Assembly (NCBI GenBank): GCA_017516005.1
Contig: JAFWDU010000005.1
Span: 1 to 64,000 of the forward strand
Direction: 5' to 3'
DNA length: 64,000 bases
Source of the DNA: Oscillospiraceae bacterium
Lineage (GTDB): Bacteria > Bacillota > Clostridia > Oscillospirales > Oscillospiraceae
Shown here: piece by piece, positions 1 to 64,000 of the stretch
How the letters are laid out: each line of letters begins with the position of its first letter
Position numbering within the stretch: the stretch's first letter is position 1
Notes under the pieces: model-generated
Seen by the model: only the letters and a program-made list of their open reading frames with translations
Database searches by the model: none
Told to the model about the DNA's origin: nothing
Made by a program: the position numbers and the translations under genes

Positions 1-188
1 CCTTAGTTTGTCCTGAGCATCTATTACTTATACTCAAGAATTTTCGTTGGCTGTTATTCGTTCGTCACGAAAAAACAACTTGTCTTTTTTGTCCAAGGTG
101 CTTTTTATTGCATGTTTCTCGTTGTTTAATTTACAAGGTACACGCGGCTTTCGCCGCTCTCGCTCGTCCGCTTACCGCGAACTCTGCT

Positions 189-217
189 ACTTTACCATCT
201 CATCGAGGATTTGTCAA
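189..217 (-). promoter_or_regulatory. sigma-A promoter P2 reading left (probable rRNA operon)
   Basis: On the minus strand a -35 TTGACA (212-217) and a -10 TAAAGT (189-194) are 17 bp apart. It is the downstream member of a tandem pair that points off the left edge. The sequence downstream (188 to 1, minus) has no convincing ORF and resembles an rRNA operon leader. The rRNA assignment is inference. Confidence 0.6.
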
Positions 218-273
218 GTATTATTTTGCCCTGTGGACAAATTTTCTTGATGCCCTCGTGCGGTGGCTTTGGT

Positions 274-302
274 ATAATATCAAAGCCTCGTCTTTTTGTC
301 AA
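274..302 (-). promoter_or_regulatory. sigma-A promoter P1 reading left (probable rRNA operon)
   Basis: On the minus strand TTGACA (297-302) and TATTAT (274-279) are separated by exactly 17 bp. This is a near-consensus promoter lying 85 bp upstream of a second one. Tandem strong promoters are typical of rRNA operons, which would lie left of the window. Confidence 0.65.
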
Positions 303-344
303 CAGGAAATTTCCAAAATTCTGAAATTCTTTTTTCCACAGGTG

Positions 345-374
345 TTGACAGTTTCTTTCCTGCCATTCTTTAAA
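345..374 (+). promoter_or_regulatory. candidate metA promoter
   Basis: TTGACA (345-350) and TTTAAA (369-374) are 18 bp apart on the plus strand, about 70 bp before the metA start. No SAM riboswitch or T-box could be recognised in the short leader. Confidence 0.45.
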
Positions 375-445
375 AGAAACACTTGCTCCCTTTGGAAAAC
401 TGTGTTACCTTAACGTTACTTCTTATTTATTTGAGGGTGATTCCA

Positions 446-1372
446 ATGCCGATCAGAATTCCGGATTCTCTTCCTGCCCGTGCAGTTCTCGAAAGTGAAC
501 GCATTTTTGTTATGACAGAACATCGTGCACTTCATCAGGATATCCGGCCGCTTCGTGTTCTGATTCTGAACCTGATGCCCACCAAGATTGTGACTGAGAT
601 TCAGCTGATGCGCAAGCTTAGCAATACTCCTCTTCAAATTGATGTTGATCTAATGTATACATCCACCTACAGCAGCAAAAACACGGATCGTGCCTATCTT
701 TCTTCTTTTTATACCACTTTTGATGAAATCAAAGACCAGCGTTATGACGGAATGATCATCACGGGTGCACCTGTGGAAAACATGGCATTTGAAGATGTCG
801 ACTACTGGGATGAACTCTGTCAGATCATGGAGTGGAGTAAAACTCACGTCTATTCTACACTGCACATATGCTGGGGTGCGCAGGCTGGTTTGTATTATCA
901 TTATCAAATTCAGAAATACCCGCTTCCCAAAAAGATTTCCGGCATCTTTCTCCACACGCCTCTGGATCTGACCAGTCCTCTCTTCCGCGGGTTTGACGAT
1001 CAGTTCTATGCGCCTCATTCCAGGTATACGGAAGTCCGGGAGTGGGATATTCGCAAGGTTGAGGATCTGAATCTTCTTGCAACTTCGGATGAAGCCGGTG
1101 TTTTCGCTGTGGAAAGAACGGACGGTCGTCAGGTTTTTATCGTCGGTCATCCGGAATATGATGCCACTACCCTGAAAACGGAATACTTCCGTGACCTTGA
1201 TAAAGGCATTCATCCGGAAATCCCAGCGAACTATTTTCCTAACAACGATCCGTCTCAGCTGCCGGTTGTCAACTGGCGCGCACACGGGCAGCTTCTCTAT
1301 ACGAACTGGCTCAACTATTACGTCTATCAGGTTACTCCCTATGACCTGCGGGATCTAGAGAACCATCCGTAA
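446..1372 (+). CDS. metA: homoserine O-acetyltransferase (MetA family)
   Basis: Acylates homoserine at the start of cytoplasmic methionine synthesis. The 308-residue protein has the whole MetA fold: Cys142 in the ICWGAQAG segment is the nucleophile, and His235 and Glu237 lie in VGHPEY. Residue 111 is Glu (GAPVE). In this family Glu111 is known to favour acetyl-CoA and Gly111 (as in E. coli) succinyl-CoA, so I call it an acetyltransferase despite the usual 'succinyltransferase' label. The ATG at 446 follows GAGGGTG; the upstream in-frame start at 383 would add a non-conserved tail. Monocistronic, with a terminator at 1434-1484. Confidence 0.93.
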
Positions 1373-1433
1373 GTACCTTCAGAAAGCTCCCTGCATTCGC
1401 ATAAAACTCTTTTGTTATCCAATCACCTTCCAT

Positions 1434-1484
1434 AGAACGCAACTCTGACTCCCAAAACAGGCGGTTCAGTGTTGCGTTCTTTTA
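1434..1484 (+). terminator. metA terminator
   Basis: Inverted repeat with arms 1434-1448 and 1466-1480 (14 of 15 paired) followed by a short T run, 60 bp after the metA stop. Confidence 0.65.
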
Positions 1485-1590
1485 CGACCCAATTACGGCG
1501 GCATTCCTGCCTGCTTTCCAGAGGATCCGGTCTCTGATTTTCCTTCCGCTTGTCTTTCTGTTTCCGAACGCGTCAGTGAATAAGTGAAAG

Positions 1591-1640
1591 AATTCCCCAT
1601 AAGCAGTTTCGGCGTTTATCCTCTCTGCTTATGGGGAATT
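1591..1640 (-). terminator. terminator of the xpaC-telA-lemA-TPM operon
   Basis: Perfect 16-bp arms at 1591-1606 and 1625-1640, just after the stop of the TPM gene on the minus strand. The T run is weak. Confidence 0.6.
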
Positions 1641-1669
1641 ACTTAAATCAACCTAATATAATGCGGTAC

Positions 1670-2602
1670 TTAGCGTCTTCCTGCACCGCCGCCTCGTCCG
1701 GCACCGCCGCCGAAGCTTCCGCCGCTGTGTCCGCCAAAGCTTCCGCCGCTGCTGTGACTGCCGCCGAAACTGCTGCCACTGTGTGTGCTATGACTGCCGA
1801 AGCCGCTGCCTCCGGTCCAGTGGTGTGAACTGCCGAAAGAACTCCCCGTATGATTGTTCGGAGGTGTCTTTGGAAAAAGGAACGGCCGAAGAGAATTGAA
1901 CAGGAGAAATGCAGCTCCACCGTGTCCTGACCGCAGAAGAAGAACCATTAAAACAATGACGATCACCCAGACCATAACAGAACTTTCATTCTCCTGGTCA
2001 TAATTCTCATTATAATAATAGTATCCGTTCCCGTTCGGCTCAAAGTATCCCTGGAAGCCGCTGCTGCCTGTGGAAAGATCGCTCATGCTGAACCCGTAAT
2101 AGGAAGCGTACCATTCCAGAATCGCATTCACTGTATTCAGGACCGCAATATCGTATTCTCCCCGGTCGAAGGGATCCCAGAGGTATCGGTCAAGAATTGA
2201 TTCCAGCTTTCCTGCCGTCAATGCGCGTTCAATGCCGACGCCGGCAGTCACCCACCCCTTCCCTTCTCCAGGAACAAGCAGGAGCACAACGCCGTTATTC
2301 TTTTCTGAATCACCGACGCCCCACTGGTTTATGATTTCCTTTGCATATTCCTCTGAATCCAGGCCGCTGGTCAGATAGCGGATCGTGACAACCGCGATTT
2401 CTCCTCCGCAAAGGTCCTTCAGCAGCTTCACTTTTTCAACAATCTCTTTCTCTGTCTGATCCGACAGAATGTCCGCATCGTCTGTGACATAAAGCGCCTC
2501 AGCCGGAGAAACAATGCTCACACTGGTTGCCGCATACCGGCAGCCGCTCAGGAAGAGGAGAAGCACTGCGAGCATGCAGCATATGCGTCTGAACTTTTTC
2601 AT
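1670..2602 (-). CDS. TPM-domain (YgcG-like) lipoprotein
   Basis: A 310-residue envelope protein. The N-terminus has a lipoprotein-type signal (hydrophobic stretch ending LLFLSGC, Cys21). A TPM domain follows at roughly residues 35-170, beginning 'YVTDDADILS', which is typical of the family. A transmembrane segment lies near 212-232. The last 80 residues are a low-complexity Gly/Ser/His tail with repeated GSSFGG units. TPM proteins of this shape often sit beside LemA, as here: its ATG overlaps the lemA stop by 4 bp. Function is unknown; a role in envelope maintenance or photosystem-like repair is known only for distant relatives. Last gene of the operon. Confidence 0.8.
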   Translation of the reverse strand: MKKFRRICCMLAVLLLFLSGCRYAATSVSIVSPAEALYVTDDADILSDQTEKEIVEKVKLLKDLCGGEIAVVTIRYLTSGLDSEEYAKEIINQWGVGDSEKNNGVVLLLVPGEGKGWVTAGVGIERALTAGKLESILDRYLWDPFDRGEYDIAVLNTVNAILEWYASYYGFSMSDLSTGSSGFQGYFEPNGNGYYYYNENYDQENESSVMVWVIVIVLMVLLLRSGHGGAAFLLFNSLRPFLFPKTPPNNHTGSSFGSSHHWTGGSGFGSHSTHSGSSFGGSHSSGGSFGGHSGGSFGGGAGRGGGAGRR

Positions 2603-3231
2603 TCAAACGCCTCCAGTTTTTTCACACCGGTCATGCGGGCAATTGTCCCGGTAGGAAAGGCGGAATAGATCTTGTCGTTGAATTCATAGACAAGCTTATT
2701 GTATTCCACCGCTTCATGGGAGATCGTATCATTGCAGGAGACAAAATTGCGATATGCCTCCAAGCGATACCTGGCATCCTGTTCGGAAAGATCAGCATTT
2801 ACCAGTTTTCCGTTCAAAGCGTCCACAGCATCTGTCAGCGCGAGATTGCGCACGTAGCTTTCATGGGTGCTTTTTGCGGCATACAGTTCTGCAGCTGCGT
2901 CTGAAACAGCTCCTGCTTCCGCAGAAAAATCATAGCGCTGCCCGATTTTCGCAAGCTGCCCAGCGTACTCCATTCGATCCTGCAGGTCTCCGTGGATCGA
3001 ATAGCCCTCATACTGCACGCCTGTGGAAAACTTTTGCTCGATCTTCCGTTCCTGAGCCGCCACGGAGCGCCGGCAGCCAATGCAGAGGCCAAGCAGAATC
3101 GCAATGACCGTCAGAACAACAGCCAAGGCACGGTTCTCCTGAAAAGGAACCTTCTCCGGCTTTGTATCTTCCTTCCAGACCGAGGTAAGGATCTCCTGCG
3201 CGGCTTTCTCCGCAGCCTTATCCTTAGCCAC
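2599..3231 (-). CDS. LemA family membrane protein
   Basis: The 210-residue protein has a cytoplasmic N-terminus, one membrane span near residues 33-53, and a helical LemA domain. The C-terminal stretch YNKLVYEFNDKI...FPTG...KKLEAFE is the most diagnostic part. It starts with GTG inside the end of telA (8-bp overlap) and ends inside the TPM start, so the three genes are translationally coupled. LemA proteins are widespread envelope proteins of unclear biochemical role. The N-terminal 30 residues are charged and unlike standard LemA, so the start could lie further in. Confidence 0.8.
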   Translation of the reverse strand: MAKDKAAEKAAQEILTSVWKEDTKPEKVPFQENRALAVVLTVIAILLGLCIGCRRSVAAQERKIEQKFSTGVQYEGYSIHGDLQDRMEYAGQLAKIGQRYDFSAEAGAVSDAAAELYAAKSTHESYVRNLALTDAVDALNGKLVNADLSEQDARYRLEAYRNFVSCNDTISHEAVEYNKLVYEFNDKIYSAFPTGTIARMTGVKKLEAFE

Positions 3232-4372
3232 GGACTTCCAGAAGCTTCTGCTTCAGCTCGCCCTCAATTCTGCGAAGCTCCACTTCCGCCTCTCTGCGCT
3301 TCTGTGCACCCTCCGTCTGGATTCTGAGAACCTCATCCAGCGTGGAGATAAGCTGCTCATTGGTATGCTTCAGGGTCTCGATATCCACAATACCGCGCTC
3401 GGATTCCTTTGCGGTCTCAATGGTCGCAACCTTAAGCATATCCGCATTCTTCTCGAGAAGCTCGTTGGTCAGGTTGGTGACAGCCTGCTGTGCCTGCATG
3501 GCCTGCTGGGAATGATGAATGCCAAGCGCCAGAACCATCTGGCTCTTCCACAGCGGGATGGTATTGACAAGGCTGGTCTGGATCTTCTCAGTCATGAGGG
3601 TATCATTGTTCTGGATCATCCGGATCTGCGGACCCATCTGCAGACTGATGACTCTGGTCAGTTCCAGATCATGGAGTTTCTTTTCAAAGCGGTCGCAGAG
3701 ATTGGCATAGTCGTTCGCCTTCTGCGCATCTTCCGCCTTCCCGGTCTCAAGCGCTGTGTTGCGGAGCTCCACCAGCGTGGTTTCCCGCTCGGTCTTCAGT
3801 TTCTGCTGGCCGGCAAGAATGTACATGGTCAGCTGCTTGTAATAGTCCAGATTCTTGTCATACATCTGGTCCAGAATCGCAATATCCTTCAGAAGGGTAA
3901 CCTGATGATTCTCCAGCTGATTGGCAATGTGATCCACATTGGTCTCGACCTTGTTGTACTTTGCGGTCATGACTTCCAGACTGCTCTTTGCCTTTTTAAA
4001 CAGGCCGCCCAGTCCCTTGCGCTCTTCATCCGCGGAAAAGCTCTTCAGTTCTACCACCAGGCTGGCTACCATATTGCCGACTTCGCCCATGTCGCGGGTC
4101 TTTACCGTTTCCAGAGTGTTCTCAGAAAAAACCGCGATATTCTTCTGGGCACCGGCGCCGTACTGGAGCACCATCGTGGAGTTCGCAATATCAATCTTGT
4201 CTGCAAAGTCCAGGACAATCTGCCGCTCCTCTTCCGTCAGCTGGCTCATATCCGGGCCGGCTTCCGGTGCGGGCTTTGCATCAGTAACACTCAGAGCCTC
4301 TGTGGTCGGTACTTCCAGCTTCGGGGAATCCAAATCGGGGGTCAGGGTCAGCTGAGGAATTTTCTCATCCAT
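3224..4372 (-). CDS. telA: toxic anion resistance protein, TelA family
   Basis: A 382-residue, mostly alpha-helical, soluble protein of normal TelA length. After a variable acidic N-terminus (about 45 residues) it contains the conserved helical core with 'LTRVISLQMGPQIRMIQNND' and 'NTIPLWKSQMVLALG', which are hallmarks of TelA/KlaA. The family is linked to tellurite and cell-wall-active stress tolerance, but its mechanism is not settled. It lies directly downstream of an XpaC gene, the usual partner in Firmicutes, and overlaps lemA. Start ATG at 4372 is preceded by AAAGGAG at 8 nt. Confidence 0.9.
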   Translation of the reverse strand: MDEKIPQLTLTPDLDSPKLEVPTTEALSVTDAKPAPEAGPDMSQLTEEERQIVLDFADKIDIANSTMVLQYGAGAQKNIAVFSENTLETVKTRDMGEVGNMVASLVVELKSFSADEERKGLGGLFKKAKSSLEVMTAKYNKVETNVDHIANQLENHQVTLLKDIAILDQMYDKNLDYYKQLTMYILAGQQKLKTERETTLVELRNTALETGKAEDAQKANDYANLCDRFEKKLHDLELTRVISLQMGPQIRMIQNNDTLMTEKIQTSLVNTIPLWKSQMVLALGIHHSQQAMQAQQAVTNLTNELLEKNADMLKVATIETAKESERGIVDIETLKHTNEQLISTLDEVLRIQTEGAQKRREAEVELRRIEGELKQKLLEVRG

Positions 4373-4395
4373 GTTGCATTACTCCTTTACATATT

Positions 4396-5043
4396 TCACT
4401 TGGTTTGTGTTTTCTCTTTTGTGTTCCAATCCTGGGAGGCAAGCATCTGTTCAAGCACCTGCACATCAGCGGTGATGTCCACAACTTCCTTCTGATAAAG
4501 GCCGTCAAGCTGCCGCCGGAATGCGGAAAGGATTGTGTCCATCGCGCCTTCAATCTTCCCCAGCGCCTGAGAAACGTTTCCGGACTGCTTTGCTCTGTCC
4601 TGAAGCACGCTGTACTGTTCCAGAAGCTTCAGCGTTGTCGGAAGGTAATAATTCATGAATCGGCGTATTTGCGGAAGCTTTCCGGGATCCTCACGGACTG
4701 TTTCAAAAATCTTTCCTGTCAGGTCCTCCATCTCATCCATCTGAGCGGATAGCTTCTCATCCGGAATGGCGCGATTCAGATCCCGGATTTTCTTCAGCGC
4801 CTGTTTTCCTTCGAGGATCATGGCATCAAGTGCTTCATTTCCGGTTGTTTCCGGAACTTCCACGGTAATGCTTCTTCCGGGAAAAATCTTTTTCAGGATC
4901 AAAAATGCGCCGATGCTGAGCAAGATGGGAAATAACAGGTGCCATGGCCTGTAGAGAGGGAAAATCAGTCCATACAGCAACCATACGGCACCAATGCCCA
5001 GGATGGGGATTGCAGACTGTCTGACAACGGTTTTCTTCAACAT
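4396..5043 (-). CDS. XpaC family protein (5-bromo-4-chloroindolyl phosphate hydrolysis family)
   Basis: A 215-residue protein with two hydrophobic segments near the N-terminus (about residues 12-30 and 35-52), then a long helical cytoplasmic region, as in XpaC. The open frame extends much further upstream to 5595, but that part covers the divergent promoters and rpe on the other strand. The ATG at 5043 is preceded by GGCGGTGAG and lies about 35 nt after the promoter at 5077-5105, which fixes the start. First gene of the xpaC-telA-lemA-TPM operon. Biochemical function unknown. Confidence 0.83.
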   Translation of the reverse strand: MLKKTVVRQSAIPILGIGAVWLLYGLIFPLYRPWHLLFPILLSIGAFLILKKIFPGRSITVEVPETTGNEALDAMILEGKQALKKIRDLNRAIPDEKLSAQMDEMEDLTGKIFETVREDPGKLPQIRRFMNYYLPTTLKLLEQYSVLQDRAKQSGNVSQALGKIEGAMDTILSAFRRQLDGLYQKEVVDITADVQVLEQMLASQDWNTKEKTQTK

Positions 5044-5076
5044 CTCACCGCCTTCCCGCATGCGTTTTATGACAAT

Positions 5077-5105
5077 ATTGTATACCCCTTTGTCTCTCCC
5101 GTCAA
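5077..5105 (-). promoter_or_regulatory. promoter of the xpaC-telA-lemA-TPM operon
   Basis: Minus-strand TTGACG (5100-5105) and TACAAT (5077-5082) with 17-bp spacing, 34 bp before the xpaC ATG. It diverges from the rpe promoter at 5221-5249. Confidence 0.7.
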
Positions 5106-5220
5106 GAAAATCGGATGAATCCGGAATTATCCCGAATCTGCTGTTTTCATAGTTCTCCCTACACAAAAATAACTGAATGATCTTCTTCTCATTCTTTCTG
5201 GATTTCGGAAAAATCAGCAA

Positions 5221-5249
5221 TTGACAGGGTCGGAGAATGCAGGTAAACT
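5221..5249 (+). promoter_or_regulatory. rpe promoter
   Basis: TTGACA (5221-5226) and TAAACT (5244-5249) with 17-bp spacing, 80 bp before rpe. The leader contains a small inverted repeat (TACTGT...ACAGTA, about 5280-5298). Confidence 0.65.
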
Positions 5250-5328
5250 GAAAAGCAGAAAAGATAAAGCAACGGAATTGTACTGTGATCCATACAGTAA
5301 CGCATGACGATCCACAGGGGGCTTTCAT

Positions 5329-5994
5329 ATGATTAAAATCGCACCGTCTATCCTTTCTGCAGACTTTGTGAATCTGGAGCGGGATATCCGTCATCTCAGT
5401 GCATGCGGAGCGGATTATATCCATGTGGATGTGATGGATGGGTTGTTCGTTCCAAATATTACCATTGGGTTTCCTGTCCTTTCCGCCATCAATGGAATAA
5501 CGGATACGCCTCTGGACGTGCATCTGATGATTGACCGTCCGATCCGCTATGTGGAGCGTTTTGTAGATGCCGGTGCTGACATTCTCACGCTCCATTATGA
5601 ATCTGACACAGACGAGAATACCCTGGACGCTCTGAAAAGGATCCGGAATTGCGGGGCGAAATCAGCTCTTGCACTGAAGCCGGGCACTCCTGCAGAAGCA
5701 GTGATTCCCCTTCTTCCCTATTGCGATATGGTTCTGATTATGACGGTAGAACCCGGATTCGGAGGACAAAGCTTTATGGCAGATATGATGCCGAAGCTGG
5801 AAAAGATCTGTTCCTGGTGCAGCCGGGAGCAGCTGAACTGTGAGTTTGAGGTGGACGGCGGAGTATCGGAGAAAACGGCCCGTCAATGTGTCCAGGCCGG
5901 TGCGAATGTCCTGGTTACAGGCAATGCGCTGTTCCGAGCGCCGGATATTGCTTCATTTATCCAAGCCCTGAAAGCCCTGGAGGCGTACGTATGA
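5329..5994 (+). CDS. rpe: ribulose-phosphate 3-epimerase
   Basis: Interconverts ribulose-5-phosphate and xylulose-5-phosphate in the pentose phosphate pathway. At 221 residues it has the normal length and the whole TIM-barrel motif set: APSILSADF at the N-terminus, HVDVMDGLFVPN, HLMI, MTVEPGFGGQSF and EVDGGV near the C-terminus. The Asp/His metal ligands lie in these motifs. The stop codon overlaps the start of the following DUF975 gene (ATGA), indicating coupling. RBS ACAGGGGG precedes the ATG. Confidence 0.96.
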   Translation: MIKIAPSILSADFVNLERDIRHLSACGADYIHVDVMDGLFVPNITIGFPVLSAINGITDTPLDVHLMIDRPIRYVERFVDAGADILTLHYESDTDENTLDALKRIRNCGAKSALALKPGTPAEAVIPLLPYCDMVLIMTVEPGFGGQSFMADMMPKLEKICSWCSREQLNCEFEVDGGVSEKTARQCVQAGANVLVTGNALFRAPDIASFIQALKALEAYV

Positions 5995-6791
5995 ATATCG
6001 CACTTATCCGGTCCGATGCCAGGCAGACGCTTCAGCACGCGAAAGTCAGTCCGTTCCTTGTAACAGCCTGTTTTCTGGCAATTCTCTATGCAGTCCTGAT
6101 CTGCTACAACGTCTTCACAATCTGGTACAGCTATGCCATTGATGCTTCCCCCGGAGGATTGGACGCCATGAACCGGGTCGGACGGTATTATACTTTTGCG
6201 ACGGTCTCCCCTATACTTGTCACGCTGTTCAGCAATTCCGCTTACGGACTGTACTCGGGCTACACGCTCTCCCTTTCCCGGGACGCCAATGCAGATCTCC
6301 GGACGCTTCTTCAGGGATTCCGCCTTTTTGGCAAGCTTCTGTTTCTTACTCTGCTGATCAGCTTTTTCACGTTTCTCTGGGCATGCCTGTTCGTTATCCC
6401 CGGTTTCATTGCCATGTACCGCTACCGTCTGAGCTATCATATCCTGTTTGATCATCCGGAGTATTCCGCCTTCCAGGCGCTGGAAGAATCAAAGCGTCTG
6501 ACCTATGGCCATAAACTGGATCTGTTTATGCTGGATCTGAGCTTCTTCTATTTTTATCTTCTGGCATTCGGCGGAAATATCGTTATGAATTTCCCGTTTT
6601 ATTATCCATTGGAGAATCCGGGAATGGCCGCGGATCTGAAATTCTTTCTCCTTGGCACAGTACTGATCATGGTGGGAGAATTCCTGTTCCTTCCACATCT
6701 TCGAACGAGTCTCACACAGGCATATCTTTCCATTCTGGAGGAAGACACCAGCCCTGCGGATGGATCCGGCCCCTGGCTGCCCGAGCCGTAA
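5991..6791 (+). CDS. DUF975 family integral membrane protein
   Basis: A 266-residue protein with about five hydrophobic segments. It has the 'LFVIPGFIAMYRYRLSYHILFDHPEYSAFQALEESKRLTYGHKLDLFMLDLSF' pattern (conserved PG...Y and ESK-x-M/L-G-xK) that defines DUF975. The start ATG at 5991 overlaps the rpe stop. The function of the family is unknown. Ends just before a bidirectional terminator. Confidence 0.85.
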   Translation: MNIALIRSDARQTLQHAKVSPFLVTACFLAILYAVLICYNVFTIWYSYAIDASPGGLDAMNRVGRYYTFATVSPILVTLFSNSAYGLYSGYTLSLSRDANADLRTLLQGFRLFGKLLFLTLLISFFTFLWACLFVIPGFIAMYRYRLSYHILFDHPEYSAFQALEESKRLTYGHKLDLFMLDLSFFYFYLLAFGGNIVMNFPFYYPLENPGMAADLKFFLLGTVLIMVGEFLFLPHLRTSLTQAYLSILEEDTSPADGSGPWLPEP

Positions 6792-6807
6792 TGAATCCCG
6801 ACGAAAA

Positions 6808-6840
6808 TGACCGCATCCGTAAAAAGCACGGATGCGGTCA
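6808..6840. terminator. bidirectional terminator between DUF975 and PRTase genes
   Basis: Perfect 13-bp arms 6808-6820 and 6828-6840 with a 7-nt loop between convergent genes. Confidence 0.75.
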
Positions 6841-6852
6841 TCTGCATATTTA

Positions 6853-7410
6853 TTATTCTTTGACGCTTCCGTCCGGATTGAACAGAGGCAGCGGTTCCAG
6901 GAAGAGAATATCCTTGCGGTACTGGGCTTCACCTTCTGCAAGAATTGCGGCTTTGCCTGCAACGATGCCGCCGGCTGCTTCCACGAGCTTCTCAATCGCA
7001 GTCAGGCTCTCACCTGTGGAAATCACATCGTCCACAAGGAGAATCCGCTTGCCCTTCATCAGCTCCGCGTCAGCCTTGTCCAGATACAGATGCTGCTCCT
7101 TGGCCGTTGTAATGGAATGAACGGTTGTCTCAAAAACGCCGGTCATGTACAGCTTGGGACTCTTACGTGCTAGGAAGTATTTGTTCTGACCGCTCTGTCG
7201 GGCCATCTCATGGATCAGGGGAATGCCCTTTGCTTCGGCGGTCAGCATATAGTCGTATTCCGGAGCAATCTTCAAGAGACCTGCCGCAGTTGCAACCGTC
7301 AGTTCCACGTCGCCGAAAATAACAAAAGCACCGATGGAGAGGTTCTCGTCCACCGGGCAGATCGGAAGATCCCGTGTGACGCCGTTAATTGTAATCCGAT
7401 AGGTTTTCAT
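6853..7410 (-). CDS. type I phosphoribosyltransferase (adenine/xanthine PRTase-like)
   Basis: The 185-residue protein has the PRPP-binding signature RILLVDDVISTGES at residues 122-135 and an Apt-like N-terminal part. It likely transfers ribose phosphate to a purine base in salvage. The base specificity cannot be read from the sequence; many genomes label this group adenine phosphoribosyltransferase-like. Monocistronic, with a perfect consensus promoter only about 40 bp upstream, so no purine riboswitch fits in the leader. Confidence 0.8.
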   Translation of the reverse strand: MKTYRITINGVTRDLPICPVDENLSIGAFVIFGDVELTVATAAGLLKIAPEYDYMLTAEAKGIPLIHEMARQSGQNKYFLARKSPKLYMTGVFETTVHSITTAKEQHLYLDKADAELMKGKRILLVDDVISTGESLTAIEKLVEAAGGIVAGKAAILAEGEAQYRKDILFLEPLPLFNPDGSVKE

Positions 7411-7452
7411 TGTCTCAATCCCTCCAGAGGAAGATTCTTTTTTTCCAAAGTG

Positions 7453-7481
7453 ATTATATCCCCGGCAGGAACGGCTGTCAA
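7453..7481 (-). promoter_or_regulatory. PRTase promoter (perfect consensus)
   Basis: Minus-strand TTGACA (7476-7481) and TATAAT (7453-7458) with 17-bp spacing; both boxes match the sigma-A consensus exactly. Confidence 0.8.
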
Positions 7482-7622
7482 CTGGATCACAGGTTCATGA
7501 CAGGATCTGAAAAGAAAAATGCATATCACTTTTCAAAACGCCGGTTTCATGCTACACTGAAATGGGACTGCGTCTCGCGTCCCGCAATACGTTTCATTCT
7601 GATCCGGAAAGGAAGCGATATT

Positions 7623-8693
7623 ATGAATCTTAAACTGGATACCAGTATTCCCTATGCCATTGCTCTGGAAGGCGGCGGTGCAAAAGGCGCCTATGAGATC
7701 GGTGTTTGGAAAGCACTTCAGGAAGCCGGCATTCAGTACTGCGCGGTTTCCGGCACCTCGGTCGGTGCTCTGAATGGCGCCCTGATGGTCATGGGAGATC
7801 TGGAAAGAGCGATAGAAATCTGGAAAGAAGTAAGTTTCAGCAAAGTCATGAATCTTGAAGGCATAAATGAAGAGGATTTCAGCCGCGTACTGGGCGGAGA
7901 GTTTGAACTCTCTGATCTGAGCGGACTTCTGCCGAAATTCTTTGAAATCATCCGTTCCGGCGGTCTTGATGTCGCTCCTCTGCGGGACTGGGTGCGGGAA
8001 GTGGTCGATGCCGAAATGGTCAAGCAGTCAGAGATTCCCCTCTTTGTCAACACTGTTTCTCTCTCTGAAATGAAAGATCTGGAAATCCGGGTCAGTGATC
8101 TATCCCCGGATGAAATCATTGATATGCTCCTGGCCAGCGCGTATCATCCCGCCTTCCGGCAGTCACGCCTCGGCGGAAAATTCTACACAGACGGCGGTTT
8201 TGCAGATTCTCTGCCGCTCCATGTTCTGGTGGAGAACGGATACAAGCAGATCATTGCCGTGCGTATTCCCGGTCACGGTGTGGAGCGGCATTTCAAGGTG
8301 CCGGAAGATGTCAATGTAACCTATATTACAACCAATGAGGACCTGGGTAGTGCCCTCAATTTCACACAGGAGCAGTCTCTTCAGGATCTGGAGATCGGCT
8401 ACTATGATGCAAAGCGAGTTCTCTACGGGCTCAGTGGAATCCATTACTATGTTGAACGTTCCCTGACTGATCTTCAGGCACTGGAACTGCTTATCCAGCA
8501 TGCGCCGGAGGGAACCAGCCTTCGAAATTACTGTGAAAAAGTTCTGCCTGCCATGGCAGAACGTCTTGAAGTACCGGAGGGATCTTACTACGATATTCTG
8601 ATTGCGCTCCGTGAGCAGACAGCCGAAAGCCGGAACCTTCCCAAAATGCAGATTTATACGGATGAGGAATTTCTGAGTCTGACCCAGCAGTAA
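7623..8693 (+). CDS. patatin-like phospholipase
   Basis: A predicted cytoplasmic lipid acyl hydrolase of 356 residues. The oxyanion-hole motif GGGAKG is at residues 17-22, the nucleophile elbow GTSVG with Ser46 is at 44-48, and the catalytic Asp is in DGG at 190-192. The Ser-Asp dyad is therefore complete. The C-terminal 140 residues are not patatin core and may bind a lipid or protein partner. The ATG at 7623 follows GGAAAGGAAG; the longer open frame from 7410 crosses the divergent promoter and was not used. Physiological substrate unknown. Confidence 0.88.
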   Translation: MNLKLDTSIPYAIALEGGGAKGAYEIGVWKALQEAGIQYCAVSGTSVGALNGALMVMGDLERAIEIWKEVSFSKVMNLEGINEEDFSRVLGGEFELSDLSGLLPKFFEIIRSGGLDVAPLRDWVREVVDAEMVKQSEIPLFVNTVSLSEMKDLEIRVSDLSPDEIIDMLLASAYHPAFRQSRLGGKFYTDGGFADSLPLHVLVENGYKQIIAVRIPGHGVERHFKVPEDVNVTYITTNEDLGSALNFTQEQSLQDLEIGYYDAKRVLYGLSGIHYYVERSLTDLQALELLIQHAPEGTSLRNYCEKVLPAMAERLEVPEGSYYDILIALREQTAESRNLPKMQIYTDEEFLSLTQQ

Positions 8694-8704
8694 ACCAGCA
8701 GCTT

Positions 8705-8757
8705 AAAAGGACAGAGACCCGCGGTACATGGAAGTACCTGCGGATCTCTGTCCTTTT
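8705..8757 (+). terminator. patatin gene terminator
   Basis: Long hairpin with 13-bp outer arms 8705-8717 and 8745-8757 plus additional inner pairing, ending in TTTT, 12 bp after the patatin stop. The gap to 8826 holds nothing else recognised. Confidence 0.75.
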
Positions 8758-8825
8758 CATTATATAAAGATGTAACGAGCTCGCTCAAGGTATTACGTAC
8801 GGGATAACAGGACATTTTTACTCAG

Positions 8826-9383
8826 TCAGCGGATCTGCATTACCGGCGGCTGGTTTTCCAGATGCTCTCCGATGATTTTCTCCATCCAGATCATATGATA
8901 CCATCTGCGGAATTTATAACCACATTGGCGGAACCGCCCCACCGTTTCAAATCCCATCCGGCTGTGAAATGCCACGCTGCTGCTGTCAAGGTATTCATCT
9001 TCCTGTTCCGGTACAGCGATGCACGCGTAAAGATTCAGAAATCCCATTCTGCGCAGTTCATCCTCAAGTGCCTCATAGAGTTTCCTGCCGATCCCCTGTC
9101 CCCGGGCGTTCCAATCCACATAGACGCTCAGTTCCGCGCACCAGTCATATGCAGCCCGCGGATGAAAGGGTCCGGCATAAGCATATCCGAGAATCCCGTC
9201 TTCTGTTTCTGCCGCCAGATACGGATACCGTTCCAGCGTTTTTGCGATTCGCGCCCGAAATTCCGCTTCTTTCGGAATCACATATTCAAAAGTGACAGCG
9301 GTGCGCTCCACATATGGCGCGTAGATTCTGAGGAGTTCCGCCGCATCATCCGGAACCGCGGCGCGAATCAGCAGATTATCCAT
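8826..9383 (-). CDS. GNAT family N-acetyltransferase (phosphinothricin acetyltransferase-like)
   Basis: The 185-residue single GNAT domain has the acetyl-CoA loop 'ARGQGIGRKL' near residues 104-113. The N-terminal IRAAVPDDAAELLRIYAPYVERTAVTFEY and the 'HPRAAYDWCAELSVYVD' segment match the PAT/Bar-like subgroup, which acetylates small amines or amino-acid analogues. The actual substrate is unknown. It starts 3 bp after the end of pepF and is probably cotranscribed with it. Confidence 0.85.
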   Translation of the reverse strand: MDNLLIRAAVPDDAAELLRIYAPYVERTAVTFEYVIPKEAEFRARIAKTLERYPYLAAETEDGILGYAYAGPFHPRAAYDWCAELSVYVDWNARGQGIGRKLYEALEDELRRMGFLNLYACIAVPEQEDEYLDSSSVAFHSRMGFETVGRFRQCGYKFRRWYHMIWMEKIIGEHLENQPPVMQIR

Positions 9384-9385
9384 AG

Positions 9386-11179
9386 TCAGATCAGAGTCTC
9401 CATTTCATCCAGCAGGGAATCAAAGAGTTTCAGGGCTTCCGTGACGGGCTCCGTGGTGCTCATATCCACACCCGCACCCTTCAGCAGCGAAATGGGATCC
9501 TTGCTGCAGCCCCCGGACAGGAAATTCAGATAATCCTGACGTTCCTGCTCCCCGCCATTCAGAATCCGGCGGGACAGAGCGATTGCCGCGGCGTATCCCG
9601 TTGCATACTGGAACACGTAGTAGTTCATGTAGAAATGCGGAATTCTTGCCCATTCCAGAGCAATCTGGTCATCCACGACCATATCCGGTCCGAAATACTG
9701 TTCATTCAGTTCTCGGTACATGCTGCAGAGGGTATCCGCCGTCAGAGTCTGCCCCTGCCCGATCAGTTCCCCACATTTGAGTTCAAATTCCGCAAACATG
9801 GTCTGGCGGTACAGCGTTCCCTTAAACTGCTCCAGAAAATGGTTGATCAAGGCTGCCCGTTCCCGCTTGTCGCTGGTTCTCGCCAGCAGGTACTCCATCA
9901 GGAGCGCCTCATTGCAGGTGGAGGCCACTTCCGCCACAAAGATCACATAGTCAGCGTCCACAAAGGACTGGGTGCGATTGGAATGGTAGCTGTGCAGCGC
10001 ATGTCCCATTTCGTGCGCAAGCGTGAACTGGGAGTCCAGGGTTCCTGTGTAGTTCAGCAGCACGAAGGGATGCACATGGGCACCGGCAGAATAGGCGCCG
10101 GACCGTTTTCCCACGTTCTGATAAACGTCAATCCAGCCTTCGTCCATTCCCTTGCGGAGCAGCTGCTGGTACTCTTCACCCAGCGGCGCCATAGCCTGCA
10201 CAACAGTGCTGCATGCTTCCTCATAGGGAATCTTTCTGCTGGAACCCGCTACGAGCGGTGCGTAGACATCATAGAAGTGCAGCTCGTCCACACCCAGAAT
10301 TTTCTTGCGTAGACGGACATAGCGGTGCATCTTATCCAGATTCTGATGAACCGCTTCAATCAGATTTTTGTACACCTCTACCGGGACATTGTTTTCATCC
10401 AGCGCGGCATGGAGCGCTGAGTCATACTTTCTTGCGTTCGCGAAAAACTGAAGCGCTTTTCCCTGGGCATTGAGTGCGGCTGCCACCGTATTCCGATGCT
10501 CTCCGAATACACTGTAAAGTTTTTCGTATGCGTCCTTCCGGAGCGTCCGGTCTTCGGACTCCTCACAGGAGACAAAAGTGCCCTGACTCAGGGGGTGCGC
10601 ATTTCCGTTCGCATCTACTGCATCCGGGAACTTGATGTCCGCATCGGCAAACATGGAATAAATATTATACGGAGACTGCGCCATTTCGCCTGCTGCCGAG
10701 AGGATTTTCTCTTCCGCATCAGAAAGGATGTGCTCCTTTCTGCGGCGCATATCCTTCAATAGACGGCGGTAACGTTCCAGCTCCGGCTTTTCCGCAAAGA
10801 AAGCCGCCAACGCATCATCGGTAATCGCAAGGATCTCCGGAGTGTCAAACGCAGTCGCAGAGGCAAACGACACGTAGGCGCTCATCATCTGCCCGTTCAT
10901 GTTCTGATACTCTGCGACTCTGGTATCCTGATTTCCCTTATGCTCCGCGTAATGCATCAGATTTTCCAAAAGCATGTTTGCCTGCTCGGAACAGGCCAGA
11001 TAATCATACAGTGCCTGCGCCGAAGAGCCGAGCTTCCCGGCATAGGCGCCAGCCTGCGGAATCATTTCCTGGTAGCGTTTCAGGTCCGCCTGCCATGCTT
11101 CATCAGAGGCATACAGATCCTCCAGATGCCACATATATTTCGGATCCAGCTCTGCCCGTTCGGGAATGCGGTCTGCCAT
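9386..11179 (-). CDS. pepF: oligoendopeptidase F, M3 family zinc metallopeptidase
   Basis: Cleaves short peptides in the cytoplasm. The 597-residue protein has the N-terminal PepF domain (DLYASDEAWQ start) and the M3 catalytic domain with the HEMGH zinc motif at about residues 389-393, with a downstream Glu in 'ASTCNEALL'. Length is normal. Two in-frame ATGs exist, at 11194 and 11179. The second has GGATGG at 6 nt and is chosen; the first lies only about 15 nt after the expected transcription start and lacks an SD. Followed by a GNAT gene in the same operon. Confidence 0.93.
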   Translation of the reverse strand: MADRIPERAELDPKYMWHLEDLYASDEAWQADLKRYQEMIPQAGAYAGKLGSSAQALYDYLACSEQANMLLENLMHYAEHKGNQDTRVAEYQNMNGQMMSAYVSFASATAFDTPEILAITDDALAAFFAEKPELERYRRLLKDMRRRKEHILSDAEEKILSAAGEMAQSPYNIYSMFADADIKFPDAVDANGNAHPLSQGTFVSCEESEDRTLRKDAYEKLYSVFGEHRNTVAAALNAQGKALQFFANARKYDSALHAALDENNVPVEVYKNLIEAVHQNLDKMHRYVRLRKKILGVDELHFYDVYAPLVAGSSRKIPYEEACSTVVQAMAPLGEEYQQLLRKGMDEGWIDVYQNVGKRSGAYSAGAHVHPFVLLNYTGTLDSQFTLAHEMGHALHSYHSNRTQSFVDADYVIFVAEVASTCNEALLMEYLLARTSDKRERAALINHFLEQFKGTLYRQTMFAEFELKCGELIGQGQTLTADTLCSMYRELNEQYFGPDMVVDDQIALEWARIPHFYMNYYVFQYATGYAAAIALSRRILNGGEQERQDYLNFLSGGCSKDPISLLKGAGVDMSTTEPVTEALKLFDSLLDEMETLI

Positions 11180-11215
11180 AACAACACCATCCATTCATAA
11201 ATAATCGGTACGCTC

Positions 11216-11244
11216 ACTCTAGCAGACTTTCCCTGAAAATGCAA
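11216..11244 (-). promoter_or_regulatory. pepF promoter
   Basis: Minus-strand TTGCAT (11239-11244) and TAGAGT (11216-11221), 17-bp spacing, about 37 bp before the chosen pepF start. Confidence 0.6.
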
Positions 11245-11298
11245 GGCGGTATCAGTGTCCGGGCACTGACCGAAATACTTGAAAATCCGAAAAAAGAT

Positions 11299-11328
11299 TT
11301 GGTATCTGTTCATAATCTATGCTAGAAT
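11299..11328 (+). promoter_or_regulatory. DMT transporter promoter
   Basis: TTGGTA (11299-11304) and TAGAAT (11323-11328) with 18-bp spacing and a TGC just before the -10. The leader to the ATG at 11451 is about 115 nt with no recognised riboswitch. Confidence 0.5.
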
Positions 11329-11450
11329 GGGCGCAAAACAGTCCGTCATTTCCCTGCTGTTCAAGGCGGGACTCTTTCCTGCGGGCGGCGGCTTCCGAAA
11401 ACCATTCCGCGCATTATTACTTACCTCCCCCATCAGAAACCAGGTGAACC

Positions 11451-12368
11451 ATGAAAAGGAACAGTATACTCGGCAGTCTTCTGCTGACACTCGTCGCGGT
11501 GATCTGGGGCACAGCCTTTGTCTTTCAGCGGGCTGGAATGGATCAGATTACCCCGATCACCTTCGTCGCATCACGAATGACCATTTCCGCCGTGGCCGTT
11601 GGAGTGGTTACGCTCCTCCCGTTCCTGCGCAGCTCCGCATCCGGCAGTACCGGCACGCCGCGATTCAGCAGAAGCGAGCTGACCGGCGGACTTCTGTGCG
11701 GTGTTTTTCTTTCAATCGCCAGCATCTTCCAGCAGATGGGGATTGTGTATACCCCGGCTGGGAAGGCAGGCTTCATTACCGCCATGTACATTCTTCTGGT
11801 GCCCGTCATCCGGTTTCTGATGTTCCGGAAGAAAACCAGCTGGCATGTTTGGCTTGCTGTGGGAATCGGCATAGTCGGCATGTATTTTCTCTGCATGACG
11901 CAGAGTCTTCGCCTGACTCGGGGAGATGTGCTGATCTGTATCTGCGCGCTCCTCTTCAGCGGGCATATTCTCTGCTGCGATTTCTCTGTTGAAAGAGGAA
12001 ATGCCGTCCGCATTTCTGCAATTCAGTTCTTCTCCGCTACGCTGATCTCATGGATTGCCGCTTTTATACTGGAAAAGCCCAGTTTTTCGGGTATTGTTTC
12101 GGCGGCTGTCCCCATTCTTTACTGCGGTGCGATCTCCGGCGGCGTCGGCTATACCCTGCAGATTGTTGCCCAGCGGCATACGGACCCTACCATAGCCTCC
12201 CTGCTGATGAGCCTGGAATCGGTTTTTGCTGTCATTGCCGGCGCGCTGATTCTCCGTGAGCGCATGCAGCCGAAAGAGCTCATTGGCTGCATAATCATGT
12301 TCGCCGCAATTGTTCTGGCTCAGATCCCTCAGAAACGCAAATCTGCCTCATCCGGCGGACCATCCTGA
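11451..12368 (+). CDS. EamA/DMT family transporter
   Basis: The 305-residue integral membrane protein has ten hydrophobic helices in two EamA repeats. The first starts 'LLLTLVAVIWGTAFVFQRAGM'; the second ends with the conserved 'PTIASLLMSLESVFAVIAGALILRERM' segment typical of DMT exporters. Likely exports a metabolite or amino acid; the substrate cannot be predicted. Monocistronic, with a strong terminator. Confidence 0.88.
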   Translation: MKRNSILGSLLLTLVAVIWGTAFVFQRAGMDQITPITFVASRMTISAVAVGVVTLLPFLRSSASGSTGTPRFSRSELTGGLLCGVFLSIASIFQQMGIVYTPAGKAGFITAMYILLVPVIRFLMFRKKTSWHVWLAVGIGIVGMYFLCMTQSLRLTRGDVLICICALLFSGHILCCDFSVERGNAVRISAIQFFSATLISWIAAFILEKPSFSGIVSAAVPILYCGAISGGVGYTLQIVAQRHTDPTIASLLMSLESVFAVIAGALILRERMQPKELIGCIIMFAAIVLAQIPQKRKSASSGGPS

Positions 12369-12411
12369 GTCCATTACCATGATTCGGACAGCCAGATCCG
12401 GAGCACAAGGT

Positions 12412-12460
12412 AAAGACAGGCACCAGTTCTCCTTTTTCCGGAGTTCTGGTGCCTGTCTTT
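12412..12460. terminator. terminator after DMT transporter / proC
   Basis: Arms 12412-12432 and 12440-12460 pair with one internal 2-bp mismatch, flanked by T runs. Convergent genes on both sides make it probably bidirectional. Confidence 0.75.
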
Positions 12461-12504
12461 CTCTATCTGCCTGCTTTTGATGTCATAAGTTTATGGCTCA
12501 TTAT

Positions 12505-13299
12505 TCAGCCTTTCAGTCCCAGCGTCCGCTGATAGGCAGCGTCCACAGCGTCCAGAAGAGCCGCGCGGAATCCGTTGGCTTCCAGTGCCGCTACGCCTTC
12601 AATCGTGCTTCCGGCGGGAGAGCATACTTCGCCGCGGAGCACTGCCGGATCCTTGTCGGAATTCAGTGCAAGTCTTGCCGTGCCGGCAACCGTCTGCAGC
12701 GACAGAAGCTTTGCCTGATCCCGTGTCAGGCCGCAGCGGATTCCCGCATCCATCATTGCCTCCACAAACATACACACGAAGGCGGGACCGCAGCCGGAGA
12801 TGGCGCAGGCCGCGTCAATCTTGGACTCATCCAGTTTCTGGATTCTTCCTGCATGTGCGAGAAGTTTCAGGAACGTATTCTCTTCCTCCTCCGTCACAGC
12901 GGAAGAAGGGCTGTAGAGGATCATTCCCTCACCGACTGCCGCCGGCGTGTTGGGCATGATCCGGATAACCGGGTAAGATCCCAGCTCCTCTTCAATTTTG
13001 GAAATCGGGATGCCGGCAGCCATCGTCACTACAACAAAACGGTCCCTGCGGCCGCTGAGGATGTCCCGGATCTGTCCCGCCAGGGAATGAATCATCTGAG
13101 GTTTGACACCCAGAAAGATATATCCGCACGTTTGCGCAACTTCCTCCGCCGTGCTGGGGACAACGCCGGATGCGCTCTGAAGCCGGAGGAGCTTCTCCCG
13201 ATCCAGATCCGCGCCGAACACTTCCATTCTGCTCTTTGCGGCTGCGCCTGCCAGTACGCCGCCCATATTGCCGCAGCCGATAAATCCTGCTCTGATCAT
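12505..13299 (-). CDS. proC: pyrroline-5-carboxylate reductase
   Basis: The last step of proline synthesis: reduces pyrroline-5-carboxylate with NAD(P)H. The 264-residue protein opens with the Rossmann motif GFIGCGNMGG. It carries FLGVKPQ, IRIMPNTPAAVGEGM and, near the C-terminus, the ProC signature 'LRGEVCSPAGSTIEG'. The ATG at 13299 follows GAGGTGAG, which rules out the longer frame to 13461 that overlaps proA. Third gene of proB-proA-proC, 4 bp after proA. Confidence 0.95.
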   Translation of the reverse strand: MIRAGFIGCGNMGGVLAGAAAKSRMEVFGADLDREKLLRLQSASGVVPSTAEEVAQTCGYIFLGVKPQMIHSLAGQIRDILSGRRDRFVVVTMAAGIPISKIEEELGSYPVIRIMPNTPAAVGEGMILYSPSSAVTEEEENTFLKLLAHAGRIQKLDESKIDAACAISGCGPAFVCMFVEAMMDAGIRCGLTRDQAKLLSLQTVAGTARLALNSDKDPAVLRGEVCSPAGSTIEGVAALEANGFRAALLDAVDAAYQRTLGLKG

Positions 13300-13303
13300 T
13301 CTC

Positions 13304-14560
13304 TCACCTCGTCTGTCCGTTGCCGCGCACAATGTACTTATAGGAACACAGCTCCTCCAGTCCCATCGGTCCGCGCGCATGAAGCTTCTGTGTGGAAATA
13401 CCCATCTCGCATCCCAGTCCGAACTCGCCGCCGTCTGTAAACCTGGTAGACGCATTGACATACACCGCCGCAGAATCCACCTGTCTGGTAAAAGCGTCCG
13501 CAGCCGCCGGATCCTCGGTCAGAATCGCATCGCTGTGACCGGTGGAGTGGCAACCGATATGGGCGATTGCTTCTTCCACGCTGTCCACAACGGCAACGGC
13601 AAGTATATAGTCAAGAAACTCCGTGTCAAAGTCTTCGCTGCCGGCAGGCGTGCCGGGGATAATTTTCTGCGCTTCCGGATCCAGCCGGAGTTCCACTGGC
13701 GGAAGTCCCTTCGCCTGTCTGTCATCCGTCAGTTTTACAAGCAGCTTCGGGAGGAATTCCTCCGCCACTGCGCGGTGAACCAGGAGAACCTCCTCGGCGT
13801 TGCAGACGGAAGGTCTGCTGGTTTTCGCATTTTCGATGATTTTCAGTGCCTTTTCCTGGTCTGCCGAGGCATCCACGTAAATATGGCAGATCCCCGTTCC
13901 GGTCTGAATGCATGGCACCTTCGCGTTTTCCGTGCAGCTGCGGATCAGTCCGGCTCCGCCCCGCGGAATCAGAAGGTCCACCAGGCCGACTGCCTCCATA
14001 AGTTCCCTGGCGCTGGACCGGTCTGTGTTCTCTACAAAGCCAACCAGTTCCGCGGGCAGACCCGCATCCTCCAGGCCAAGATGAATTGCCCGGACAATGG
14101 CAGCGTTGGAATGGAAAGCCTCCTTGCCGCCGCGCAGGACAACTGCATTGCCGGACTTCAGTGCGAGCGCCGCCGCATCCGATGTCACATTGGGCCGGCT
14201 CTCATAAATAATGGCAATGACGCCCATGGGAACCGCTGTTTTCTCAATCACAAGTCCGTTGGGCCGTTCCGTTCGCCGGATCACACTGCCCACGGGATCC
14301 GGAAGCAGAACCACATCGCGCACGCCCGCGGCCATGGCTTCAATCCGGGCGGAAGTCAGCTGCAGCCGGTCAATCATAACGCTCCCCAGTTTTTCTCTTG
14401 CCGCTTCCACGTCTTTTTCATTTGCCTGCAGGATCGCCTCCTGCTCGGAAATCAGCCGGTCCGCGATCCGCTCAAGCGCACGGTTCTTGCATGCCTCGTC
14501 GGCAGCAGCCAGTGCCGGCCATGCCGCCTTGACTGCCTGCAGCATCTGTCTCGTTTCCAC
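13304..14560 (-). CDS. proA: glutamate-5-semialdehyde dehydrogenase (gamma-glutamyl phosphate reductase)
   Basis: The second step of proline synthesis, reducing gamma-glutamyl phosphate with NADPH. At 418 residues it has the normal length. The family marks [13 protein letters not shown] and [13 protein letters not shown] are present; the Cys of the TGxGxCH motif is the expected nucleophile. The C-terminal '[33 protein letters not shown]' is also diagnostic. It begins 4 bp after proB and is in the same operon. Confidence 0.96.
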
Positions 14561-14563
14561 TGC

Positions 14564-15331
14564 TTAACTCCTTCCAATAAACCGGGTGCCTGCCTTCTTT
14601 CCTTCCATCAGATCGTACAGGACTTCCATTCGCTTTCCGCTGACGATAATCATGTCCGTTCCCGCTTCCATACAGATGCGGGCGGCTCCAAGCTTCGTGG
14701 TCATGCCGCCGGTACCAAGCGCAGATCCTCTGCCCCCGGCACAGGAAAGAATCTCCGGGGTCAGTTCCCGAACCTCCGGGATCAGCTTTGCGTCGGGATC
14801 CACATGAGGATCCGCCGTAAACAGCCCCTGGATATCAGACAGGACAATCAGCAGATCCGCATTCACGCTGACTGCAACCAGCGCACCCAGCGTATCGTTG
14901 TCACCGACCGCAACCTCTTCCGTTGCGACCGTGTCATTCTCATTGATAATGGGAATGGCGCCAAGTTCCAGAAGGCGAAGAATCGTATTGATGAAGTTCG
15001 TATGACGCTGCTCGTCCCGAAGATCCTCACCGGTCAGCAGAATCTGGGCGACCACATGATTGTATTCCGAAAACAGCTTGTCATAGGTGTACATGAGTTC
15101 GCACTGTCCAATGGCCGCCATCGCCTGTTTGGACGGCATGTCCTGTGGACGCTCCGGCAGATTCATCTTGCCGACGCCCATTCCAATTGCGCCGGAAGAC
15201 ACCAGAATGATCTCATGTCCTGCATTTTTAATATCGCTGAGCACTTTGCAGAGCGCCTCCACACTCCGGACATTCATCCGGCCTGTGGAGTGGGTCAGGG
15301 TCGATGTGCCCACCTTCACTGCAACACGCAA
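14564..15331 (-). CDS. proB: glutamate 5-kinase, short form without PUA domain
   Basis: Phosphorylates glutamate to start proline synthesis. It has only the amino-acid kinase domain (about 255 residues): VAVKVGTSTLTHS, LVSSGAIGMGVG, NENDTVA, GDNDTLGALVA and GTGGMTTKL. The C-terminal PUA domain of E. coli ProB is missing, as in many Firmicutes. I chose TTG at 15331 because GGAGGCGGGC lies at the right distance. The ATG at 15382 sits on the end of a GC-rich hairpin (15383-15409) without an SD and would add 17 unconserved residues. A longer start cannot be excluded. Confidence 0.93.
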   Translation of the reverse strand: MRVAVKVGTSTLTHSTGRMNVRSVEALCKVLSDIKNAGHEIILVSSGAIGMGVGKMNLPERPQDMPSKQAMAAIGQCELMYTYDKLFSEYNHVVAQILLTGEDLRDEQRHTNFINTILRLLELGAIPIINENDTVATEEVAVGDNDTLGALVAVSVNADLLIVLSDIQGLFTADPHVDPDAKLIPEVRELTPEILSCAGGRGSALGTGGMTTKLGAARICMEAGTDMIIVSGKRMEVLYDLMEGKKAGTRFIGRS

Positions 15332-15382
15332 TACGCCCGCCTCCTTTTTCAATCTGTTTTTCTGATCTGTGCAGTTATTCAT

Positions 15383-15409
15383 ACAGCGGCGGGAAACTCC
15401 CGCCGCTGT
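15383..15409 (-). terminator. GC-rich hairpin between yebC and proB
   Basis: Perfect 12-bp arms with a 3-nt loop, downstream of yebC on the minus strand and at the head of proB. There is no T run, so it could be a weak terminator or an element of the proB leader. Confidence 0.5.
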
Positions 15410-15530
15410 GTCTGATCAGAGTTCCTGGCATATGATGGATTCTGTCCGCCGAACTGTCTGCTGATAGGAAACATGCAGAACAGGTCTCATGCGGGACGGC
15501 GAATCCGGACCGTTTTTCTGGCAGCCGCAG

Positions 15531-16268
15531 TTATTCCGCGTCTTCCCAGTTATGCCATACGTTCTGCACATCCTCATCATCTTCCAGGATGTCCAGCATC
15601 TTCTGCATATTAACGCGGTCCTCTTCCTTCTCCAGTTTCGCATAGTTCTGCGGAACCATCTCCACCTGGGCGGAAGCAAATGTGTATCCCTTGGCTGTCA
15701 GAGCATCCGCGACCGTATTGAAGTCATCCGGCTCCGTATAAACCGTGAAGACTCCTTCTTCCGGCTCAAAATCGGACGCGCCGGCTTCCAGTGCGTCTTC
15801 CATCACCTGGTCTTCTTCGTAGTCACCGTCTTCATTGTCAATGACCAGAACGCCCTTCTGATCAAAGCTCCATGCGACGCAGCCGGAAGCGCCCATATTC
15901 CCGCCGTACTTGTCAAAATGGTGGCGGATATTGGAGGCGGTACGGTTGCGGTTGTCCGTCATGGTTTCCACAATCACAGCCACACCGGAGGGGCCGTAGC
16001 CTTCGTAGGTAATGGATTCATAGTTGGAACTGTCACCTGCGCCGGCAGCCTTTTCCAGGGTGCGCTTGATGTTGTCGTTGGGCATATTCGCCGCACGCGC
16101 CTTGGTGATGATGGTTGCCAGGCGGGAGTTGTTGGCGGGATCAGCGCTTCCGCCTTCCTTCACGGCGACAATCATTTCTCTTGCAATCTTTGTAAATGCC
16201 TGCGCACGCTTCGCGTCCTGGGCACCTTTTGTTTTCTGTATGTTATGCCATTTGGAATGTCCTGACAT
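15531..16268 (-). CDS. YebC/PmpR family protein (translation/transcription factor)
   Basis: The 245-residue protein begins MSGHSKWHNIQ, the near-invariant start of the family, and contains 'ANMPNDNIKRTLEKA' and 'YEGYGPSGVAVIVE'. Relatives have been described as DNA-binding regulators, and more recently as factors that relieve ribosome stalling. The sequence does not decide between these. Own promoter at 16307-16335; RBS GAAGGGATG precedes the ATG. Confidence 0.94.
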   Translation of the reverse strand: MSGHSKWHNIQKTKGAQDAKRAQAFTKIAREMIVAVKEGGSADPANNSRLATIITKARAANMPNDNIKRTLEKAAGAGDSSNYESITYEGYGPSGVAVIVETMTDNRNRTASNIRHHFDKYGGNMGASGCVAWSFDQKGVLVIDNEDGDYEEDQVMEDALEAGASDFEPEEGVFTVYTEPDDFNTVADALTAKGYTFASAQVEMVPQNYAKLEKEEDRVNMQKMLDILEDDEDVQNVWHNWEDAE

Positions 16269-16306
16269 ATCGCTTCATCCCTTCGTATTGTTTGTTATCC
16301 GGAAGT

Positions 16307-16335
16307 ATTCTAGCACATTCTTCAAGCGCTGGCAA
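16307..16335 (-). promoter_or_regulatory. yebC promoter
   Basis: Minus-strand TTGCCA (16330-16335) and TAGAAT (16307-16312), 17-bp spacing, 39 bp before the start codon; it lies between nif3 and yebC. Confidence 0.6.
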
Positions 16336-16341
16336 GGCATA

Positions 16342-17130
16342 TTAGAGGAAGCGGATCATATCCGCGTGCGTCCTGGAAATCTCCACGTCCAGCTCCGGGA
16401 ACGCTGTGTTCAGCCGCTCCTTCAGAGCCCGGCAAACCACATTTTCCGTATAAAAATGCCCCGCATCAATCACATTGAGGCCGATTTCCACTGCTTCCTG
16501 GAAATTGGAATACTTTTCATCGCCGGTAACATAGGTGTCGCAGCCGGCCTCCGCTGCAGCCAGCGCAAACTTCGCGCTTGAACCGCTTCCAACCGCAACA
16601 CGGTGCACCGGCTTGCCTCCGCTGACTACGCGAACCGCCTGGCAGCCGAGACTTTTCTTCACGAATGCGGCATAGGTATCCAGATCCTGTTCCGGGACCT
16701 CGCCGACCCGGCAGTATCCGTATTCTCTGCCGTTGCAGTCCACGCCGTCCACTTCCAGGAATCCGATCTTTTCCAGGCCGGCCGCTTTTGCAAGGCAGTC
16801 ATTCACACCACCCTGCGCGCGGTCAAGATTCGTATGAAGTGAGATTTCCGAAATATCCGCCAGCACAAGCCGCCGGATGCTTCTTCCCAGGACGTCGTCC
16901 TCCGTCACCCGCTTTGTGTCGAACATGAGCGGATGATGGACCAGAATCAGCTCCGCGCCGGTCTTCTCCGCTTCCTCAATGACAGCCGGGAAGGGGTCCA
17001 GCGCGACGAGCACGCGCTTCACTTCCTGGTCTCTTCTTCCGACGAGCAGTCCCACATTGTCCCACTCCTCCGCCGTCTCCAGAGGTGCGAATGTCTGGAT
17101 CAGGTCAAGGATATCCTGTACCGTTGTCAT
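16342..17130 (-). CDS. Nif3-like dinuclear metal centre protein
   Basis: The 262-residue protein is the compact form of the Nif3/YqfO family. The N-terminal 'LETAEEWDNVGLLVG' and metal-binding 'ILVHHPLMF' and 'HTNLDRAQGGVND' motifs are present, as is the C-terminal 'DAGHFYTE' His/Glu. The middle PII-like insertion of Bacillus YqfO is absent. Molecular role is unsettled; a GTP-cyclohydrolase-like activity has been proposed for the family. Its start overlaps the trmK stop by 4 bp, the usual trmK-nif3 pair. Confidence 0.92.
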   Translation of the reverse strand: MTTVQDILDLIQTFAPLETAEEWDNVGLLVGRRDQEVKRVLVALDPFPAVIEEAEKTGAELILVHHPLMFDTKRVTEDDVLGRSIRRLVLADISEISLHTNLDRAQGGVNDCLAKAAGLEKIGFLEVDGVDCNGREYGYCRVGEVPEQDLDTYAAFVKKSLGCQAVRVVSGGKPVHRVAVGSGSSAKFALAAAEAGCDTYVTGDEKYSNFQEAVEIGLNVIDAGHFYTENVVCRALKERLNTAFPELDVEISRTHADMIRFL

Positions 17131-17813
17131 AGCTGTTTCCTCATTTCCATCAGTTCTTTCATGGCGTTCCGCTCCCTGCTCAGACGCTCGGAAGGCCCGG
17201 ACTTCTCCATGCCGGCAACCGCCTTCCGGAGGCCTTCAATCTGCCGGTCCAGGTATTCCGGCAGCAGGTCGGATCCGCTCTGCATCAGCACTCTGGAGCA
17301 GTACTGCTCCCATGGTGAGATCGTTTCCTCTTCCCCTGTTTCCAGCCGCATCACCGTATAAAGGAAGCGGCCTTCCCGAACAAGGGTCTCCTCTGCGATG
17401 GTCAGCCTGCTGGTTGCAAGATACTCCCGAAATTCCGGAACAGAGGACTGCGGCTGCACAATTCGGACGATCTCCGCTTCCATAACCCACGGGCTCTGCT
17501 CCAGAATATGCCGGATGGTATCGCCGCCCATTCCCGCAATGACCACAGTGTCCGCGCAGCCGGGTGCCAAGCCGGTCAGTCCGTCGCAGAGAAAGAACTC
17601 CATCCGGTCGTCTACGCCGAATCGTTCGGCGTTGCGTCTGGCCTGTGCCAGCGGTCCTTCCCGCAGGTCGCAGGCAAAAACCTTTCTCGCTCTGTTTTCC
17701 GTCAGAAGGGAAATGCCGAGATATCCGTGATCGCAGCCCACGTCCGCGACGACGGAACCTGCGGGAACCATAGCCGCACAGGCAGAAAGCCTTGCGGAAA
17801 TCGGCAGTTTCAT
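17127..17813 (-). CDS. trmK: tRNA (adenine(22)-N1)-methyltransferase TrmK
   Basis: A SAM-dependent enzyme that methylates A22 of tRNA. The 228-residue protein has motif I VADVGCDHGYLGISLL near residues 23-38 and the family-specific 'VVIAGMGGDTIRHIL' near 90-104, followed by QPQS. A helical C-terminal extension is typical of TrmK. Directly followed by the Nif3-like gene, as in most Firmicutes. Confidence 0.93.
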   Translation of the reverse strand: MKLPISARLSACAAMVPAGSVVADVGCDHGYLGISLLTENRARKVFACDLREGPLAQARRNAERFGVDDRMEFFLCDGLTGLAPGCADTVVIAGMGGDTIRHILEQSPWVMEAEIVRIVQPQSSVPEFREYLATSRLTIAEETLVREGRFLYTVMRLETGEEETISPWEQYCSRVLMQSGSDLLPEYLDRQIEGLRKAVAGMEKSGPSERLSRERNAMKELMEMRKQL

Positions 17814-17830
17814 TCTGTTCCCTCCTTAAC

Positions 17831-17860
17831 AAAAAAGGAGGCCGAAGCCTCCTTTTTTTA
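17831..17860. terminator. terminator after DUF1858 gene
   Basis: Arms 17831-17842 and 17847-17859 with a CGAA tetraloop and poly-T on both strands; it separates the DUF1858 gene from trmK. Confidence 0.8.
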
Positions 17861-17862
17861 AC

Positions 17863-18084
17863 TCATTCTTCCGTCTTTCCTCCGGAAATGAAGGAGTTGA
17901 CGTGCTGCAGGAACTCATCCGGGTCAATGCCGTGAACGGCGCAGGCCTCCTCAACGGTCTCTCCGCGGGATGCGGGGCAGCCGAGGCAATGCATTCCGAT
18001 GGCCATGAACAGGGGTGCTGTCTGCGGTGCGATATCCAGGATATCGCCTACGATGGTTTCTCTTGTGATAGTTGTTGCAGCCAT
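17863..18084 (-). CDS. DUF1858 domain-containing protein
   Basis: The 73-residue protein is almost entirely the DUF1858 domain. It begins 'ITRETIVGDILDIAPQTAPLF' and has the pair HCLGC (Cys-x2-Cys) followed by 'SRGETVEEACAVHGID'. Relatives are associated with hybrid cluster or redox enzymes, but the function is unknown. The Cys pair suggests metal binding or redox sensing (inference). RBS GGAGGAG precedes the ATG; it lies 48 bp after tsf and may be cotranscribed. Confidence 0.88.
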   Translation of the reverse strand: MAATTITRETIVGDILDIAPQTAPLFMAIGMHCLGCPASRGETVEEACAVHGIDPDEFLQHVNSFISGGKTEE

Positions 18085-18132
18085 GATGATCTCCTCCTTG
18101 TCAGAATGGCTGAGTGCGGAGCACTCTGATGC

Positions 18133-19062
18133 TTATTTCAGGCCGGCTGCTGCAGCAACTTCCGCTGCAAAATCGTCAGCCTTCTTCTCAATGCCTTCGC
18201 CTTTTTCAAAGCGGACATACTTGACAACCTTGATGGATCCGCCCAGCTGCTTGGCAACTTCCGCCACGTGCTTCTCAACGGAAACCTTGTTCTCCTTGAC
18301 AAAAGCCTGCTGCATGAGGCAGTTCTCCTCATAATACTTGCCGATGCGGCCTTCCACCATCTTCTCAACGATTGCGTCGGGCTTCGGCTTGGCAGCCTTG
18401 GAGTTCTCCTCGCGGGCCAGTGCCAGCTGAATCTCACGCTCTTTTGCCAGCGTTGCGGGATCCACGCTGCTCTTGTCCAGGAAGGCGGGGTTCATGGCAG
18501 CGATCTGCATGCAAAGATCCTTGCCCAGTTCAACAACATCATCCGCTGCGATGCCTTCGATTTCCAGATTGACCAGAACGCCGATACGGCCGCCCATGTG
18601 GATGTAGGGAACGCTGACGCCGGTGTCAAAACGAGCAAAGCGGCGAATTTGCAGATTCTCACCGATCACGAGAACCTTCTCGGGGATCATGGCTTCGATG
18701 GTCTTGTCGGAACCGGGATAGATGCAGGCCTTCAGTGCATCCAGATCAGCGGGGTTGTTCTCCAGAACCGCCTCAGCAACATCGCCGAGGAAATCCTTGA
18801 ACTTGTCGGAGTTGGCAGCGAAGTCGGTCTCGCAGTTGATCTCAACGATCGCGCCGATGCCGTCCTTGACAACTGCCTTGACAGCACCCTCAGCGGCAAT
18901 GCGGCCTGCCTTCTTGGCGGCTGCTGCCAGGCCCTTTTCACGGAGCCACTCAATTGCCTTGTCCATATCGCCGTCGGAAGCAGTCAGAGCCTTCTTGCAA
19001 TCCATCATGCCGACGTTGGTCATTTCGCGCAGCTTCTGCACGTCTTTTGCGGTAAATGCCAT
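18133..19062 (-). CDS. tsf: translation elongation factor Ts
   Basis: Nucleotide exchange factor for EF-Tu. The 309-residue protein has an N-terminal UBA-like domain with TNVGMMDCKKAL (about residues 14-25), the core with 'EINCETDFAANSDKFK', and a C-terminal dimerisation part. Start ATG at 19062 has GGAGGTCATC at ideal distance; the ATG at 19077 would add five residues before it. Second gene after rpsB, with a hairpin between them. Confidence 0.97.
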   Translation of the reverse strand: MAFTAKDVQKLREMTNVGMMDCKKALTASDGDMDKAIEWLREKGLAAAAKKAGRIAAEGAVKAVVKDGIGAIVEINCETDFAANSDKFKDFLGDVAEAVLENNPADLDALKACIYPGSDKTIEAMIPEKVLVIGENLQIRRFARFDTGVSVPYIHMGGRIGVLVNLEIEGIAADDVVELGKDLCMQIAAMNPAFLDKSSVDPATLAKEREIQLALAREENSKAAKPKPDAIVEKMVEGRIGKYYEENCLMQQAFVKENKVSVEKHVAEVAKQLGGSIKVVKYVRFEKGEGIEKKADDFAAEVAAAAGLK

Positions 19063-19097
19063 AGTGATGACCTCCAAAAATCATTCTATTCCTTTGG

Positions 19098-19127
19098 AAA
19101 TGCCCGCGCCCGAAGGTGCGGGCATTT
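19098..19127 (-). terminator. rpsB-tsf intergenic hairpin
   Basis: Perfect 10-bp arms 19098-19107 and 19118-19127 in the 79-bp gap between rpsB and tsf, with a weak T run. Likely a partial terminator or processing site that sets the rpsB:tsf ratio (inference). Confidence 0.55.
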
Positions 19128-19141
19128 TAGTTGTTTGTAAC

Positions 19142-19897
19142 TTATTCTGCTGCTTCTTCTGCGGCTGCTTCAGCCTCGACCGCTTCGACTGCCTCTGCGG
19201 GCGCTGCGTTCTCCTCACCCTGTCTGCCCTCGGTCACGGCATTGGCCATGGTGGCGGCAATCAGGCGGATGGCGCGGATGGCGTCGTCATTGCCGGGAAT
19301 GACATAGTCGATCTCATCGGGATCGCAGTTGGTGTCAACGATAGCTACAACGGGAATATGCAGCTTTCTTGCTTCCGCGATTGCATTGCGCTCCTTGCGG
19401 GGGTCAACCACGAACAGAGCACCGGGCAGTCTGGTCATGTTCTTCACGCCGCCCAGGTACTTCTCAAGCTTGGCAATTTCGCCCTGATGCTTGATGACTT
19501 CCTTCTTGGGGAGCATGGCAAAGGTTCCGTCCTCTTCCATTCTCCGCAGCTGAGCAAGACGCTCCACGCGGGTGCGCATGGTCTTGAAGTTGGTCAGCAT
19601 GCCGCCGAGCCAGCGGGCATTGACATAGAACATGCTAACGCGCTCAGCCTCTTCTTTGATGGCATCCTGTGCCTGCTTCTTGGTGCCGACGAAAAGGACG
19701 CTTTCGCCGTTTGCAGCCAGCTCGCGGACAAAGCTGTAAGCCTCATCCAGCTTCTTGACCGTCTTGGCCAGGTCGATGATGTAGATGCCGTTACGCTCCG
19801 TGTAGATGTACGGAGCCATCTTGGGGTTCCAGCGCCGGGTCTGATGGCCGAAGTGAACACCAGCCTCCAGCAACTGCTTCATGGAAACAACGCTCAT
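19142..19897 (-). CDS. rpsB: 30S ribosomal protein S2
   Basis: The 251-residue protein starts [27 protein letters not shown] and carries the family signature '[20 protein letters not shown]' and '[23 protein letters not shown]'. The acidic Ala/Glu-rich C-terminal tail of about 40 residues is common in this group. ATG at 19897 follows AAAGGAGAA; the open frame upstream to 19951 is leader. Its leader is about 125 nt long and contains small hairpins. Confidence 0.97.
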
Positions 19898-20027
19898 TTG
19901 GAAATTCTCCTTTCGTTTTTTACCGCCACCCTCGTCATTCTCCGGAACCACTCAGAAAGCTGAGCAACGGATTCCGAAGTCCGCAGGTGTGTGTGGTCTG
20001 CGCTGCCTTTCCGCGCAACGCCTAAGC

Positions 20028-20057
20028 ATTATACTATAATACATACGATGTTTGCAA
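20028..20057 (-). promoter_or_regulatory. rpsB-tsf promoter
   Basis: Minus-strand TTGCAA (20052-20057) and TATAAT (20028-20033), 18-bp spacing. The transcript would start near 20021, leaving a leader of about 125 nt before rpsB. Confidence 0.7.
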
Positions 20058-20059
20058 GT

Positions 20060-21015
20060 ACTTTTTTCAAAACAAAAACAGTTTATTTTTGGCAGTTTTC
20101 CCCTGTCCTTCAGAAGATAGCGGGAGCTTTTCAGTACGGTGGCAGCCCGGCCGGACCGCGTGCAGTCTGACTGCATAAGTTCCGTTTCTCTTCTGAAAAT
20201 GGAGAAGAACAATCCCCGCTACAGGCAACGTAACATGCCTCATTCTCGATTATCCGTCCGATTATGCATTGTGAATGAATATGGTTATATCCCTATCGAT
20301 TCCATTCCCGATTTTTCAAAAATGGCTTATCTGCTCAAGTTTTGCACAGTTTCCACAGACTTGTGCACAGGTATTTTGCAGATTTCACAGCTGTGTAATC
20401 CTGCATAACGAGGTAACATAACCATAATTCCGCTTTGATCCCTCATATTGCGCATACCCCTTTCCTCGGGATTTTCTTTTCAAGAACACGATCCTTGCTA
20501 CGCAGCGCTTCTGACGCAAAAACCCCAGCTTTTTCCTCTCTTTTCTGTTATGCCGGTCTTCTTCCCCAGGCAGGGAAGCCGTTCGGATTCTGCAGCGGCT
20601 GCTGCAGACTGATTATTTATTCATTCCCGATGCATCTGCCGCAAAATCCGGGCTTGCATCCGCACAGTCCAGGCATGACGGCATGTGGGAACGCCCGTCG
20701 GAAAGCTGTACACATCTGTTCTCTGCCTGGAGCCCGGCATCGACAGCGATCATTATTGTATCTCAATTAATAACTCAGCTAATCAGCCCTGTGCGTCTCT
20801 GCAGAAGCTGTCGCTCTTCGGCCCGTGCAGTTCTCCAGTCTCTGACTCCGGTTTTTATCAATCAGGCTTATGCGAACGATATGGATGGTTTATTCCCCTG
20901 TAAATCCTGGTTGCAGGCCAAAACTTGCCCCTGCCGTTCCGCGGTTTCCGGATTTTGTCAGTTCAAACGGACGCATTCCGGCAGACGCAAGAAAAAACAA
21001 TAATAAACCGCAAAA
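20060..21015. other. gene-free region of about 0.95 kb between rpsB and rpsT promoters
   Basis: No ORF here has an SD, family resemblance or consistent codon use on either strand. A cluster of three 9-mers ending in CACA (20340-20348, 20349-20357, 20361-20369) resembles weak DnaA boxes. A 20-bp inverted repeat of the form TCTGCAGC...GCTGCAGA lies at about 20589-20608. I could not recognise RNase P, SRP, 6S or tmRNA motifs. Confidence 0.5.
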
Positions 21016-21020
21016 AAAGC

Positions 21021-21049
21021 TTGATTTTCATTTTGTGACTCGCTATAAT
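21021..21049 (+). promoter_or_regulatory. rpsT promoter
   Basis: TTGATT (21021-21026) and TATAAT (21044-21049) with 17-bp spacing, 70 bp before the rpsT start. Confidence 0.7.
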
Positions 21050-21118
21050 ACATTCCTGCGTGGACAGAATTATTTCTGAGACATCAGATTTGCATTAGCG
21101 TTTGGAGGAGGTGGAATC

Positions 21119-21382
21119 GTGCCCAACATTAAATCTGCGAAGAAGAGAGTTCTGGTTTCTAAGGCCAACGCCGAGCGCAACAAGATGTACAAGTCCGAAC
21201 TGAAGACTGTCATCAAGAAGTTCACTGCTGCCTACGAATCCGGCAATCAGGAAGAGGCTAAGAACGCTGCTCAGGTTGCTGTTAAGACCATCGACCAGGC
21301 TGTGAATAAGGGGATTCTGCATAAGAATACCGCTGCCCGCAAGAAGAGCAGCATCGCCCTGAAGATGAACAAATTGGCGTAA
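21119..21382 (+). CDS. rpsT: 30S ribosomal protein S20
   Basis: The 87-residue basic protein begins MPNIKSAKKRVLVSKANAERN and ends 'LHKNTAARKKSSIALKMNKLA', standard for bS20. It starts with GTG, with GGAGGAGGTGG at 5 nt upstream. Own promoter and terminator; monocistronic. Confidence 0.97.
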   Translation: MPNIKSAKKRVLVSKANAERNKMYKSELKTVIKKFTAAYESGNQEEAKNAAQVAVKTIDQAVNKGILHKNTAARKKSSIALKMNKLA

Positions 21383-21389
21383 GAAAACC

Positions 21390-21418
21390 AAGCTCCCTTT
21401 CCCAAAGGGAGCTTTTTC
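21390..21418 (+). terminator. rpsT terminator
   Basis: Perfect 11-bp arms 21390-21400 and 21404-21414 with a 3-nt loop, followed by TTTCCT. Confidence 0.8.
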
Positions 21419-21447
21419 CTGTCCAAAACACGGAAAAGGAGAGTATT

Positions 21448-22620
21448 ATGGACTACGCAAGTGAATCGCTGAAACTGCATTACCAGTGGCACGGAAAACT
21501 GGAAACCGTTCCAAAAATGAGTGTAAAAAGCAAAGAGGATCTTTCTCTTGCCTATACCCCCGGCGTGGCTCAGCCCTGCCTTGAGATCCAGAAGGATCCA
21601 GATCTGAGTTATTCCCTGACTGGACGCGGCAATACTGTTGCTGTCATTACGGACGGCACCGCTGTTCTGGGTCTCGGCGACATCGGTCCGGAAGCCGGCA
21701 TGCCTGTTATGGAGGGCAAGTGCGTCCTCTTTAAATCCTTCGGCGGCGTGGATGCGGTTCCCCTGTGCATCCGCACAAAGGATGTGGACGAGTTTGTCAA
21801 CACGGTTGCGCTTCTCGCCGGATCCTTCGGCGGCATCAATCTGGAAGACATCTCCGCTCCGCGCTGCTTCGAGATTGAGCGCAAGCTGAAGGAGCGTGTC
21901 GACATTCCCGTGTTCCACGACGATCAGCACGGCACCGCCATTGTGGTTCTCGCCGCACTCAAAAACGCGCTTCGCCTGACCGGCAGAAAGCTGGAGGATC
22001 TCCGGATCGTAACCAGCGGCGCTGGTGCCGCCGGCACTGCCATTGTCCGGCTGCTCCTCTCCGCAGGTGTGAAAGACATTATTGCATGCGGACGCCGCGG
22101 TGCCCTCTGTGAGGGAGACGTGAAGCTCAATCCCGCGCAGGCGGCACTGGCTGCCATTACAAACCGCAGCCGCCGTACCGGTTCCCTTGCGGACGTCATT
22201 GCAGGTGCGGATGTTTTCATCGGCGTATCCGCACCCGGCCTTGTCACGGAAGAAATGGTTCGTTCCATGGCAAAGGATCCCATTCTCTTCCCCATGGCAA
22301 ACCCGGTTCCCGAGATCATGCCCGAGGCAGCGCTTGCTGCAGGCGCCTGTGTTGTGGGTACCGGCCGCAGTGACTATCCCAATCAGATTAACAATGTTCT
22401 TGCATTCCCCGGCATCTTCCGTGGTGCATTTGATGTGCGTGCCAGCGACATCAACGACGCGATGAAAGTGGCCGCAGCCAATGCGCTGTCCGCATTGGTT
22501 TCCGACGAGGATCTCAATGCCAACTATATTCTTCCTGAGGCCTTTGATCCCCGGGTTCGCCCGGCGGTTGCCTCTGCTGTTGCGAAGGCTGCCCGCGAGA
22601 GCGGTGTCGCCCGCATCTGA
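21448..22620 (+). CDS. NAD(P)-dependent malic enzyme
   Basis: Oxidatively decarboxylates malate to pyruvate. The 390-residue length is that of the small bacterial form. The N-terminal malic domain has '[11 protein letters not shown]', '[26 protein letters not shown]' and '[12 protein letters not shown]'. The NAD-binding domain has the Rossmann motif SGAGAAGTA near residue 190, and 'MANPVPEI'. RBS AAAGGAG. It follows the rpsT terminator and has no clear promoter of its own; recG starts 3 bp after its stop. Confidence 0.94.
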
Positions 22621-22622
22621 GC

Positions 22623-24652
22623 ATGACCGCGCTGCAAAATCCGGTCAGTTCGCTGAAGGGCGTGGGCAAAACCCGCTCGGCCCAACTGGCCCAGCTGGGA
22701 ATTGAAAGCGTTTACGATCTCATCGCCTATTTCCCGAGGCGATATGAAGACCGCAGCCAGGTGATCCCCATCGGCAGCCTGGAGCTCGACGTTCCATCCT
22801 GTATCTGTGCCGTCGTGGTTTCCGAGCCCCGCAACAGTTACTTCGGCGGCCGAAGCATCACCCGGATCCGGGTGGCGGATGACACCGGCCAGCTGAACAT
22901 CAGCTATTTCAATCAGTCCTATCTTGCGGACTCTCTGACCTACGGGGAACGCTATTATTTCTTCGGTACGCTTCCCGGAGACTCCCCTTACCGCCAGATG
23001 ACAAATCCGGTAACGGAGCGGGCGGACACGCCCCCTGTCAACACGCGCCGGATTGTCCCGGTCTATCGTCTGACTTCAGGTCTTTCCAACAAGGTTCTGA
23101 GCAAGCTGATTCTGAATGTCCTGGACACGTATCTGGATCTGGTTCCGGAAATTCTTCCGGAACAAGTTCTGTCTGCGGAGCATTTGTGCGGTGTTCGGGA
23201 GGCATACCGGAATATCCATGATCCAATGGACGCGGAAGCGCTGGAACTAGCCCGGAAACGGCTTGTATTTGAAGAGTTCTATATCTTCGCCGCCGGGCTG
23301 AAGGCACTGCGCGACCGGCGCGTCACCCGCAGCCGCCAACCGTTTTCAAAACTGGAACTGCAGCCTCTCCTCTCCTCGCTTCCCTTCTCACCCACCGGCG
23401 CCCAGATGCGCGCCATGGAAGAGATCCGGCAGGACCTCGCCTCCGGCACGCCCATGAACCGCTTCTGCAGGGTGATGTCGGCAGCGGAAAAACCATTGTG
23501 GCAGCTGCTTCCGCCTACCTTGCATCAATCAATGGGGAGCAGAGCGCCTTCATGGCTCCGACAGAAATCCTGGCGGAGCAGCATCTTCGCTCCCTGTCTC
23601 CCCTCTTGGAACCTCTTGGTGTTCGCTGTGCACTCCTGACCGGCTCCATGAAGGAATCCGAAAAAAAACATATCCGGGAAGCACTGGCTTCTGGTGATAT
23701 CTCCCTGGTAATCGGCACCCACGCCCTGATTTCTGAGCGTACGGTCTTCTCCCGGCTCGGCCTGGTCATTGCAGACGAGCAGCACCGTTTCGGTGTGGAG
23801 CAGCGCGGTGCTCTGGGAGAGAAGGGCGATGCCCCGCACATGCTGTTCATGTCGGCAACTCCCATTCCCCGTACCATGAGTATGCTGCTCTACGGGGATC
23901 TGAACGTCTCCGTTCTGGACGAGCTGCCTCCCGGGCGGCAGAAGATCGAGACCTATCTGGTAAACGAGCAGATGCGCAGCCGCATCAACAACTTCATCCG
24001 CCGGCAGGTCGACGAAGGCCATCAGGTCTACATCGTCTGTCCTGCCATTGAAGAGGGTGAGGACGAATCCCTGAAATCCGCGGAGCTCTGGGCGGAAACT
24101 CTGCAGCGCAGCGTCTTCCCCGACCGCCGGGTCGCGCTTCTCCACGGGCGGATGAAGGGACAGGAAAAGGAAGCGGTCATGCGTTCCTTTGCAGACGGCG
24201 AGACAGATATCCTTGTGGCCACCACCGTCATCGAAGTGGGCGTGGATGTACCCAATGCCACTCTGATGGTTATCGAGAACGCGGAGCGATTCGGCCTGAG
24301 CCAGCTGCATCAGCTGCGCGGCCGGGTCGGGCGCGGCAGCGCGGAGAGTTACTGCGTGCTCTTCTCTGAAAACAAGAACCCGGATACCCAGGCGCGGCTG
24401 AAGGCGCTGTGCGCCACCAACGACGGCTTCGCCATTGCCGAGCAGGACCTTATGCTCCGCGGCCCCGGCGATTTCTTCGGATCCCAGCAGCACGGCCTGC
24501 CCGCCTTCAAGGTCGCGAATCTGTCCCTGGACGTACAGACCCTGCAGCGTGCGAAGGCCGCAGCAGAGCGCGCGGATCTGTCAGATCCGGCCAGTCCCCT
24601 GGCCCAGCGGATCGACATGCTCTTCTCTCACGGCACGCCCGTTCTGAACTGA
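22623..24652 (+). pseudogene. recG: ATP-dependent DNA helicase RecG, interrupted by a one-base frameshift
   Basis: RecG remodels stalled replication forks and Holliday junctions. The first frame (22623 on) encodes the wedge/OB domain, starting 'NPVSSLKGVGKTRSAQLAQLGI'. It reads correctly through 'FSPTGAQMRAMEEIRQDLASGTPMNR', then goes out of frame at about 23460-23464, running on to 23639. From there the second frame continues GDVGSGKT (Walker A), DEQHRFGVEQR (DExH), MSATPIPRT and a complete C-terminus to 24652. Restoring one base gives about 676 residues, normal RecG size. Either a real inactivating deletion or a sequence error; no other lesion is seen. Confidence 0.9.
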
Positions 24653-24769
24653 ATCACAACCGGCGGCAAACCAGCGATTTGTGACAGCCCCATAAGGGTC
24701 CGTACCTGCCGACCTCCAAGGGGCACGAATCAAGACATCGCACTTCCCGCTATATTTGCCCAATACAAA
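24653..24769 (+). ncRNA. candidate structured RNA downstream of recG
   Basis: The segment folds on paper as a nested irregular hairpin: GGCAAA with TTTGCC (near 24665 and 24755), GCGA with TCGC, TTTGTG with CACGAA (with a wobble), and GCCCC with GGGGC around an apical part. It is followed immediately by a strong terminator at 24770-24832. The general shape (long imperfect rod, then terminator) recalls 6S-like RNAs, but I recognise no family. It could also be just a recG 3' UTR. Confidence 0.3.
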
Positions 24770-24832
24770 GCCTTCCCGCTTTTGAGCTGATGTCTTTGCA
24801 AGCCATCAGCTCAAAAGCGGAAAGGCATTTTT
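24770..24832 (+). terminator. strong terminator after recG
   Basis: Arms of 23 bp (24770-24792 and 24804-24826) with one unpaired position, an 11-nt loop and a following T run. The 24833-25038 stretch after it holds nothing recognised beyond a small AAAGCC/GGCTTT hairpin near 24890. Confidence 0.85.
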
Positions 24833-25038
24833 CTACAGATTTCATGCAAACAGAGTCACCTGCCAAACCCTTTTCCGGGAAAGCCGGCGGCTTTGCACTG
24901 GTCAGCAAAAGCCATACCCTCCCTGCCCGATTTCAGCTTGCCGCCGCAGCTCTTTTTTGACGGTCACTTCTGATTTCACCGGCATATTCAGGGAAACCGA
25001 AATTCCATCCGGTAACGGCGAAATAGCAAAGATTGTTC

Positions 25039-25067
25039 TTGTCTCCGCAGGGGAAATGTTGTAAAAT
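25039..25067 (+). promoter_or_regulatory. gpmI promoter
   Basis: TTGTCT (25039-25044) and TAAAAT (25062-25067) with 17-bp spacing, 77 bp before the gpmI start. Confidence 0.6.
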
Positions 25068-25143
25068 GGGTGCGATTTAGAAGGACACTTGCTGCATCAT
25101 TGAGGCTGTGGCAGCTGCCGCGTTAATTGTAGGAGGAAATAAA

Positions 25144-26715
25144 ATGAAAAAACCTGTGGTACTTGTGATTATGGATGGCGTGGGTCTCGGCGACCACGGT
25201 TCCGGCGACGCTGTATTCAATGCGAACACCCCCAATCTGGACGCTCTTCTGGCAACCTGCCCCCATACCTACATCAAAGCACACGGCACCGCCGTGGGTC
25301 TGCCCTCTGACGAGGATATGGGCAACTCCGAAGTTGGCCACAACGCACTTGGCTGCGGCCAGGTCTATTCCCAGGGTGCAAAGCTTGTTGGCGAGAGCAT
25401 CGAAAACGGCTCTCTGTTCCAGTCTAAGGCCTGGCAGGATCTCTCCGGAAACTGCAGGGAAAACGGAAAGACGTTCCATTTCCTCGGCCTGCTCTCCGAT
25501 GGAAATGTGCATTCCAACATCTCCCACCTGATTGCGCTTCTCCGTCAGGCGAAGAAGGAAGACATCCGCCGGGTCCGCGTACACGCGCTTCTCGACGGCC
25601 GTGACGTGCCCGCCACTTCTGCGCTTGAGTATGTGGATCAGCTGGAAGCGGTTCTTCACGAACTCAGCGATGCGGATCATGACTACCGCATTGCTTCCGG
25701 CGGCGGCCGCATGAAGATTACCATGGACCGTTACGAAGCCAACTGGAGTATGGTGGAAGCAGGCTGGAAAACCCATGTGCTCGGCGAAGGCCGCATGTTT
25801 GCCAGCGCGCGTGAGGCCATTGAAACCTACCGCAGCGAGATCGACGGCGTGATCGATCAGGATCTGCCCGCATTCGTTATTGCAGAAAACGGAAAACCCG
25901 TCGGTACCATTGCCAACGGCGACAGCGTGGTGCTCTACAACTTCCGCGGCGACCGGGCACAGGAAATCTCCCTTGCCTTCGACCGCAAGGATTTCGACAA
26001 GTTTGACCGCGGCCCCGGCTATGAAGGTGTTCTCTTTGCCGGCATGCTGGAATACGACGGCGACCTGCATATTCCTTCCCGCTATCTGGTTGAGCCTCCT
26101 GTCATCCGCAACACTCTGACTGAGGTGCTCTGCAAGGCCGGCATTCACGAGTATGCCATCTCCGAGACTCAGAAGTACGGCCACGTCACCTATTTCTGGA
26201 ACGGAAACCGTTCCGGCAAGGTGGACGAGAGCCTGGAAGTCTACGAGGAGATCCCCTCTGATATTATCTCCTTCGACCAGAAGCCGCAGATGAAGGCTGT
26301 GGAAATCTCCGACCGCATGGTGGAGATGATGGCAAGCGGCAAATTCCAGTTCCTGCGCTGCAACTTCCCCAACGGTGACATGGTCGGACATACCGGCGTC
26401 TATGATGCAGTCGTTACCGCCATGGAATATGTGGATGCCGGTGTCGGCAAAATCAAAGAAGCCGCCGATAAATACGGCTACACGCTTCTGGTTACCGCAG
26501 ACCACGGCAATGCAGATCAGATGACGGAGACCAAGAAGGGCAAAACCAGTGTCCGTACCGCCCACTCTCTGAATCCGGTTCCCTTTATCATCTATGACAA
26601 GGACTGCGAATATCCCATCAAGGACGGCAGCTACGGCCTTGCCAATGTGGCTCCCACCATTGTGAAGCTTCTCGGCCTGGAGGCCCCTGACTGCTGGGAG
26701 CAGAGCATGATCTGA
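25144..26715 (+). CDS. gpmI: 2,3-bisphosphoglycerate-independent phosphoglycerate mutase
   Basis: Glycolytic interconversion of 3- and 2-phosphoglycerate, dependent on manganese. The 523-residue protein opens KPVVLVIMDGVGLGD. The phosphorylated serine lies in 'DMGNSEVGHNALGCGQ'. Later motifs HALLDGRDVPATSAL, 'NFRGDRAQEIS', 'PNGDMVGHTG' and 'TADHGNADQM' carry the metal ligands of the alkaline-phosphatase fold. ATG at 25144 follows TAGGAGGAAATAAA; the upstream in-frame start at 25108 is not needed. Only a weak hairpin with a T run follows, near 26748. Confidence 0.97.
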   Translation: MKKPVVLVIMDGVGLGDHGSGDAVFNANTPNLDALLATCPHTYIKAHGTAVGLPSDEDMGNSEVGHNALGCGQVYSQGAKLVGESIENGSLFQSKAWQDLSGNCRENGKTFHFLGLLSDGNVHSNISHLIALLRQAKKEDIRRVRVHALLDGRDVPATSALEYVDQLEAVLHELSDADHDYRIASGGGRMKITMDRYEANWSMVEAGWKTHVLGEGRMFASAREAIETYRSEIDGVIDQDLPAFVIAENGKPVGTIANGDSVVLYNFRGDRAQEISLAFDRKDFDKFDRGPGYEGVLFAGMLEYDGDLHIPSRYLVEPPVIRNTLTEVLCKAGIHEYAISETQKYGHVTYFWNGNRSGKVDESLEVYEEIPSDIISFDQKPQMKAVEISDRMVEMMASGKFQFLRCNFPNGDMVGHTGVYDAVVTAMEYVDAGVGKIKEAADKYGYTLLVTADHGNADQMTETKKGKTSVRTAHSLNPVPFIIYDKDCEYPIKDGSYGLANVAPTIVKLLGLEAPDCWEQSMI

Positions 26716-26801
26716 TCCCTGAATCTGGATTTTTCCTGATTCATTTGGGCAAAATGCCATTTTTTCCATAAAACTCGTGGAAAATGCTTCACATTTGTCC
26801 C

Positions 26802-26830
26802 TTGTTCTTTTGTAATATTTACGGTAGAAT
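26802..26830 (+). promoter_or_regulatory. yloU-yloV promoter
   Basis: TTGTTC (26802-26807) and TAGAAT (26825-26830) with 17-bp spacing. The -10 overlaps the left end of a 35-bp palindrome. Confidence 0.55.
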
Positions 26831-26860
26831 AGCGGTGTTCCAATGGAACACCGCTATTCT
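26826..26860 (+). promoter_or_regulatory. perfect 35-bp palindrome at the yloU promoter
   Basis: 17-bp arms at 26826-26842 and 26844-26860 pair perfectly around a single central A. The sequence starts inside the -10 box and ends 20 bp before the yloU ATG. It is followed by TTTTG, so it could also be the terminator of gpmI. A dual role or an operator is possible. Confidence 0.6.
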
Positions 26861-26879
26861 TTTGATGGAGGGGTTCTTT

Positions 26880-27236
26880 ATGATCTTTCAGAACACACAG
26901 GGCGGATCAATCAGCATCTCCGACAGTGTATTCAAGAATATCGCCGGAGTCGCGGCAACCAACTGCTTCGGCGTCAAAGGCATGGCAGTCCGTTCCATGA
27001 CAGACGGTCTGGTCCACCTCCTTCGCAAGGAGGCCATGGGCAAAGGTGTTCGCGTTGAGTTCCTGAATGAGAATACCATTTCCATTGATCTTCATATTAT
27101 TGTGGATCATGGCGTAAACATTCCCGCTGTGAGTGAAGCCATTATCAGCGAAGTCCGTTATGTTGTGGAAAGTTCTACGGGCGTTAGCGTACAGGCGGTA
27201 AATGTCTTCATTGATTCCGTTACGATGGACGACTGA
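26880..27236 (+). CDS. Asp23/Gls24 family envelope stress protein (YloU-like)
   Basis: The 118-residue protein is a single Asp23/Gls24 domain: 'GSISISDSVFKNIAGVAATNCFGVKGM' at the N-terminus and 'VVESSTGVSVQAVNVFIDSV' at the C-terminus. It is placed directly before the DAK2 gene, as in the yloU-yloV pair of Bacillus and most Firmicutes, where it is linked to envelope homeostasis and fatty-acid kinase function. ATG at 26880 follows GGAGGGG; the frame to 26784 covers the promoter and was not used. Confidence 0.93.
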   Translation: MIFQNTQGGSISISDSVFKNIAGVAATNCFGVKGMAVRSMTDGLVHLLRKEAMGKGVRVEFLNENTISIDLHIIVDHGVNIPAVSEAIISEVRYVVESSTGVSVQAVNVFIDSVTMDD

Positions 27237-27262
27237 CGATCCGGATATTGGAGGGATTTCCT

Positions 27263-28885
27263 ATGCGACAGACAATTGACGGAGCAGCTTTTCGCAGAAT
27301 GGCGATCAGCGCTTCCGCTTCCATTGATAATCACAAGCAAAAAATCAACGATCTGAATGTGTTCCCCGTTCCCGACGGCGATACCGGCACCAACATGAGC
27401 ATGACCTTTCAGAATGCTGTGCAGGATCTCCGCAAGGCTGAGGATCCCACGCTAACGAAGGCTGCCGATATTGTTGCATCCGCGCTTCTCCGCGGTGCGC
27501 GCGGCAACTCCGGTGTCATCCTTTCCCTGCTCTTCCGCGGCTTCGCAAAGAGTCTGAAAGGAAAGACCGAAGCGGACGGAACCGACTTGGCTCTTGCCCT
27601 GACGGAAGGCGTGGAAGCGGCTTACAAGGCTGTCATGAAGCCTGCCGAAGGAACCATTCTGACGGTCTCCCGCGTCAGCGCCGCTGCCGGTGTGGAAGCA
27701 GCGAAAGCAGATCCCGGCGCAGAGGCTGTCCTTGAGCAGATCATTCTCTCTGCACAGGATGCCCTTGAGAAAACCACCCACCAGAACCCGGTTCTGAAAA
27801 AAGCAGGCGTCGTGGATGCCGGCGGCATGGGCTACATTGTGATCCTTCAGGGTATGCTAGCCTCTCTTCAGGGCAATGACGTCATCCCCGCTGAGCCGTC
27901 TGATTCCGTCCGGGAAGCCGCTGACTTCTCTGACTTCGATACGGAGGAGATCACATTCCCCTACTGCACGGAGTTTATCGTCTCCCGTGAAACAGATCTG
28001 GATCCCGAAGATCTCCGCGCCTTCCTGGCGCAGATCGGTGACAGTCTGGTCCTGGTTGATGATGAGGAGATCATCAAAGTACATGTGCATACGGATCATC
28101 CAGGCAAGGCGATGGAAGAGGCGCTCCGCTACGGCAGCTTCGTCACCGTCAAGGTGGAAAACATGCGGTTGCAGCATACAGAAAAAATACTCTCCAGCAA
28201 AGATGCGGAAACGATCAGCGAACCGACCAAACCGGCCGGTGTGGTTGCAGTATGTGCCGGAACCGGCATTGCAGGCGTGTTCCACGATCTGGGCGTTGAC
28301 CGGATCGTCGAAGGCGGTCAGACCATGAATCCATCCACGCAGGACATTCTTTCGGAGATCAACCGCGTACCCGCCGAAACGGTATATGTCCTTCCCAATA
28401 ACAAAAATATCATTATGGCCGCTGAGCAGGCCGTACCTCTCACCAAGAAAAACGTGGTGGTCATTCCCACCAAGACCATTCCCCAGGGTGTCAGCGCCAT
28501 GCTGAACTTTGATCCAGACGGTGAAGTGGAATCCAATAAGGCTGCCATGAACGGCTGCCTGGACAGCGTCACCACCATGCAGCTAACCTATGCAGCCCGG
28601 GATTCCGACTACGACGGCTTCCAGATTCATGCCGGCGACTATATGGCGCTCGTTGGATCCTCTCTGTTTGCGACTGATACGCAGATGAAGAATCTTGTGG
28701 AGCGTCTTGCCGAGCATACCGCCAGTCTGGAAAAGGAGTTTATCACAATCTACTACGGACAGGATGTTTCCGAACAGGCCGCCCAGGAAGCGGAATCCAT
28801 TTTCGCCGAAACCTGTCCCGGTGCAGAAATCAATTTGATCAATGGCGGTCAGCCGATCTATTACTTCCTGATTTCCGCTGAATAA
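27263..28885 (+). CDS. DAK2 domain fusion protein YloV (fatty acid kinase-like, FakA)
   Basis: The 540-residue protein has an N-terminal DAK2/DhaL nucleotide-binding domain with NVFPVPDGDTGTNMS (about residues 32-46) and 'RGARGNSGVILS'. A middle and a C-terminal DegV-like fold follow. Homologues (FakA/YloV) phosphorylate fatty acids bound to a FakB/DegV protein so that exogenous fatty acids enter phospholipid synthesis. No FakB gene is nearby. Start ATG at 27263 follows TGGAGGGA, 26 bp after yloU. Confidence 0.93.
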   Translation: MRQTIDGAAFRRMAISASASIDNHKQKINDLNVFPVPDGDTGTNMSMTFQNAVQDLRKAEDPTLTKAADIVASALLRGARGNSGVILSLLFRGFAKSLKGKTEADGTDLALALTEGVEAAYKAVMKPAEGTILTVSRVSAAAGVEAAKADPGAEAVLEQIILSAQDALEKTTHQNPVLKKAGVVDAGGMGYIVILQGMLASLQGNDVIPAEPSDSVREAADFSDFDTEEITFPYCTEFIVSRETDLDPEDLRAFLAQIGDSLVLVDDEEIIKVHVHTDHPGKAMEEALRYGSFVTVKVENMRLQHTEKILSSKDAETISEPTKPAGVVAVCAGTGIAGVFHDLGVDRIVEGGQTMNPSTQDILSEINRVPAETVYVLPNNKNIIMAAEQAVPLTKKNVVVIPTKTIPQGVSAMLNFDPDGEVESNKAAMNGCLDSVTTMQLTYAARDSDYDGFQIHAGDYMALVGSSLFATDTQMKNLVERLAEHTASLEKEFITIYYGQDVSEQAAQEAESIFAETCPGAEINLINGGQPIYYFLISAE

Positions 28886-28904
28886 TTCAGGCTCTTTATC
28901 ACAC

Positions 28905-28937
28905 AAAAGCCCATGCCTTCACCGGCATGGGCTTTTT
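28905..28937 (+). terminator. yloV terminator
   Basis: 13-bp perfect arms 28905-28917 and 28924-28936 with a T run. Confidence 0.8.
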
Positions 28938-28946
28938 GATTCCTGC

Positions 28947-28996
28947 CTTCTTCACAAAGAACCCCGGGCTGCTGCCCGGGGCCCTTTGTGAAGAAG
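28947..28996 (-). terminator. htrA terminator
   Basis: Long hairpin with arms 28947-28969 and about 28974-28996 and few mismatches, 26 bp after the htrA stop on the minus strand. Confidence 0.75.
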
Positions 28997-29021
28997 GAAA
29001 AATATGAATTGGTTATTTCTA

Positions 29022-30461
29022 TTATTCGCCAAACCCGAACAGGCCGCCGAATCCGGAGAACGGCCAGCCGAAGCTGAAGCCGCCGGAACTGCCGGAATCA
29101 CCGCCGTCACTGGGGATTCCGATGTAACCGTCTGATCCGTCATTCTGGGAAGGAGTCTTCTCGGCATCCTTCTGCTGATCCTGAGTGGATTCTGCTTCCG
29201 GCTGTTTCTCGTCAAACGTAATCAGAAGAGAAACCTCTTCCCCGCTGCGCCATACCGTCACGGATGTGGTATCTCCCGCCTTGTATGTCCGCAGGGCAGC
29301 GACCAGGTCGGAATAGGAGGAAATCTCCTGGTCCCCCATCTTGATGATAATATCGGCCTGCTTCATACCTGCGCGTTCCGCAGCCGTATCCGGATAGACG
29401 GAATAGACATAGACGCCGGTGGGCAGATTATAGTAGTTGGCGTAGGTGTCATAGATGGTCACCGGCTGGATGCCGATAAAGGGCTTTCCTTTTACGTAGC
29501 CATACTGCATCAGGTCAGAGATGATCGGCATGACATCATTGATTGGGATTGCAAAGCACAGACCTTCAAGCTGACTGCTGCTGTATTTTGCCGTGGTAAT
29601 GCCGATCACGTTGCCGTTCAGATCAAACAGCGGGCCGCCTGAATTGCCGGGGTTGATTGCGCAGTCGGTCTGCAGCATGTTGATCGGTTTGCCATCCGCG
29701 TTGATCTCCCGGTCCAGTGCGCTGATATAACCGACTGTTTCCGTATTGGTGAGTTCGCCGAGAGGATTGCCGATGGCGCATACCATTTCGCCCACTGACA
29801 GAGCATCACTGTCGCCGACTGCGACCGGCTTAAGTCCCTGCGCATCAATTTTCAGAAGCGCCACATCGTTGTCCGCTTCCGTTCCGACTACAACCGCGTC
29901 ATAAGTGCTGCCGTCCATGAGACTGACTCGGATGGAGCCCTCGTTGGCATCCTCAACCACGTGATTGTTGGTAATGATGTAGCCATCCTGCGTCAGGACA
30001 AAGCCGGAGCCGGAAACGGCTGCCGTGGAGAGCTGCCCATAGACATTGGTGGTTGTCTCGGCGCTGATGCCCACGACGCACTCCACATAGGAGGCATAGA
30101 CATCGGCAGGAGTCAGGCTCTTGCCTTCATTGTTGCTGGCAACACGGATCACGCCGGAAGAAACCGGTGTAATGCTTACGCTGCTGCCCGTGCTTCTGTC
30201 GGATACAGCCGATGAGACATTTGTCTGCATCTGGCTTGCCAGATTCCGGTATGCCGCTGCGGTCATACCCGCGCCGGCAGCGCCGCCGATCAGGGCACAT
30301 ACCAGTGCCAGCGCCACAATTCTCGCACCAAGGCGCTGCTTTTTCTGTGTCCCCTTTCCGTGAGGCTGCTCAAATGGATTTGTACTGTTCTGTGTGCTGT
30401 TCTGCGCTGTCTGGCTTTCAGTCTGCTCAACAGGTTCAAATGAATATCGATAATCGTTCAT
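29022..30461 (-). CDS. HtrA/DegP-like S1C serine protease with PDZ domain
   Basis: Membrane-anchored extracytoplasmic quality-control protease, 479 residues. A Gln/Asn-rich cytoplasmic N-terminus (about 45) is followed by one membrane span (about 48-70), the trypsin-like domain and a PDZ domain. The triad is complete: His in ITNNHVVEDA, Asp in DNDVALLKID and Ser in NPGNSGGPLFD. The C-terminus ends in a Gly/Ser/Phe-rich tail (about 40 residues) beyond the PDZ domain, which is unusual. ATG at 30461 has AAGGAG upstream. Monocistronic. No clear promoter box was found, though TTGACA occurs near 30512. Confidence 0.93.
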   Translation of the reverse strand: MNDYRYSFEPVEQTESQTAQNSTQNSTNPFEQPHGKGTQKKQRLGARIVALALVCALIGGAAGAGMTAAAYRNLASQMQTNVSSAVSDRSTGSSVSITPVSSGVIRVASNNEGKSLTPADVYASYVECVVGISAETTTNVYGQLSTAAVSGSGFVLTQDGYIITNNHVVEDANEGSIRVSLMDGSTYDAVVVGTEADNDVALLKIDAQGLKPVAVGDSDALSVGEMVCAIGNPLGELTNTETVGYISALDREINADGKPINMLQTDCAINPGNSGGPLFDLNGNVIGITTAKYSSSQLEGLCFAIPINDVMPIISDLMQYGYVKGKPFIGIQPVTIYDTYANYYNLPTGVYVYSVYPDTAAERAGMKQADIIIKMGDQEISSYSDLVAALRTYKAGDTTSVTVWRSGEEVSLLITFDEKQPEAESTQDQQKDAEKTPSQNDGSDGYIGIPSDGGDSGSSGGFSFGWPFSGFGGLFGFGE

Positions 30462-30633
30462 AACTCGTACGCTCCTTCGCTGTATTTCTGGGCTCAGGAT
30501 ATCGCAAACTTGTGTCAAAACTATGACTCCAAATCGAAGCTTTTTTGAATTTCTCCGCAGGGAATCTGCAATATCCTAACCGTTCGGGCATGAACAGATT
30601 CATGATACAATGCCCGCGTTCTCAAGGAGCGGA

Positions 30634-31671
30634 TCACTGTGCAAGATAAGCCGCAAGGAGCTTCAGCGTATGAAACGCCCCATCTACATGGCTCCGCTCA
30701 TAGCCGTGGCTTGCATAGACACCCGGTCCGATGAGGCCGTGTCGGATATCCAGACCGGCCGAAAGCGTGGATTCCACGTCTGATCCGTAATACGGATAGA
30801 CATCCACCGCATAATCCGCCTCTGCGGCCTTCGTCGCGCGGATCAGACCACCGACCACGTCATAGTGATACGGACCGCCGGAATCCTTCGCACAGATAGA
30901 CACCTGCCGCTCTGTGCACTGAAGACCGTCTCCAACGCACCCCATATCCACACTGATGGATTCCGTAACACCCGCCGGCACGGATCCCGCGCCGCCGTGT
31001 CCCACTTCCTCAAACACCGTCACATGCACCCAGGTACGTCTGGCCGGAACAATCTTTTCGTCCGCCAGATACTTCGCGAGGGCAATCAGGATGCCAACCG
31101 AATACTTGTCATCCAGGAAACGGCTCTTCAGATAACCCTGTGCCGTCAGTCTGGTTCGCGGCTCAAAGGCAACAATATCGCCCACCTCCAGGCCAAGCGC
31201 GCGGACATCGTCCGCTGACTTGACATTCTCATCGAGAACCACTTCCGTGGTATCAAATCCTCTCTGGGTTCCCGAATATTCCTTGTTTACATGGACAGAC
31301 GCATTGCACAGCTGCAGCGTGCCCTCATACACCTTTCCGTCTCTGGAGTAGACTCTCACATTTTCCGCTTCGGTGTTATCCGGCTTCAGTCCGCCAAGGC
31401 CGGTCAGCCGCAGACGGCCGCTGCCTTTGATCTCCGCGATCATCGCGCCAAGCGTATCTGTGTGCGCCTGCAGGAGAAGCCTGTTATCCGAATCCACTCC
31501 CCCGAGATCCACCAGAACGCCGCCTTTAGTGGTGCGTTTTGCCGCAAATCCGATTGATTGAAAAGCATTCTGAACCCATTGCGCTGCCTGTTCCGTGTAG
31601 CCAGTCGGGCTGTCGATTGCAAGAAGATCCATTGCCTGTTTTACCGCAAAATCCGCGTACTCTTTTTTCAT
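30634..31671 (-). CDS. M42 family metallopeptidase (aminopeptidase)
   Basis: The 345-residue protein has M42/M20-clan features: LLLQAHTDTLGAM (first metal His/Asp), 'SRFLDDKYSVGI' (bridging Asp), VFEEVGHGGAG (catalytic Glu-Glu), and a C-terminal SHGYERSHVDG (last His). These fit a tetrahedral dinuclear aminopeptidase. The preferred residue is not readable from sequence. GGAGGAGG precedes the ATG; own promoter at 31704-31732. Confidence 0.93.
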   Translation of the reverse strand: MKKEYADFAVKQAMDLLAIDSPTGYTEQAAQWVQNAFQSIGFAAKRTTKGGVLVDLGGVDSDNRLLLQAHTDTLGAMIAEIKGSGRLRLTGLGGLKPDNTEAENVRVYSRDGKVYEGTLQLCNASVHVNKEYSGTQRGFDTTEVVLDENVKSADDVRALGLEVGDIVAFEPRTRLTAQGYLKSRFLDDKYSVGILIALAKYLADEKIVPARRTWVHVTVFEEVGHGGAGSVPAGVTESISVDMGCVGDGLQCTERQVSICAKDSGGPYHYDVVGGLIRATKAAEADYAVDVYPYYGSDVESTLSAGLDIRHGLIGPGVYASHGYERSHVDGAFHTLKLLAAYLAQ

Positions 31672-31703
31672 GTAGTATTCCTCCTCCGTTTCAATCTGCA
31701 GCT

Positions 31704-31732
31704 ATTGTAGTGTATGCTCCTTCCCTTTACAA
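31704..31732 (-). promoter_or_regulatory. M42 peptidase promoter
   Basis: Minus-strand TTGTAA (31727-31732) and TACAAT (31704-31709) with 17-bp spacing. Confidence 0.65.
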
Positions 31733-31744
31733 GTCTGCATAAAC

Positions 31745-31781
31745 AGAAAAAAGACTCTTCTGCAAATACGCAGAAGAGTCT
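31745..31781 (-). terminator. tRNA cluster terminator
   Basis: Perfect 12-bp arms 31752-31763 and 31770-31781, followed on the minus strand by six T; 5 bp after the 3' end of tRNA-Cys. Confidence 0.88.
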
Positions 31782-31785
31782 AATC

Positions 31786-31860
31786 TGGAGGTGCCACCCA
31801 GATTTGAACTGGGGAATGAGGGTTTTGCAGACCCTTGCCTTACCACTTGGCTATGGCACC
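31786..31860 (-). tRNA. tRNA-Cys (GCA)
   Basis: Full cloverleaf with encoded CCA: acceptor GGTGCCA/TGGCACC, T-loop GTTCAAAT, anticodon GCA in TCTGCAAAA. Last gene of the five-tRNA cluster. Confidence 0.95.
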
Positions 31861-31866
31861 ATATAA

Positions 31867-31895
31867 TTCAAGGAGCGTCTTTAACGCTCCTTGAA
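31867..31895 (-). other. perfect hairpin in the Gly-Cys tRNA spacer
   Basis: Arms of 11 bp (31867-31877 and 31885-31895) with a 7-nt loop, no T run. It occupies most of the spacer; possibly a processing or protective stem. Confidence 0.6.
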
Positions 31896-31901
31896 GCCAG
31901 T

Positions 31902-31977
31902 TGGAGCGGGTGACGAGGCTCGAACTCGCTACCTCCACCTTGGCAAGGTGGCGCTCTACCGGATGAGCTACACCCGC
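31902..31977 (-). tRNA. tRNA-Gly (GCC)
   Basis: Cloverleaf with encoded CCA: acceptor GCGGGTG/CACCCGC, anticodon loop with GCC, T-arm GTTCGAGC. Confidence 0.95.
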
Positions 31978-31981
31978 AAAT

Positions 31982-32057
<76 letters not shown>

Positions 32058-32062
32058 AGGGT

Positions 32063-32089
32063 GTGAGCCGAACATAATGTTCGGCTCAC
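32063..32089 (-). other. perfect hairpin in the Asp-Phe tRNA spacer
   Basis: 13-bp perfect arms (32063-32075 and 32077-32089) around one base. It almost exactly fills the spacer between tRNA-Asp and tRNA-Phe and has no T run. Confidence 0.6.
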
Positions 32090-32092
32090 ATT

Positions 32093-32169
32093 TGGCGACC
32101 CGGAACGGACTTGAACCGTCGACCTCCAGCGTGACAGGCTGGCGTGCTAACCGACTGCACCACCGGGCC
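32093..32169 (-). tRNA. tRNA-Asp (GTC)
   Basis: Cloverleaf with encoded CCA: acceptor GGCCCGG/CCGGGTC (with wobble), anticodon GTC in CTGTCACG, T-arm GTTCAAGT. Confidence 0.95.
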
Positions 32170-32176
32170 AAATACA

Positions 32177-32252
32177 TGGTGGGAACAACAGGGCTCGAAC
32201 CTGTGACCTCCTGCTTGTAAGGCAGATGCTCTCCCAGCTGAGCTATGCTCCC
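32177..32252 (-). tRNA. tRNA-Val (TAC)
   Basis: Cloverleaf with encoded CCA: acceptor GGGAGCA/TGTTCCC, anticodon TAC in CTTACAAG, T-arm GTTCGAGC. First gene of the cluster. Confidence 0.95.
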
Positions 32253-32285
32253 TGGTCCCCCGCCGGATTTCCGGCGACGGATGTT

Positions 32286-32314
32286 ATTATAGCGGGGTGT
32301 TCCTTCTTTGTCAA
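32286..32314 (-). promoter_or_regulatory. tRNA cluster promoter (perfect consensus)
   Basis: Minus-strand TTGACA (32309-32314) and TATAAT (32286-32291), 17-bp spacing, both boxes perfect, about 34 bp before tRNA-Val. A GC hairpin (CGCCGG...CCGGCG) lies in the short leader. Confidence 0.85.
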
Positions 32315-32342
32315 GAGTTACTTTCTATTTTTTCTCAGTTAA

Positions 32343-32371
32343 CGCCAGGGCTCCCGTCGAGAGCCCTGGCG
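32343..32371 (-). terminator. hslO operon terminator
   Basis: Perfect 11-bp GC-rich arms 32343-32353 and 32361-32371, about 75 bp after the hslO stop and just upstream of the tRNA promoter. T run weak. Confidence 0.55.
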
Positions 32372-32444
32372 CTTCCGATTTCATTCATTTTGCGCCATTG
32401 GAACGGATCCTTTTTCTGCCATCTGTCCGTCCGTCTGACTCGTT

Positions 32445-33323
32445 TTACAGGTTTTCAAGCAGAGTCTGAACCTGTTCAACCGTAAAGGCATAATCCGCAT
32501 CACAGAACTGGCACTGGATATGAATGGTTTCCCCTTCTTCGATGATCTTCTCCAGTTCCTTTTTTCCCAGGCTGATCAGCGTGCGCTCGACACGATCCCG
32601 GTCGCAGTAGCAGCGATAGCTGACCGGTGTCGTTTCCAGGATTTCCAGCTCGAAATCCGGAAGAACGCGCCGCAGAAGCTCTTCCGGCGTCAGTCCCTGA
32701 TCCAGAAGAGGCGTCACATTTCCGGCGCTTTCAACGCCCTGCTCCACCCGATCAATGATATCATCCGGCGCGCCAGGAAGCAGCTGAATGATATAGCCGC
32801 CCGCCGCGCGCACGGACTGGTCCACGTCAACCAGCACACCCAGTGCGCAGGCGGTCGGAACCTGCTCGGACTGTGCAAAATAAGCGGTCACATCCTCCGC
32901 GATTTCACCGCTGACCAGTTCGCAGGAACTCACATAGGGCTCCTTCATCTGAAGATCACGAATCACGGTAAGGCGGCCATCTTTTCCCACGCAGTCGCCC
33001 ACGTTCAGTTTCCCCCGGTATTTTTCCAGAAGCGAAACCTGGGGATTCGTGACATAACCCCGCACGTTTCCCTCGCTGTCGGAAACGGCAAGAAGTGTGC
33101 CCAGGGGGCCGCCGCCCTTGATCTGCAAAGTAACGGAGCCGTCCTCCACCTTCTGCATATTGCCCATTAGAGAGCAGGCGGACAGGGTTCTGCCCAGCGC
33201 TGCTGTTGCCATGGGCAGACAGTGATGAATCTGCCGCGCGCGCTCCACAATCTCTCTGGAAGAGATTGCGGACGCTTTTACAAAGCCGTCTTTTGTGATG
33301 GCTCGAACAATCTGATCACTCAT
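32445..33323 (-). CDS. hslO: Hsp33 redox-regulated chaperone
   Basis: Cytoplasmic holdase activated by oxidation. The 292-residue protein has the N-terminal fold with 'RATAALGRTL'-type and 'GGGPLGT' motifs. The C-terminal zinc redox switch has Cys-x-Cys (CYC, in YRCYCDRDRVER) and Cys-x2-Cys (CQFC) about 30 residues later, as in the family. ATG at 33323 overlaps the methyltransferase stop (ATGAGTGA). Third gene of yerC-methyltransferase-hslO. Confidence 0.95.
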   Translation of the reverse strand: MSDQIVRAITKDGFVKASAISSREIVERARQIHHCLPMATAALGRTLSACSLMGNMQKVEDGSVTLQIKGGGPLGTLLAVSDSEGNVRGYVTNPQVSLLEKYRGKLNVGDCVGKDGRLTVIRDLQMKEPYVSSCELVSGEIAEDVTAYFAQSEQVPTACALGVLVDVDQSVRAAGGYIIQLLPGAPDDIIDRVEQGVESAGNVTPLLDQGLTPEELLRRVLPDFELEILETTPVSYRCYCDRDRVERTLISLGKKELEKIIEEGETIHIQCQFCDADYAFTVEQVQTLLENL

Positions 33324-34065
33324 TAAACTGTTTTTCCTTTCGGGCAAAGAAATAGACCCGCTGCTCTCCCTCCCGCGGGGCGGTCAGAGCGCGGTCGGCA
33401 TAGACATGGATTTCTCCGAATCCCGCTGAAAGCAGATACTGTTTCAGTTCCTCCAGCGTATATGCATATTCCGCATGTTCTTCAAAGCTGCGCTGCCACA
33501 GTTTCCCTCTCCGCTGAAACAGATCCATGCCGTAATAGCAGATATTGTCCTCGAAACTGGCCCGCCAGATACAGTACTGATCCTCGTCCTCATCCAAAAA
33601 AACCTGTCCATCCAGAGACATAAGTTTTTCCGGCGTATTTACATCAAACACAAATACGCCGCCGGGAACCAGCGCATCGTACACTCTGCTGATGGTCTTC
33701 CGGCAGTCCTCCGGGTCCGTCAGATAATTCAGGCTGTCCAGCGTACAGATAACCGCATCTACCTGCGTCGGAAGTTTCAGCTTCTGCATGCTCTGATGAA
33801 CAAAAAACGGGCGGTTTTTCATTTCCGCCGTTTTTGCAAATGCGACTGTCAGCATATCCACGGAGCGATCCGTTCCTGTCACCTGATATCCCCGTTCAGC
33901 AAGAATTCCTGCCAGTGTGCCGGTTCCGCAGGCAAGATCCAGAACGGTCTGAACACGCGCCCCATGGGTCCGGAAGAGAAGTTCCAGGTAATCCGCTACT
34001 TCCTCATACGGCACATCATTGGTGAACCGGTCATAGGATGCGGCAAGTGCCTCGTACTCACTCAT
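33316..34065 (-). CDS. class I SAM-dependent methyltransferase
   Basis: The 249-residue protein has SAM motif I 'VLDLACGTGTLAGILAERG' near residues 41-59, 'VTGTDRSVDML', and 'DAVICTLDSLNYL', as in the YodH/small-molecule type of methyltransferase. Substrate unknown. It starts 4 bp inside the yerC end and overlaps hslO, so it is translationally coupled to both. Confidence 0.85.
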   Translation of the reverse strand: MSEYEALAASYDRFTNDVPYEEVADYLELLFRTHGARVQTVLDLACGTGTLAGILAERGYQVTGTDRSVDMLTVAFAKTAEMKNRPFFVHQSMQKLKLPTQVDAVICTLDSLNYLTDPEDCRKTISRVYDALVPGGVFVFDVNTPEKLMSLDGQVFLDEDEDQYCIWRASFEDNICYYGMDLFQRRGKLWQRSFEEHAEYAYTLEELKQYLLSAGFGEIHVYADRALTAPREGEQRVYFFARKEKQFNE

Positions 34066-34382
34066 GCCTGTACCTCTGGATCCGCATCCTCCAGGGCCTT
34101 GAGCCGCTCGAGAAGCGTCCGGTAGGAATCATTTCCGTAATTCAGGCAGCGGTTGACGCGGCTGATCGTCGCGCTGGAAACGCCGGTCTTTTCCAGAATA
34201 TCGCTGTAAATCAGGCCCTGATTCAGCAGCTTCGCCACTTCGAACCGCTGCTCCATTGCCTGAAGCTCTGCCACTGTACACAGATCCTCAAAAAAAGCAT
34301 AGCATTCTTCTGGTGTCTTGAGCTGAAGAACGGCACGGTACAGGTCGCTCGCCGGATCCGTGCGTCTGTGTTTGCTGTTCAA
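34062..34382 (-). CDS. YerC/YecD family TrpR-related protein
   Basis: The 106-residue helical DNA-binding protein has 'ELQAMEQRFEVAKLLNQGLIYSDILEKTGVSSATISRVNRCLNYG', the TrpR-like helix-turn-helix of the YerC family. Regulator with unknown target genes. First gene of its operon, with own promoter and GGAGGTG SD. Confidence 0.92.
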   Translation of the reverse strand: MNSKHRRTDPASDLYRAVLQLKTPEECYAFFEDLCTVAELQAMEQRFEVAKLLNQGLIYSDILEKTGVSSATISRVNRCLNYGNDSYRTLLERLKALEDADPEVQA

Positions 34383-34418
34383 GAGAATGCACCTCCAAAG
34401 CGTTTACTTTCATACGCT

Positions 34419-34447
34419 ATAGTATCAAAGTTTTTTGCAGATGTAAA
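34419..34447 (-). promoter_or_regulatory. yerC operon promoter
   Basis: Minus-strand TTTACA (34442-34447) and TACTAT (34419-34424) with 17-bp spacing, 37 bp before the yerC start. Confidence 0.65.
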
Positions 34448-34520
34448 GAATCTTTCCTTGGATTCCAACGATCTGACAGCACTGCCGCGATGAACGGAGC
34501 AGATACGGGCAGTGAAAGGA

Positions 34521-34563
34521 AGGGGACCCTCAGGCAGCTTCTTAACCTTGCCTGGGGTCCCTC
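34521..34563 (-). terminator. ftsZ terminator
   Basis: Hairpin with about 15-bp arms (near 34521-34536 and 34548-34563, one mismatch), 32 bp after the ftsZ stop. Confidence 0.7.
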
Positions 34564-34594
34564 TTGCAGATATCTTCAGATGATTGCTTCTGAC

Positions 34595-35659
34595 TTACTT
34601 CCGGTTGAACAGATCGATCAGTTCCTTATCCCAGTTGTCATCATCCTGGGTCGGTACAGTGACGCTGGTCTTTTCACCGAGCTTGCTGAAAGCGCCCTTG
34701 CTGCGCTTCTCGTCAAATCCGGTTGCAATCACGGTGACGCGCATCTCATCCTGCAGGTCATCATTGAATGCGGCACCGAAGATAATGTTTGCTTCGGGAT
34801 TTGCATTTTCCATAACGATATTCGCAGCGGTCTCCACGTCGTCGAGTCCCAGTTCGGAGGAACCGGTAACATTGATCAGGACGCCCATTGCACCATTGAT
34901 GGATGTCTCCAGCAGCGGGCTGGAAACAGCGGCCATAGCGGCCTGCTCTGCCTTGTCCCGTCCGGTTGCGGAGCCGACACCCATATGAGCGTGGCCAGCG
35001 TTGCGCATAATGGCGGAAACGTCGGCGAAGTCCAGATTGATAATGACATGCTCGGAATATGCAACCAGCTCGGAAATGGAGGAGACAGCCTGCTTGAGGA
35101 CATCGTCCGCAATTCCGAATGCGTTGGCGAATGTGATCTTCTGATCGGTAACATACTTCAGGCGGTCATTGGGAATAATGACCAGGGAATCAACCTTCTC
35201 GGAAAGCTCGGCAATGCCGGACTCGGCCTGACGCATGCGGTTTGCGCCTTCAAACTTGAAGGGCTTAGTCACGACGCCGACTGTGAGGATGCCGGCCTCG
35301 TGTGCCAGATCCGCAACGATAGGCGCTGCACCGGTGCCGGTGCCGCCGCCCATGCCGGCGGTGATGAAGACCATATCGGCGCCTTCCAGCGCCTTGGAGA
35401 TCACAGCGCGGCTCTCTTCAGCAGACTTCTTGCCGATCTCCGGCTTGGAGCCGGCGCCCATGCCGCCGGTCAGCTTCTCACCGATCTGGACCTTATTCTC
35501 GCAGCGGGACTTGTTCAGGTCCTGACGGTCGGTATTGACCACAATAAACTCTACGCCCTGAATGCCGCTTTCAATCATGCGGTTGACAACGTTATTGCCC
35601 GCGCCGCCGACGCCGATTACTTTAATGTTTACGACTTTTTCCATATATTCTTCAGGCAT
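34595..35659 (-). CDS. ftsZ: cell division protein FtsZ
   Basis: Tubulin-like GTPase that forms the division ring. The 354-residue protein has the N-terminal '[18 protein letters not shown]', the tubulin signature [12 protein letters not shown] and the T7-loop 'NLDFADV'. The linker after the core is short (about 40 residues). The C-terminal end '[13 protein letters not shown]' only loosely resembles the usual FtsA-binding tail, and no ftsA was found in the cluster. ATG at 35659 follows TAGGAGG. It has its own promoter, apart from the rest of the dcw cluster. Confidence 0.97.
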
Positions 35660-35729
35660 GTCCGTTTCCTCCTAAATGTCTCTATGTCGATTCGGGCTCT
35701 TGACCCGACTTTTTACAAATTTACACTTT

Positions 35730-35758
35730 ATTGTATCGTGGAATATGGTTTTGGTCAA
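35730..35758 (-). promoter_or_regulatory. ftsZ promoter
   Basis: Minus-strand TTGACC (35753-35758) and TACAAT (35730-35735) with 17-bp spacing. The 70-nt leader holds a small hairpin at about 35686-35709. Confidence 0.7.
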
Positions 35759-35809
35759 TAGAGAATTATATTTTTTCGAAAAAAGTTGCCTTTCTTCCGG
35801 TTTGCCTGA

Positions 35810-36604
35810 TCAGGACCAGGGAATCAGACGTGCGGTGCCGCTCTCCTCCATAGTCAGATCAATGGTTCCCGTTTTTGACGCATCCAGCTGGTGATTGATG
35901 ATTTCGTCCAGATAGCGGATCTTGTAATCCAGCTGATCTGTGCCGCCCAGGCGGATATCAAACCGGTCTGTGTAAACCATCGTCAGATCGAAGGTTCTGG
36001 ACAGGTCAATGGAACGGATTCCTGTCAGAAGCCCGGTTTCACTCAGCGCGGGAAGAATAATCTGAAGCGCATTCTGCTGTTCTTCCGTCTCCAGTTTCAG
36101 CTGCAGACCCGCTTCCGGAGACTTTGCCAGTACGCCCTGGAGTTCCGTAAGTCCGTCCAGATCCACCTGTGTCTCACTGGTCACCGGTTCCGTCAGCTTG
36201 CATGACGCACTCAGAAGCCAGACCTGTCCTTCCTCGGAATGGATCCATGCGACACTGTCGCATTCCACGACTTCAATCAGGACGGTATCGGGCATGCGCC
36301 GGGAGATCCGCGCCTCATCCACGTAGGGAAGCCTGGTCGTAATATTCACCATGGCAGCATCCCGGTTGATTGCCATCAGATTCTCCCCGATTTCAAGGCC
36401 GGACGCTTCCACAATGGTCTGGGCAGGATAACGCTCATTGCCGACTACGGTGATATGATGCACCTTGAAGAAAATGATCACTCCCGCAACAACGGCAAGC
36501 GCAGCTGCAATGACGGTAATCAGCTTAGCGATCATGCTGCTGCGGTATCGTTTTGGTTTCGCGCTGCGTTTTGTCTGCTTTCTTGTCTGTTTCTTTGCTG
36601 CCAT
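35810..36604 (-). CDS. ftsQ: cell division protein FtsQ/DivIB
   Basis: Bitopic division protein of 264 residues: a basic cytoplasmic N-terminus of about 25, one membrane span (about 28-50), then a POTRA domain beginning 'VHHITVVGNERYPAQTIVEASGLEIGENLMAI' and the FtsQ beta domain. It links FtsL and the PBP in the divisome. ATG at 36604 follows GGGAGGG; an in-frame ATG at 36622 lacks an SD. Last gene of the main dcw run. Confidence 0.92.
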   Translation of the reverse strand: MAAKKQTRKQTKRSAKPKRYRSSMIAKLITVIAAALAVVAGVIIFFKVHHITVVGNERYPAQTIVEASGLEIGENLMAINRDAAMVNITTRLPYVDEARISRRMPDTVLIEVVECDSVAWIHSEEGQVWLLSASCKLTEPVTSETQVDLDGLTELQGVLAKSPEAGLQLKLETEEQQNALQIILPALSETGLLTGIRSIDLSRTFDLTMVYTDRFDIRLGGTDQLDYKIRYLDEIINHQLDASKTGTIDLTMEESGTARLIPWS

Positions 36605-36645
36605 CGGCTTCCCTCCCCTCATATATGATTCTGTGCTCCGACAGC

Positions 36646-37773
36646 TTATCCGTCCCTGCGGATCAGATCTTCCAGAACGCCGATGATTTTTTCCGTTGCG
36701 TCCGGAACCGCCATGGCATGCTGCTGCACCGCCATTTTTGCCCGCCGCTCCGGATTCTCCAGGAGTTGTCTGGTCTGTTCATAGAGCACCTGCCCGTCGC
36801 ATTCGGCCTCCCGAATGACAACCGCGGCTCCTCTGCCTTCCAGGATTCTCGCATTCTTTTCCTGGTGATTGTCCGTCACGTTGGGGCTGGGAACCAGGAT
36901 CGCGGGAGTCGCTGAGGCAGTCAGTTCCGAAATGGTTGATGCGCCTGCTCTGCAGATAATCACATCTGCGGCGGCCATCAGGGAAGGCATATCATAAATA
37001 TACTCCCTCATGTCAAGGTGCGGATTTGCCGCCAGATCCACGCCGTGCTCTCTGACATATTCCGGCATCCAGCGCCAGCCGTAGGATCCCGTGGCATGAA
37101 TATGATAGAAAGCTTTTTCCCTGCACTCGATCGCCATCATGTCGGCGATTTTTTTGTTCATCTCCCGGGCGCCCAGGGATCCCCAGTAGGACACCACCAG
37201 CGGCATGTCGGTCATGCCGAGCTTCTGTTTTGCCTCCTGCGGGTCGGTGCTGAGGAACTCCTCCCGTACGGGCGTGCCCGTTACCGTCACCCGTTCCGGG
37301 TTCTGGTACTGACTTCGGCACTCCTCAAACGGGACCAGAATCCGGCTCACATTTTTCGCAACCAGTCTGGTCGCAAGGCCCGGCACCGCGTTGGACTCAT
37401 GTACCGCCGTAGGTATTCCCCGGCGGATACCCTGGCGCAGCGCGGGATAACTTGCATATCCGCCTGTGCCCAGGATGACATCCGGCTGAAAATCCCGGAT
37501 GATCTGATCCGCTTTCCGCAGAGAGGCTGCGATGTGCCAGCTTGTCACAAGATTGTGCCAGATTGCGGCGGGGGTCAGTTTTCGCTGAAAATTGGAGATT
37601 TTCACGCAGCGCAGCTCATAGCCGGCTTTGGGGACCAGGGTCCGTTCCATGCCGTCATCCGCGCCCATGAACAGGATCTGCGTGTCCGGGTCCATCCGTT
37701 TCAGTGTATCTGCTACTGCAATGGCGGGATTAATATGACCGCCCGTGCCGCCGCAGGTCAGTATGATGCGCAT
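36646..37773 (-). CDS. murG: UDP-GlcNAc:undecaprenyl-PP-MurNAc-pentapeptide GlcNAc transferase
   Basis: Makes lipid II at the cytoplasmic membrane face. At 375 residues it has the normal length. It opens 'IILTCGGTGGHINPAIAVAD' and contains 'GTGGYASYPAL', 'VHESNAVPGL' and 'ICRAGASTISELTASATPAILVPSP' (UDP-GlcNAc site). It follows ftsW by 12 bp and precedes ftsQ by about 40 bp. Confidence 0.96.
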   Translation of the reverse strand: MRIILTCGGTGGHINPAIAVADTLKRMDPDTQILFMGADDGMERTLVPKAGYELRCVKISNFQRKLTPAAIWHNLVTSWHIAASLRKADQIIRDFQPDVILGTGGYASYPALRQGIRRGIPTAVHESNAVPGLATRLVAKNVSRILVPFEECRSQYQNPERVTVTGTPVREEFLSTDPQEAKQKLGMTDMPLVVSYWGSLGAREMNKKIADMMAIECREKAFYHIHATGSYGWRWMPEYVREHGVDLAANPHLDMREYIYDMPSLMAAADVIICRAGASTISELTASATPAILVPSPNVTDNHQEKNARILEGRGAAVVIREAECDGQVLYEQTRQLLENPERRAKMAVQQHAMAVPDATEKIIGVLEDLIRRDG

Positions 37774-37785
37774 TCAACCGCCTCC

Positions 37786-38940
37786 TCAGATCATCAGGGA
37801 CGTTCCGTTCTTCCGGGAAACCTGAAGCACGACACCCATCTCGAAGAGGTTCAGCATCAGAGCCGTGCCGCCCTGGGAGAAGAACGGCAGTGAAATGCCG
37901 GTGGGCGGCAGGAAACCTGTCACAACGCCGATGTTGAAGAATACCTGAAGCGCCATCAGCGTAATCAGGCCGGCGATCATCAGTGCGCCGAAGCGGTCTC
38001 TTGCATGCATGGCAAGCCAGAATCCGCGGATAATCAGAAGAACAAATAGAAGGATTACCAGCATGGCACCCACATATCCCAGTTCCTCGCACAGGATGGA
38101 GAAAACATAGTCGTTGGATTCTTCCGGCAGGTACAGATACTTCTGCCGGCTTCTTCCCAGGCCCAGGCCGAAGAAGCCGCCCGAGCCGATGGCGTACAGG
38201 GACTGAATGGCCTGATATCCGTTATCGGACGCGTCCTGGAAAGGATCCTGCCAGTAGGTGATGCGCTGCATGGCGTAGGGGTTGACTTTGAGATAGATCA
38301 GAAGAAACAGTCCGGCTGCCGCGGCACCGATCAGGAACCAGCGCAGCTGGGTTCCGCCGTAGAACATCATCAGTGCGCCAACAGCGCCGATGATGATAAT
38401 GCCCGACAGATGCGGTTCCAGCGCAAGCAGCGCAACGATGCCGCCCAGAATTGCGGCAAAGGGAACCACGCCGTACCGGAATGTTTTCATTTTCTCCTTA
38501 TACGAGGAAATCATGGTTGCGAAGACAACAATGATGGCAAACTTCGCAATTTCGGAAGGCTGGAAAGAAATGCCGAACAGTTCGAACCAGCGTGTGGAGC
38601 CGTTGATGGTCTTACCTGCGATCAGAACCAGCAGAAGGAAGAGAATGGAGACCGCCAGAATCGGAAACGCAACCGACCGCCAGAGGTGATAGTCGAAGCG
38701 GGTGATCACCAGCATGACAACAATGCCACCGACTGCGAAAATCGCCTGCCGGACAAAGAAATAGGTGGAGTTCTGCTTGTCTGCATACGCGCGGGCATAG
38801 CTCGCGGAAAACATGATGACCAGGCCGATGGCCGTCAGCAGAAGCGTGAGCACCAGGAACGGCACATCCAACACGCCGGACGATACCTCCTGCACCGGTT
38901 CCTGCCTTGCGGCAGATCCGTTCTGACGTTCCAGATCCAT
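37786..38940 (-). CDS. ftsW: lipid II polymerase FtsW (SEDS family)
   Basis: The 384-residue polytopic protein has about ten membrane helices. Family marks are 'FSASYARAYADKQNSTYFFVRQ', 'INGSTRWFELFGISFQPSEIAKFAIIVV', 'RSRQKYLYLPEESNDYVFSILCEELGYVGA' and 'TGISLPFFSQGGTALMLN'. It works with the PASTA-domain PBP encoded upstream. In Firmicutes this position is ftsW or spoVE; the sequence alone does not separate them. Confidence 0.94.
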   Translation of the reverse strand: MDLERQNGSAARQEPVQEVSSGVLDVPFLVLTLLLTAIGLVIMFSASYARAYADKQNSTYFFVRQAIFAVGGIVVMLVITRFDYHLWRSVAFPILAVSILFLLLVLIAGKTINGSTRWFELFGISFQPSEIAKFAIIVVFATMISSYKEKMKTFRYGVVPFAAILGGIVALLALEPHLSGIIIIGAVGALMMFYGGTQLRWFLIGAAAAGLFLLIYLKVNPYAMQRITYWQDPFQDASDNGYQAIQSLYAIGSGGFFGLGLGRSRQKYLYLPEESNDYVFSILCEELGYVGAMLVILLFVLLIIRGFWLAMHARDRFGALMIAGLITLMALQVFFNIGVVTGFLPPTGISLPFFSQGGTALMLNLFEMGVVLQVSRKNGTSLMI

Positions 38941-38970
38941 GGCTGCTTCACCTCTCCTCTTTCTTTAAGA

Positions 38971-39939
38971 TCAGTTGATTCCGAAATATCCCAGGATGCA
39001 GGCTGCAACCGTGATTGCCGTAAAGACACAGAAGATCTTCACTTCGCTCCAGCCCTTCATCTCGTAATGATGATGGATGGGCGTCATACGGAAGATCCGC
39101 TTGCCATGGGTCAGTTTGAAATAGCCGACCTGGAGAATCACGGATACAGTCTCAATGATATAAATAATGCCCACAACAATGAGAATCAGGGGCATATTCA
39201 GTGCAAATGCAATGGCGCAGACTGCCGCGCCCAGACTCAGAGAACCGGTGTCTCCCATGAAAACCTTTGCCGGATGGAAATTATAGCACAGGAATCCGGC
39301 GAGTCCCCCCGCCATAGCGGCGGGAAACAGCCCCAGACCGGCTTTCTTCTGAAGGAGAGCTGCAACGATGAAAAAGATCATCACTGGGATGGACACGCCT
39401 GCAGCCAGTCCGTCGATGCCGTCCGTAAGATTGACCGCGTTGACGCAGCCCACCATAACAAACATGGCAAACAGGAAATAGACAATCCAGTTGATCCGGA
39501 CCGTAACCTTCCAGAAGGGAATAAAGAGCTCATTGGACAGAGATCCGTTCCAGCGCAGCAGCGCCAGGAAAATACCGGACGCCGCGAGCTGAAGCAGCAG
39601 CTTCTGAAGGGCGGTGAGGCCTAAATTCCTGTGGTATTTCACTTTCATGAAATCATCCAGGAAACCGATCAGGGCAAAGACCAGGGTAAACAGGGCAAGA
39701 AACAGGCTGGTGAAATCGCCCTGACGCATCTCCGGAATGGCGAACAGCAGGCTGACCAGCATGCCCGCCAGGAACATCAGGCCGCCCATGGTCGGCGTTC
39801 CGGATTTGGACGCATGCCAGGCAGGTCCGATCTCACGGATTGACTGCCCCGCCTTCAGGGCGCGGAGCATGGGCAGCAGGAAATGGCCCACAGTAAAGCT
39901 GACAGCCGCAGCGGCCAGCAGACACAGTACAATACGCAT
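38971..39939 (-). CDS. mraY: phospho-N-acetylmuramoyl-pentapeptide transferase
   Basis: Makes lipid I. The 322-residue polytopic protein has the MraY motifs 'SKSGTPTMGG', FLDDFMKVKYHRN, NAVNLTDGIDGLA, FMGDTGSLSLG and MTPIHHHYE. All acidic residues expected for Mg binding are present. It lies between murF and ftsW; murD, which is normally next to it, is not here. Confidence 0.96.
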   Translation of the reverse strand: MRIVLCLLAAAAVSFTVGHFLLPMLRALKAGQSIREIGPAWHASKSGTPTMGGLMFLAGMLVSLLFAIPEMRQGDFTSLFLALFTLVFALIGFLDDFMKVKYHRNLGLTALQKLLLQLAASGIFLALLRWNGSLSNELFIPFWKVTVRINWIVYFLFAMFVMVGCVNAVNLTDGIDGLAAGVSIPVMIFFIVAALLQKKAGLGLFPAAMAGGLAGFLCYNFHPAKVFMGDTGSLSLGAAVCAIAFALNMPLILIVVGIIYIIETVSVILQVGYFKLTHGKRIFRMTPIHHHYEMKGWSEVKIFCVFTAITVAACILGYFGIN

Positions 39940-39951
39940 GATAATCCTCCC

Positions 39952-41334
39952 TTACAGGGGCTCCGGCTGCAGTTCCAGGAACAGCTCCAGCGCTTTTTCC
40001 ATTCTCATGCCGCGGCTTCCCTTGAACAGGAGCACATCCCCGGGCCGTGCACGGGATACCAGGGCGTTGACCATCTCTTCCTGGGTGTCGAAACTCATTG
40101 CCTGGGTGTTTTTCATGCCGCCGGTCATGGCGCCGGAGATAACCCGCTCCGCATTGGGCCCGTAGGCGAGAATCATATCCGTCTTGTTTGCGGCGATACG
40201 GCCGATCCGGTAATGCTCTGCCGCCGCGCGGTCGCCCAGTTCCAGCATATCACCCAGAACCGCAATTCTGCGGCCTCTCACCTTCTTATCCCCAAGGACG
40301 AGGATCGCGGCTTCCATGGACTCCGGACCCGCATTATAGCAGTCGTCGATGATGGTGTAGCCCTTTGCCTCGTAGGTTTTCTGCCGCATATCCGTATTCT
40401 GGAAGCGGGAGAGCGCAGTCTGAATATTCGCCGGGAGCACATTGCAGCACACCGCCACTGCCGCAGCCGCGGTTGCATTCTGAGAGGAGTGACGGCCTTC
40501 CATGGGCACATAGACATCAAAGCGCTGTCCCAGGCCCTCAATGGTGAAGCGAATGCCGCCCTCCGGTGTTTCCAGATTCCTCGCATGGATATCACATTTT
40601 TCGTTTTCAATGCCGAAATAGATAATCCGGTCTGCCTGAATGTTGTGCAGTCCCCAGAGCAACGGCTCATCTCCGTTGAATACGGCCGTACCGCCCGGAC
40701 GGAGCCCCTCGAGGATCTCCAGCTTTGCCTGGAGAATGCCTTCTCTGGATCCAAGGTGCTCAATATGCATGGATCCGATATTGGTAATGACGACCAAGTC
40801 GGGCTTTGCCACCGCCGTGAGCTCCCGCATCTCCCCAAAATGGTTCATGCCCAGCTCCAGAACCAGATATTCCGTATCTGCCGGCGTATCCAGAAGCGTC
40901 TGGCTGAGACCGATGCGGTTGTTGTGGTTCTCCCTTGTCTTCCAGACCCGGTATGTCGTCGCCAGAATTGCCGCAATCATTTCCTTGGTAGTGGTCTTTC
41001 CGACGGAGCCGGTAATCGCCACAACGCGCGCCTTCAGGGAATCCCGATAGGCGCTGGAGATGTCCAGCATTGCCTTCATGGTATCCTCCACGCGGATTGC
41101 GGGAATCTCCGGAGAGAGGTCCCTGGCTGTCAGGACAGCGGCAGCTCCGGCCTGAATCGCGGCCTCGATATAATCATGTCCGTCAAACCGGTCTCCCTGC
41201 AGCGGGATAAACAGCTGACCAGCCTGTATGGTTCGGGTATCTGTACTGACACCGCGGATGGAAACTTCCGCATATTCCGGCGCTACGGTACCGCCGCACC
41301 AGCCGGCAATTACGGAGAGAGTCGTGCAGATCAT
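39952..41334 (-). CDS. murF: UDP-N-acetylmuramoyl-tripeptide--D-alanyl-D-alanine ligase
   Basis: Adds D-Ala-D-Ala to the UDP-MurNAc tripeptide. The 460-residue protein has the three Mur ligase domains, with the ATP-binding loop VAITGSVGKTTTKEM near residues 105-119 and 'TRENHNNRIGLSQTLL' and 'IDDCYNAGPESMEAAI'. Its start overlaps the murE stop by 4 bp. Confidence 0.96.
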   Translation of the reverse strand: MICTTLSVIAGWCGGTVAPEYAEVSIRGVSTDTRTIQAGQLFIPLQGDRFDGHDYIEAAIQAGAAAVLTARDLSPEIPAIRVEDTMKAMLDISSAYRDSLKARVVAITGSVGKTTTKEMIAAILATTYRVWKTRENHNNRIGLSQTLLDTPADTEYLVLELGMNHFGEMRELTAVAKPDLVVITNIGSMHIEHLGSREGILQAKLEILEGLRPGGTAVFNGDEPLLWGLHNIQADRIIYFGIENEKCDIHARNLETPEGGIRFTIEGLGQRFDVYVPMEGRHSSQNATAAAAVAVCCNVLPANIQTALSRFQNTDMRQKTYEAKGYTIIDDCYNAGPESMEAAILVLGDKKVRGRRIAVLGDMLELGDRAAAEHYRIGRIAANKTDMILAYGPNAERVISGAMTGGMKNTQAMSFDTQEEMVNALVSRARPGDVLLFKGSRGMRMEKALELFLELQPEPL

Positions 41335-42800
41335 TCCATCGTCTCCTTGTTCTTCATCTGCTCCAGATGGGCGGCAACCTCTTCCCGCTCATCCAGATGC
41401 GTCTTCTCATGGCCCAGAATCTGATAGGTCTCGTGGCCTTTTCCGGCCAGAACGATGACATCGTCCGGCAAAGCGTGATCCATGACCCAGGCGATTGCCT
41501 CCCGTCTGTTTTCAATCACAGTGTAAGGAGTCTTTGTATCTTTCATGCCTTCCAGAATCTGGCGGATGATTTCACCGGGTTCCTCCGTACGGGGGTTGTC
41601 TGACGTCACCACCACGTAATCTGCGATCTGTGCCGCGATTGCGCCCATGATGGGCCGCTTGATGGGATCCCGGTCTCCGCCGCAGCCGAACAGCACAACT
41701 GTTCTGCCCTTTGCAAAGCCCTTGACGCAGCGAAGCACATTTTCCAGGCCGTCTGGGGTGTGGGCATAATCAATGAGAATTGTGAAGTCGCATCCGGGCG
41801 TGGGCACAACTTCCGCTCTTCCCTTGACGCCTTTGGCGTTGTGCAGTGCCGCCGCCGCCTGGTGCAGATCGATGCCCAGTGCCATCACCGTCATGACCGC
41901 CGAAAGCGCGTTGTAGACGCTGAACTGTCCGGGGATGCCCAGTTCCAGGCGGCAGATATCGTTTCCGATCACTGCCTCCATTTCCACTTTGCTGGATTTC
42001 AGGCGGATATTCTTTGCCACCAGATCTGCGCGGTCGTCGAGGGTGGAATAGGTATAGACGGTTCCCGCAGCATGATCTCTCATCTTGGTCCAGGCGGGAT
42101 CATCCCGGTTCAGTATGCTGACCGGGCATCTTGCAAAGAGTTCCGCCTTCGCGTCTCCATAGGCCTCCATGGTCTTGTGGAAATCCAGATGATCCTCTGT
42201 CAGATTGGTAAATACGCCGACGGCAAAATCAACGCCGTCCACTCTCCCGAGGGAGAGCGCGTGGGAGGAGACCTCCATGACCGCATAGCCGCAGCCGGCA
42301 TCCGCCATGCTGCGGAACAGTTTCTGAAGCTCATAGCTTTCCGGCGTTGTGCGCTCTGTCTCCAGCACCTGGTCTCCGATCATATTCTGAATGGTTCCGA
42401 TAAGTCCGACTCTGGTATTCTCCGTCTGTTCCAGAATGGATTTGATCAGGTAGGTCACCGTGGTTTTTCCGTTGGTGCCCGTAACGCCGATCACCTTCAG
42501 TTCTCCCGTGGGATGTCCGAACCAGGTATCTGACAGGTATGCCAGAGCGCTTCTGGCATTCTCCACCAGGATATACGGCACGTCTGTTTCCGGGACCCGC
42601 TCGCAGACCACAGCGGCAGCGCCGGCCGCAACAGCGGCAGGAATAAAGGCCATGCCATCCGCCGCAAAGCCGGAAATCGCAACGAAAAGACAGCCTGGTT
42701 TGGCCTTCCTCGAATCGTAACAAACGGCGCTGATCTCCAGATCTAACGGAGCATGGACCTGGGTCGGATTCACATTTACAAGAAGCTGCTTTAACTGCAC
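41331..42800 (-). CDS. murE: UDP-MurNAc-tripeptide synthetase, meso-DAP type
   Basis: Adds the third amino acid to UDP-MurNAc-dipeptide. The 489-residue protein has the P-loop VTGTNGKTT (residues 107-115) and the third-residue recognition motif DNPR at 401-404. DNPR is known for meso-diaminopimelate ligases (Lys ligases differ), so the wall is predicted to be mDAP-type. GTG at 42800 has GGGGAGAG at good distance. The ATG at 42842 overlaps the PBP stop and adds 14 residues that do not look conserved. Confidence 0.95.
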   Translation of the reverse strand: MQLKQLLVNVNPTQVHAPLDLEISAVCYDSRKAKPGCLFVAISGFAADGMAFIPAAVAAGAAAVVCERVPETDVPYILVENARSALAYLSDTWFGHPTGELKVIGVTGTNGKTTVTYLIKSILEQTENTRVGLIGTIQNMIGDQVLETERTTPESYELQKLFRSMADAGCGYAVMEVSSHALSLGRVDGVDFAVGVFTNLTEDHLDFHKTMEAYGDAKAELFARCPVSILNRDDPAWTKMRDHAAGTVYTYSTLDDRADLVAKNIRLKSSKVEMEAVIGNDICRLELGIPGQFSVYNALSAVMTVMALGIDLHQAAAALHNAKGVKGRAEVVPTPGCDFTILIDYAHTPDGLENVLRCVKGFAKGRTVVLFGCGGDRDPIKRPIMGAIAAQIADYVVVTSDNPRTEEPGEIIRQILEGMKDTKTPYTVIENRREAIAWVMDHALPDDVIVLAGKGHETYQILGHEKTHLDEREEVAAHLEQMKNKETME

Positions 42801-42841
42801 GGCTGTCTCTCCCCTTTCCTGTATTTTCCTTTCCAGCTGCA

Positions 42842-45187
42842 TCAGTCAAGTGCGCTGGAATCTGTAAATTTCACTGTGATGGTCGTGCCCCTGGCGACTT
42901 CCGTTCCGGGCTCGATATCCTGACTGGAAACACTGACGCTGCCGCTCGAACTGGTGGTGCCGCGGCTCTGCAGATACAGTCCTGCATAGGCTGCCCTGGC
43001 TTTCGCCTGTTCCACGGTCAGGCCGTGGAAATCCGGTACGGCAATATTGCCGGTGGGCACGTCCGCATCCATATAGAGCGAAACCTCGGAGTTTCCAGGC
43101 ACCGGACTGCCGGCCGCCGGGATCTGGCCCGTAACCTTTTCGCCGCCGCCGATAACCCGGTAGGTCAGATTTTTCTCTGCAAGGATTTCCGAAGCATCCT
43201 TCAGATTCATTCCCTTGCAGTTTGGCATGGTAAAGTTGATGAGCCCGATTTCATCTTCCGTATAGTTCGGATTCAGTCCCAGGTACGGAAGCACATCCAT
43301 GAAGATGTCACCCACAGTCGGCGCAGCCATGACGCCGCCGGAGATGTACTGGCCCGGGCCGGGGGTATCCAGTGCGACCAGGCAGATATACTTCGCCTCG
43401 TCATTTTCATCGAAGGCAATGCCGGCAAAGGATACGATCTTGTCGTCCACCCGTCCGCCCCACTCGTTGAATTCATCGATTTTTTCGGAAGTGCCAGTTT
43501 TACCGCCGATGGTATATCCGACCACCTTTGCGTTTTTGCCGGTACCTTCCTCCACCACGGAAATAATCAGGTTTCGCATGATGGCTGATGTTTCCTTGCT
43601 GATCACCTGGCGCACGTAGGAAGGCTGGATATCCTCCACGACGTTGCCGTTCTGATCCATGACGCGGGATACCACGTGAGGCTCCATCAGGTATCCGCCG
43701 TTGACAATGGCGGAAATGGCTCGAACCAGCTGAATCGGCGTGACTTTGAAGGTCTGTCCGAACGAAGCCGAAGTCAGGGAGGAATAGCCGTAGGATTCAT
43801 ATTCCGTCAGATAGGATTTGTCGAAGAAAACGCCTGCGGCTTCACCTGGAAGATCAATTCCGGTCATCTCGGTCAGGCCGAAGCTGAGCGCATATTTGTA
43901 GAATTTTTCGCCTCCGAGACGGATACCGATATCCGCAAAAGCAATGTTGCAGGAATTCTGAAGAGCCTGCGCGGTTGTCTCCAGGCCGTGTCCGACGTGA
44001 TTCCAGCATTCCAGAGGATCCTCGCGGCCCCAGATCTCCGCAGTGCCGCCGCAGAAGAAGGTATCGTTGAGAGTGATGACTCCCTCCTCCAGCGCAGCTG
44101 CCAGCGTTACGGTTTTAAATGTGGAACCTGGTTCATAGCCGTCTGAAATGCAGCGGTTGCGCCACTGTGCCAGACGTGCTGCCACAACGGCGGCCTCATA
44201 TTCCTTTTTCGCCGCTTCATATTCCAGCGAGCTGTGATCCAGGCGCTCCATTTCGTCATACTGTTTCTGCAGTTCTTCGGAAGCAGTCTCCTCGTAGATC
44301 TCGAGGAAATTGTTGGGATCGAAATTCCCGTAATTCGCCATGGCGAGCACTTCGCCGGAATTGACATCCATGATGATGCCGAATGCACCGTGAAGCACGC
44401 GGTACTGCTCGATCGCAGTCTCAATGTGCTTCTGCAGATAATACTGCACCGTGCTGTCCAGCGTAGTCACCAGGCTGTAGCCGTCGCTCGCCTCATAGGT
44501 CTTTTCATAGGTATAAAGCATCTCCGAGCCGTAGTTGCCCTTTGTGGTGATGACCTTTCCGGTGGTTCCCTCCAGATAGTCATCATAGTATGCCTCTATG
44601 CCCTCCGCGCCCACATTGTCCGAGCGGACGAAGCCGACAGTCTGCGCCATCAGAGCCCCATTGGGATAATAGCGCTGGGTATCTTCCTCAAAATGGATTC
44701 CGGTAACTTTCTTCTCACTGATGAATTCCCGCACCTCGGCCGCTTCATCCGCCTCCACCTTGCGCGCAATGATCTTATAGCGCATGTTGGTTTCCGCCGC
44801 CTGTGCGCGTACAAATTCCTCGCTGACGCCGAGGATCTCGCTCAAGCCTCTGGCGATGACGCCCACATCCTGCTTCTCCTGGTCGATCTCGTAAGGATCC
44901 AGAAAGACCGTTTCCACCATGGCGGAGGTTGCCAGTACATTCATATTGCGGTCGTAGATGCTTCCGCGGCTCGCGCTGACCGACTGGGAGCGGGTCTGGC
45001 TGTCTATGGCCATGCCGGAATACTTGTCATGATCCCGCACCATAATCTGATACAGCCGGACGCTCAGGGGGATAAAGATCAGAACGCCGAGTGCCACCAT
45101 AGCGACCAAAATCCGCACGATCACCGTGCGGTTTGCCTCCTGCGTCTGCCGGATTTCTTTTTTTGTGCGCTGTCTTTTCGCTTTCAT
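42842..45187 (-). CDS. class B penicillin-binding protein with PASTA domains (FtsI/SpoVD type)
   Basis: Transpeptidase of 781 residues: a basic cytoplasmic N-terminus, one span (about 24-46), a dimerisation domain, the transpeptidase domain, then two PASTA repeats (about 640-775). The active-site triad is complete: STFK (Ser355, Lys358), SCN and KTG. Partner of FtsW in septal wall synthesis. In Firmicutes this position holds pbpB or spoVD; the two cannot be separated here. ATG at 45187 follows CTGGAGAG; the frame start at 45208 has no SD. Confidence 0.94.
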   Translation of the reverse strand: MKAKRQRTKKEIRQTQEANRTVIVRILVAMVALGVLIFIPLSVRLYQIMVRDHDKYSGMAIDSQTRSQSVSASRGSIYDRNMNVLATSAMVETVFLDPYEIDQEKQDVGVIARGLSEILGVSEEFVRAQAAETNMRYKIIARKVEADEAAEVREFISEKKVTGIHFEEDTQRYYPNGALMAQTVGFVRSDNVGAEGIEAYYDDYLEGTTGKVITTKGNYGSEMLYTYEKTYEASDGYSLVTTLDSTVQYYLQKHIETAIEQYRVLHGAFGIIMDVNSGEVLAMANYGNFDPNNFLEIYEETASEELQKQYDEMERLDHSSLEYEAAKKEYEAAVVAARLAQWRNRCISDGYEPGSTFKTVTLAAALEEGVITLNDTFFCGGTAEIWGREDPLECWNHVGHGLETTAQALQNSCNIAFADIGIRLGGEKFYKYALSFGLTEMTGIDLPGEAAGVFFDKSYLTEYESYGYSSLTSASFGQTFKVTPIQLVRAISAIVNGGYLMEPHVVSRVMDQNGNVVEDIQPSYVRQVISKETSAIMRNLIISVVEEGTGKNAKVVGYTIGGKTGTSEKIDEFNEWGGRVDDKIVSFAGIAFDENDEAKYICLVALDTPGPGQYISGGVMAAPTVGDIFMDVLPYLGLNPNYTEDEIGLINFTMPNCKGMNLKDASEILAEKNLTYRVIGGGEKVTGQIPAAGSPVPGNSEVSLYMDADVPTGNIAVPDFHGLTVEQAKARAAYAGLYLQSRGTTSSSGSVSVSSQDIEPGTEVARGTTITVKFTDSSALD

Positions 45188-45274
45188 ACTCTCTCCAGAA
45201 ACAGGCAATCATACCGAAAGACGGGCGGTGATGAGATCACCGCCCAATCCGTTCCAGCAATGATTGATTTCCCG

Positions 45275-45811
45275 TCACGACAGGTATTCCTTGAGTTCCC
45301 TGACGGAACTGACTATACTCTCGATTGCTCTGCCGATAAAGCCTTTTTCTTTCTGTGCCGTAATCACGACGCCCTTATCTGTTGCATGGGAAAGATTCAC
45401 ATATACAATCTGCTCCGGCAGCACCTTCTGCATGCCGAGCTCGTTGATTGCCATATCCTCGATATAGGACAGATCCACGGAACCCTCGTACTGTTTTGCC
45501 AGAATTGCGTTCTGGGCTTTCATGTCCGCCAGTTCATCCGCCAGCCTGGCATTTTCCGTTGTTGCCTCATACAGGCGCACATAGCCGAAAATGACAAGGA
45601 TCAGCATGGAGAGCACAGCGAAGAAGCCGAGGACGGCAGTCGGTGCGATTCCCACGTGAATGCGTTCCCTGGTGCCCTGCTTCTTGCCCTGTTTCCGCTC
45701 AACCCGCTCTTCCGGAAGTTCTACCGGAACTCTGCCGGGCTGCGCGTTGAGATAGGCGTAATCCACCGCAGCGGCGCCGCTGTATTCAATTCTTGACAGA
45801 TCGTCGCGCAC
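45275..45811 (-). CDS. ftsL: FtsL-like cell division protein
   Basis: The 178-residue protein has a long charged N-terminus (about 48), one membrane span (about 55-77) and a coiled-coil segment 'ENARLADELADMKAQNAILAKQYE', then a short tail with 'IEDMAINELGMQK', typical of FtsL/DivIC. Sequence is poorly conserved in this family; position between rsmH and the PBP supports the call. GTG start with GAAGGAAAG upstream. The tail of about 35 residues after the ELGM motif is longer than usual. Confidence 0.82.
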   Translation of the reverse strand: MRDDLSRIEYSGAAAVDYAYLNAQPGRVPVELPEERVERKQGKKQGTRERIHVGIAPTAVLGFFAVLSMLILVIFGYVRLYEATTENARLADELADMKAQNAILAKQYEGSVDLSYIEDMAINELGMQKVLPEQIVYVNLSHATDKGVVITAQKEKGFIGRAIESIVSSVRELKEYLS

Positions 45812-45831
45812 TGCTCTTTCCTTCTCTCTTC

Positions 45832-46767
45832 CTACAGTTTCTCTGCAACGCGGAGCTTCGCGCTGCGCGCCCGCGGATTCTCATCCAGTTCTTCCGGCTG
45901 CGAGGTGATCGGCTTCTTTGTCAGGATTCGTACGGAAGGCTTTCTTCCGCAGACACAGACCGGGAACGAAGGCGGACAGATACAGCCTTTCGCCGCCGTC
46001 TGCATAGCGTTCTTCACGATCCGGTCCTCCAGGGAATGGAAGGTGATCACCGCCAGGCGTCCGCCCGGATTCAGAAGATCCGGCGCCGCCTCCATCATCC
46101 GCTCCACCGCGCCGAGTTCATCATTGACGGCGATTCGGATTGCCTGAAAACTCCGTTTTGCAGGATGCTGCTTCTCGCGCAGCGCCTGCGCCGGCATGGC
46201 GCTGCGAATGATTCCTGCCAGTTCCAGAGTCGTCTCTATTGGCTTTTTTGCCCGCTCGCGCACAATTGCTGCAGCGATAAGCGGCGCATAACGCTCCTCT
46301 CCGTACTCAAAGAGGATTCGCTTCAGTTCCTCCTGCGGCCAGTCATTGACCACTTCATAGGCACTCAGCCGGTCTTCCGGATTCATTCGCATATCCAGAG
46401 GGGCGTCATTCATATAGGAAAAGCCGCGCTCCGCTTCATCCAGCTGGGGAGACGAAACGCCCAAGTCGAACAACATTCCGTCAATCCGCTCCACACCGGC
46501 CTGATTCAATATGTCACGCAGATTCTGAAAATTCTCATGAACCAGCAGAATTCTCGCTTTCGCGGCGGAGAGCCGCTCCCCTGCCGCCTGAAGCGCCGCA
46601 GGGTCTCTGTCCACGCCGATGAGCATTCCATGTTCGGAAAGTCTGGATGCGATTTCGCGGGAATGTCCCGCGCCGCCCAGCGTGCCGTCCAGATAAATCC
46701 CGTCCGGCTTAATGTCCAACGCCTCAATGCATTCATGGAGAAGGACAGGTGCATGCTGAAACTCCAT
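45832..46767 (-). CDS. rsmH: 16S rRNA (cytosine(1402)-N4)-methyltransferase
   Basis: The 311-residue protein has 'HAPVLLHECIEALDIKPDGIYLDGTLGGAGHS' at the N-terminus, 'GMLFDLGVSSPQLDEAERGFSYMNDAPLDMRM', 'TFHSLEDRIVK' and a C-terminal 'NPRARSAKLRVAEKL'. It methylates N4 of C1402 in the decoding centre. ATG overlaps the mraZ stop. Its companion rsmI, which modifies the ribose of the same base, is at 57006. Confidence 0.97.
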   Translation of the reverse strand: MEFQHAPVLLHECIEALDIKPDGIYLDGTLGGAGHSREIASRLSEHGMLIGVDRDPAALQAAGERLSAAKARILLVHENFQNLRDILNQAGVERIDGMLFDLGVSSPQLDEAERGFSYMNDAPLDMRMNPEDRLSAYEVVNDWPQEELKRILFEYGEERYAPLIAAAIVRERAKKPIETTLELAGIIRSAMPAQALREKQHPAKRSFQAIRIAVNDELGAVERMMEAAPDLLNPGGRLAVITFHSLEDRIVKNAMQTAAKGCICPPSFPVCVCGRKPSVRILTKKPITSQPEELDENPRARSAKLRVAEKL

Positions 46768-47183
46768 CAGAATCCCAGCTCCTCCATCACAGCCAGAAGA
46801 TTTTCCGGCGTAAGCTGCTCTTTTTCCAGTTCGTCATAGCGGTCTGCATCCCAGATCTCCGCATGACCGCCCTGTCCGATAAACATGACATCCTGGGTGA
46901 GCTTTGCATAATCCCGCAGTTCCTGAGGGATCAGGAATCTTCCCTGCTTGTCCGGTTCGCATTTGCTTGCGTTGGCAAAGAGGAACCGCATTCTTTGCTG
47001 CTGGGAAATGGGCAGGGCATTGTACTTGTCCAGGATACTGTCCCAGCCTTCCTGCGTATAGACGGACAGACAGTAATCCGTTCCAAGGGTCACATAAAAT
47101 GCGTCTCCGAGTTCATTGCGGAATTTCGCGGGAGTGAACAGCCGCCCCTTCTGGTCTATGGTATGCCGATATTTTCCGTACAA
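46767..47183 (-). CDS. mraZ: transcriptional regulator MraZ
   Basis: The 138-residue protein has two SpoVT/AbrB-like halves: 'GKYRHTIDQKGRLFTPAKFRNEL' and 'CEPDKQGRFLIPQELRDYAKL'. It represses the dcw cluster by binding phased repeats upstream of itself, which are present here at 47194-47233. It starts with TTG at 47183, fixed by GGAGGTG at 7-8 nt and by the fact that the last repeat overlaps that SD. Confidence 0.95.
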   Translation of the reverse strand: MYGKYRHTIDQKGRLFTPAKFRNELGDAFYVTLGTDYCLSVYTQEGWDSILDKYNALPISQQQRMRFLFANASKCEPDKQGRFLIPQELRDYAKLTQDVMFIGQGGHAEIWDADRYDELEKEQLTPENLLAVMEELGF

Positions 47184-47193
47184 GGGCCTTCAC

Positions 47194-47233
47194 CTCCGCT
47201 CCACTTTCATCAATTTTGCTCCATTTTGCCCCA
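47194..47233 (-). promoter_or_regulatory. MraZ operator: four phased 10-bp repeats
   Basis: Four direct repeats at exactly 10-bp steps on the minus strand: TGGGGCAAAA, TGGAGCAAAA, TTGATGAAAG, TGGAGCGGAG (47224-47233 down to 47194-47203). The third is degenerate. They lie between the -10 and the TTG start, the known MraZ binding arrangement. Confidence 0.75.
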
Positions 47234-47241
47234 CACAACCA

Positions 47242-47270
47242 AGTATACATAAGACATTTTGAAATTGCAA
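47242..47270 (-). promoter_or_regulatory. dcw cluster promoter (mraZ)
   Basis: Minus-strand TTGCAA (47265-47270) and TATACT (47242-47247) with 17-bp spacing, immediately upstream of the MraZ repeats. Confidence 0.75.
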
Positions 47271-47469
47271 TCATAAATTTCATTTTTTTGTTGTCTTTTT
47301 GCGGTTTTCGTGCCCCTTTTTTTGTTGATGTTACTGTCATTTTCAGGTGGGAACTAGATATGGTGTTCCGGCACAGAACCCGGCACAAGTGTCCTGATGC
47401 GGAATTCAATCGGAAACGAACACGTCTGTATGCCTGTGTTTTTTCGTTATGCCGCATCTGTTCTTCTGC

Positions 47470-47498
47470 TTGACAACAAGTCTGTTCATGCAGAGAAT
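47470..47498 (+). promoter_or_regulatory. candidate promoter of the sigma factor operon
   Basis: TTGACA (47470-47475) and GAGAAT (47493-47498) with 17-bp spacing; -10 is weak. A GGAAC...GTTCC inverted repeat near 47352-47371 could be another element. Confidence 0.4.
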
Positions 47499-47602
47499 CA
47501 TTTTGGAGTTTTTCCTCATTTCTTCCCACGAAATAGAATGCTTCAATTTCGTCCGACATTTTATTCTCTTCGATTGTATTCTCAGTGAAAGGGGGTCATG
47601 CA

Positions 47603-48103
47603 ATGAATGGTTCTTTGTCGCGTACGGACAAAGAAATCGCGGAGCTGTTTGAGCGCCATTATCGGATGCTGTACCGGATCTGTTTCACTTATATGAAAAA
47701 TGCCGCAGATACGGAAGACGCTGTCCAGGAGACGTTTTACCGTCTGATCAGCAGGCAGCCTTTATTTGACAGTCCAGAGCATGAAAAGGCATGGCTGATT
47801 CGGACCGCCTCCAATATCTGCAGGAATGCACTCAAGCATTGGTGGCGAAAGCATGAAGATCTTGCGGATCATGAGGATGCCGCAGAATCAGCGCCGCCTG
47901 AAACAGGCGATGTGCTTCAGGCCGTCATGTCCCTCCCGGAGAAATACAAAACCGCCGTGTATCTTTACTATTATGAGGGCTACTCCAGCGCCGAGACGGC
48001 GGAACTTCTTCAAAAACCGCCGTCAACCATTCGCAATTATCTGCATGAAGCCCGCGCGATTCTTCGTGAAAGGTTAGGTGTCGATTATGACGATGAAGAC
48101 TGA
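47603..48103 (+). CDS. RNA polymerase sigma factor, sigma-70 (ECF-like) family
   Basis: The 166-residue protein has region 2 with 'LFERHYRMLYRICFTYMKNAADTEDAVQETFYRLI' and region 4 with 'LPEKYKTAVYLYYYEGYSSAETAELLQKPPSTIRNYLHEARAIL', and no regions 1 or 3. This matches small ECF-type sigma factors. ATG at 47603 follows AAAGGGGG. Its stop overlaps the start of the next gene, which is probably its anti-sigma or sensor partner. Confidence 0.9.
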   Translation: MNGSLSRTDKEIAELFERHYRMLYRICFTYMKNAADTEDAVQETFYRLISRQPLFDSPEHEKAWLIRTASNICRNALKHWWRKHEDLADHEDAAESAPPETGDVLQAVMSLPEKYKTAVYLYYYEGYSSAETAELLQKPPSTIRNYLHEARAILRERLGVDYDDED

Positions 48104-49082
48104 ACTGACCGCTGTCTGGGACAAAATGGAACCGGACGCGGTTTCCTGCGACCGGATGCTGTCCAATGTCCTAGCATACAATGAGCTTGTGCATCACAAT
48201 CCGAAGACGCGCAGCCGGACAAAAAAGGCCGGAATCCGGATTGCCGTCTGCGCAGCCTGCATCTGTCTGGCTGCAGCGGCCGCATTCCCGATTCTCCGAC
48301 ACGCCGGTACTGCAGCGGTTTCCCCTTCCCCATCCGCAGACAAAACACATGCGTCCGAACTGACTGAACCTGTGGAAACGCATCCCCAGGCAGACACTTC
48401 CGCAGGGTTAAACCCGGCGCTGGAGGAGGATGCTTCCGCCGGTTTTCCGGCTGGGGAAGATACTATTGGCGTCCAGAACGGTATCGATCAGCCGATTCAG
48501 TCCTATGCGCAGTCTCCGGATTCAGAACCGGAGATATCCGTTCCGGCTGTATCCAGCGAATCGGAGCCCAACGACAAGCCCCCGTATGATTCCGATCAGT
48601 CCTCCTATCTGCCGTCTCAAGGTCCTGACACCCCGAATCCGACGCCATTGGGGAAAGAAATGATTTCCTCCTATGGTGTGATGCCGGAACTTCCTGATCC
48701 GGATCTCGCCGTCCGGAACGGATCTGCTGTTCTCTCTGTCCCGCTTCAGAACGCCATGTCCGCCTATGGCGACACCGTTCGTTACCGGGTGATTGTGGAG
48801 TTTTTCCAGGACGGCGTGCAGATTGACAGCCGCGGAGCGGCAGCGGAAAAGGAAACAGACCGTCTGTCTTCGGAAGGCTATACGGTCGCTTTGGAAACGT
48901 TCTGGGACGGCATTCAGGAGACTGTCTGGTTTACGCTTCACGCGGAATACGATCAGCTCATATCGTTTTCTCCTTCTCCCGACCTTGGTTATCTGATCCT
49001 TCTGTATGATGAGCGCACAGGAGCATCTTCCGTGCCGGATTCCGGCTTTGCCTTCAACGGGATCGTCTATGATGTGGAATGA
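48087..49082 (+). CDS. membrane protein, probable anti-sigma partner
   Basis: The 331-residue protein is not a recognised family. It has a cytoplasmic N-terminus of about 45 residues ('LTAVWDKMEPDAVSCDRMLSNVL', helical), one membrane span (about 48-70), a Pro/Ser/Glu-rich extracellular linker of about 120 residues, and a C-terminal extracytoplasmic domain of about 120 residues. Topology and translational coupling to the sigma gene (17-bp overlap) fit an anti-sigma factor. No zinc HisCysCys motif is seen. The ATG at 48087 is a better start than the GTG at 48078. Confidence 0.65.
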   Translation: MTMKTELTAVWDKMEPDAVSCDRMLSNVLAYNELVHHNPKTRSRTKKAGIRIAVCAACICLAAAAAFPILRHAGTAAVSPSPSADKTHASELTEPVETHPQADTSAGLNPALEEDASAGFPAGEDTIGVQNGIDQPIQSYAQSPDSEPEISVPAVSSESEPNDKPPYDSDQSSYLPSQGPDTPNPTPLGKEMISSYGVMPELPDPDLAVRNGSAVLSVPLQNAMSAYGDTVRYRVIVEFFQDGVQIDSRGAAAEKETDRLSSEGYTVALETFWDGIQETVWFTLHAEYDQLISFSPSPDLGYLILLYDERTGASSVPDSGFAFNGIVYDVE

Positions 49083-49122
49083 GAAACTGCCGTATTCGTG
49101 CAGCGTGCAGTGTATCTGAACA

Positions 49123-49178
49123 GAGGAACCGGGAGTCCGCCGGACAAAGCGTCCGGCCGGTCTCCCGGTTCCTCTTTC
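49123..49178 (+). terminator. sigma operon terminator
   Basis: Long hairpin with 14-bp outer arms 49123-49136 and 49162-49175, inner GC pairing and a T-rich tail. Confidence 0.75.
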
Positions 49179-49261
49179 TTCTATTTCTTTTTTCCTGGAG
49201 CATGATTCGTCCATCTCACCCGGCTGTGTATGCACAGCGGAACTTCTCTCAGGGAAAGAAA

Positions 49262-49311
49262 ATGCCCGGAAAGGCTGCTCGATTTGAAGCAGCTTTTCCG
49301 GGCATGCTTTT
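49262..49311 (-). terminator. ABC exporter operon terminator
   Basis: Arms 49262-49279 and 49288-49305 (one mismatch) and a T-rich tail on the minus strand, about 35 bp after the second exporter gene. Confidence 0.7.
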
Positions 49312-49338
49312 CGAATTGAAATTCTCTTCCTTTCCGGC

Positions 49339-51165
49339 TCAGAATGCCGTCTTCAGAGAATCCTCCTGTGTCTGCTGATGATAAAGGCTGTAATAGTAGC
49401 CGTGCATCTTCATCAGTTCGCGGTGCGTTCCCTGCTCCACAATCTTCCCGTCCCGCACCACCAGAATGACGTCCGCATTCCGGACTGTGGACAGGCGGTG
49501 CGCAATCATGAAGCTGGTCCGTCCCTCGATGACAGTCTCAATGGCGTTCTGGATCATCTGTTCGGTCATGGTATCAATGGAGGATGTTGCCTCATCCAGC
49601 ACCAGAATCCGGGGATCTGCCAGAATCGCGCGTGCAAAAGACAGGAGCTGCTTTTCGCCTGTGGAAAGCAGGTCGCCGCTTTCGCCGACTTCGCTGTCCA
49701 GGCCCTTGTCCATCTTTTCGATCACCTGCTCCGCACTGACCAGTTTCAGCGCGGCCATAATCTGTTCATCCGTCGCATTCGGATTGCCGTAGCGCAGATT
49801 GTCCCGGACGGATCCGGAGAACAGATGGGGAGACTGCAGCACATAGCCGATGGAGCTGTGCAGCCAAAGCTGACTGCGTTCCCGCACATCCCGGCCGTCA
49901 ATGAGCACCTGGCCTTCCGTCGGCTCATAGAATCGGCAGACCAGATTGACCAGTGTGGTCTTTCCGGCGCCGGTCTCGCCGACAATGGCCACGTTGGTTC
50001 CAGCCGGCACCTTCAGATTGAAGTGCTCAAGAACCATTTCCTCACCGTCGGGATAGCGGAAGCTCACGTCGCGGAACTCAATATCGCCCACAATGGGTTC
50101 CCAGTTTTCCTTCTTGCCCTCGAAGATATCGCCATACTTTGCGATAACTTCTTCGGTATCCTGCACATCGGACTTGGTATTGATCAGGTCCGTCAGACGT
50201 TCGATGTTTACCTGAATCTGCACCAGCTGCGCGATTTCTTCGGCCAGCCACTGCACAGGCTGCATCATGCCCTGCGCGTAGGAGATGAAAACGGAGAGAG
50301 TGCCGAGAAGCATTGCCTGCTGCATGGTAATAATGCCGCCGCGCCACAGGACCAGTGCCAAGGCGAAGAATCCTGCGCAGGAGATAATCGAGCTCAGGCC
50401 AGCTGAATTTCTGGTGGAACGGACGGAATTCATCCGCATGGATGTAGTGTCTGTCTCAAAATCCGACTGGATGGTATCTTCCACCACCAGGGTCTTGATG
50501 GTCTTCGCGCCGGTAATGCCCTCGTTGAAATTCGCCGTGATTTTGGAGTTGATCTCACGGATTTTCCGGTTGAGTACCACAAGACGCTTCTGGAAAAAGA
50601 CGATCATGAAGGCGGTGAACGGTACGACCACCATAACCAGAAGTGCCAGCTTCCAGTTCATCATGAACATGACGACGACAACGCCGACGAAGTAGGTGGT
50701 ATGCCAGACGCAGTTCATCAGGCCCCAGGAGACCACTTCGCCGATTCTGGCCGTATCACTCATGACACGTGCATGCACATAGCCGACGCTGTTCTGATTG
50801 AAGTAGGAGAACTGAAGTGTCTGCAGATGGTCGAAGCTTCTCTGTTTCAGGTCGCGGCCGACTCTTGCCTCCACAATGCCCGCCTGATAGACGGAGACAT
50901 AGTTGACAACCACCTGCATGCCCAGGGTCAGAAGATAGAGCAGCAGGAAAACGGCGACGCCGCGCATGGTCGCGCCTTCAATGAAGTGGTTGATGGCATA
51001 GCTCTGGAACTGCGGCAGCAGAATGTCGATTCCGCTGGAGGCAAGACCGAGAATGACCATACAGAGAAGAAGCCCTTTATACGGTTTCAGGTAAGGGATC
51101 AGCCGGGGAATGCCGAAAAAGGGCAGTGAAACGGTGTCCGGCTGTTTTTTCTCTTGCTTGTTCAT
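49339..51165 (-). CDS. ABC exporter half-transporter, catalytic-site subunit
   Basis: The 608-residue fused permease (six helices) and ATPase. Walker A is GETGAGKTT and Walker B ends VLDEATSSID with the catalytic Glu. The signature is degenerate: LLSTGEKQ instead of LSGGQ. With the upstream subunit it makes a heterodimeric exporter in which one ATP site is degenerate, as in TM287/288 and BmrCD. Probable drug or lipid/peptide export; substrate unknown. Overlaps the upstream gene by 4 bp. Confidence 0.9.
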   Translation of the reverse strand: MNKQEKKQPDTVSLPFFGIPRLIPYLKPYKGLLLCMVILGLASSGIDILLPQFQSYAINHFIEGATMRGVAVFLLLYLLTLGMQVVVNYVSVYQAGIVEARVGRDLKQRSFDHLQTLQFSYFNQNSVGYVHARVMSDTARIGEVVSWGLMNCVWHTTYFVGVVVVMFMMNWKLALLVMVVVPFTAFMIVFFQKRLVVLNRKIREINSKITANFNEGITGAKTIKTLVVEDTIQSDFETDTTSMRMNSVRSTRNSAGLSSIISCAGFFALALVLWRGGIITMQQAMLLGTLSVFISYAQGMMQPVQWLAEEIAQLVQIQVNIERLTDLINTKSDVQDTEEVIAKYGDIFEGKKENWEPIVGDIEFRDVSFRYPDGEEMVLEHFNLKVPAGTNVAIVGETGAGKTTLVNLVCRFYEPTEGQVLIDGRDVRERSQLWLHSSIGYVLQSPHLFSGSVRDNLRYGNPNATDEQIMAALKLVSAEQVIEKMDKGLDSEVGESGDLLSTGEKQLLSFARAILADPRILVLDEATSSIDTMTEQMIQNAIETVIEGRTSFMIAHRLSTVRNADVILVVRDGKIVEQGTHRELMKMHGYYYSLYHQQTQEDSLKTAF

Positions 51166-52976
51166 GCTTCCAGTTCCTCCGGCGCCATCTGAATGTCGTA
51201 GACTCTGCGGTAAATTCCGTTGTTCTCCATCAGCTCCTGATGGGTGCCGAGTTCCGCAACCTGTCCGTTATCCAGCACCAGAATGCGGTCAGCCTGCATC
51301 AGAGTGGTAATACGGTGGGAAATCAGAATCATGGTGGCGCCATGCATATTTTCCTTCAGGGCATGGCGGATCTTTGCGTCCGTCTCCGCATCCACGGCGG
51401 AGAGGGAGTCGTCAAACACAAGAATCGGCGCGTTCTGCATCAGCATGCGTGCGATTGCCGTGCGCTGCTTCTGGCCGCCTGACATGGTCACGCCACGTTC
51501 GCCGACAAAGGTGTCATAGCCCTGCGTAAAGTTTTCGATTGCCTCATCCAGGCAGGCGGTTGCCGATGCTTTTCGAACATCCCGCATATCCAGCTTGTTT
51601 CTGCCGATGGAGATATTCTCCGCAATGGTACGGGAGAACAGGAACGGTTCCTGAAGGACGATGCCGATATTCTTTCGCACCCAGGACGCCTTCATATCCG
51701 CCACGTCCACGCCGCCGATGGTGATTCTTCCCTGTTCCGGAGGCAGTTCATACAGACGGTCGAGCAGATACATGATTGTGGATTTTCCGCTTCCCGTATT
51801 GCCCAGAATGCCGAATACGCTTCCGGCGGGGATGGTGAAGCTCACATCTTTCACGACCGGGACATCCGGCAGGTACTGGAACGAAACATGCTCAAAGGAG
51901 ATGTCCTTGTTCATATCGGGTTCCAGCGCATCCGGCTTGTCCTGCTCCATGGGAGATCTCATGATGTACAGGATACGGTCGAAGGAAATGCCCGCCTTGC
52001 TCATCTCGGAGACCATGCGGCCGAGCATGCGGATGGGCCAGGTCAGGATGGTGTTGTAGGAGATGAACGCGATGAACTCGCCTGCTGTCATTCTGCCCTT
52101 GACGCAGATATAGGAGCCAAGGACAATAATGAGCATTCTCTGCATGCCTGTGATCAGGTCGCCTACGCACCAGAACGCGGACATCAGCTTTGTCAGGCGG
52201 ATATTCAGATTGGTGAAGATATTGTTCTGTTTACCAAAGCGCTCGCACTCGTATTTCTCCCGCCCGAAGGCACGCACAACGCGGACACCGGTCAGATTTT
52301 CCTGGCAGATGGTGGACAGCACGCCCTCGTTCTCATCCACCTTCTGGAACTGTGCGCCGATTTTCTTATGGAACACAGCCGAATAGAGGGAAACAATGGG
52401 GAGTGTAAAGATGGCGACCAGGGACAGGGTCAGATTGATCCGGATCATGAAAATCATGCCCATAATCAGCAGAAGTGCGACACGGAAGAGGCTGGGCAGC
52501 TGCTCGGCCAGAAAACGTTTCACCGTGTCCACATCGGAGGTGCAGCGCTGAATAATATCTCCCGTCTGGTTTTTCATATGCCAGGCAAAGGGCAGATGCT
52601 CAATGTGGCGGAAGATCATGTCGCGCATTCTTTTTACAAGCGTCTCAGCGCCGGTTGCGTTGCTGACGCGCTGGGAAAAGCTGCACAAGGCAGCACAAAC
52701 AGCAAGGGACACCACAATCACCGCAACAATCCAGAGCTGCCTGCGCAGATATTCCGCTCCTCCGATGCTATTCAGCCAGGAAAGAATCCATTTCGGAAGA
52801 TCCGGATCCTTTGTTCCGATGACGCTGTCAACAGTAAAGCTGATTACTCGGGGAATCACCAGTTCAATGATGGAGTTGATGCTCGCAAGTAGTATCCCCA
52901 AAACAAAGAACCGCTTGCTGCCCTTAAGAAACTGCAGGGCAAGGCGGGTTCTGGTCAGGGAATTTGTGCCTTCCAT
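51162..52976 (-). CDS. ABC exporter half-transporter, degenerate-site subunit
   Basis: The 604-residue permease-ATPase fusion has Walker A GNTGSGKST, canonical signature MSGGQKQ, and Walker B ending VFDDSLSAVD, where Asp replaces the catalytic Glu. This complements the neighbour: its degenerate Walker B would face the neighbour's degenerate signature, and its normal signature would serve the neighbour's active site. First gene of the two-gene operon, with its own promoter at 53041-53069. Confidence 0.9.
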   Translation of the reverse strand: MEGTNSLTRTRLALQFLKGSKRFFVLGILLASINSIIELVIPRVISFTVDSVIGTKDPDLPKWILSWLNSIGGAEYLRRQLWIVAVIVVSLAVCAALCSFSQRVSNATGAETLVKRMRDMIFRHIEHLPFAWHMKNQTGDIIQRCTSDVDTVKRFLAEQLPSLFRVALLLIMGMIFMIRINLTLSLVAIFTLPIVSLYSAVFHKKIGAQFQKVDENEGVLSTICQENLTGVRVVRAFGREKYECERFGKQNNIFTNLNIRLTKLMSAFWCVGDLITGMQRMLIIVLGSYICVKGRMTAGEFIAFISYNTILTWPIRMLGRMVSEMSKAGISFDRILYIMRSPMEQDKPDALEPDMNKDISFEHVSFQYLPDVPVVKDVSFTIPAGSVFGILGNTGSGKSTIMYLLDRLYELPPEQGRITIGGVDVADMKASWVRKNIGIVLQEPFLFSRTIAENISIGRNKLDMRDVRKASATACLDEAIENFTQGYDTFVGERGVTMSGGQKQRTAIARMLMQNAPILVFDDSLSAVDAETDAKIRHALKENMHGATMILISHRITTLMQADRILVLDNGQVAELGTHQELMENNGIYRRVYDIQMAPEELEA

Positions 52977-53040
52977 TTCTCTCAGATTCCTCTCTCATTT
53001 CAAAATTGCAACTCATACACGCGTCCGTGCGTGTTCGTTT

Positions 53041-53069
53041 ATTTTACCATATTTTATGAATAACCGCAA
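53041..53069 (-). promoter_or_regulatory. ABC exporter operon promoter
   Basis: Minus-strand TTGCGG (53064-53069) and TAAAAT (53041-53046) with 17-bp spacing, 65 bp before the first gene. Confidence 0.6.
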
Positions 53070-53131
53070 CAATTAAAATTTGGATTGTCAACTTTTCTGC
53101 CAGAATTGCGCTCGTCCTGTACGGATGCAGG

Positions 53132-53171
53132 ACTGGCGGCAAACCGCCTGAACAGCAGGTTCACCGCCAGT
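53132..53171 (-). terminator. terminator of the DUF2975 operon
   Basis: Arms 53132-53145 and 53158-53171 (with a 2-bp mismatch), 12 bp after the hypothetical gene's stop on the minus strand. Confidence 0.55.
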
Positions 53172-53183
53172 ATTCCGTCCACT

Positions 53184-53633
53184 TCAAAAAGCTGCTTCAA
53201 AATAAAACCAACACGGCTCTATTCTCCGGATCCTCCCATGGTTGTCTCCGCGTTTTTCCCGCCATTCCCATTCTCCATTGGAGATCTGGACAAGAGGTAT
53301 TTCCACCCCTTGAAAACAAACAGGAACGTCATCTTCCGAGTAGAAGAACCCGTAGTATTGGGACGAAGGCACCAATCCCCGTCCTGTTACCATATACTCA
53401 ACAATGGTGTGGCCATCCCATCGGTACTCCGTAACACGCACTCCGCCCGGCGCACTGAGCGTTTCGCCATTCTCAAAGTGCGCCTGAAGATTCTCCTCGA
53501 GTTCTGCGCGGCTGTGCCTGTAATAACGCAGCGTCGTTTTTGCAGGATTCATGGTCAGATGCAGCAGAACAATTCCAAAAACGGCCGCAACCAGAACAAT
53601 CAGGATCACCAGTTTTTTTCGTTTTCCGTTCAT
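53184..53633 (-). CDS. hypothetical membrane-anchored protein
   Basis: I do not recognise this 149-residue protein. It has a short basic N-terminus, one hydrophobic segment (about 8-27), then an extracytoplasmic domain rich in aromatic and charged residues ('HTIVEYMVTGRGLVPSSQYYGFFYSEDD'). It ends 'EPCWFYFEAAF'. ATG at 53633 follows AGGGAG; the longer frame to 53789 overlaps the DUF4173 gene. It lies 50 bp downstream of DUF4173 in the same direction, probably in its operon. Confidence 0.7.
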   Translation of the reverse strand: MNGKRKKLVILIVLVAAVFGIVLLHLTMNPAKTTLRYYRHSRAELEENLQAHFENGETLSAPGGVRVTEYRWDGHTIVEYMVTGRGLVPSSQYYGFFYSEDDVPVCFQGVEIPLVQISNGEWEWREKRGDNHGRIRRIEPCWFYFEAAF

Positions 53634-53683
53634 GGTAGTTCTCCCTTCCGTGTGGTCTTGATTCTGTCTCAGCTGAGGCCGAT

Positions 53684-55015
53684 CTAGTAAAGGCTGAGAA
53701 CGGCAAGCGTTGCTGCGCCGATGATCATCCAGATCCGGAAACTCTTTCTGTGCGTCAGATGGGTGACAAGCGCACAGACACAGCCGCACAGCAGTACGCA
53801 GGCAAGCCAGCTGCTTTCCAGACGCTTCGGAGTGAATCCGAAGCAGGAGATATACAACCCCAGCTTTGAGAGGGCAATCACTGCAAAGATCATGCTTTCA
53901 GCCAGCAGCAGGATGCTCATGATATTGAGCGTACGGTCTGTCCTCTTGTCCGTCGTTCCGGTCTTTGTCACCAGCCAGAACAGGACAAAATTGATTGCCA
54001 TGACGCGGCACAGCTCAAAGAAGCCCTGTCTGGCGTATTCCGCCACCGTAAATCCGTCCGGAAGCGTCCGTGTGAACGCGCCGAAAAGGTAACGCGCCTG
54101 CAGAAAGAAAAACACCAGATACATGGCACTGAATACACCGAGCACTGCCAGCCACACGGCGGATGGAACCTGGCGGAGTCTGGCAAGCGTCTGCTTTGCC
54201 AGCGTGCCGCGCTCGAGCACCCGTTCCCTGTCCTGTCTTCCAAGTCCGGCGCTCAGGCCAAACACATACGCGCCGACTGGCAGACTCAGCAGTACGCGTC
54301 CGACAACATCCCCGTCGATTCTCAGGTTCAGTCCAAAACGCAGCCGGTCCAGAAGCCCCTGAAATGCGCCGTCCGCTCCCGCCAGCTGTCTGGCGGAAAG
54401 AATCAGCAGTGCCAATCCCGCCAGGGCAGCAATGAGCACGGCGGCCGCCGTCCGGCCGCTTCCCTCCCGCTTCGGCTTCTGACGAAACGCGCTGAAGACA
54501 CAGCGGATGCGGAGGAAGAAATTTCCGAAGGGCACAAGTACAAAACCGTTCAGCGCATCCAGGGGAAGCAGGCTTCCGGATTCCCCTCCTGCCAGTCTGT
54601 CCGTGCGGGAAATGGCCCACCAGACAGCAAATATATGAAGGAACAGAACCGTCTGTCCCTCATTCCATACCGGCTCCTGATCTGGATGCACCCGCACAAA
54701 CAGGCTCAGAAGGACAACAGCAGCGCAGCCGAGCCAGATCCAGCTCTCCGGCAGCCGTTTCGTTGTCCAGTGCAGATATTCCGTCATGAGGACGAACACC
54801 AGGGCAAATACCGTCAGCAGGATTCTCCACTTCCATCCCCACTCGTAGAACAGACCGTCTATACTGAAATAGGAATAAACATACAGGTATGCGGCGGCAT
54901 ACATGACAAAAGCGCAGACACGCTCGCGAGAAGAGGAGGAGAACGCATGAGTCCGCTCCAAATCCGGATTCTCCTGCAGAACGACCGCTTGATTCTGCGA
55001 AGGATTCTCTTCCAT
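53684..55015 (-). CDS. DUF4173 family membrane protein
   Basis: The 443-residue protein has a hydrophilic N-terminus of about 30 residues and then about ten membrane helices across the rest, ending in a small cytoplasmic tail. Family assignment is from overall pattern, including 'LRYLFGAF' and 'NFVLFWLVTK'-like segments, and from context: DUF4173 proteins often follow DUF2975 and a small HTH regulator. Function unknown. The start overlaps the HTH stop by 1 bp. Confidence 0.7.
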   Translation of the reverse strand: MEENPSQNQAVVLQENPDLERTHAFSSSSRERVCAFVMYAAAYLYVYSYFSIDGLFYEWGWKWRILLTVFALVFVLMTEYLHWTTKRLPESWIWLGCAAVVLLSLFVRVHPDQEPVWNEGQTVLFLHIFAVWWAISRTDRLAGGESGSLLPLDALNGFVLVPFGNFFLRIRCVFSAFRQKPKREGSGRTAAAVLIAALAGLALLILSARQLAGADGAFQGLLDRLRFGLNLRIDGDVVGRVLLSLPVGAYVFGLSAGLGRQDRERVLERGTLAKQTLARLRQVPSAVWLAVLGVFSAMYLVFFFLQARYLFGAFTRTLPDGFTVAEYARQGFFELCRVMAINFVLFWLVTKTGTTDKRTDRTLNIMSILLLAESMIFAVIALSKLGLYISCFGFTPKRLESSWLACVLLCGCVCALVTHLTHRKSFRIWMIIGAATLAVLSLY

Positions 55016-55239
55016 CAGTCTCTCCCCTCCTCACCGTCTCTTCGAAACTCCAGCAGATCACCCGGCTGGCAGTCAAGTACATCACAAAGCGCCATCAGCG
55101 TTGAGAACCGGATGGCTTTGGCCTTGTTGTTCTTCAATATGGAAAGATTCGCCGGTGTGATGCCAACCCGCTCGGCAAGCTCTCCCGCAGAGATTTTCCG
55201 TTTGGCCATCACAACATCAAGATTGACAAGAATTTCCAT
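55015..55239 (-). CDS. small helix-turn-helix regulator (YozG/Cro-CI type)
   Basis: The 74-residue protein is one XRE helix-turn-helix: 'VMAKRKISAGELAERVGITPANLSILKNNKAKAIRFSTLMALCDVLDCQPGDLLEF'. This is the YozG-like form, usually paired with a DUF2975 gene. Likely autoregulates the operon through the ATCG-containing repeats at 55737-55775 (inference). It lies 9 bp downstream of the DUF2975 gene. Confidence 0.9.
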   Translation of the reverse strand: MEILVNLDVVMAKRKISAGELAERVGITPANLSILKNNKAKAIRFSTLMALCDVLDCQPGDLLEFRRDGEEGRD

Positions 55240-55248
55240 GATGTCACC

Positions 55249-55698
55249 TCAGATCGTCAGATCCAGCTCATCTTTCATGGCGATTGCCTGCTCAAACGCA
55301 TTTTTGACAATGCGGACAATCAGCGCCATGAAACCCGCGGCAGCAGCGACAAAGGCAAACGGCAGATAGTACAGCGCACTCAGTGCGCAAATGCCTGCTG
55401 CTCCTGCGCAGCACCAGCTGATGATGCGCATGCGCCGTACATTCTCCCGGATGAAGATTCCGCCTTTCCGGATTTCGTTGAGCAGTTCCCAGAGCTGTCC
55501 AAGGCACAGCCAGGCCAGGATGCTTCCGATGCAAATAGTAACAATCAGGAGAATTCCATTCTGCCAGTGATAGAACTTCCACTGCACAAACCACTTTGCA
55601 ATCCAGTAACTGCCGGCGTCAAGCGCAAGAAGCAGCACCGCAAACAGCACAACGCAGGCCTGGGAGAGTACGATGCTCCGGTCTTTGGTCCAATTCAT
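55249..55698 (-). CDS. DUF2975 family membrane protein
   Basis: The 149-residue protein has four hydrophobic segments, with a conserved middle 'LWELLNEIRKGGIFIRENVRRMRIISWC' (the DUF2975 'F-x2-N-x3-L-R-x-I-S-W' pattern). Function unknown; always encoded beside a YozG-type regulator. ATG at 55698 has AAGGAG at 9-10 nt; the frame to 55839 crosses the promoter. First gene of the operon. Confidence 0.87.
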   Translation of the reverse strand: MNWTKDRSIVLSQACVVLFAVLLLALDAGSYWIAKWFVQWKFYHWQNGILLIVTICIGSILAWLCLGQLWELLNEIRKGGIFIRENVRRMRIISWCCAGAAGICALSALYYLPFAFVAAAAGFMALIVRIVKNAFEQAIAMKDELDLTI

Positions 55699-55722
55699 AC
55701 GGATCACACTCCTTATGGCGCA

Positions 55723-55752
55723 AGAATAGCATGATGAATTATCGTTTGTCAA
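55723..55752 (-). promoter_or_regulatory. DUF2975 operon promoter
   Basis: Minus-strand TTGACA (55747-55752) and TATTCT (55723-55728) with 18-bp spacing, embedded in ATCG repeats. Confidence 0.65.
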
Positions 55753-55775
55753 GAGTAATTTATCGTTTTTCGATA
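55737..55775. promoter_or_regulatory. candidate operator of the small HTH regulator
   Basis: A direct repeat TTATCGTTT occurs twice (near 55739 and 55760). The second copy is also the left part of the inverted repeat TATCGTTTTTCGATA (55761-55775). The repeats overlap the -35 box and upstream region, as expected for autoregulation. Confidence 0.5.
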
Positions 55776-56001
55776 TTTTTTTCTCGTCCTGCGATATGTC
55801 TCTGTATCCTGTTTCCGCATGCGGCCGAGTGCAGCACATTCCTTTTCAAACGTTCCCGCTTCTGTGGGATGTATGATGCGGAAGTAATCCTTCCGATATC
55901 ATCCGTCCACTCTATTTAAATGGTTCCCGTCAGCGTATATCCCAGGTTTCCCATGTTCTCCGTCAAGAAGATCAGCCTCCGATTTCTTCACAAAAAATTC
56001 A

Positions 56002-56029
56002 TTGCAATTCGTAGAAAGTATGCTACAAT
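56002..56029 (+). promoter_or_regulatory. ferredoxin promoter
   Basis: TTGCAA (56002-56007) and TACAAT (56024-56029), 16-bp spacing, 33 bp before the ferredoxin ATG. Confidence 0.6.
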
Positions 56030-56062
56030 GACCTTGCAATCACTATTTGGAGGTGTACTAGA

Positions 56063-56233
56063 ATGGCATATGTAATCAGTGACGCATGCGCTTGCTGCGG
56101 CAGCTGTGCAGATCAGTGCCCCGTCGGCGCGATCTCCATGGGAGCGGAGCATTACGAGATTGACGCGGATCTGTGCGCAGAATGCGGCGCCTGCGCCGAT
56201 CAGTGCCCCGTAGAGGCAATCTCCCAGGGTTAA
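56063..56233 (+). CDS. 2[4Fe-4S] ferredoxin
   Basis: A 56-residue clostridial-type ferredoxin. Two Cys-x2-Cys-x2-Cys-x3-Cys-Pro motifs are complete: Cys9, 12, 15, 19 and Cys38, 41, 44, 48, each binding one [4Fe-4S] cluster by crossed ligation. An extra Cys is at position 11. Low-potential electron carrier in anaerobes. RBS TTTGGAGGTG precedes the ATG; it is followed by a hairpin. Confidence 0.95.
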   Translation: MAYVISDACACCGSCADQCPVGAISMGAEHYEIDADLCAECGACADQCPVEAISQG

Positions 56234-56245
56234 TCGACCAAACTG

Positions 56246-56273
56246 ATGGGCCTGTGCAGATGCACAGGCCCAT
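56246..56273 (+). terminator. hairpin after ferredoxin gene
   Basis: Perfect 13-bp arms (56246-56258 and 56261-56273) with a 2-nt loop and a T-rich tail. It ends only 14 bp before the next ATG. Confidence 0.65.
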
Positions 56274-56287
56274 TCCATTTATTCAGA

Positions 56288-57004
56288 ATGGCGGTGATCC
56301 CTACGAGTCTTGAACAGATCGGCCCCTACACGCTCTCCACGGAAGGCGCATTTCCCCTGAGTACAGATTCCATGCTTCTTGGCGCCTTTGCTTCTCCGAA
56401 GCCGGGCAGCCGTGTCTGCGATCTGGGCTGCGGCAGCGGCGTAATCGGTCTGCTGCTTCTGAGCCGCTGCGGGAATCTGCAGATCACCGGCATGGACTGT
56501 AATGCCGATGCGCTTCACTGCGCGGAAGGAAACATCGCCCGGAATCAGCTTTCTGACCGCTTCCTTGCGGTACAGGCGGATCTTCGGGATCTTGACACGC
56601 TCCCAAACGGAGCGTTTGCATATGCTGTCTCCAACCCGCCCTACTTTTCTTCCGGAAGCGGCGCTATTCGGACTGCGCACAGTCAGGCGGCCAGCGAGGA
56701 TTCCTGCAGTATGGATCAGCTGTTTCAGGCAGCAGACCGTGTGCTTCAATGGAGCGGCCGTTTTGCATTGGTTCATCGACCGGAACGACTCAGCGACCTT
56801 TGCTGCTGCGGGAGAGCACACCATCTGGAGCTGAAAAGGCTCCGTATGGTCCGGCACCATTCGGGCGCCGCTCCTTCCCTACTCCTCTGCGAATTTCGAA
56901 AAGGCGGACATTCCGGAGTTCAGTATGACCCGGATCTGATTCTTCATCTTCCCGACGGCTCCCCCAGTCCGGAAATGAAGGCAATTTATCATATGGAGGG
57001 CTGA
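56288..57004 (+). CDS. tRNA1(Val) (adenine(37)-N6)-methyltransferase-like protein
   Basis: The 238-residue protein is a class I methyltransferase with motif I 'VCDLGCGSGVIGLLLLSR' near residues 39-56 and the catalytic NPPY (in VSNPPYF), as in TrmN6/YabB. Base or tRNA target is inferred from family. It directly precedes rsmI, the yabB-rsmI (yabC) pairing seen in Firmicutes. Start is uncertain: the ATG at 56288 has no SD and lies just after a hairpin; no better start exists. Confidence 0.85.
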   Translation: MAVIPTSLEQIGPYTLSTEGAFPLSTDSMLLGAFASPKPGSRVCDLGCGSGVIGLLLLSRCGNLQITGMDCNADALHCAEGNIARNQLSDRFLAVQADLRDLDTLPNGAFAYAVSNPPYFSSGSGAIRTAHSQAASEDSCSMDQLFQAADRVLQWSGRFALVHRPERLSDLCCCGRAHHLELKRLRMVRHHSGAAPSLLLCEFRKGGHSGVQYDPDLILHLPDGSPSPEMKAIYHMEG

Positions 57005-57005
57005 C

Positions 57006-57830
57006 ATGCTCTATCTCGTTCCTACGCCCATCGGCAACTTAAGCGATATTTCTGATCGGATCCGGCAGGTCCTGAGCGAGGCGGATTTCATTGCCGCCGA
57101 GGATACCCGCGTTTCAAGGAAACTCCTCAATTATCTCCAGATCAAACGTCCCCTGGTCAGCTATCATGAACACAATCAGACCGTTGCGGGGCCGAAGATT
57201 CTGCAGCGGCTTCTGGCAGGAGAAACCTGCGCGCTTGTGACCGATGCCGGCACGCCGGCGATCTCCGACCCCGGAGAGGCGCTCGTTGCACTCTGCGCGG
57301 AAGCAGGTGTCCCGGTCTGCGCCATTCCCGGCCCCTGTGCCCTGATTACTGCACTGTGTGTCTCCGGGCTTCCTACCAGCCGCTTTACTTTTGAGGGATT
57401 TCTGCCGGCCGGTTCAAAAGAGTGCAGAGACCGGCTTTCCTCCCTGACTGCCGAAAGCAGAACCATGATCTTTTATGAGGCGCCTCACAGGCTTCGCGCT
57501 ACGCTCAGTTCTCTTCAGAAAGCCTTCGGCGGAAGCCGCCGCATTGCGCTTTGCCGGGAACTGACAAAGCTGCATGAAGAGATCCTGCGGATGACCCTGG
57601 AGGAGGCATGCGCCTATTATGATCAGAACGAACCCCGGGGGGAATACGTTCTCGTTGTAGAAGGGGCGCCGGAAACCGCAGCGGAAACCAGCACTCTGGA
57701 AGAAGCGCTCAGCCTTGTTCGTCAGCAGATCTCCGAAGGAAAGAGCAAAAAAGACGCCGTGAAAGCAGTCTCAGCGCTGACCGGTTTTCCGAAAAACGCA
57801 CTGTATGATGCAGTGCTGAAGGAAATCTAG
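57006..57830 (+). CDS. rsmI: 16S rRNA (cytidine(1402)-2'-O)-methyltransferase
   Basis: The 274-residue tetrapyrrole-methylase-fold enzyme begins MLYLVPTPIGNLSDISDR and contains 'AAEDTRVSRKLL', 'LVTDAGTPAISDPGE', 'IPGPCALITALCVSGLPT' and 'FYEAPHRL', all diagnostic of RsmI. It methylates the ribose of C1402. GGAGGG SD. Cotranscribed with the upstream trmN6-like gene, with a terminator at 57979. Confidence 0.97.
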   Translation: MLYLVPTPIGNLSDISDRIRQVLSEADFIAAEDTRVSRKLLNYLQIKRPLVSYHEHNQTVAGPKILQRLLAGETCALVTDAGTPAISDPGEALVALCAEAGVPVCAIPGPCALITALCVSGLPTSRFTFEGFLPAGSKECRDRLSSLTAESRTMIFYEAPHRLRATLSSLQKAFGGSRRIALCRELTKLHEEILRMTLEEACAYYDQNEPRGEYVLVVEGAPETAAETSTLEEALSLVRQQISEGKSKKDAVKAVSALTGFPKNALYDAVLKEI

Positions 57831-57978
57831 AAACACAAAAACGGAACTCACCGCAAACCAGATTCGCAAAACATCCAGGATCTGCGATTCTCTGCACGGT
57901 ACGCGTGTCCTCCCGTCGGAAGATCCGGATCTCTTTCTGAATTATCCTGAGCCATGAAATCCAAATTGTTATCATCCT

Positions 57979-58014
57979 TCACCGGACTGCCTTGCGGCAG
58001 TCCGGTGATTTTTT
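57979..58014 (+). terminator. rsmI terminator
   Basis: 13-bp perfect arms 57979-57991 and 57996-58008 with a 4-nt loop and six T. The 57831-57978 and 58015-58206 stretches hold nothing recognised. Confidence 0.85.
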
Positions 58015-58206
58015 GTTCCACCAGCCCGGATCGAGAGAACTCTTTTTTCCGTCCTAATGTGATTCCGCACAGGCGCATCGCATTTTTCGTTTTGCACCTT
58101 TTTCGATTATTCAGCCCGCAAATATGCCGGTTTTCCTTCTATTCCCTTTCATTTCAGCATTCATTTTGTCCTTTTCCTGCACCCTAAAAAAAATTTCAAA
58201 AACCGC

Positions 58207-58235
58207 TTGACAAAACTGTATCAATGTATTATTGT
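58207..58235 (+). promoter_or_regulatory. promoter of the GntR-ABC operon
   Basis: TTGACA (58207-58212) and TATTGT (58230-58235) with 17-bp spacing; the -10 lies inside an inverted repeat. Confidence 0.65.
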
Positions 58236-58256
58236 ATTACTGTCCTAATACAATAA
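58229..58256. promoter_or_regulatory. candidate operator of the YtrA-type regulator
   Basis: Perfect 11-bp arms TTATTGTATTA (58229-58239) and TAATACAATAA (58246-58256) around 6 bp. It covers the -10 and start site and ends 14 bp before the regulator gene, as expected for autorepression. Confidence 0.65.
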
Positions 58257-58270
58257 CGTGAGGTGATCTC

Positions 58271-58615
58271 ATGGAATGGCAATTGTCTGAAGACAGGCCG
58301 ATCTTCCAGCAGCTCTATGAACAGCTGTGCCGCCGGATTCTTACCGGTGTATATCCCCCGGGTTCCCGGATGCCTTCGGTACGGGATGTCGCATCGGAAG
58401 CAGGGGTGAACCCGAATACCATGCAGCGGGCGCTGCAGCAGCTAGACAGCGTCGGTCTGACCGAGTCGACACGCACCAGCGGACGTACGGTAACCACAGA
58501 CGAGGCGCTGATGCGTCAGATCCGCGAGGAACTCGCACAGGGTGCTGTGCAGCAGTTCTACGCAGAAACCTCTGCCCTTGGTTATACACGGGAAGAGGCC
58601 AAACAGCTTCTTTAA
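58271..58615 (+). CDS. GntR family regulator, YtrA subfamily
   Basis: The 114-residue protein has a winged helix ('RPIFQQLYEQLCRRILTGVYPPGSRMPSVRDVASEAGVNPNTMQRALQQLDSVGL') and a short C-terminal dimerisation helix only, which is the YtrA form. YtrA-type genes regulate an ABC transporter encoded next to them, as here. AGGTG SD. Ends 17 bp before the ATPase gene. Confidence 0.92.
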   Translation: MEWQLSEDRPIFQQLYEQLCRRILTGVYPPGSRMPSVRDVASEAGVNPNTMQRALQQLDSVGLTESTRTSGRTVTTDEALMRQIREELAQGAVQQFYAETSALGYTREEAKQLL

Positions 58616-58631
58616 TCTGGAGGAAACGATT

Positions 58632-59366
58632 ATGAATGAAAATGTGATTCAATGCATCAATCTCAGCAAGGATTACGGCAGCGGTCCTGTTCTGGAGCAG
58701 CTGAATCTGACCATCGGCAGCGGACGGATCATCGGTCTCCTCGGCCCGAACGGCACCGGTAAGACTACGCTCATCAAGATTCTGGCAGGCCTGCTGCAGC
58801 CCACTTCCGGTCAGGTTCTGGTGGATGGACATGTCCCCGGCCCGGAAAGCAAAGCGGTTGTCAGCTATCTTCCGGACAAGATGTATTTCGCTGACTGGAT
58901 GAAAGCCAAGGATCTGCTGGATCTCTTCGAAGATTTCTATGCAGACTTCGACCGCGCAAAAGCGGAGCAGATGTGTGCTTCTCTGGGCATCGTTCCCACG
59001 CAGCGCATGAAGACCATGTCCAAAGGCACGAAGGAGAAGATGCAGCTGGTTCTGGTCATGAGCCGCAAAGCAAAGCTCTATCTTCTCGATGAACCCATTG
59101 CCGGTGTTGACCCGGCAGCCCGTGATTTCATTATGAACACGATTCTGACCAACTACTCCCAGGACGGCACCGTGCTGATCTCCACCCACCTGATCGGCGA
59201 CATTGAGCGCGTGCTCGATGAAGTGCTCTTCCTGAAGGACACCAAGGTCGTTCTCCACGACACTGTGGACAACATCCGGGAGCAGCAGGGCAAGAGCGTT
59301 GACGCCCTGTTCCGTGAGATGTTCCGCATGAACCCGATTGAGGGAGGTAATCAAGATGCTCAGTAA
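58632..59366 (+). CDS. ABC transporter ATP-binding protein
   Basis: The 244-residue ATPase has Walker A GPNGTGKTT (about residues 37-45), 'LFEDFYADFD' and Walker B 'LYLLDEPIAGVDP'. The signature is deviant: 'MSKGTKEKMQL' instead of LSGGQ, seen in YtrB/EcsA-like proteins. Likely a bacitracin-type or cell-envelope-responsive transporter (inference). GGAGG SD; 11-bp overlap with the permease. Confidence 0.9.
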   Translation: MNENVIQCINLSKDYGSGPVLEQLNLTIGSGRIIGLLGPNGTGKTTLIKILAGLLQPTSGQVLVDGHVPGPESKAVVSYLPDKMYFADWMKAKDLLDLFEDFYADFDRAKAEQMCASLGIVPTQRMKTMSKGTKEKMQLVLVMSRKAKLYLLDEPIAGVDPAARDFIMNTILTNYSQDGTVLISTHLIGDIERVLDEVLFLKDTKVVLHDTVDNIREQQGKSVDALFREMFRMNPIEGGNQDAQ

Positions 59367-60183
59367 ACTGCTTAAATACGATCTGAGCTCCATGCTGAAA
59401 TCATTTCTGCTGATCTGGGGCGCCGCACTGGTCCTGGCATTCGTCAATCACTTCACCCTTGGCGGTCTCCATTTTGAATCCAGCAGTTTCATGGTCTCTT
59501 CCCTGCTGAAGGTTGTTCCGTTCCTTATGTTTCTTGCCATCATGGTTTCCATGGCTGTGCTGACTCTGATCTTTGTCATCCAGCGCTTCTACAACGGACT
59601 TCTCAAGGATGAAGGCTATCTCATGTTCACGCTTCCCGTGAAGCCCTGGCAGCTGATTACTTCCAAAGGCATCTCCGCCGTTCTGGTCAATATTATCAGC
59701 GGGATTATCGCGATCGTTGCGATTATGATTCTCTTCCCCTGGAAAGACGTCGGCGAGTTTATCCGCGAGTTCTGGAATGGTCTCTTCCTGAATGCACCGA
59801 TTCCCGTCTGGCAGATTGTCGTCCTGATCCTGGAATTCCTGTTTATGGTTCTTGTCAATGTTGCGAAGAGCATTTATCAGATTTACGCCGCGATCGCACT
59901 GGGACATCAGTTCAAGAAGCACCGCGTCGGTATGGCGTTTGTGATGTATCTCCTGATCAGCTTGGCGCTGTCCACAATTGCTTCCTCTATCCTGCAGCTT
60001 ATATTCAGCTCCGGCAGCATTACGCTGGATACTCTTCTGGATACCTTCTCCAGATGGAACTGGTCATTCTTCGGCTCAGTCAGCTTCGGCCTCTGGATTC
60101 TGATTCTGATTGCCGGCGTACAGCTTGTCGCATTCCACATCATTGCAGAGCGTCTTCTGAGCAAGAGACTCAACCTCGAATAA
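59356..60183 (+). CDS. ABC-2 type permease protein
   Basis: The 275-residue protein has six hydrophobic segments: about 18-38, 55-78, 108-130, 150-180, 195-218, 240-265. It is encoded 11 bp inside the ATPase gene and forms the membrane partner. Sequence outside the topology is not a recognised family with known substrate. GGGAGG SD. Confidence 0.83.
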   Translation: MLSKLLKYDLSSMLKSFLLIWGAALVLAFVNHFTLGGLHFESSSFMVSSLLKVVPFLMFLAIMVSMAVLTLIFVIQRFYNGLLKDEGYLMFTLPVKPWQLITSKGISAVLVNIISGIIAIVAIMILFPWKDVGEFIREFWNGLFLNAPIPVWQIVVLILEFLFMVLVNVAKSIYQIYAAIALGHQFKKHRVGMAFVMYLLISLALSTIASSILQLIFSSGSITLDTLLDTFSRWNWSFFGSVSFGLWILILIAGVQLVAFHIIAERLLSKRLNLE

Positions 60184-60474
60184 TCATTTGGACTCGTCGT
60201 ACTTCCCTCATATCGAAAGCCGGCAGTTGCGATGACTGTCCAAAGCAGCTCCAATGGCACAAGCAGGAGGCTACCCTTTCGGGCCATGCCTTCTGCTTGT
60301 GCTATAACTATATGGTGTTCTTTTCTGATAAAGATTGCTTGTCTTTTAGAAAAAGCAAGCCTTCCAAGATGGCAGACAGCTGATATCCCTGGCAATTCAC
60401 AAGGATCTTTCTATAAGCAACGCGGAAATTAATTTCGATGTACCATTTTAATTTTCCGCGCGCTCTCTTTTTCA
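60184..60474. other. hairpin-rich intergenic region, no gene recognised
   Basis: Contains an imperfect hairpin with 10-bp outer arms (GCACAAGCAG / CTGCTTGTGC, about 60257-60302) and a smaller one (GCTTG...CAAGC, about 60335-60360). An imperfect AT-rich inverted repeat at 60421-60460 could be the terminator of the ABC operon. No ORF is convincing; it may be remains of a mobile or repeated element. Confidence 0.4.
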
Positions 60475-60503
60475 TTGACTTTTGTATGTTAGCAGTATAT
60501 TCT
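60475..60503 (+). promoter_or_regulatory. nitroreductase promoter
   Basis: TTGACT (60475-60480) and TATTCT (60498-60503) with 17-bp spacing, 37 bp before the ATG. Confidence 0.65.
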
Positions 60504-60539
60504 ATTAGTACATAAATATTCTAGGCGGGAGGTATCCTT

Positions 60540-61076
60540 ATGGATGTACAAGCAGCAATCCTTCAGCGGCGAAGCACACGAGGTTTTGATGATACTCCTC
60601 TGACCGATGAAGAAATCAGAACACTCATTGATGCTGCTCTAGCTTCCCCCAGCGTCCTGAACATACAGCCGTGGCACTTTGCCTTTGTGACTGACAAGGC
60701 GGCAATGGATGAAATGGATGTTTTGTTGCGTGAGCTGTACACCCATGAATTCGGTGAAAAAAGTGAGAAGCGCCACTTTTACAATGCGCCATTATTTGTT
60801 GCGATCACTGTGAAATCCAGAGAAAAGAACAGATACACCCATATCGAATGCGGTATTGCCGTTGAGAACCTTGCCCTATCGGCAATGGGCCTTGGACTCG
60901 GATCTGTTATTATGCACACACCCTCCATTGGATTTGCATCTGAAAAAGGTGCTTATTTCAAAGAAAAAATGGGAATTCCTGCAGATAACGAATTTATCAT
61001 CGGGATCGTTATCGGGCACAGCGCTGAACATCCGGAGGCGCATTCGATTCGTGAAAACCGTTACACGATTGTGTGA
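60540..61076 (+). CDS. nitroreductase family protein
   Basis: The 178-residue FMN-dependent oxidoreductase begins 'VQAAILQRRSTRGFDDTPLTDEEIRTLIDAALASPSVLNIQPWHF', where the R-R-S/T-x-R-x-F and S/P-x-x-x-N-x-Q-P-W motifs bind FMN. The C-terminal 'IGIVIGHSAEHP' is also typical. Substrate not predictable. Lower GC and different codon use than neighbours suggest recent transfer. GGCGGGAGG SD. Confidence 0.9.
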   Translation: MDVQAAILQRRSTRGFDDTPLTDEEIRTLIDAALASPSVLNIQPWHFAFVTDKAAMDEMDVLLRELYTHEFGEKSEKRHFYNAPLFVAITVKSREKNRYTHIECGIAVENLALSAMGLGLGSVIMHTPSIGFASEKGAYFKEKMGIPADNEFIIGIVIGHSAEHPEAHSIRENRYTIV

Positions 61077-61170
61077 ACAACACCTGAGTAATCTGCATAC
61101 GCGCTAAACATTAAAAATTCTCCGTTGTGCGTCTGGATTATGATAATATAATTACGTAAACTTATATATC

Positions 61171-61218
61171 AGATAAACGGGCTGGTTCTCCTCCTCAGGA
61201 TAGCCAGCCCGTTTATCT
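61171..61218. terminator. bidirectional terminator between nitroreductase and MacB-like gene
   Basis: Perfect 15-bp arms 61171-61185 and 61204-61218 between convergent genes. Confidence 0.8.
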
Positions 61219-61227
61219 GGTCATTTA

Positions 61228-62331
61228 TCATCTGCGAAGGCGTTTTCCCCTTTGCGGCTTACCGGATTTCTGGATTTCCGCCTGCTGCTCCTCCCAGCGT
61301 TTTCTTCTCTTCCGCTGGATGGCTTCATCCGCCGCCTGCGGGATGCGTGTCTCCGCCCATTTTCCGCCTTTTCGGAGTCCGATAATCACAAACACAATCA
61401 GGGTGATTACCGGTGTCAGGCCAAAGAGCACTGCCAGAAGAAGGAGAAGCGCCAGATAGTCCTCAGTCATACGGACCGCATTCTCCCAGTACGGGTAGAG
61501 AATGCTTTTCAGACGCATGGAACGTTTTCCGTAATCCCGGATTACCTGAATCAGGTTCTTGATCTTATAACGCGCGGAGTTGTCGACGATGTCTCCTCTG
61601 CCAATCGGGAAGCTCTCTTTCATGAGATTCAATCCATAACCGGAAAGAATTTCCGGAAGGACAATCTCATAGCAGGTAAATTTCACTTCCGCCATGCTTG
61701 AAAGCGCACTGTAGCTCATGAAGATGCCTGCCGTCTGATCCCAGGCAGCCTTGGACGCAAAGTCCGTTTCACGGCGGATGACTCCGGCAACATAGAACGG
61801 CTGATTTCCGATATAGACCGTCAGTCCAGCCACATCCATACCGCCGAATACCTGCCACGCGGTCACCTCATCCAGAACCACTCTGTCCTGCATGAAATCA
61901 TTCGGCGAGAGATAACTGCCGCTGTACAGATCAAAGGGATGGAACAAGAAGTAGTTGCCTTCCACTCCAACCGCCTGAACTGTCGCGCTTCCATGCTCCG
62001 TGGATACCGTTACCGTTCCGAATGCGGAAGCCGCATCCGAAAAAAGGCTCCCGCCTTTCGGTGCCGTCAGGGATGCATCGACAAATTTCTGTGCCAGGGT
62101 CTCCCGAAAACTCTCAATTTCACCCAGTTCCATTCCACCATCTTCCGGCAGGAAACAGGCAATCTGAGCGAAATTCATCTCGCTTTCACCACGCCAGCTT
62201 TTTGCCGCATGAATGGTGCGCAGTTTTCCGGAAACAATGAAGAATGCTACGATGCATGCAAGGCAAAGGACAATCAGGATGGCATCTACAACAAGGAGCC
62301 TCCAGGGAAGCGCGTGTTTCTTCGCTCTCAT
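61228..62331 (-). CDS. MacB periplasmic-core-like membrane protein with two spans
   Basis: The 367-residue protein has an N-terminal span (about 11-33), an extracytoplasmic domain of about 250 residues with MacB-core features (VVLDEVTAWQVFG, 'GLTVYIGNQPFYVAGVIRRE'), and a second span (about 292-318). It ends in a 49-residue, strongly basic cytoplasmic tail. Classic MacB has four spans; here the three-helix FtsX part is missing. ATG overlaps the stop of the adaptor gene by 4 bp. No ATPase lies downstream; it may be outside the window or the protein may act without one. Function unknown. Confidence 0.7.
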   Translation of the reverse strand: MRAKKHALPWRLLVVDAILIVLCLACIVAFFIVSGKLRTIHAAKSWRGESEMNFAQIACFLPEDGGMELGEIESFRETLAQKFVDASLTAPKGGSLFSDAASAFGTVTVSTEHGSATVQAVGVEGNYFLFHPFDLYSGSYLSPNDFMQDRVVLDEVTAWQVFGGMDVAGLTVYIGNQPFYVAGVIRRETDFASKAAWDQTAGIFMSYSALSSMAEVKFTCYEIVLPEILSGYGLNLMKESFPIGRGDIVDNSARYKIKNLIQVIRDYGKRSMRLKSILYPYWENAVRMTEDYLALLLLLAVLFGLTPVITLIVFVIIGLRKGGKWAETRIPQAADEAIQRKRRKRWEEQQAEIQKSGKPQRGKRLRR

Positions 62332-64000
62332 GATGCATCCGGCAGCCGCACCTGGGCGCCGGCCTCAATCGGGCGGTTTGATGTTGTTATGACGAAATCT
62401 CCTGGAGAGAGTCCTACAACAGCCGTCTGGGTATCATCACTGGCAAGTACTGTGACATCGACACGGCGGGCTGTATAACGTGTGGATAGGGCGTTGGATT
62501 TTTCCACCACGACAAGAACGTAGTTTCCGTTTGTATCACTGCGAAGGGCACTGTTGGGAATCAGGGCTTCATAGGTGGCACTCTTCTGTCCGATTGCAAG
62601 CGTCACGTTTGAACCGGGCTGGACACCCTCGCCTGTGAGGCGGAATACCAGGAATCGACCGGTCTGGGGATTCTGCGGATCCGGAATGATCTTTTCCAGC
62701 GTTGCTGTTACGCCACCGGAGTAGTAGTTGGAAAGCTTCGCCTGATCTCCGATTGTCACGCGGCGGGACTGGTCGGCCGTACAGCTGATACGGACGGTAT
62801 AGCCGCGGTCTTTGATTGTGATGGTCGCAAGCGGTGTCTCAGCGTTTGCAGTATTTCCAGCGGTGATGTTAACCGCACTGATAACACCTGATACTCTTGC
62901 CTTGACCTCAACCGCATCTGACTTTTCTTCCAGTTCAGTAATCTCAGATTTCTTCTTTTCAATGTCTTCCTTATCTTTCTGAAGGCGTAGGGCATCAGCA
63001 TTTCCTAAAGAAAGAGCGAAAGTTGCGTCTTCCAAAGCTTCCTTTGCGGAATCTAAAGTTGCTGCAGCTGATTGTGCGTCATTTAGGTTAGAGATGTAGT
63101 CCTGCAAATCTTCGATACGTTGCTGAATTCTTTCTTCCGATTCTTCAAGCAACTGAATTCGGTTTTCCACCGCATTCACAGCCATTTGAACCGCATTATA
63201 CTTTGATGCATTAGCGTTTTTATCACGCTCATATTGCTGGATATTATTCTCAGATTCAGTGATTTGATTTCTTAGTTCCTCTGTCGCATCTTTTGATTCC
63301 AATATTTCTTTAAGCTCACTCTGAAGTTCAGACAGGCTTTCTTCAATGACTGATTTATTCAGCTGTTCTTGCTCAAGATTGTTTGTTGCTGTTGTAATCT
63401 CTCTAAATGCCTCACGAAGCATAGCATAATCATCATCTGAAATATCTTCTTCTGCTATACCTGCGCGAAGCATTGCATTTTTGAGTGTTTGTTCGTTTCC
63501 TTCTCTGACATATACCTCCATCAGAGCAAGAGTTTTTTCACTTGTATAGTATGGATCCTCAACTACATATGCTTTTAGTTCATTATAACTTTCCCCATAC
63601 AGGTTTAAAGCATTATTGTATGCAGCTTCTGCTGAGTTCACTGCGGCATTCGCATTTTCTAGCTCTTCCCTTTTTTCACTTATTTCCTGCTGTTTTTCGT
63701 CAATCAGTTCTTTAAACACTTCTTGAGTATTGTGCTTATCTAGCAACTCCTGATTTTTGGCTTTTTTCTCCTTTTCCTCTTCCAATTTAGTCGTTATCGA
63801 TTCCATTTCGTTTTTTAATTCCTGTAAATACTCCTGGTTTGCTAAATAATCCTTATCAGATTTAGCATCGTTTACTGCTTTTGACGCTTCGGATTTTTCT
63901 CTATCCAGTGTTTTTTGAGATGCCTCAGCAGAAACAAGTAATGATTTTATTCTACTTGGATCAACATTAGAGTAAAGTTTATAGTTTTCCAATGCCTCGT
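62328..64000 (-). CDS. HlyD/MacA-like adaptor with giant coiled coil (partial)
   Basis: At least 557 residues; the N-terminus lies beyond the right edge (the frame is open to 64000; the TTG at 63992 is not a reliable start). Visible parts: a very long coiled coil (about residues 10-360 from that TTG), rich in Glu/Gln/Lys/Asn, then a lipoyl-like segment 'VSGVISAVNITAGNTANAETPLATI', a beta-barrel domain, and a membrane-proximal domain 'GDFVITTSNRPIEAGAQVRL'. The coiled coil is much longer than MacA or TolC adaptors need. Coding of the coiled-coil part (about 63000-64000) is clearly more AT-rich than the rest. Confidence 0.8.
   Translation of the reverse strand, partial: EALENYKLYSNVDPSRIKSLLVSAEASQKTLDREKSEASKAVNDAKSDKDYLANQEYLQELKNEMESITTKLEEEKEKKAKNQELLDKHNTQEVFKELIDEKQQEISEKREELENANAAVNSAEAAYNNALNLYGESYNELKAYVVEDPYYTSEKTLALMEVYVREGNEQTLKNAMLRAGIAEEDISDDDYAMLREAFREITTATNNLEQEQLNKSVIEESLSELQSELKEILESKDATEELRNQITESENNIQQYERDKNANASKYNAVQMAVNAVENRIQLLEESEERIQQRIEDLQDYISNLNDAQSAAATLDSAKEALEDATFALSLGNADALRLQKDKEDIEKKKSEITELEEKSDAVEVKARVSGVISAVNITAGNTANAETPLATITIKDRGYTVRISCTADQSRRVTIGDQAKLSNYYSGGVTATLEKIIPDPQNPQTGRFLVFRLTGEGVQPGSNVTLAIGQKSATYEALIPNSALRSDTNGNYVLVVVEKSNALSTRYTARRVDVTVLASDDTQTAVVGLSPGDFVITTSNRPIEAGAQVRLPDAS

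Follow-up and report, generated by a model that had tools for sequence, protein, structure and literature searches.

Exporters are the textbook setting for membrane fusion proteins and MacB heads, and carbohydrate importers of the CUT1 class (MalFGK2/Ugp-type) are built from a binding lipoprotein, two BPD_transp_1 permeases with EAA loops and a MalK/UgpC-type ATPase that is often unlinked. The operon described here resembles the CUT1 class in its binding lipoprotein and two permeases. However, it adds an adaptor (ADAP) and a protein with a MacB core (CORE) to them. Moreover, the first outer loop is enlarged in the second of its permeases (PermB), and its binding protein bears an N-terminal addition of approximately 370 residues.

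MacAB-type systems (type VII), such as YknXYZ and Spr0693-0694-0695, share with the present system the MacB periplasmic core and an adaptor of the MacA fold, and the Gram-positive members likewise have no outer-membrane channel. In MacB (PMC5985334), the head is borne by a stalk into which spans 1 and 2 reach; spans 2 and 3 have the coupling helix between them, and spans 3 and 4 pack outside. A six-fold adaptor ring and its membrane-proximal contact with the MacB head are known from MacAB (PMC5985334, PMC5768738). The latter report gives the height of the Gram-positive Spr0693 assembly as ~154 Å, comparable to the inner wall zone, and that of its hairpin barrel as 56 Å, compared with a predicted helix of ~250 Å in the present adaptor. 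In contrast to MacAB-type systems, the present one was found without an FtsE-type ATPase, spans 3 and 4 and the coupling-helix region, and has importer permeases instead.

In the case of HlyD and EmrA, the adaptor fold and the hairpin between the lipoyl halves are similar, whereas the operon studied here lacks an HlyB-type ABC exporter and an MFS partner. The view of an earlier note on this DNA, that the pair belongs to neither MacAB nor a standard HlyD system, was upheld. A functional analogy, with no relationship claimed, is offered by the mycobacterial Mce1, an ABC lipid importer whose extracytoplasmic subunits are hexameric and whose helical needle reaches ~225 Å from the membrane (PMC9882608, a preprint). 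Unlike Mce1, the present operon contains a type-1 sugar-binding lipoprotein and no MCE domain, as no operon protein gave a Pfam match to the MCE family. No description of a cassette combining an importer, an adaptor and a MacB core was found in the literature searched, which included few subscription journals and no bioRxiv preprints.

Organization of the operon

The window, i.e., the whole stretch of 64,000 nucleotides that was analyzed, comprises bases 1-64000 of contig C5 (88,681 b) in a genome of 945,943 b, 23 contigs and 69.9% completeness. ADAP and CORE lie at its right edge and are the final two genes of a five-gene operon on one strand, transcribed in the order solute-binding lipoprotein, PermA (MalF-type), PermB (MalG-type), ADAP and CORE (Table 1). 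ADAP and CORE overlap by 4 nt, in agreement with the translational coupling claimed in the earlier note; PermA and PermB also overlap by 4 nt, and ADAP starts 6 nt after PermB. A promoter-like TTGACA-17-TATACT (sigma-70-like, 11/12 positions) precedes the start of the binding-protein gene by 30 nt. The inverted repeat 3' of CORE, which is without a T-run and was missing from the terminator scan output, is a possible operon end.

The earlier statement that no ATPase is present in the window was literally incorrect, as ABC ATPase matches were found at C5 49582, 51405 and 58692; it holds for the operon, since all three are outside it. The sequence to the right was also inspected, as had been proposed, and no adjoining MacB permease or FtsE-type ATPase was found in C5 60001-80000. 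The complete MacB-type permease with its ATPase that would make this an ordinary transporter was, accordingly, not found there.

Table 1. Coordinates of the operon and its features. Window positions equal positions on contig C5; C5 marks genes reaching beyond the window.
Feature	Position	Strand	Basis or remark
Inverted repeat, 23-nt arms, 91% complementary, 4-nt loop	61170..61219	.	8 nt past CORE stop
CORE, 367 aa, two spans and a MacB periplasmic core domain	61228..62331	-	3'-terminal gene of operon
CORE basic C-terminal tail, residues 324-367	61231..61362	-	Unconserved in family
CORE span 2, hydrophobic stretch, residues 285-323	61363..61479	-	
CORE motif xPYWENxxR, residues 279-287	61471..61497	-	Directly before span 2
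CORE MacB_PCD domain match, residues 22-211	61699..62268	-	Pfam match, profile-profile support
CORE span 1, residues 12-30	62242..62298	-	Hydropathy
ADAP, MacA/HlyD-type adaptor, 700 aa, whole gene	C5 62328-64430	-	
ADAP window part, residues 145-700 of 700	62328..64000	-	N-terminal span outside window, up to 64430
ADAP second lipoyl half, beta-barrel and membrane-proximal part, residues 509-700	62331..62906	-	
ADAP coiled-coil hairpin, window part	62907..64000	-	
ADAP residues 332-497 (166 residues), predicted as a single descending helix	62940..63437	-	AlphaFold model
ADAP residues 298-322, two short helices where the hairpin tip is predicted	63465..63539	-	AlphaFold model, low confidence
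PermB, MalG-type permease, 290 aa	C5 64437-65309	-	
PermA, MalF-type permease, 295 aa	C5 65306-66193	-	
Solute-binding lipoprotein, 825 aa	C5 66220-68697	-	

CORE as a two-span protein with a MacB core

CORE matched MacB_PCD with an E-value of 1.2e-9 and 39.2 bits (cut-off 27), its hydrophobic segments were located at residues 5-42 and 285-323, and no FtsX match was obtained in CORE or in the relatives scanned. These results confirmed the earlier description of a two-span MacB-core partner without the FtsX part. In a profile-profile comparison of the CORE family with 21 ordinary MacB proteins, a probability of 99.3 was obtained across residues 51-228, with no match beyond, and the family profile matched MacB and YknZ structures (3ftj, 4.2e-9; 5lil, 2.2e-8; 5f9q, 6.9e-5). 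The MacB periplasmic core domain was matched in 21/23 COREs scanned. Two hydrophobic segments were present in 41 of 45 COREs; L036 and L040 have a third inside the core domain, L156 has four, and L057 is cut. The proposal that such a MacB core is always two-span was narrowed, as L156 has four segments and divergent forms have four to five. Considering the MacB layout given in PMC5985334 together with this pattern of matches, CORE would equate to the MacB stalk and head without the motor coupling.

The motif preceding span 2 has the family form P-x-[WYF]-E, and its P280 and E283 were invariant among 23 aligned relatives. In the case of the C-terminal tail, the strongly basic character noted earlier applies to this protein (net charge +10 over 47 residues). 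However, the net charge varied from -11 to +10 and the length from 0 to 101 across 40 relatives; therefore, a basic tail is not a feature of the family. The AlphaFold model of CORE, built from three sequences, was poor (pLDDT 38.5, pTM 0.23).

ADAP as a long-hairpin adaptor

ADAP matched HlyD_3 (E 8e-10) and Biotin_lipoyl (2.6e-5) in Pfam, and its best NCBIfam match, under the cut-off of that model, was "efflux RND transporter periplasmic adaptor subunit". It consists of an N-terminal span, lipoyl halves flanking a helical hairpin, and a beta-barrel. The outer end of the membrane helix, LTFFSNTIMN, varies little in the family. As the coiled-coil hairpin covers residues 101-508, i.e., about 408 residues, the giant coiled-coil adaptor with lipoyl and barrel parts announced by the earlier note was recovered. 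When the adaptor profile was searched against the PDB, coiled coils of RAD50, dynactin and myosin ranked on top, and the informative rows were of the MacA/EmrA/HlyD type.

For the window part, a shallow AlphaFold model (pTM 0.38) predicted helices 14-147 and 188-353 (fragment numbering) mostly at pLDDT above 70, whereas confidence was low at both ends, at the tip and in the C-terminal domains. At 1.5 Å per residue, the predicted 166-residue helix would measure ~25 nm (about 250 Å); the modeled helix is thus long enough to enter the wall. Across 43 family members, the hairpin ranged approximately threefold, from 162 to 495 residues, with a median of 335, and it is very short in a divergent form with a 341-aa adaptor. 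Therefore, spanning the wall is not the general function, and given the forms with short hairpins, reach is optional for the system and does not define it. The candidate rule that a long hairpin defines the system was dropped, and a long coiled coil proved undistinctive, as control adaptors beside ordinary MacB in the same order also reached 563-642 aa.

Conservation of the cassette

A CORE search of 295 genomes of the order yielded matches in 38 at E 1e-3, namely, 24 genomes (25 places) at E 7.8e-14 or better and 14 weak ones at 3.4e-5 or worse. The weak matches inspected (L027-L032) have four or five hydrophobic segments, like ordinary MacB. When the N-terminal 110 residues of ADAP were searched in the same genomes, 25 places were found at E 1.8e-39 or better, the next being at 2.3e-14, and the set of 24 genomes was identical to that of CORE. 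As the pair recurs together in 24/295 genomes, the association is not a chance effect. Beyond the order, CORE was found in 4 of 398 genomes of a phylum sample (own included; E 1.1e-66 or better, next 7e-17) and in 22 of 391 genomes of a class sample (own included) at E 1e-20.

In total, 46 loci were examined: the present one, 23 of the order (with one of the two copies in genome G254), 20 of the class and phylum (18 of the 21 other class carriers and two from the phylum sample), and two other relatives. PermA, PermB, ADAP and CORE were arranged in this order on one strand in 41/46 loci, and contig ends truncate the remaining five (L033, L053, L054, L055 and L057); L034 was counted as complete, though its core is cut by a contig end and its adaptor is split over two frames. 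Every PermA/PermB and ADAP/CORE gap was 28 nt or less in 40 complete loci. A binding-protein profile match was present within the fetched stretch in 32/41 complete loci. Of the nine without one, three are at or near contig ends and six belong to a single genus (g458), in which a 473-aa protein encoded at L158 matches SBP_bac_1 below the threshold. Correlations of 0.86-0.93 were obtained between the distance matrices of the four cassette proteins, as expected for linked genes. This correlation was set aside as proof of coupling because linkage alone predicts it.

Importer components

The glycine of the EAA loop was conserved in 40/40 PermB and 33/40 PermA sequences. The C-terminal half of the binding protein matched sugar-binding structures, the best being CbpC (7x0o, E 8.6e-34). 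Among 19 binding proteins, an SBP_bac_1 match was obtained in 17 and a lipobox-like motif, by a simple pattern, in 16. The N-terminal addition gave a weak Pfam propeller match in 2/19; as the match is weak and so rare, a beta-propeller can only be guessed for this part.

A MalK/UgpC-type ATPase adjoins the cassette in 5/41 loci (L035, L037, L041, L165 and L166), and three of these, scanned against the NCBIfam UgpC model, scored 468, 445 and 476 (cut-off 432). OB_MalK was detected in 21/23 other carriers and 14/20 non-carriers and hence gave no discrimination; such a spread is to be expected of shared, MsmX-type ATPases (PMC7658222). No OB_MalK match was obtained in the 70% of the own genome that is represented, and its UgpC-like ATPase (score 328, cut-off 432) has a permease of its own. 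FtsE-type ATPases were absent from the family loci, in which the ABC ATPases adjoining the cassettes are MalK-type.

A search of 41 carriers for a TolC-type channel (PF02321) gave no match in 35, among them the own genome at 70% completeness, in line with the earlier note. PF02321 was above the cut-off in 5/41 carriers, in no case beside the cassette, and three of the seven matches were in frames of 1141-1339 aa.

Importer-specific marks and divergent forms

All 20 listed weaker adaptor matches were followed up. Ten (L201, L203-L208, L210, L213 and L214) are located beside an ordinary MacB-type protein, with an ABC ATPase detected in six, and nine sit with permeases of the PermA/PermB type; the last one, L216 on a 3.3 kb contig, was assigned to neither group. 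The importer-linked loci comprise L209, L217 and L219, with a short adaptor of 341 aa (very short hairpin) and a four-span core; L215, with a 397-aa adaptor and a four-span core; L202 and L218, with a 592-aa adaptor, a core with five hydrophobic segments and the permeases last; and L211, L212 and L220, at which no core was found. In the core tree, 25 sequences (17 family members and 8 from divergent loci including L216) were split from 13 ordinary MacB with a support of 0.998. The adaptor tree did not separate the groups, and importer-linked adaptors formed no single clade.

A motif at this outer end of the adaptor membrane helix was present in 42/42 family and 9/10 divergent-importer adaptors, in 0/10 adaptors linked to ordinary MacB and in 3/404 other ORFs, the pattern being post hoc, i.e., written from sequences already seen. 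The first outer loop of PermB measured 53-64 residues in the family (n = 40) and 44-50 in divergent importers (n = 10), compared with a median of 37 in ordinary paralogues (n = 23, including some near-identical pairs), of which 21 had 34-43 and the other two 47 and 58. SFMxxxE occurred in 38/40 family, 4/10 divergent and 0/23 ordinary PermB, and a longer, stricter loop pattern in 13/40, 6/10 and 0/23, respectively. A search of 11 genomes showed 64-73% identity between PermB of the present operon and its counterparts in the cassettes of four further carriers, and 36% or less for all other paralogues. By this measure, PermB is a distinct subfamily.

Proposed function

As the permeases, the binding lipoprotein and the MalK-type ATPases are importer hallmarks, the operon is considered an importer, and the export device envisaged by the earlier note was not supported, its genes belonging to a binding-protein-dependent CUT1-type importer operon. 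ADAP and CORE are probably accessory subunits of this CUT1-type (MalFGK2-like) carbohydrate ABC importer. The probability is estimated at roughly 60%, which covers the whole explanation, including docking of the ring and vestibule and MalK-powered import; complex formation, substrate and direction of transport are what we infer. ADAP would assemble as a ring, of six copies as in MacA, seated on a CORE dimer, which would mirror MacA on MacB heads. CORE would retain the stalk and head (span 1, periplasmic core and span 2) and, without a motor-coupling part, would be unable to run its own cycle. The ADAP membrane helix and the two spans of CORE would pack against PermA and PermB, with the first outer loop of PermB as the docking site. 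The ring and hairpin would form a vestibule, an extracytoplasmic docking ring or conduit, keeping the binding protein above the permease, and the long hairpin (about 25 nm) may extend from it into the cell wall. Import would be powered by a shared MalK, whose gene mostly lies away from the cassette, and the cargo would likely be an oligosaccharide. This explanation is supported by the conserved gene set, order and spacing, the identical genome sets of ADAP and CORE, the importer-type permeases and binding protein, the MalK-type ATPase at five loci, the helix motif, the PermB loop, the core tree and the two cassettes beside cellulase genes. Against it stand the poor CORE model, the variable hairpin, the adaptor tree, the three divergent importers at which no core was found, the nine complete loci lacking a binding-protein match, the undiscriminating OB_MalK counts with no match in the own genome, the post hoc nature of the helix pattern and the lower counts for the stricter loop pattern.

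Alternatively, ADAP and CORE may serve as a scaffold or anchor that keeps the importer or its binding protein inside or close to the wall, or as a sensor of envelope load, rather than as a conduit; binding to the permease may occur in this case as well. This is rather unlikely in our estimate. It is favored by the roughly threefold variation of hairpin length in the family, with near absence in one divergent form, by the missing motor-coupling part of CORE, and by the peptidoglycan binding reported for YknX (PMC5985334). However, the lipoyl and barrel domains are kept, and in MacA-type adaptors these make a ring with a central pore (PMC5768738); the sequence does not cleanly separate scaffold from conduit.

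It is improbable that the pair works independently, as what remains of a MacAB-like exporter or as a separate envelope device that only shares a transcript with a sugar importer. Both proteins are homologous to MacAB parts, and the distance matrices correlate simply as those of linked genes would; against this, no FtsE-type ATPase is present in the family loci, CORE has no coupling part, gene order and tight spacing are strictly kept over 41 loci, the adaptor helix motif and the PermB loop are importer-specific, and other core variants and core-less forms also accompany PermA/PermB. Export of a polysaccharide or glycoconjugate by the whole operon is very improbable: adaptors of such a fold are otherwise generally known from exporters, yet EAA-loop MalF/MalG-type permeases, a sugar-binding lipoprotein and MalK/UgpC-type ATPases mark an importer. 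The case of an ordinary MacB-type transporter in which the core subunit has been duplicated or has decayed can practically be dismissed: nothing was found in its favor, neither a MacB permease nor an ATPase was found to the right in C5 60001-80000, and the core family is conserved in 24/295 genomes of the order and beyond it.

Extending the reading of ADAP and CORE as importer subunits, we tentatively propose a class of adaptor-bearing ABC importers in Clostridia-related monoderms. In this possible class, a membrane fusion protein ring, usually on a motorless MacB-derived head, would provide a wall-penetrating oligosaccharide conduit, a convergent monoderm counterpart of the Mce1 needle; the two-, four- and five-span and headless forms might then record stepwise recruitment of exporter parts. 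If true, the apparently obligate partnership with importers would change the annotation of adaptor genes, the MacB stalk and head would be shown to be separable from the motor, and a testable answer would be available to how large glycans are taken across the thick wall of monoderm fiber degraders.

Genes adjoining the cassette

In the neighbor survey, 20 of 133 listed neighbor ORFs were scanned. An unrelated ABC-2-like pair is located upstream of the cassette in L151 and its relatives, and other neighbors were mostly unrelated, namely, pyruvate kinase (by eye), SipL, Mg-chelatase and Gly3P dehydrogenase. Cellulase genes (GH9+CBM3; GH5) adjoin two cassettes, both of one genus.

Core forms in divergent importers and variant cassettes

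The MacA/HlyD-type adaptor was also present in nine divergent importers, where it lies beside PermA/PermB-type permeases (L202, L209, L211, L212, L215, L217, L218, L219, and L220). In these loci, the MacB-like core had four or five spans or no core was found, and L202 and L218 had a different gene order. No FtsX match was obtained in the cores of L202 and L209, the two that were scanned. In L217, a second cassette was arranged in tandem, with an adaptor-like ORF of only 146 aa and a four-span core from another branch. Among the family cassettes, the core of L156 had four hydrophobic segments while the rest of the cassette was standard, and this core is possibly an intermediate between the two- and four-span forms. 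In genome G254, core and adaptor were each found in two equally scoring copies, oppositely oriented on the same contig.

Genes around the cassettes and elsewhere in carriers

In one family, a 301-aa ABC ATPase and a 724–752-aa protein with 8–9 predicted spans were located directly upstream of PermA in L151, L152, and L154 and, judged by size, also in L153 and L155. For the L151 ATPase, the nearest models were of PmtA/DrrA type, with scores below the cut-off. Cellulase genes (GH9+CBM3 and GH5) directly followed the cassettes of L157 and L163, two members of one genus.

In the window, a separate small operon lies on the strand opposite to the importer operon; its genes were assigned by reading the sequence, and the ATPase assignment was backed by an ATPase match. 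A putative AbrB-like ORF was noted by eye upstream of the importer operon. In carrier G1010, a frame with two TolC-family (OEP) matches was located on contig C43, away from the cassette, which is on contig C26.

Coordinates of the features described
Locus	Position	Strand	Feature
L217	9418-12937		second importer cassette
L156	11587-12918		core protein
G254 C29	93847-94740	+	core copy
G254 C29	161487-162380	-	core copy
L157	12744-15353		cellulase gene
L163	13133-14629		cellulase gene
Window	58271-60183	+	GntR-like regulator, ABC ATPase, multi-span protein
L002	~8910-9150	-	small AbrB-like ORF (putative)
G1010 C43	20730-21515		two TolC-family (OEP) matches within 443-aa frame
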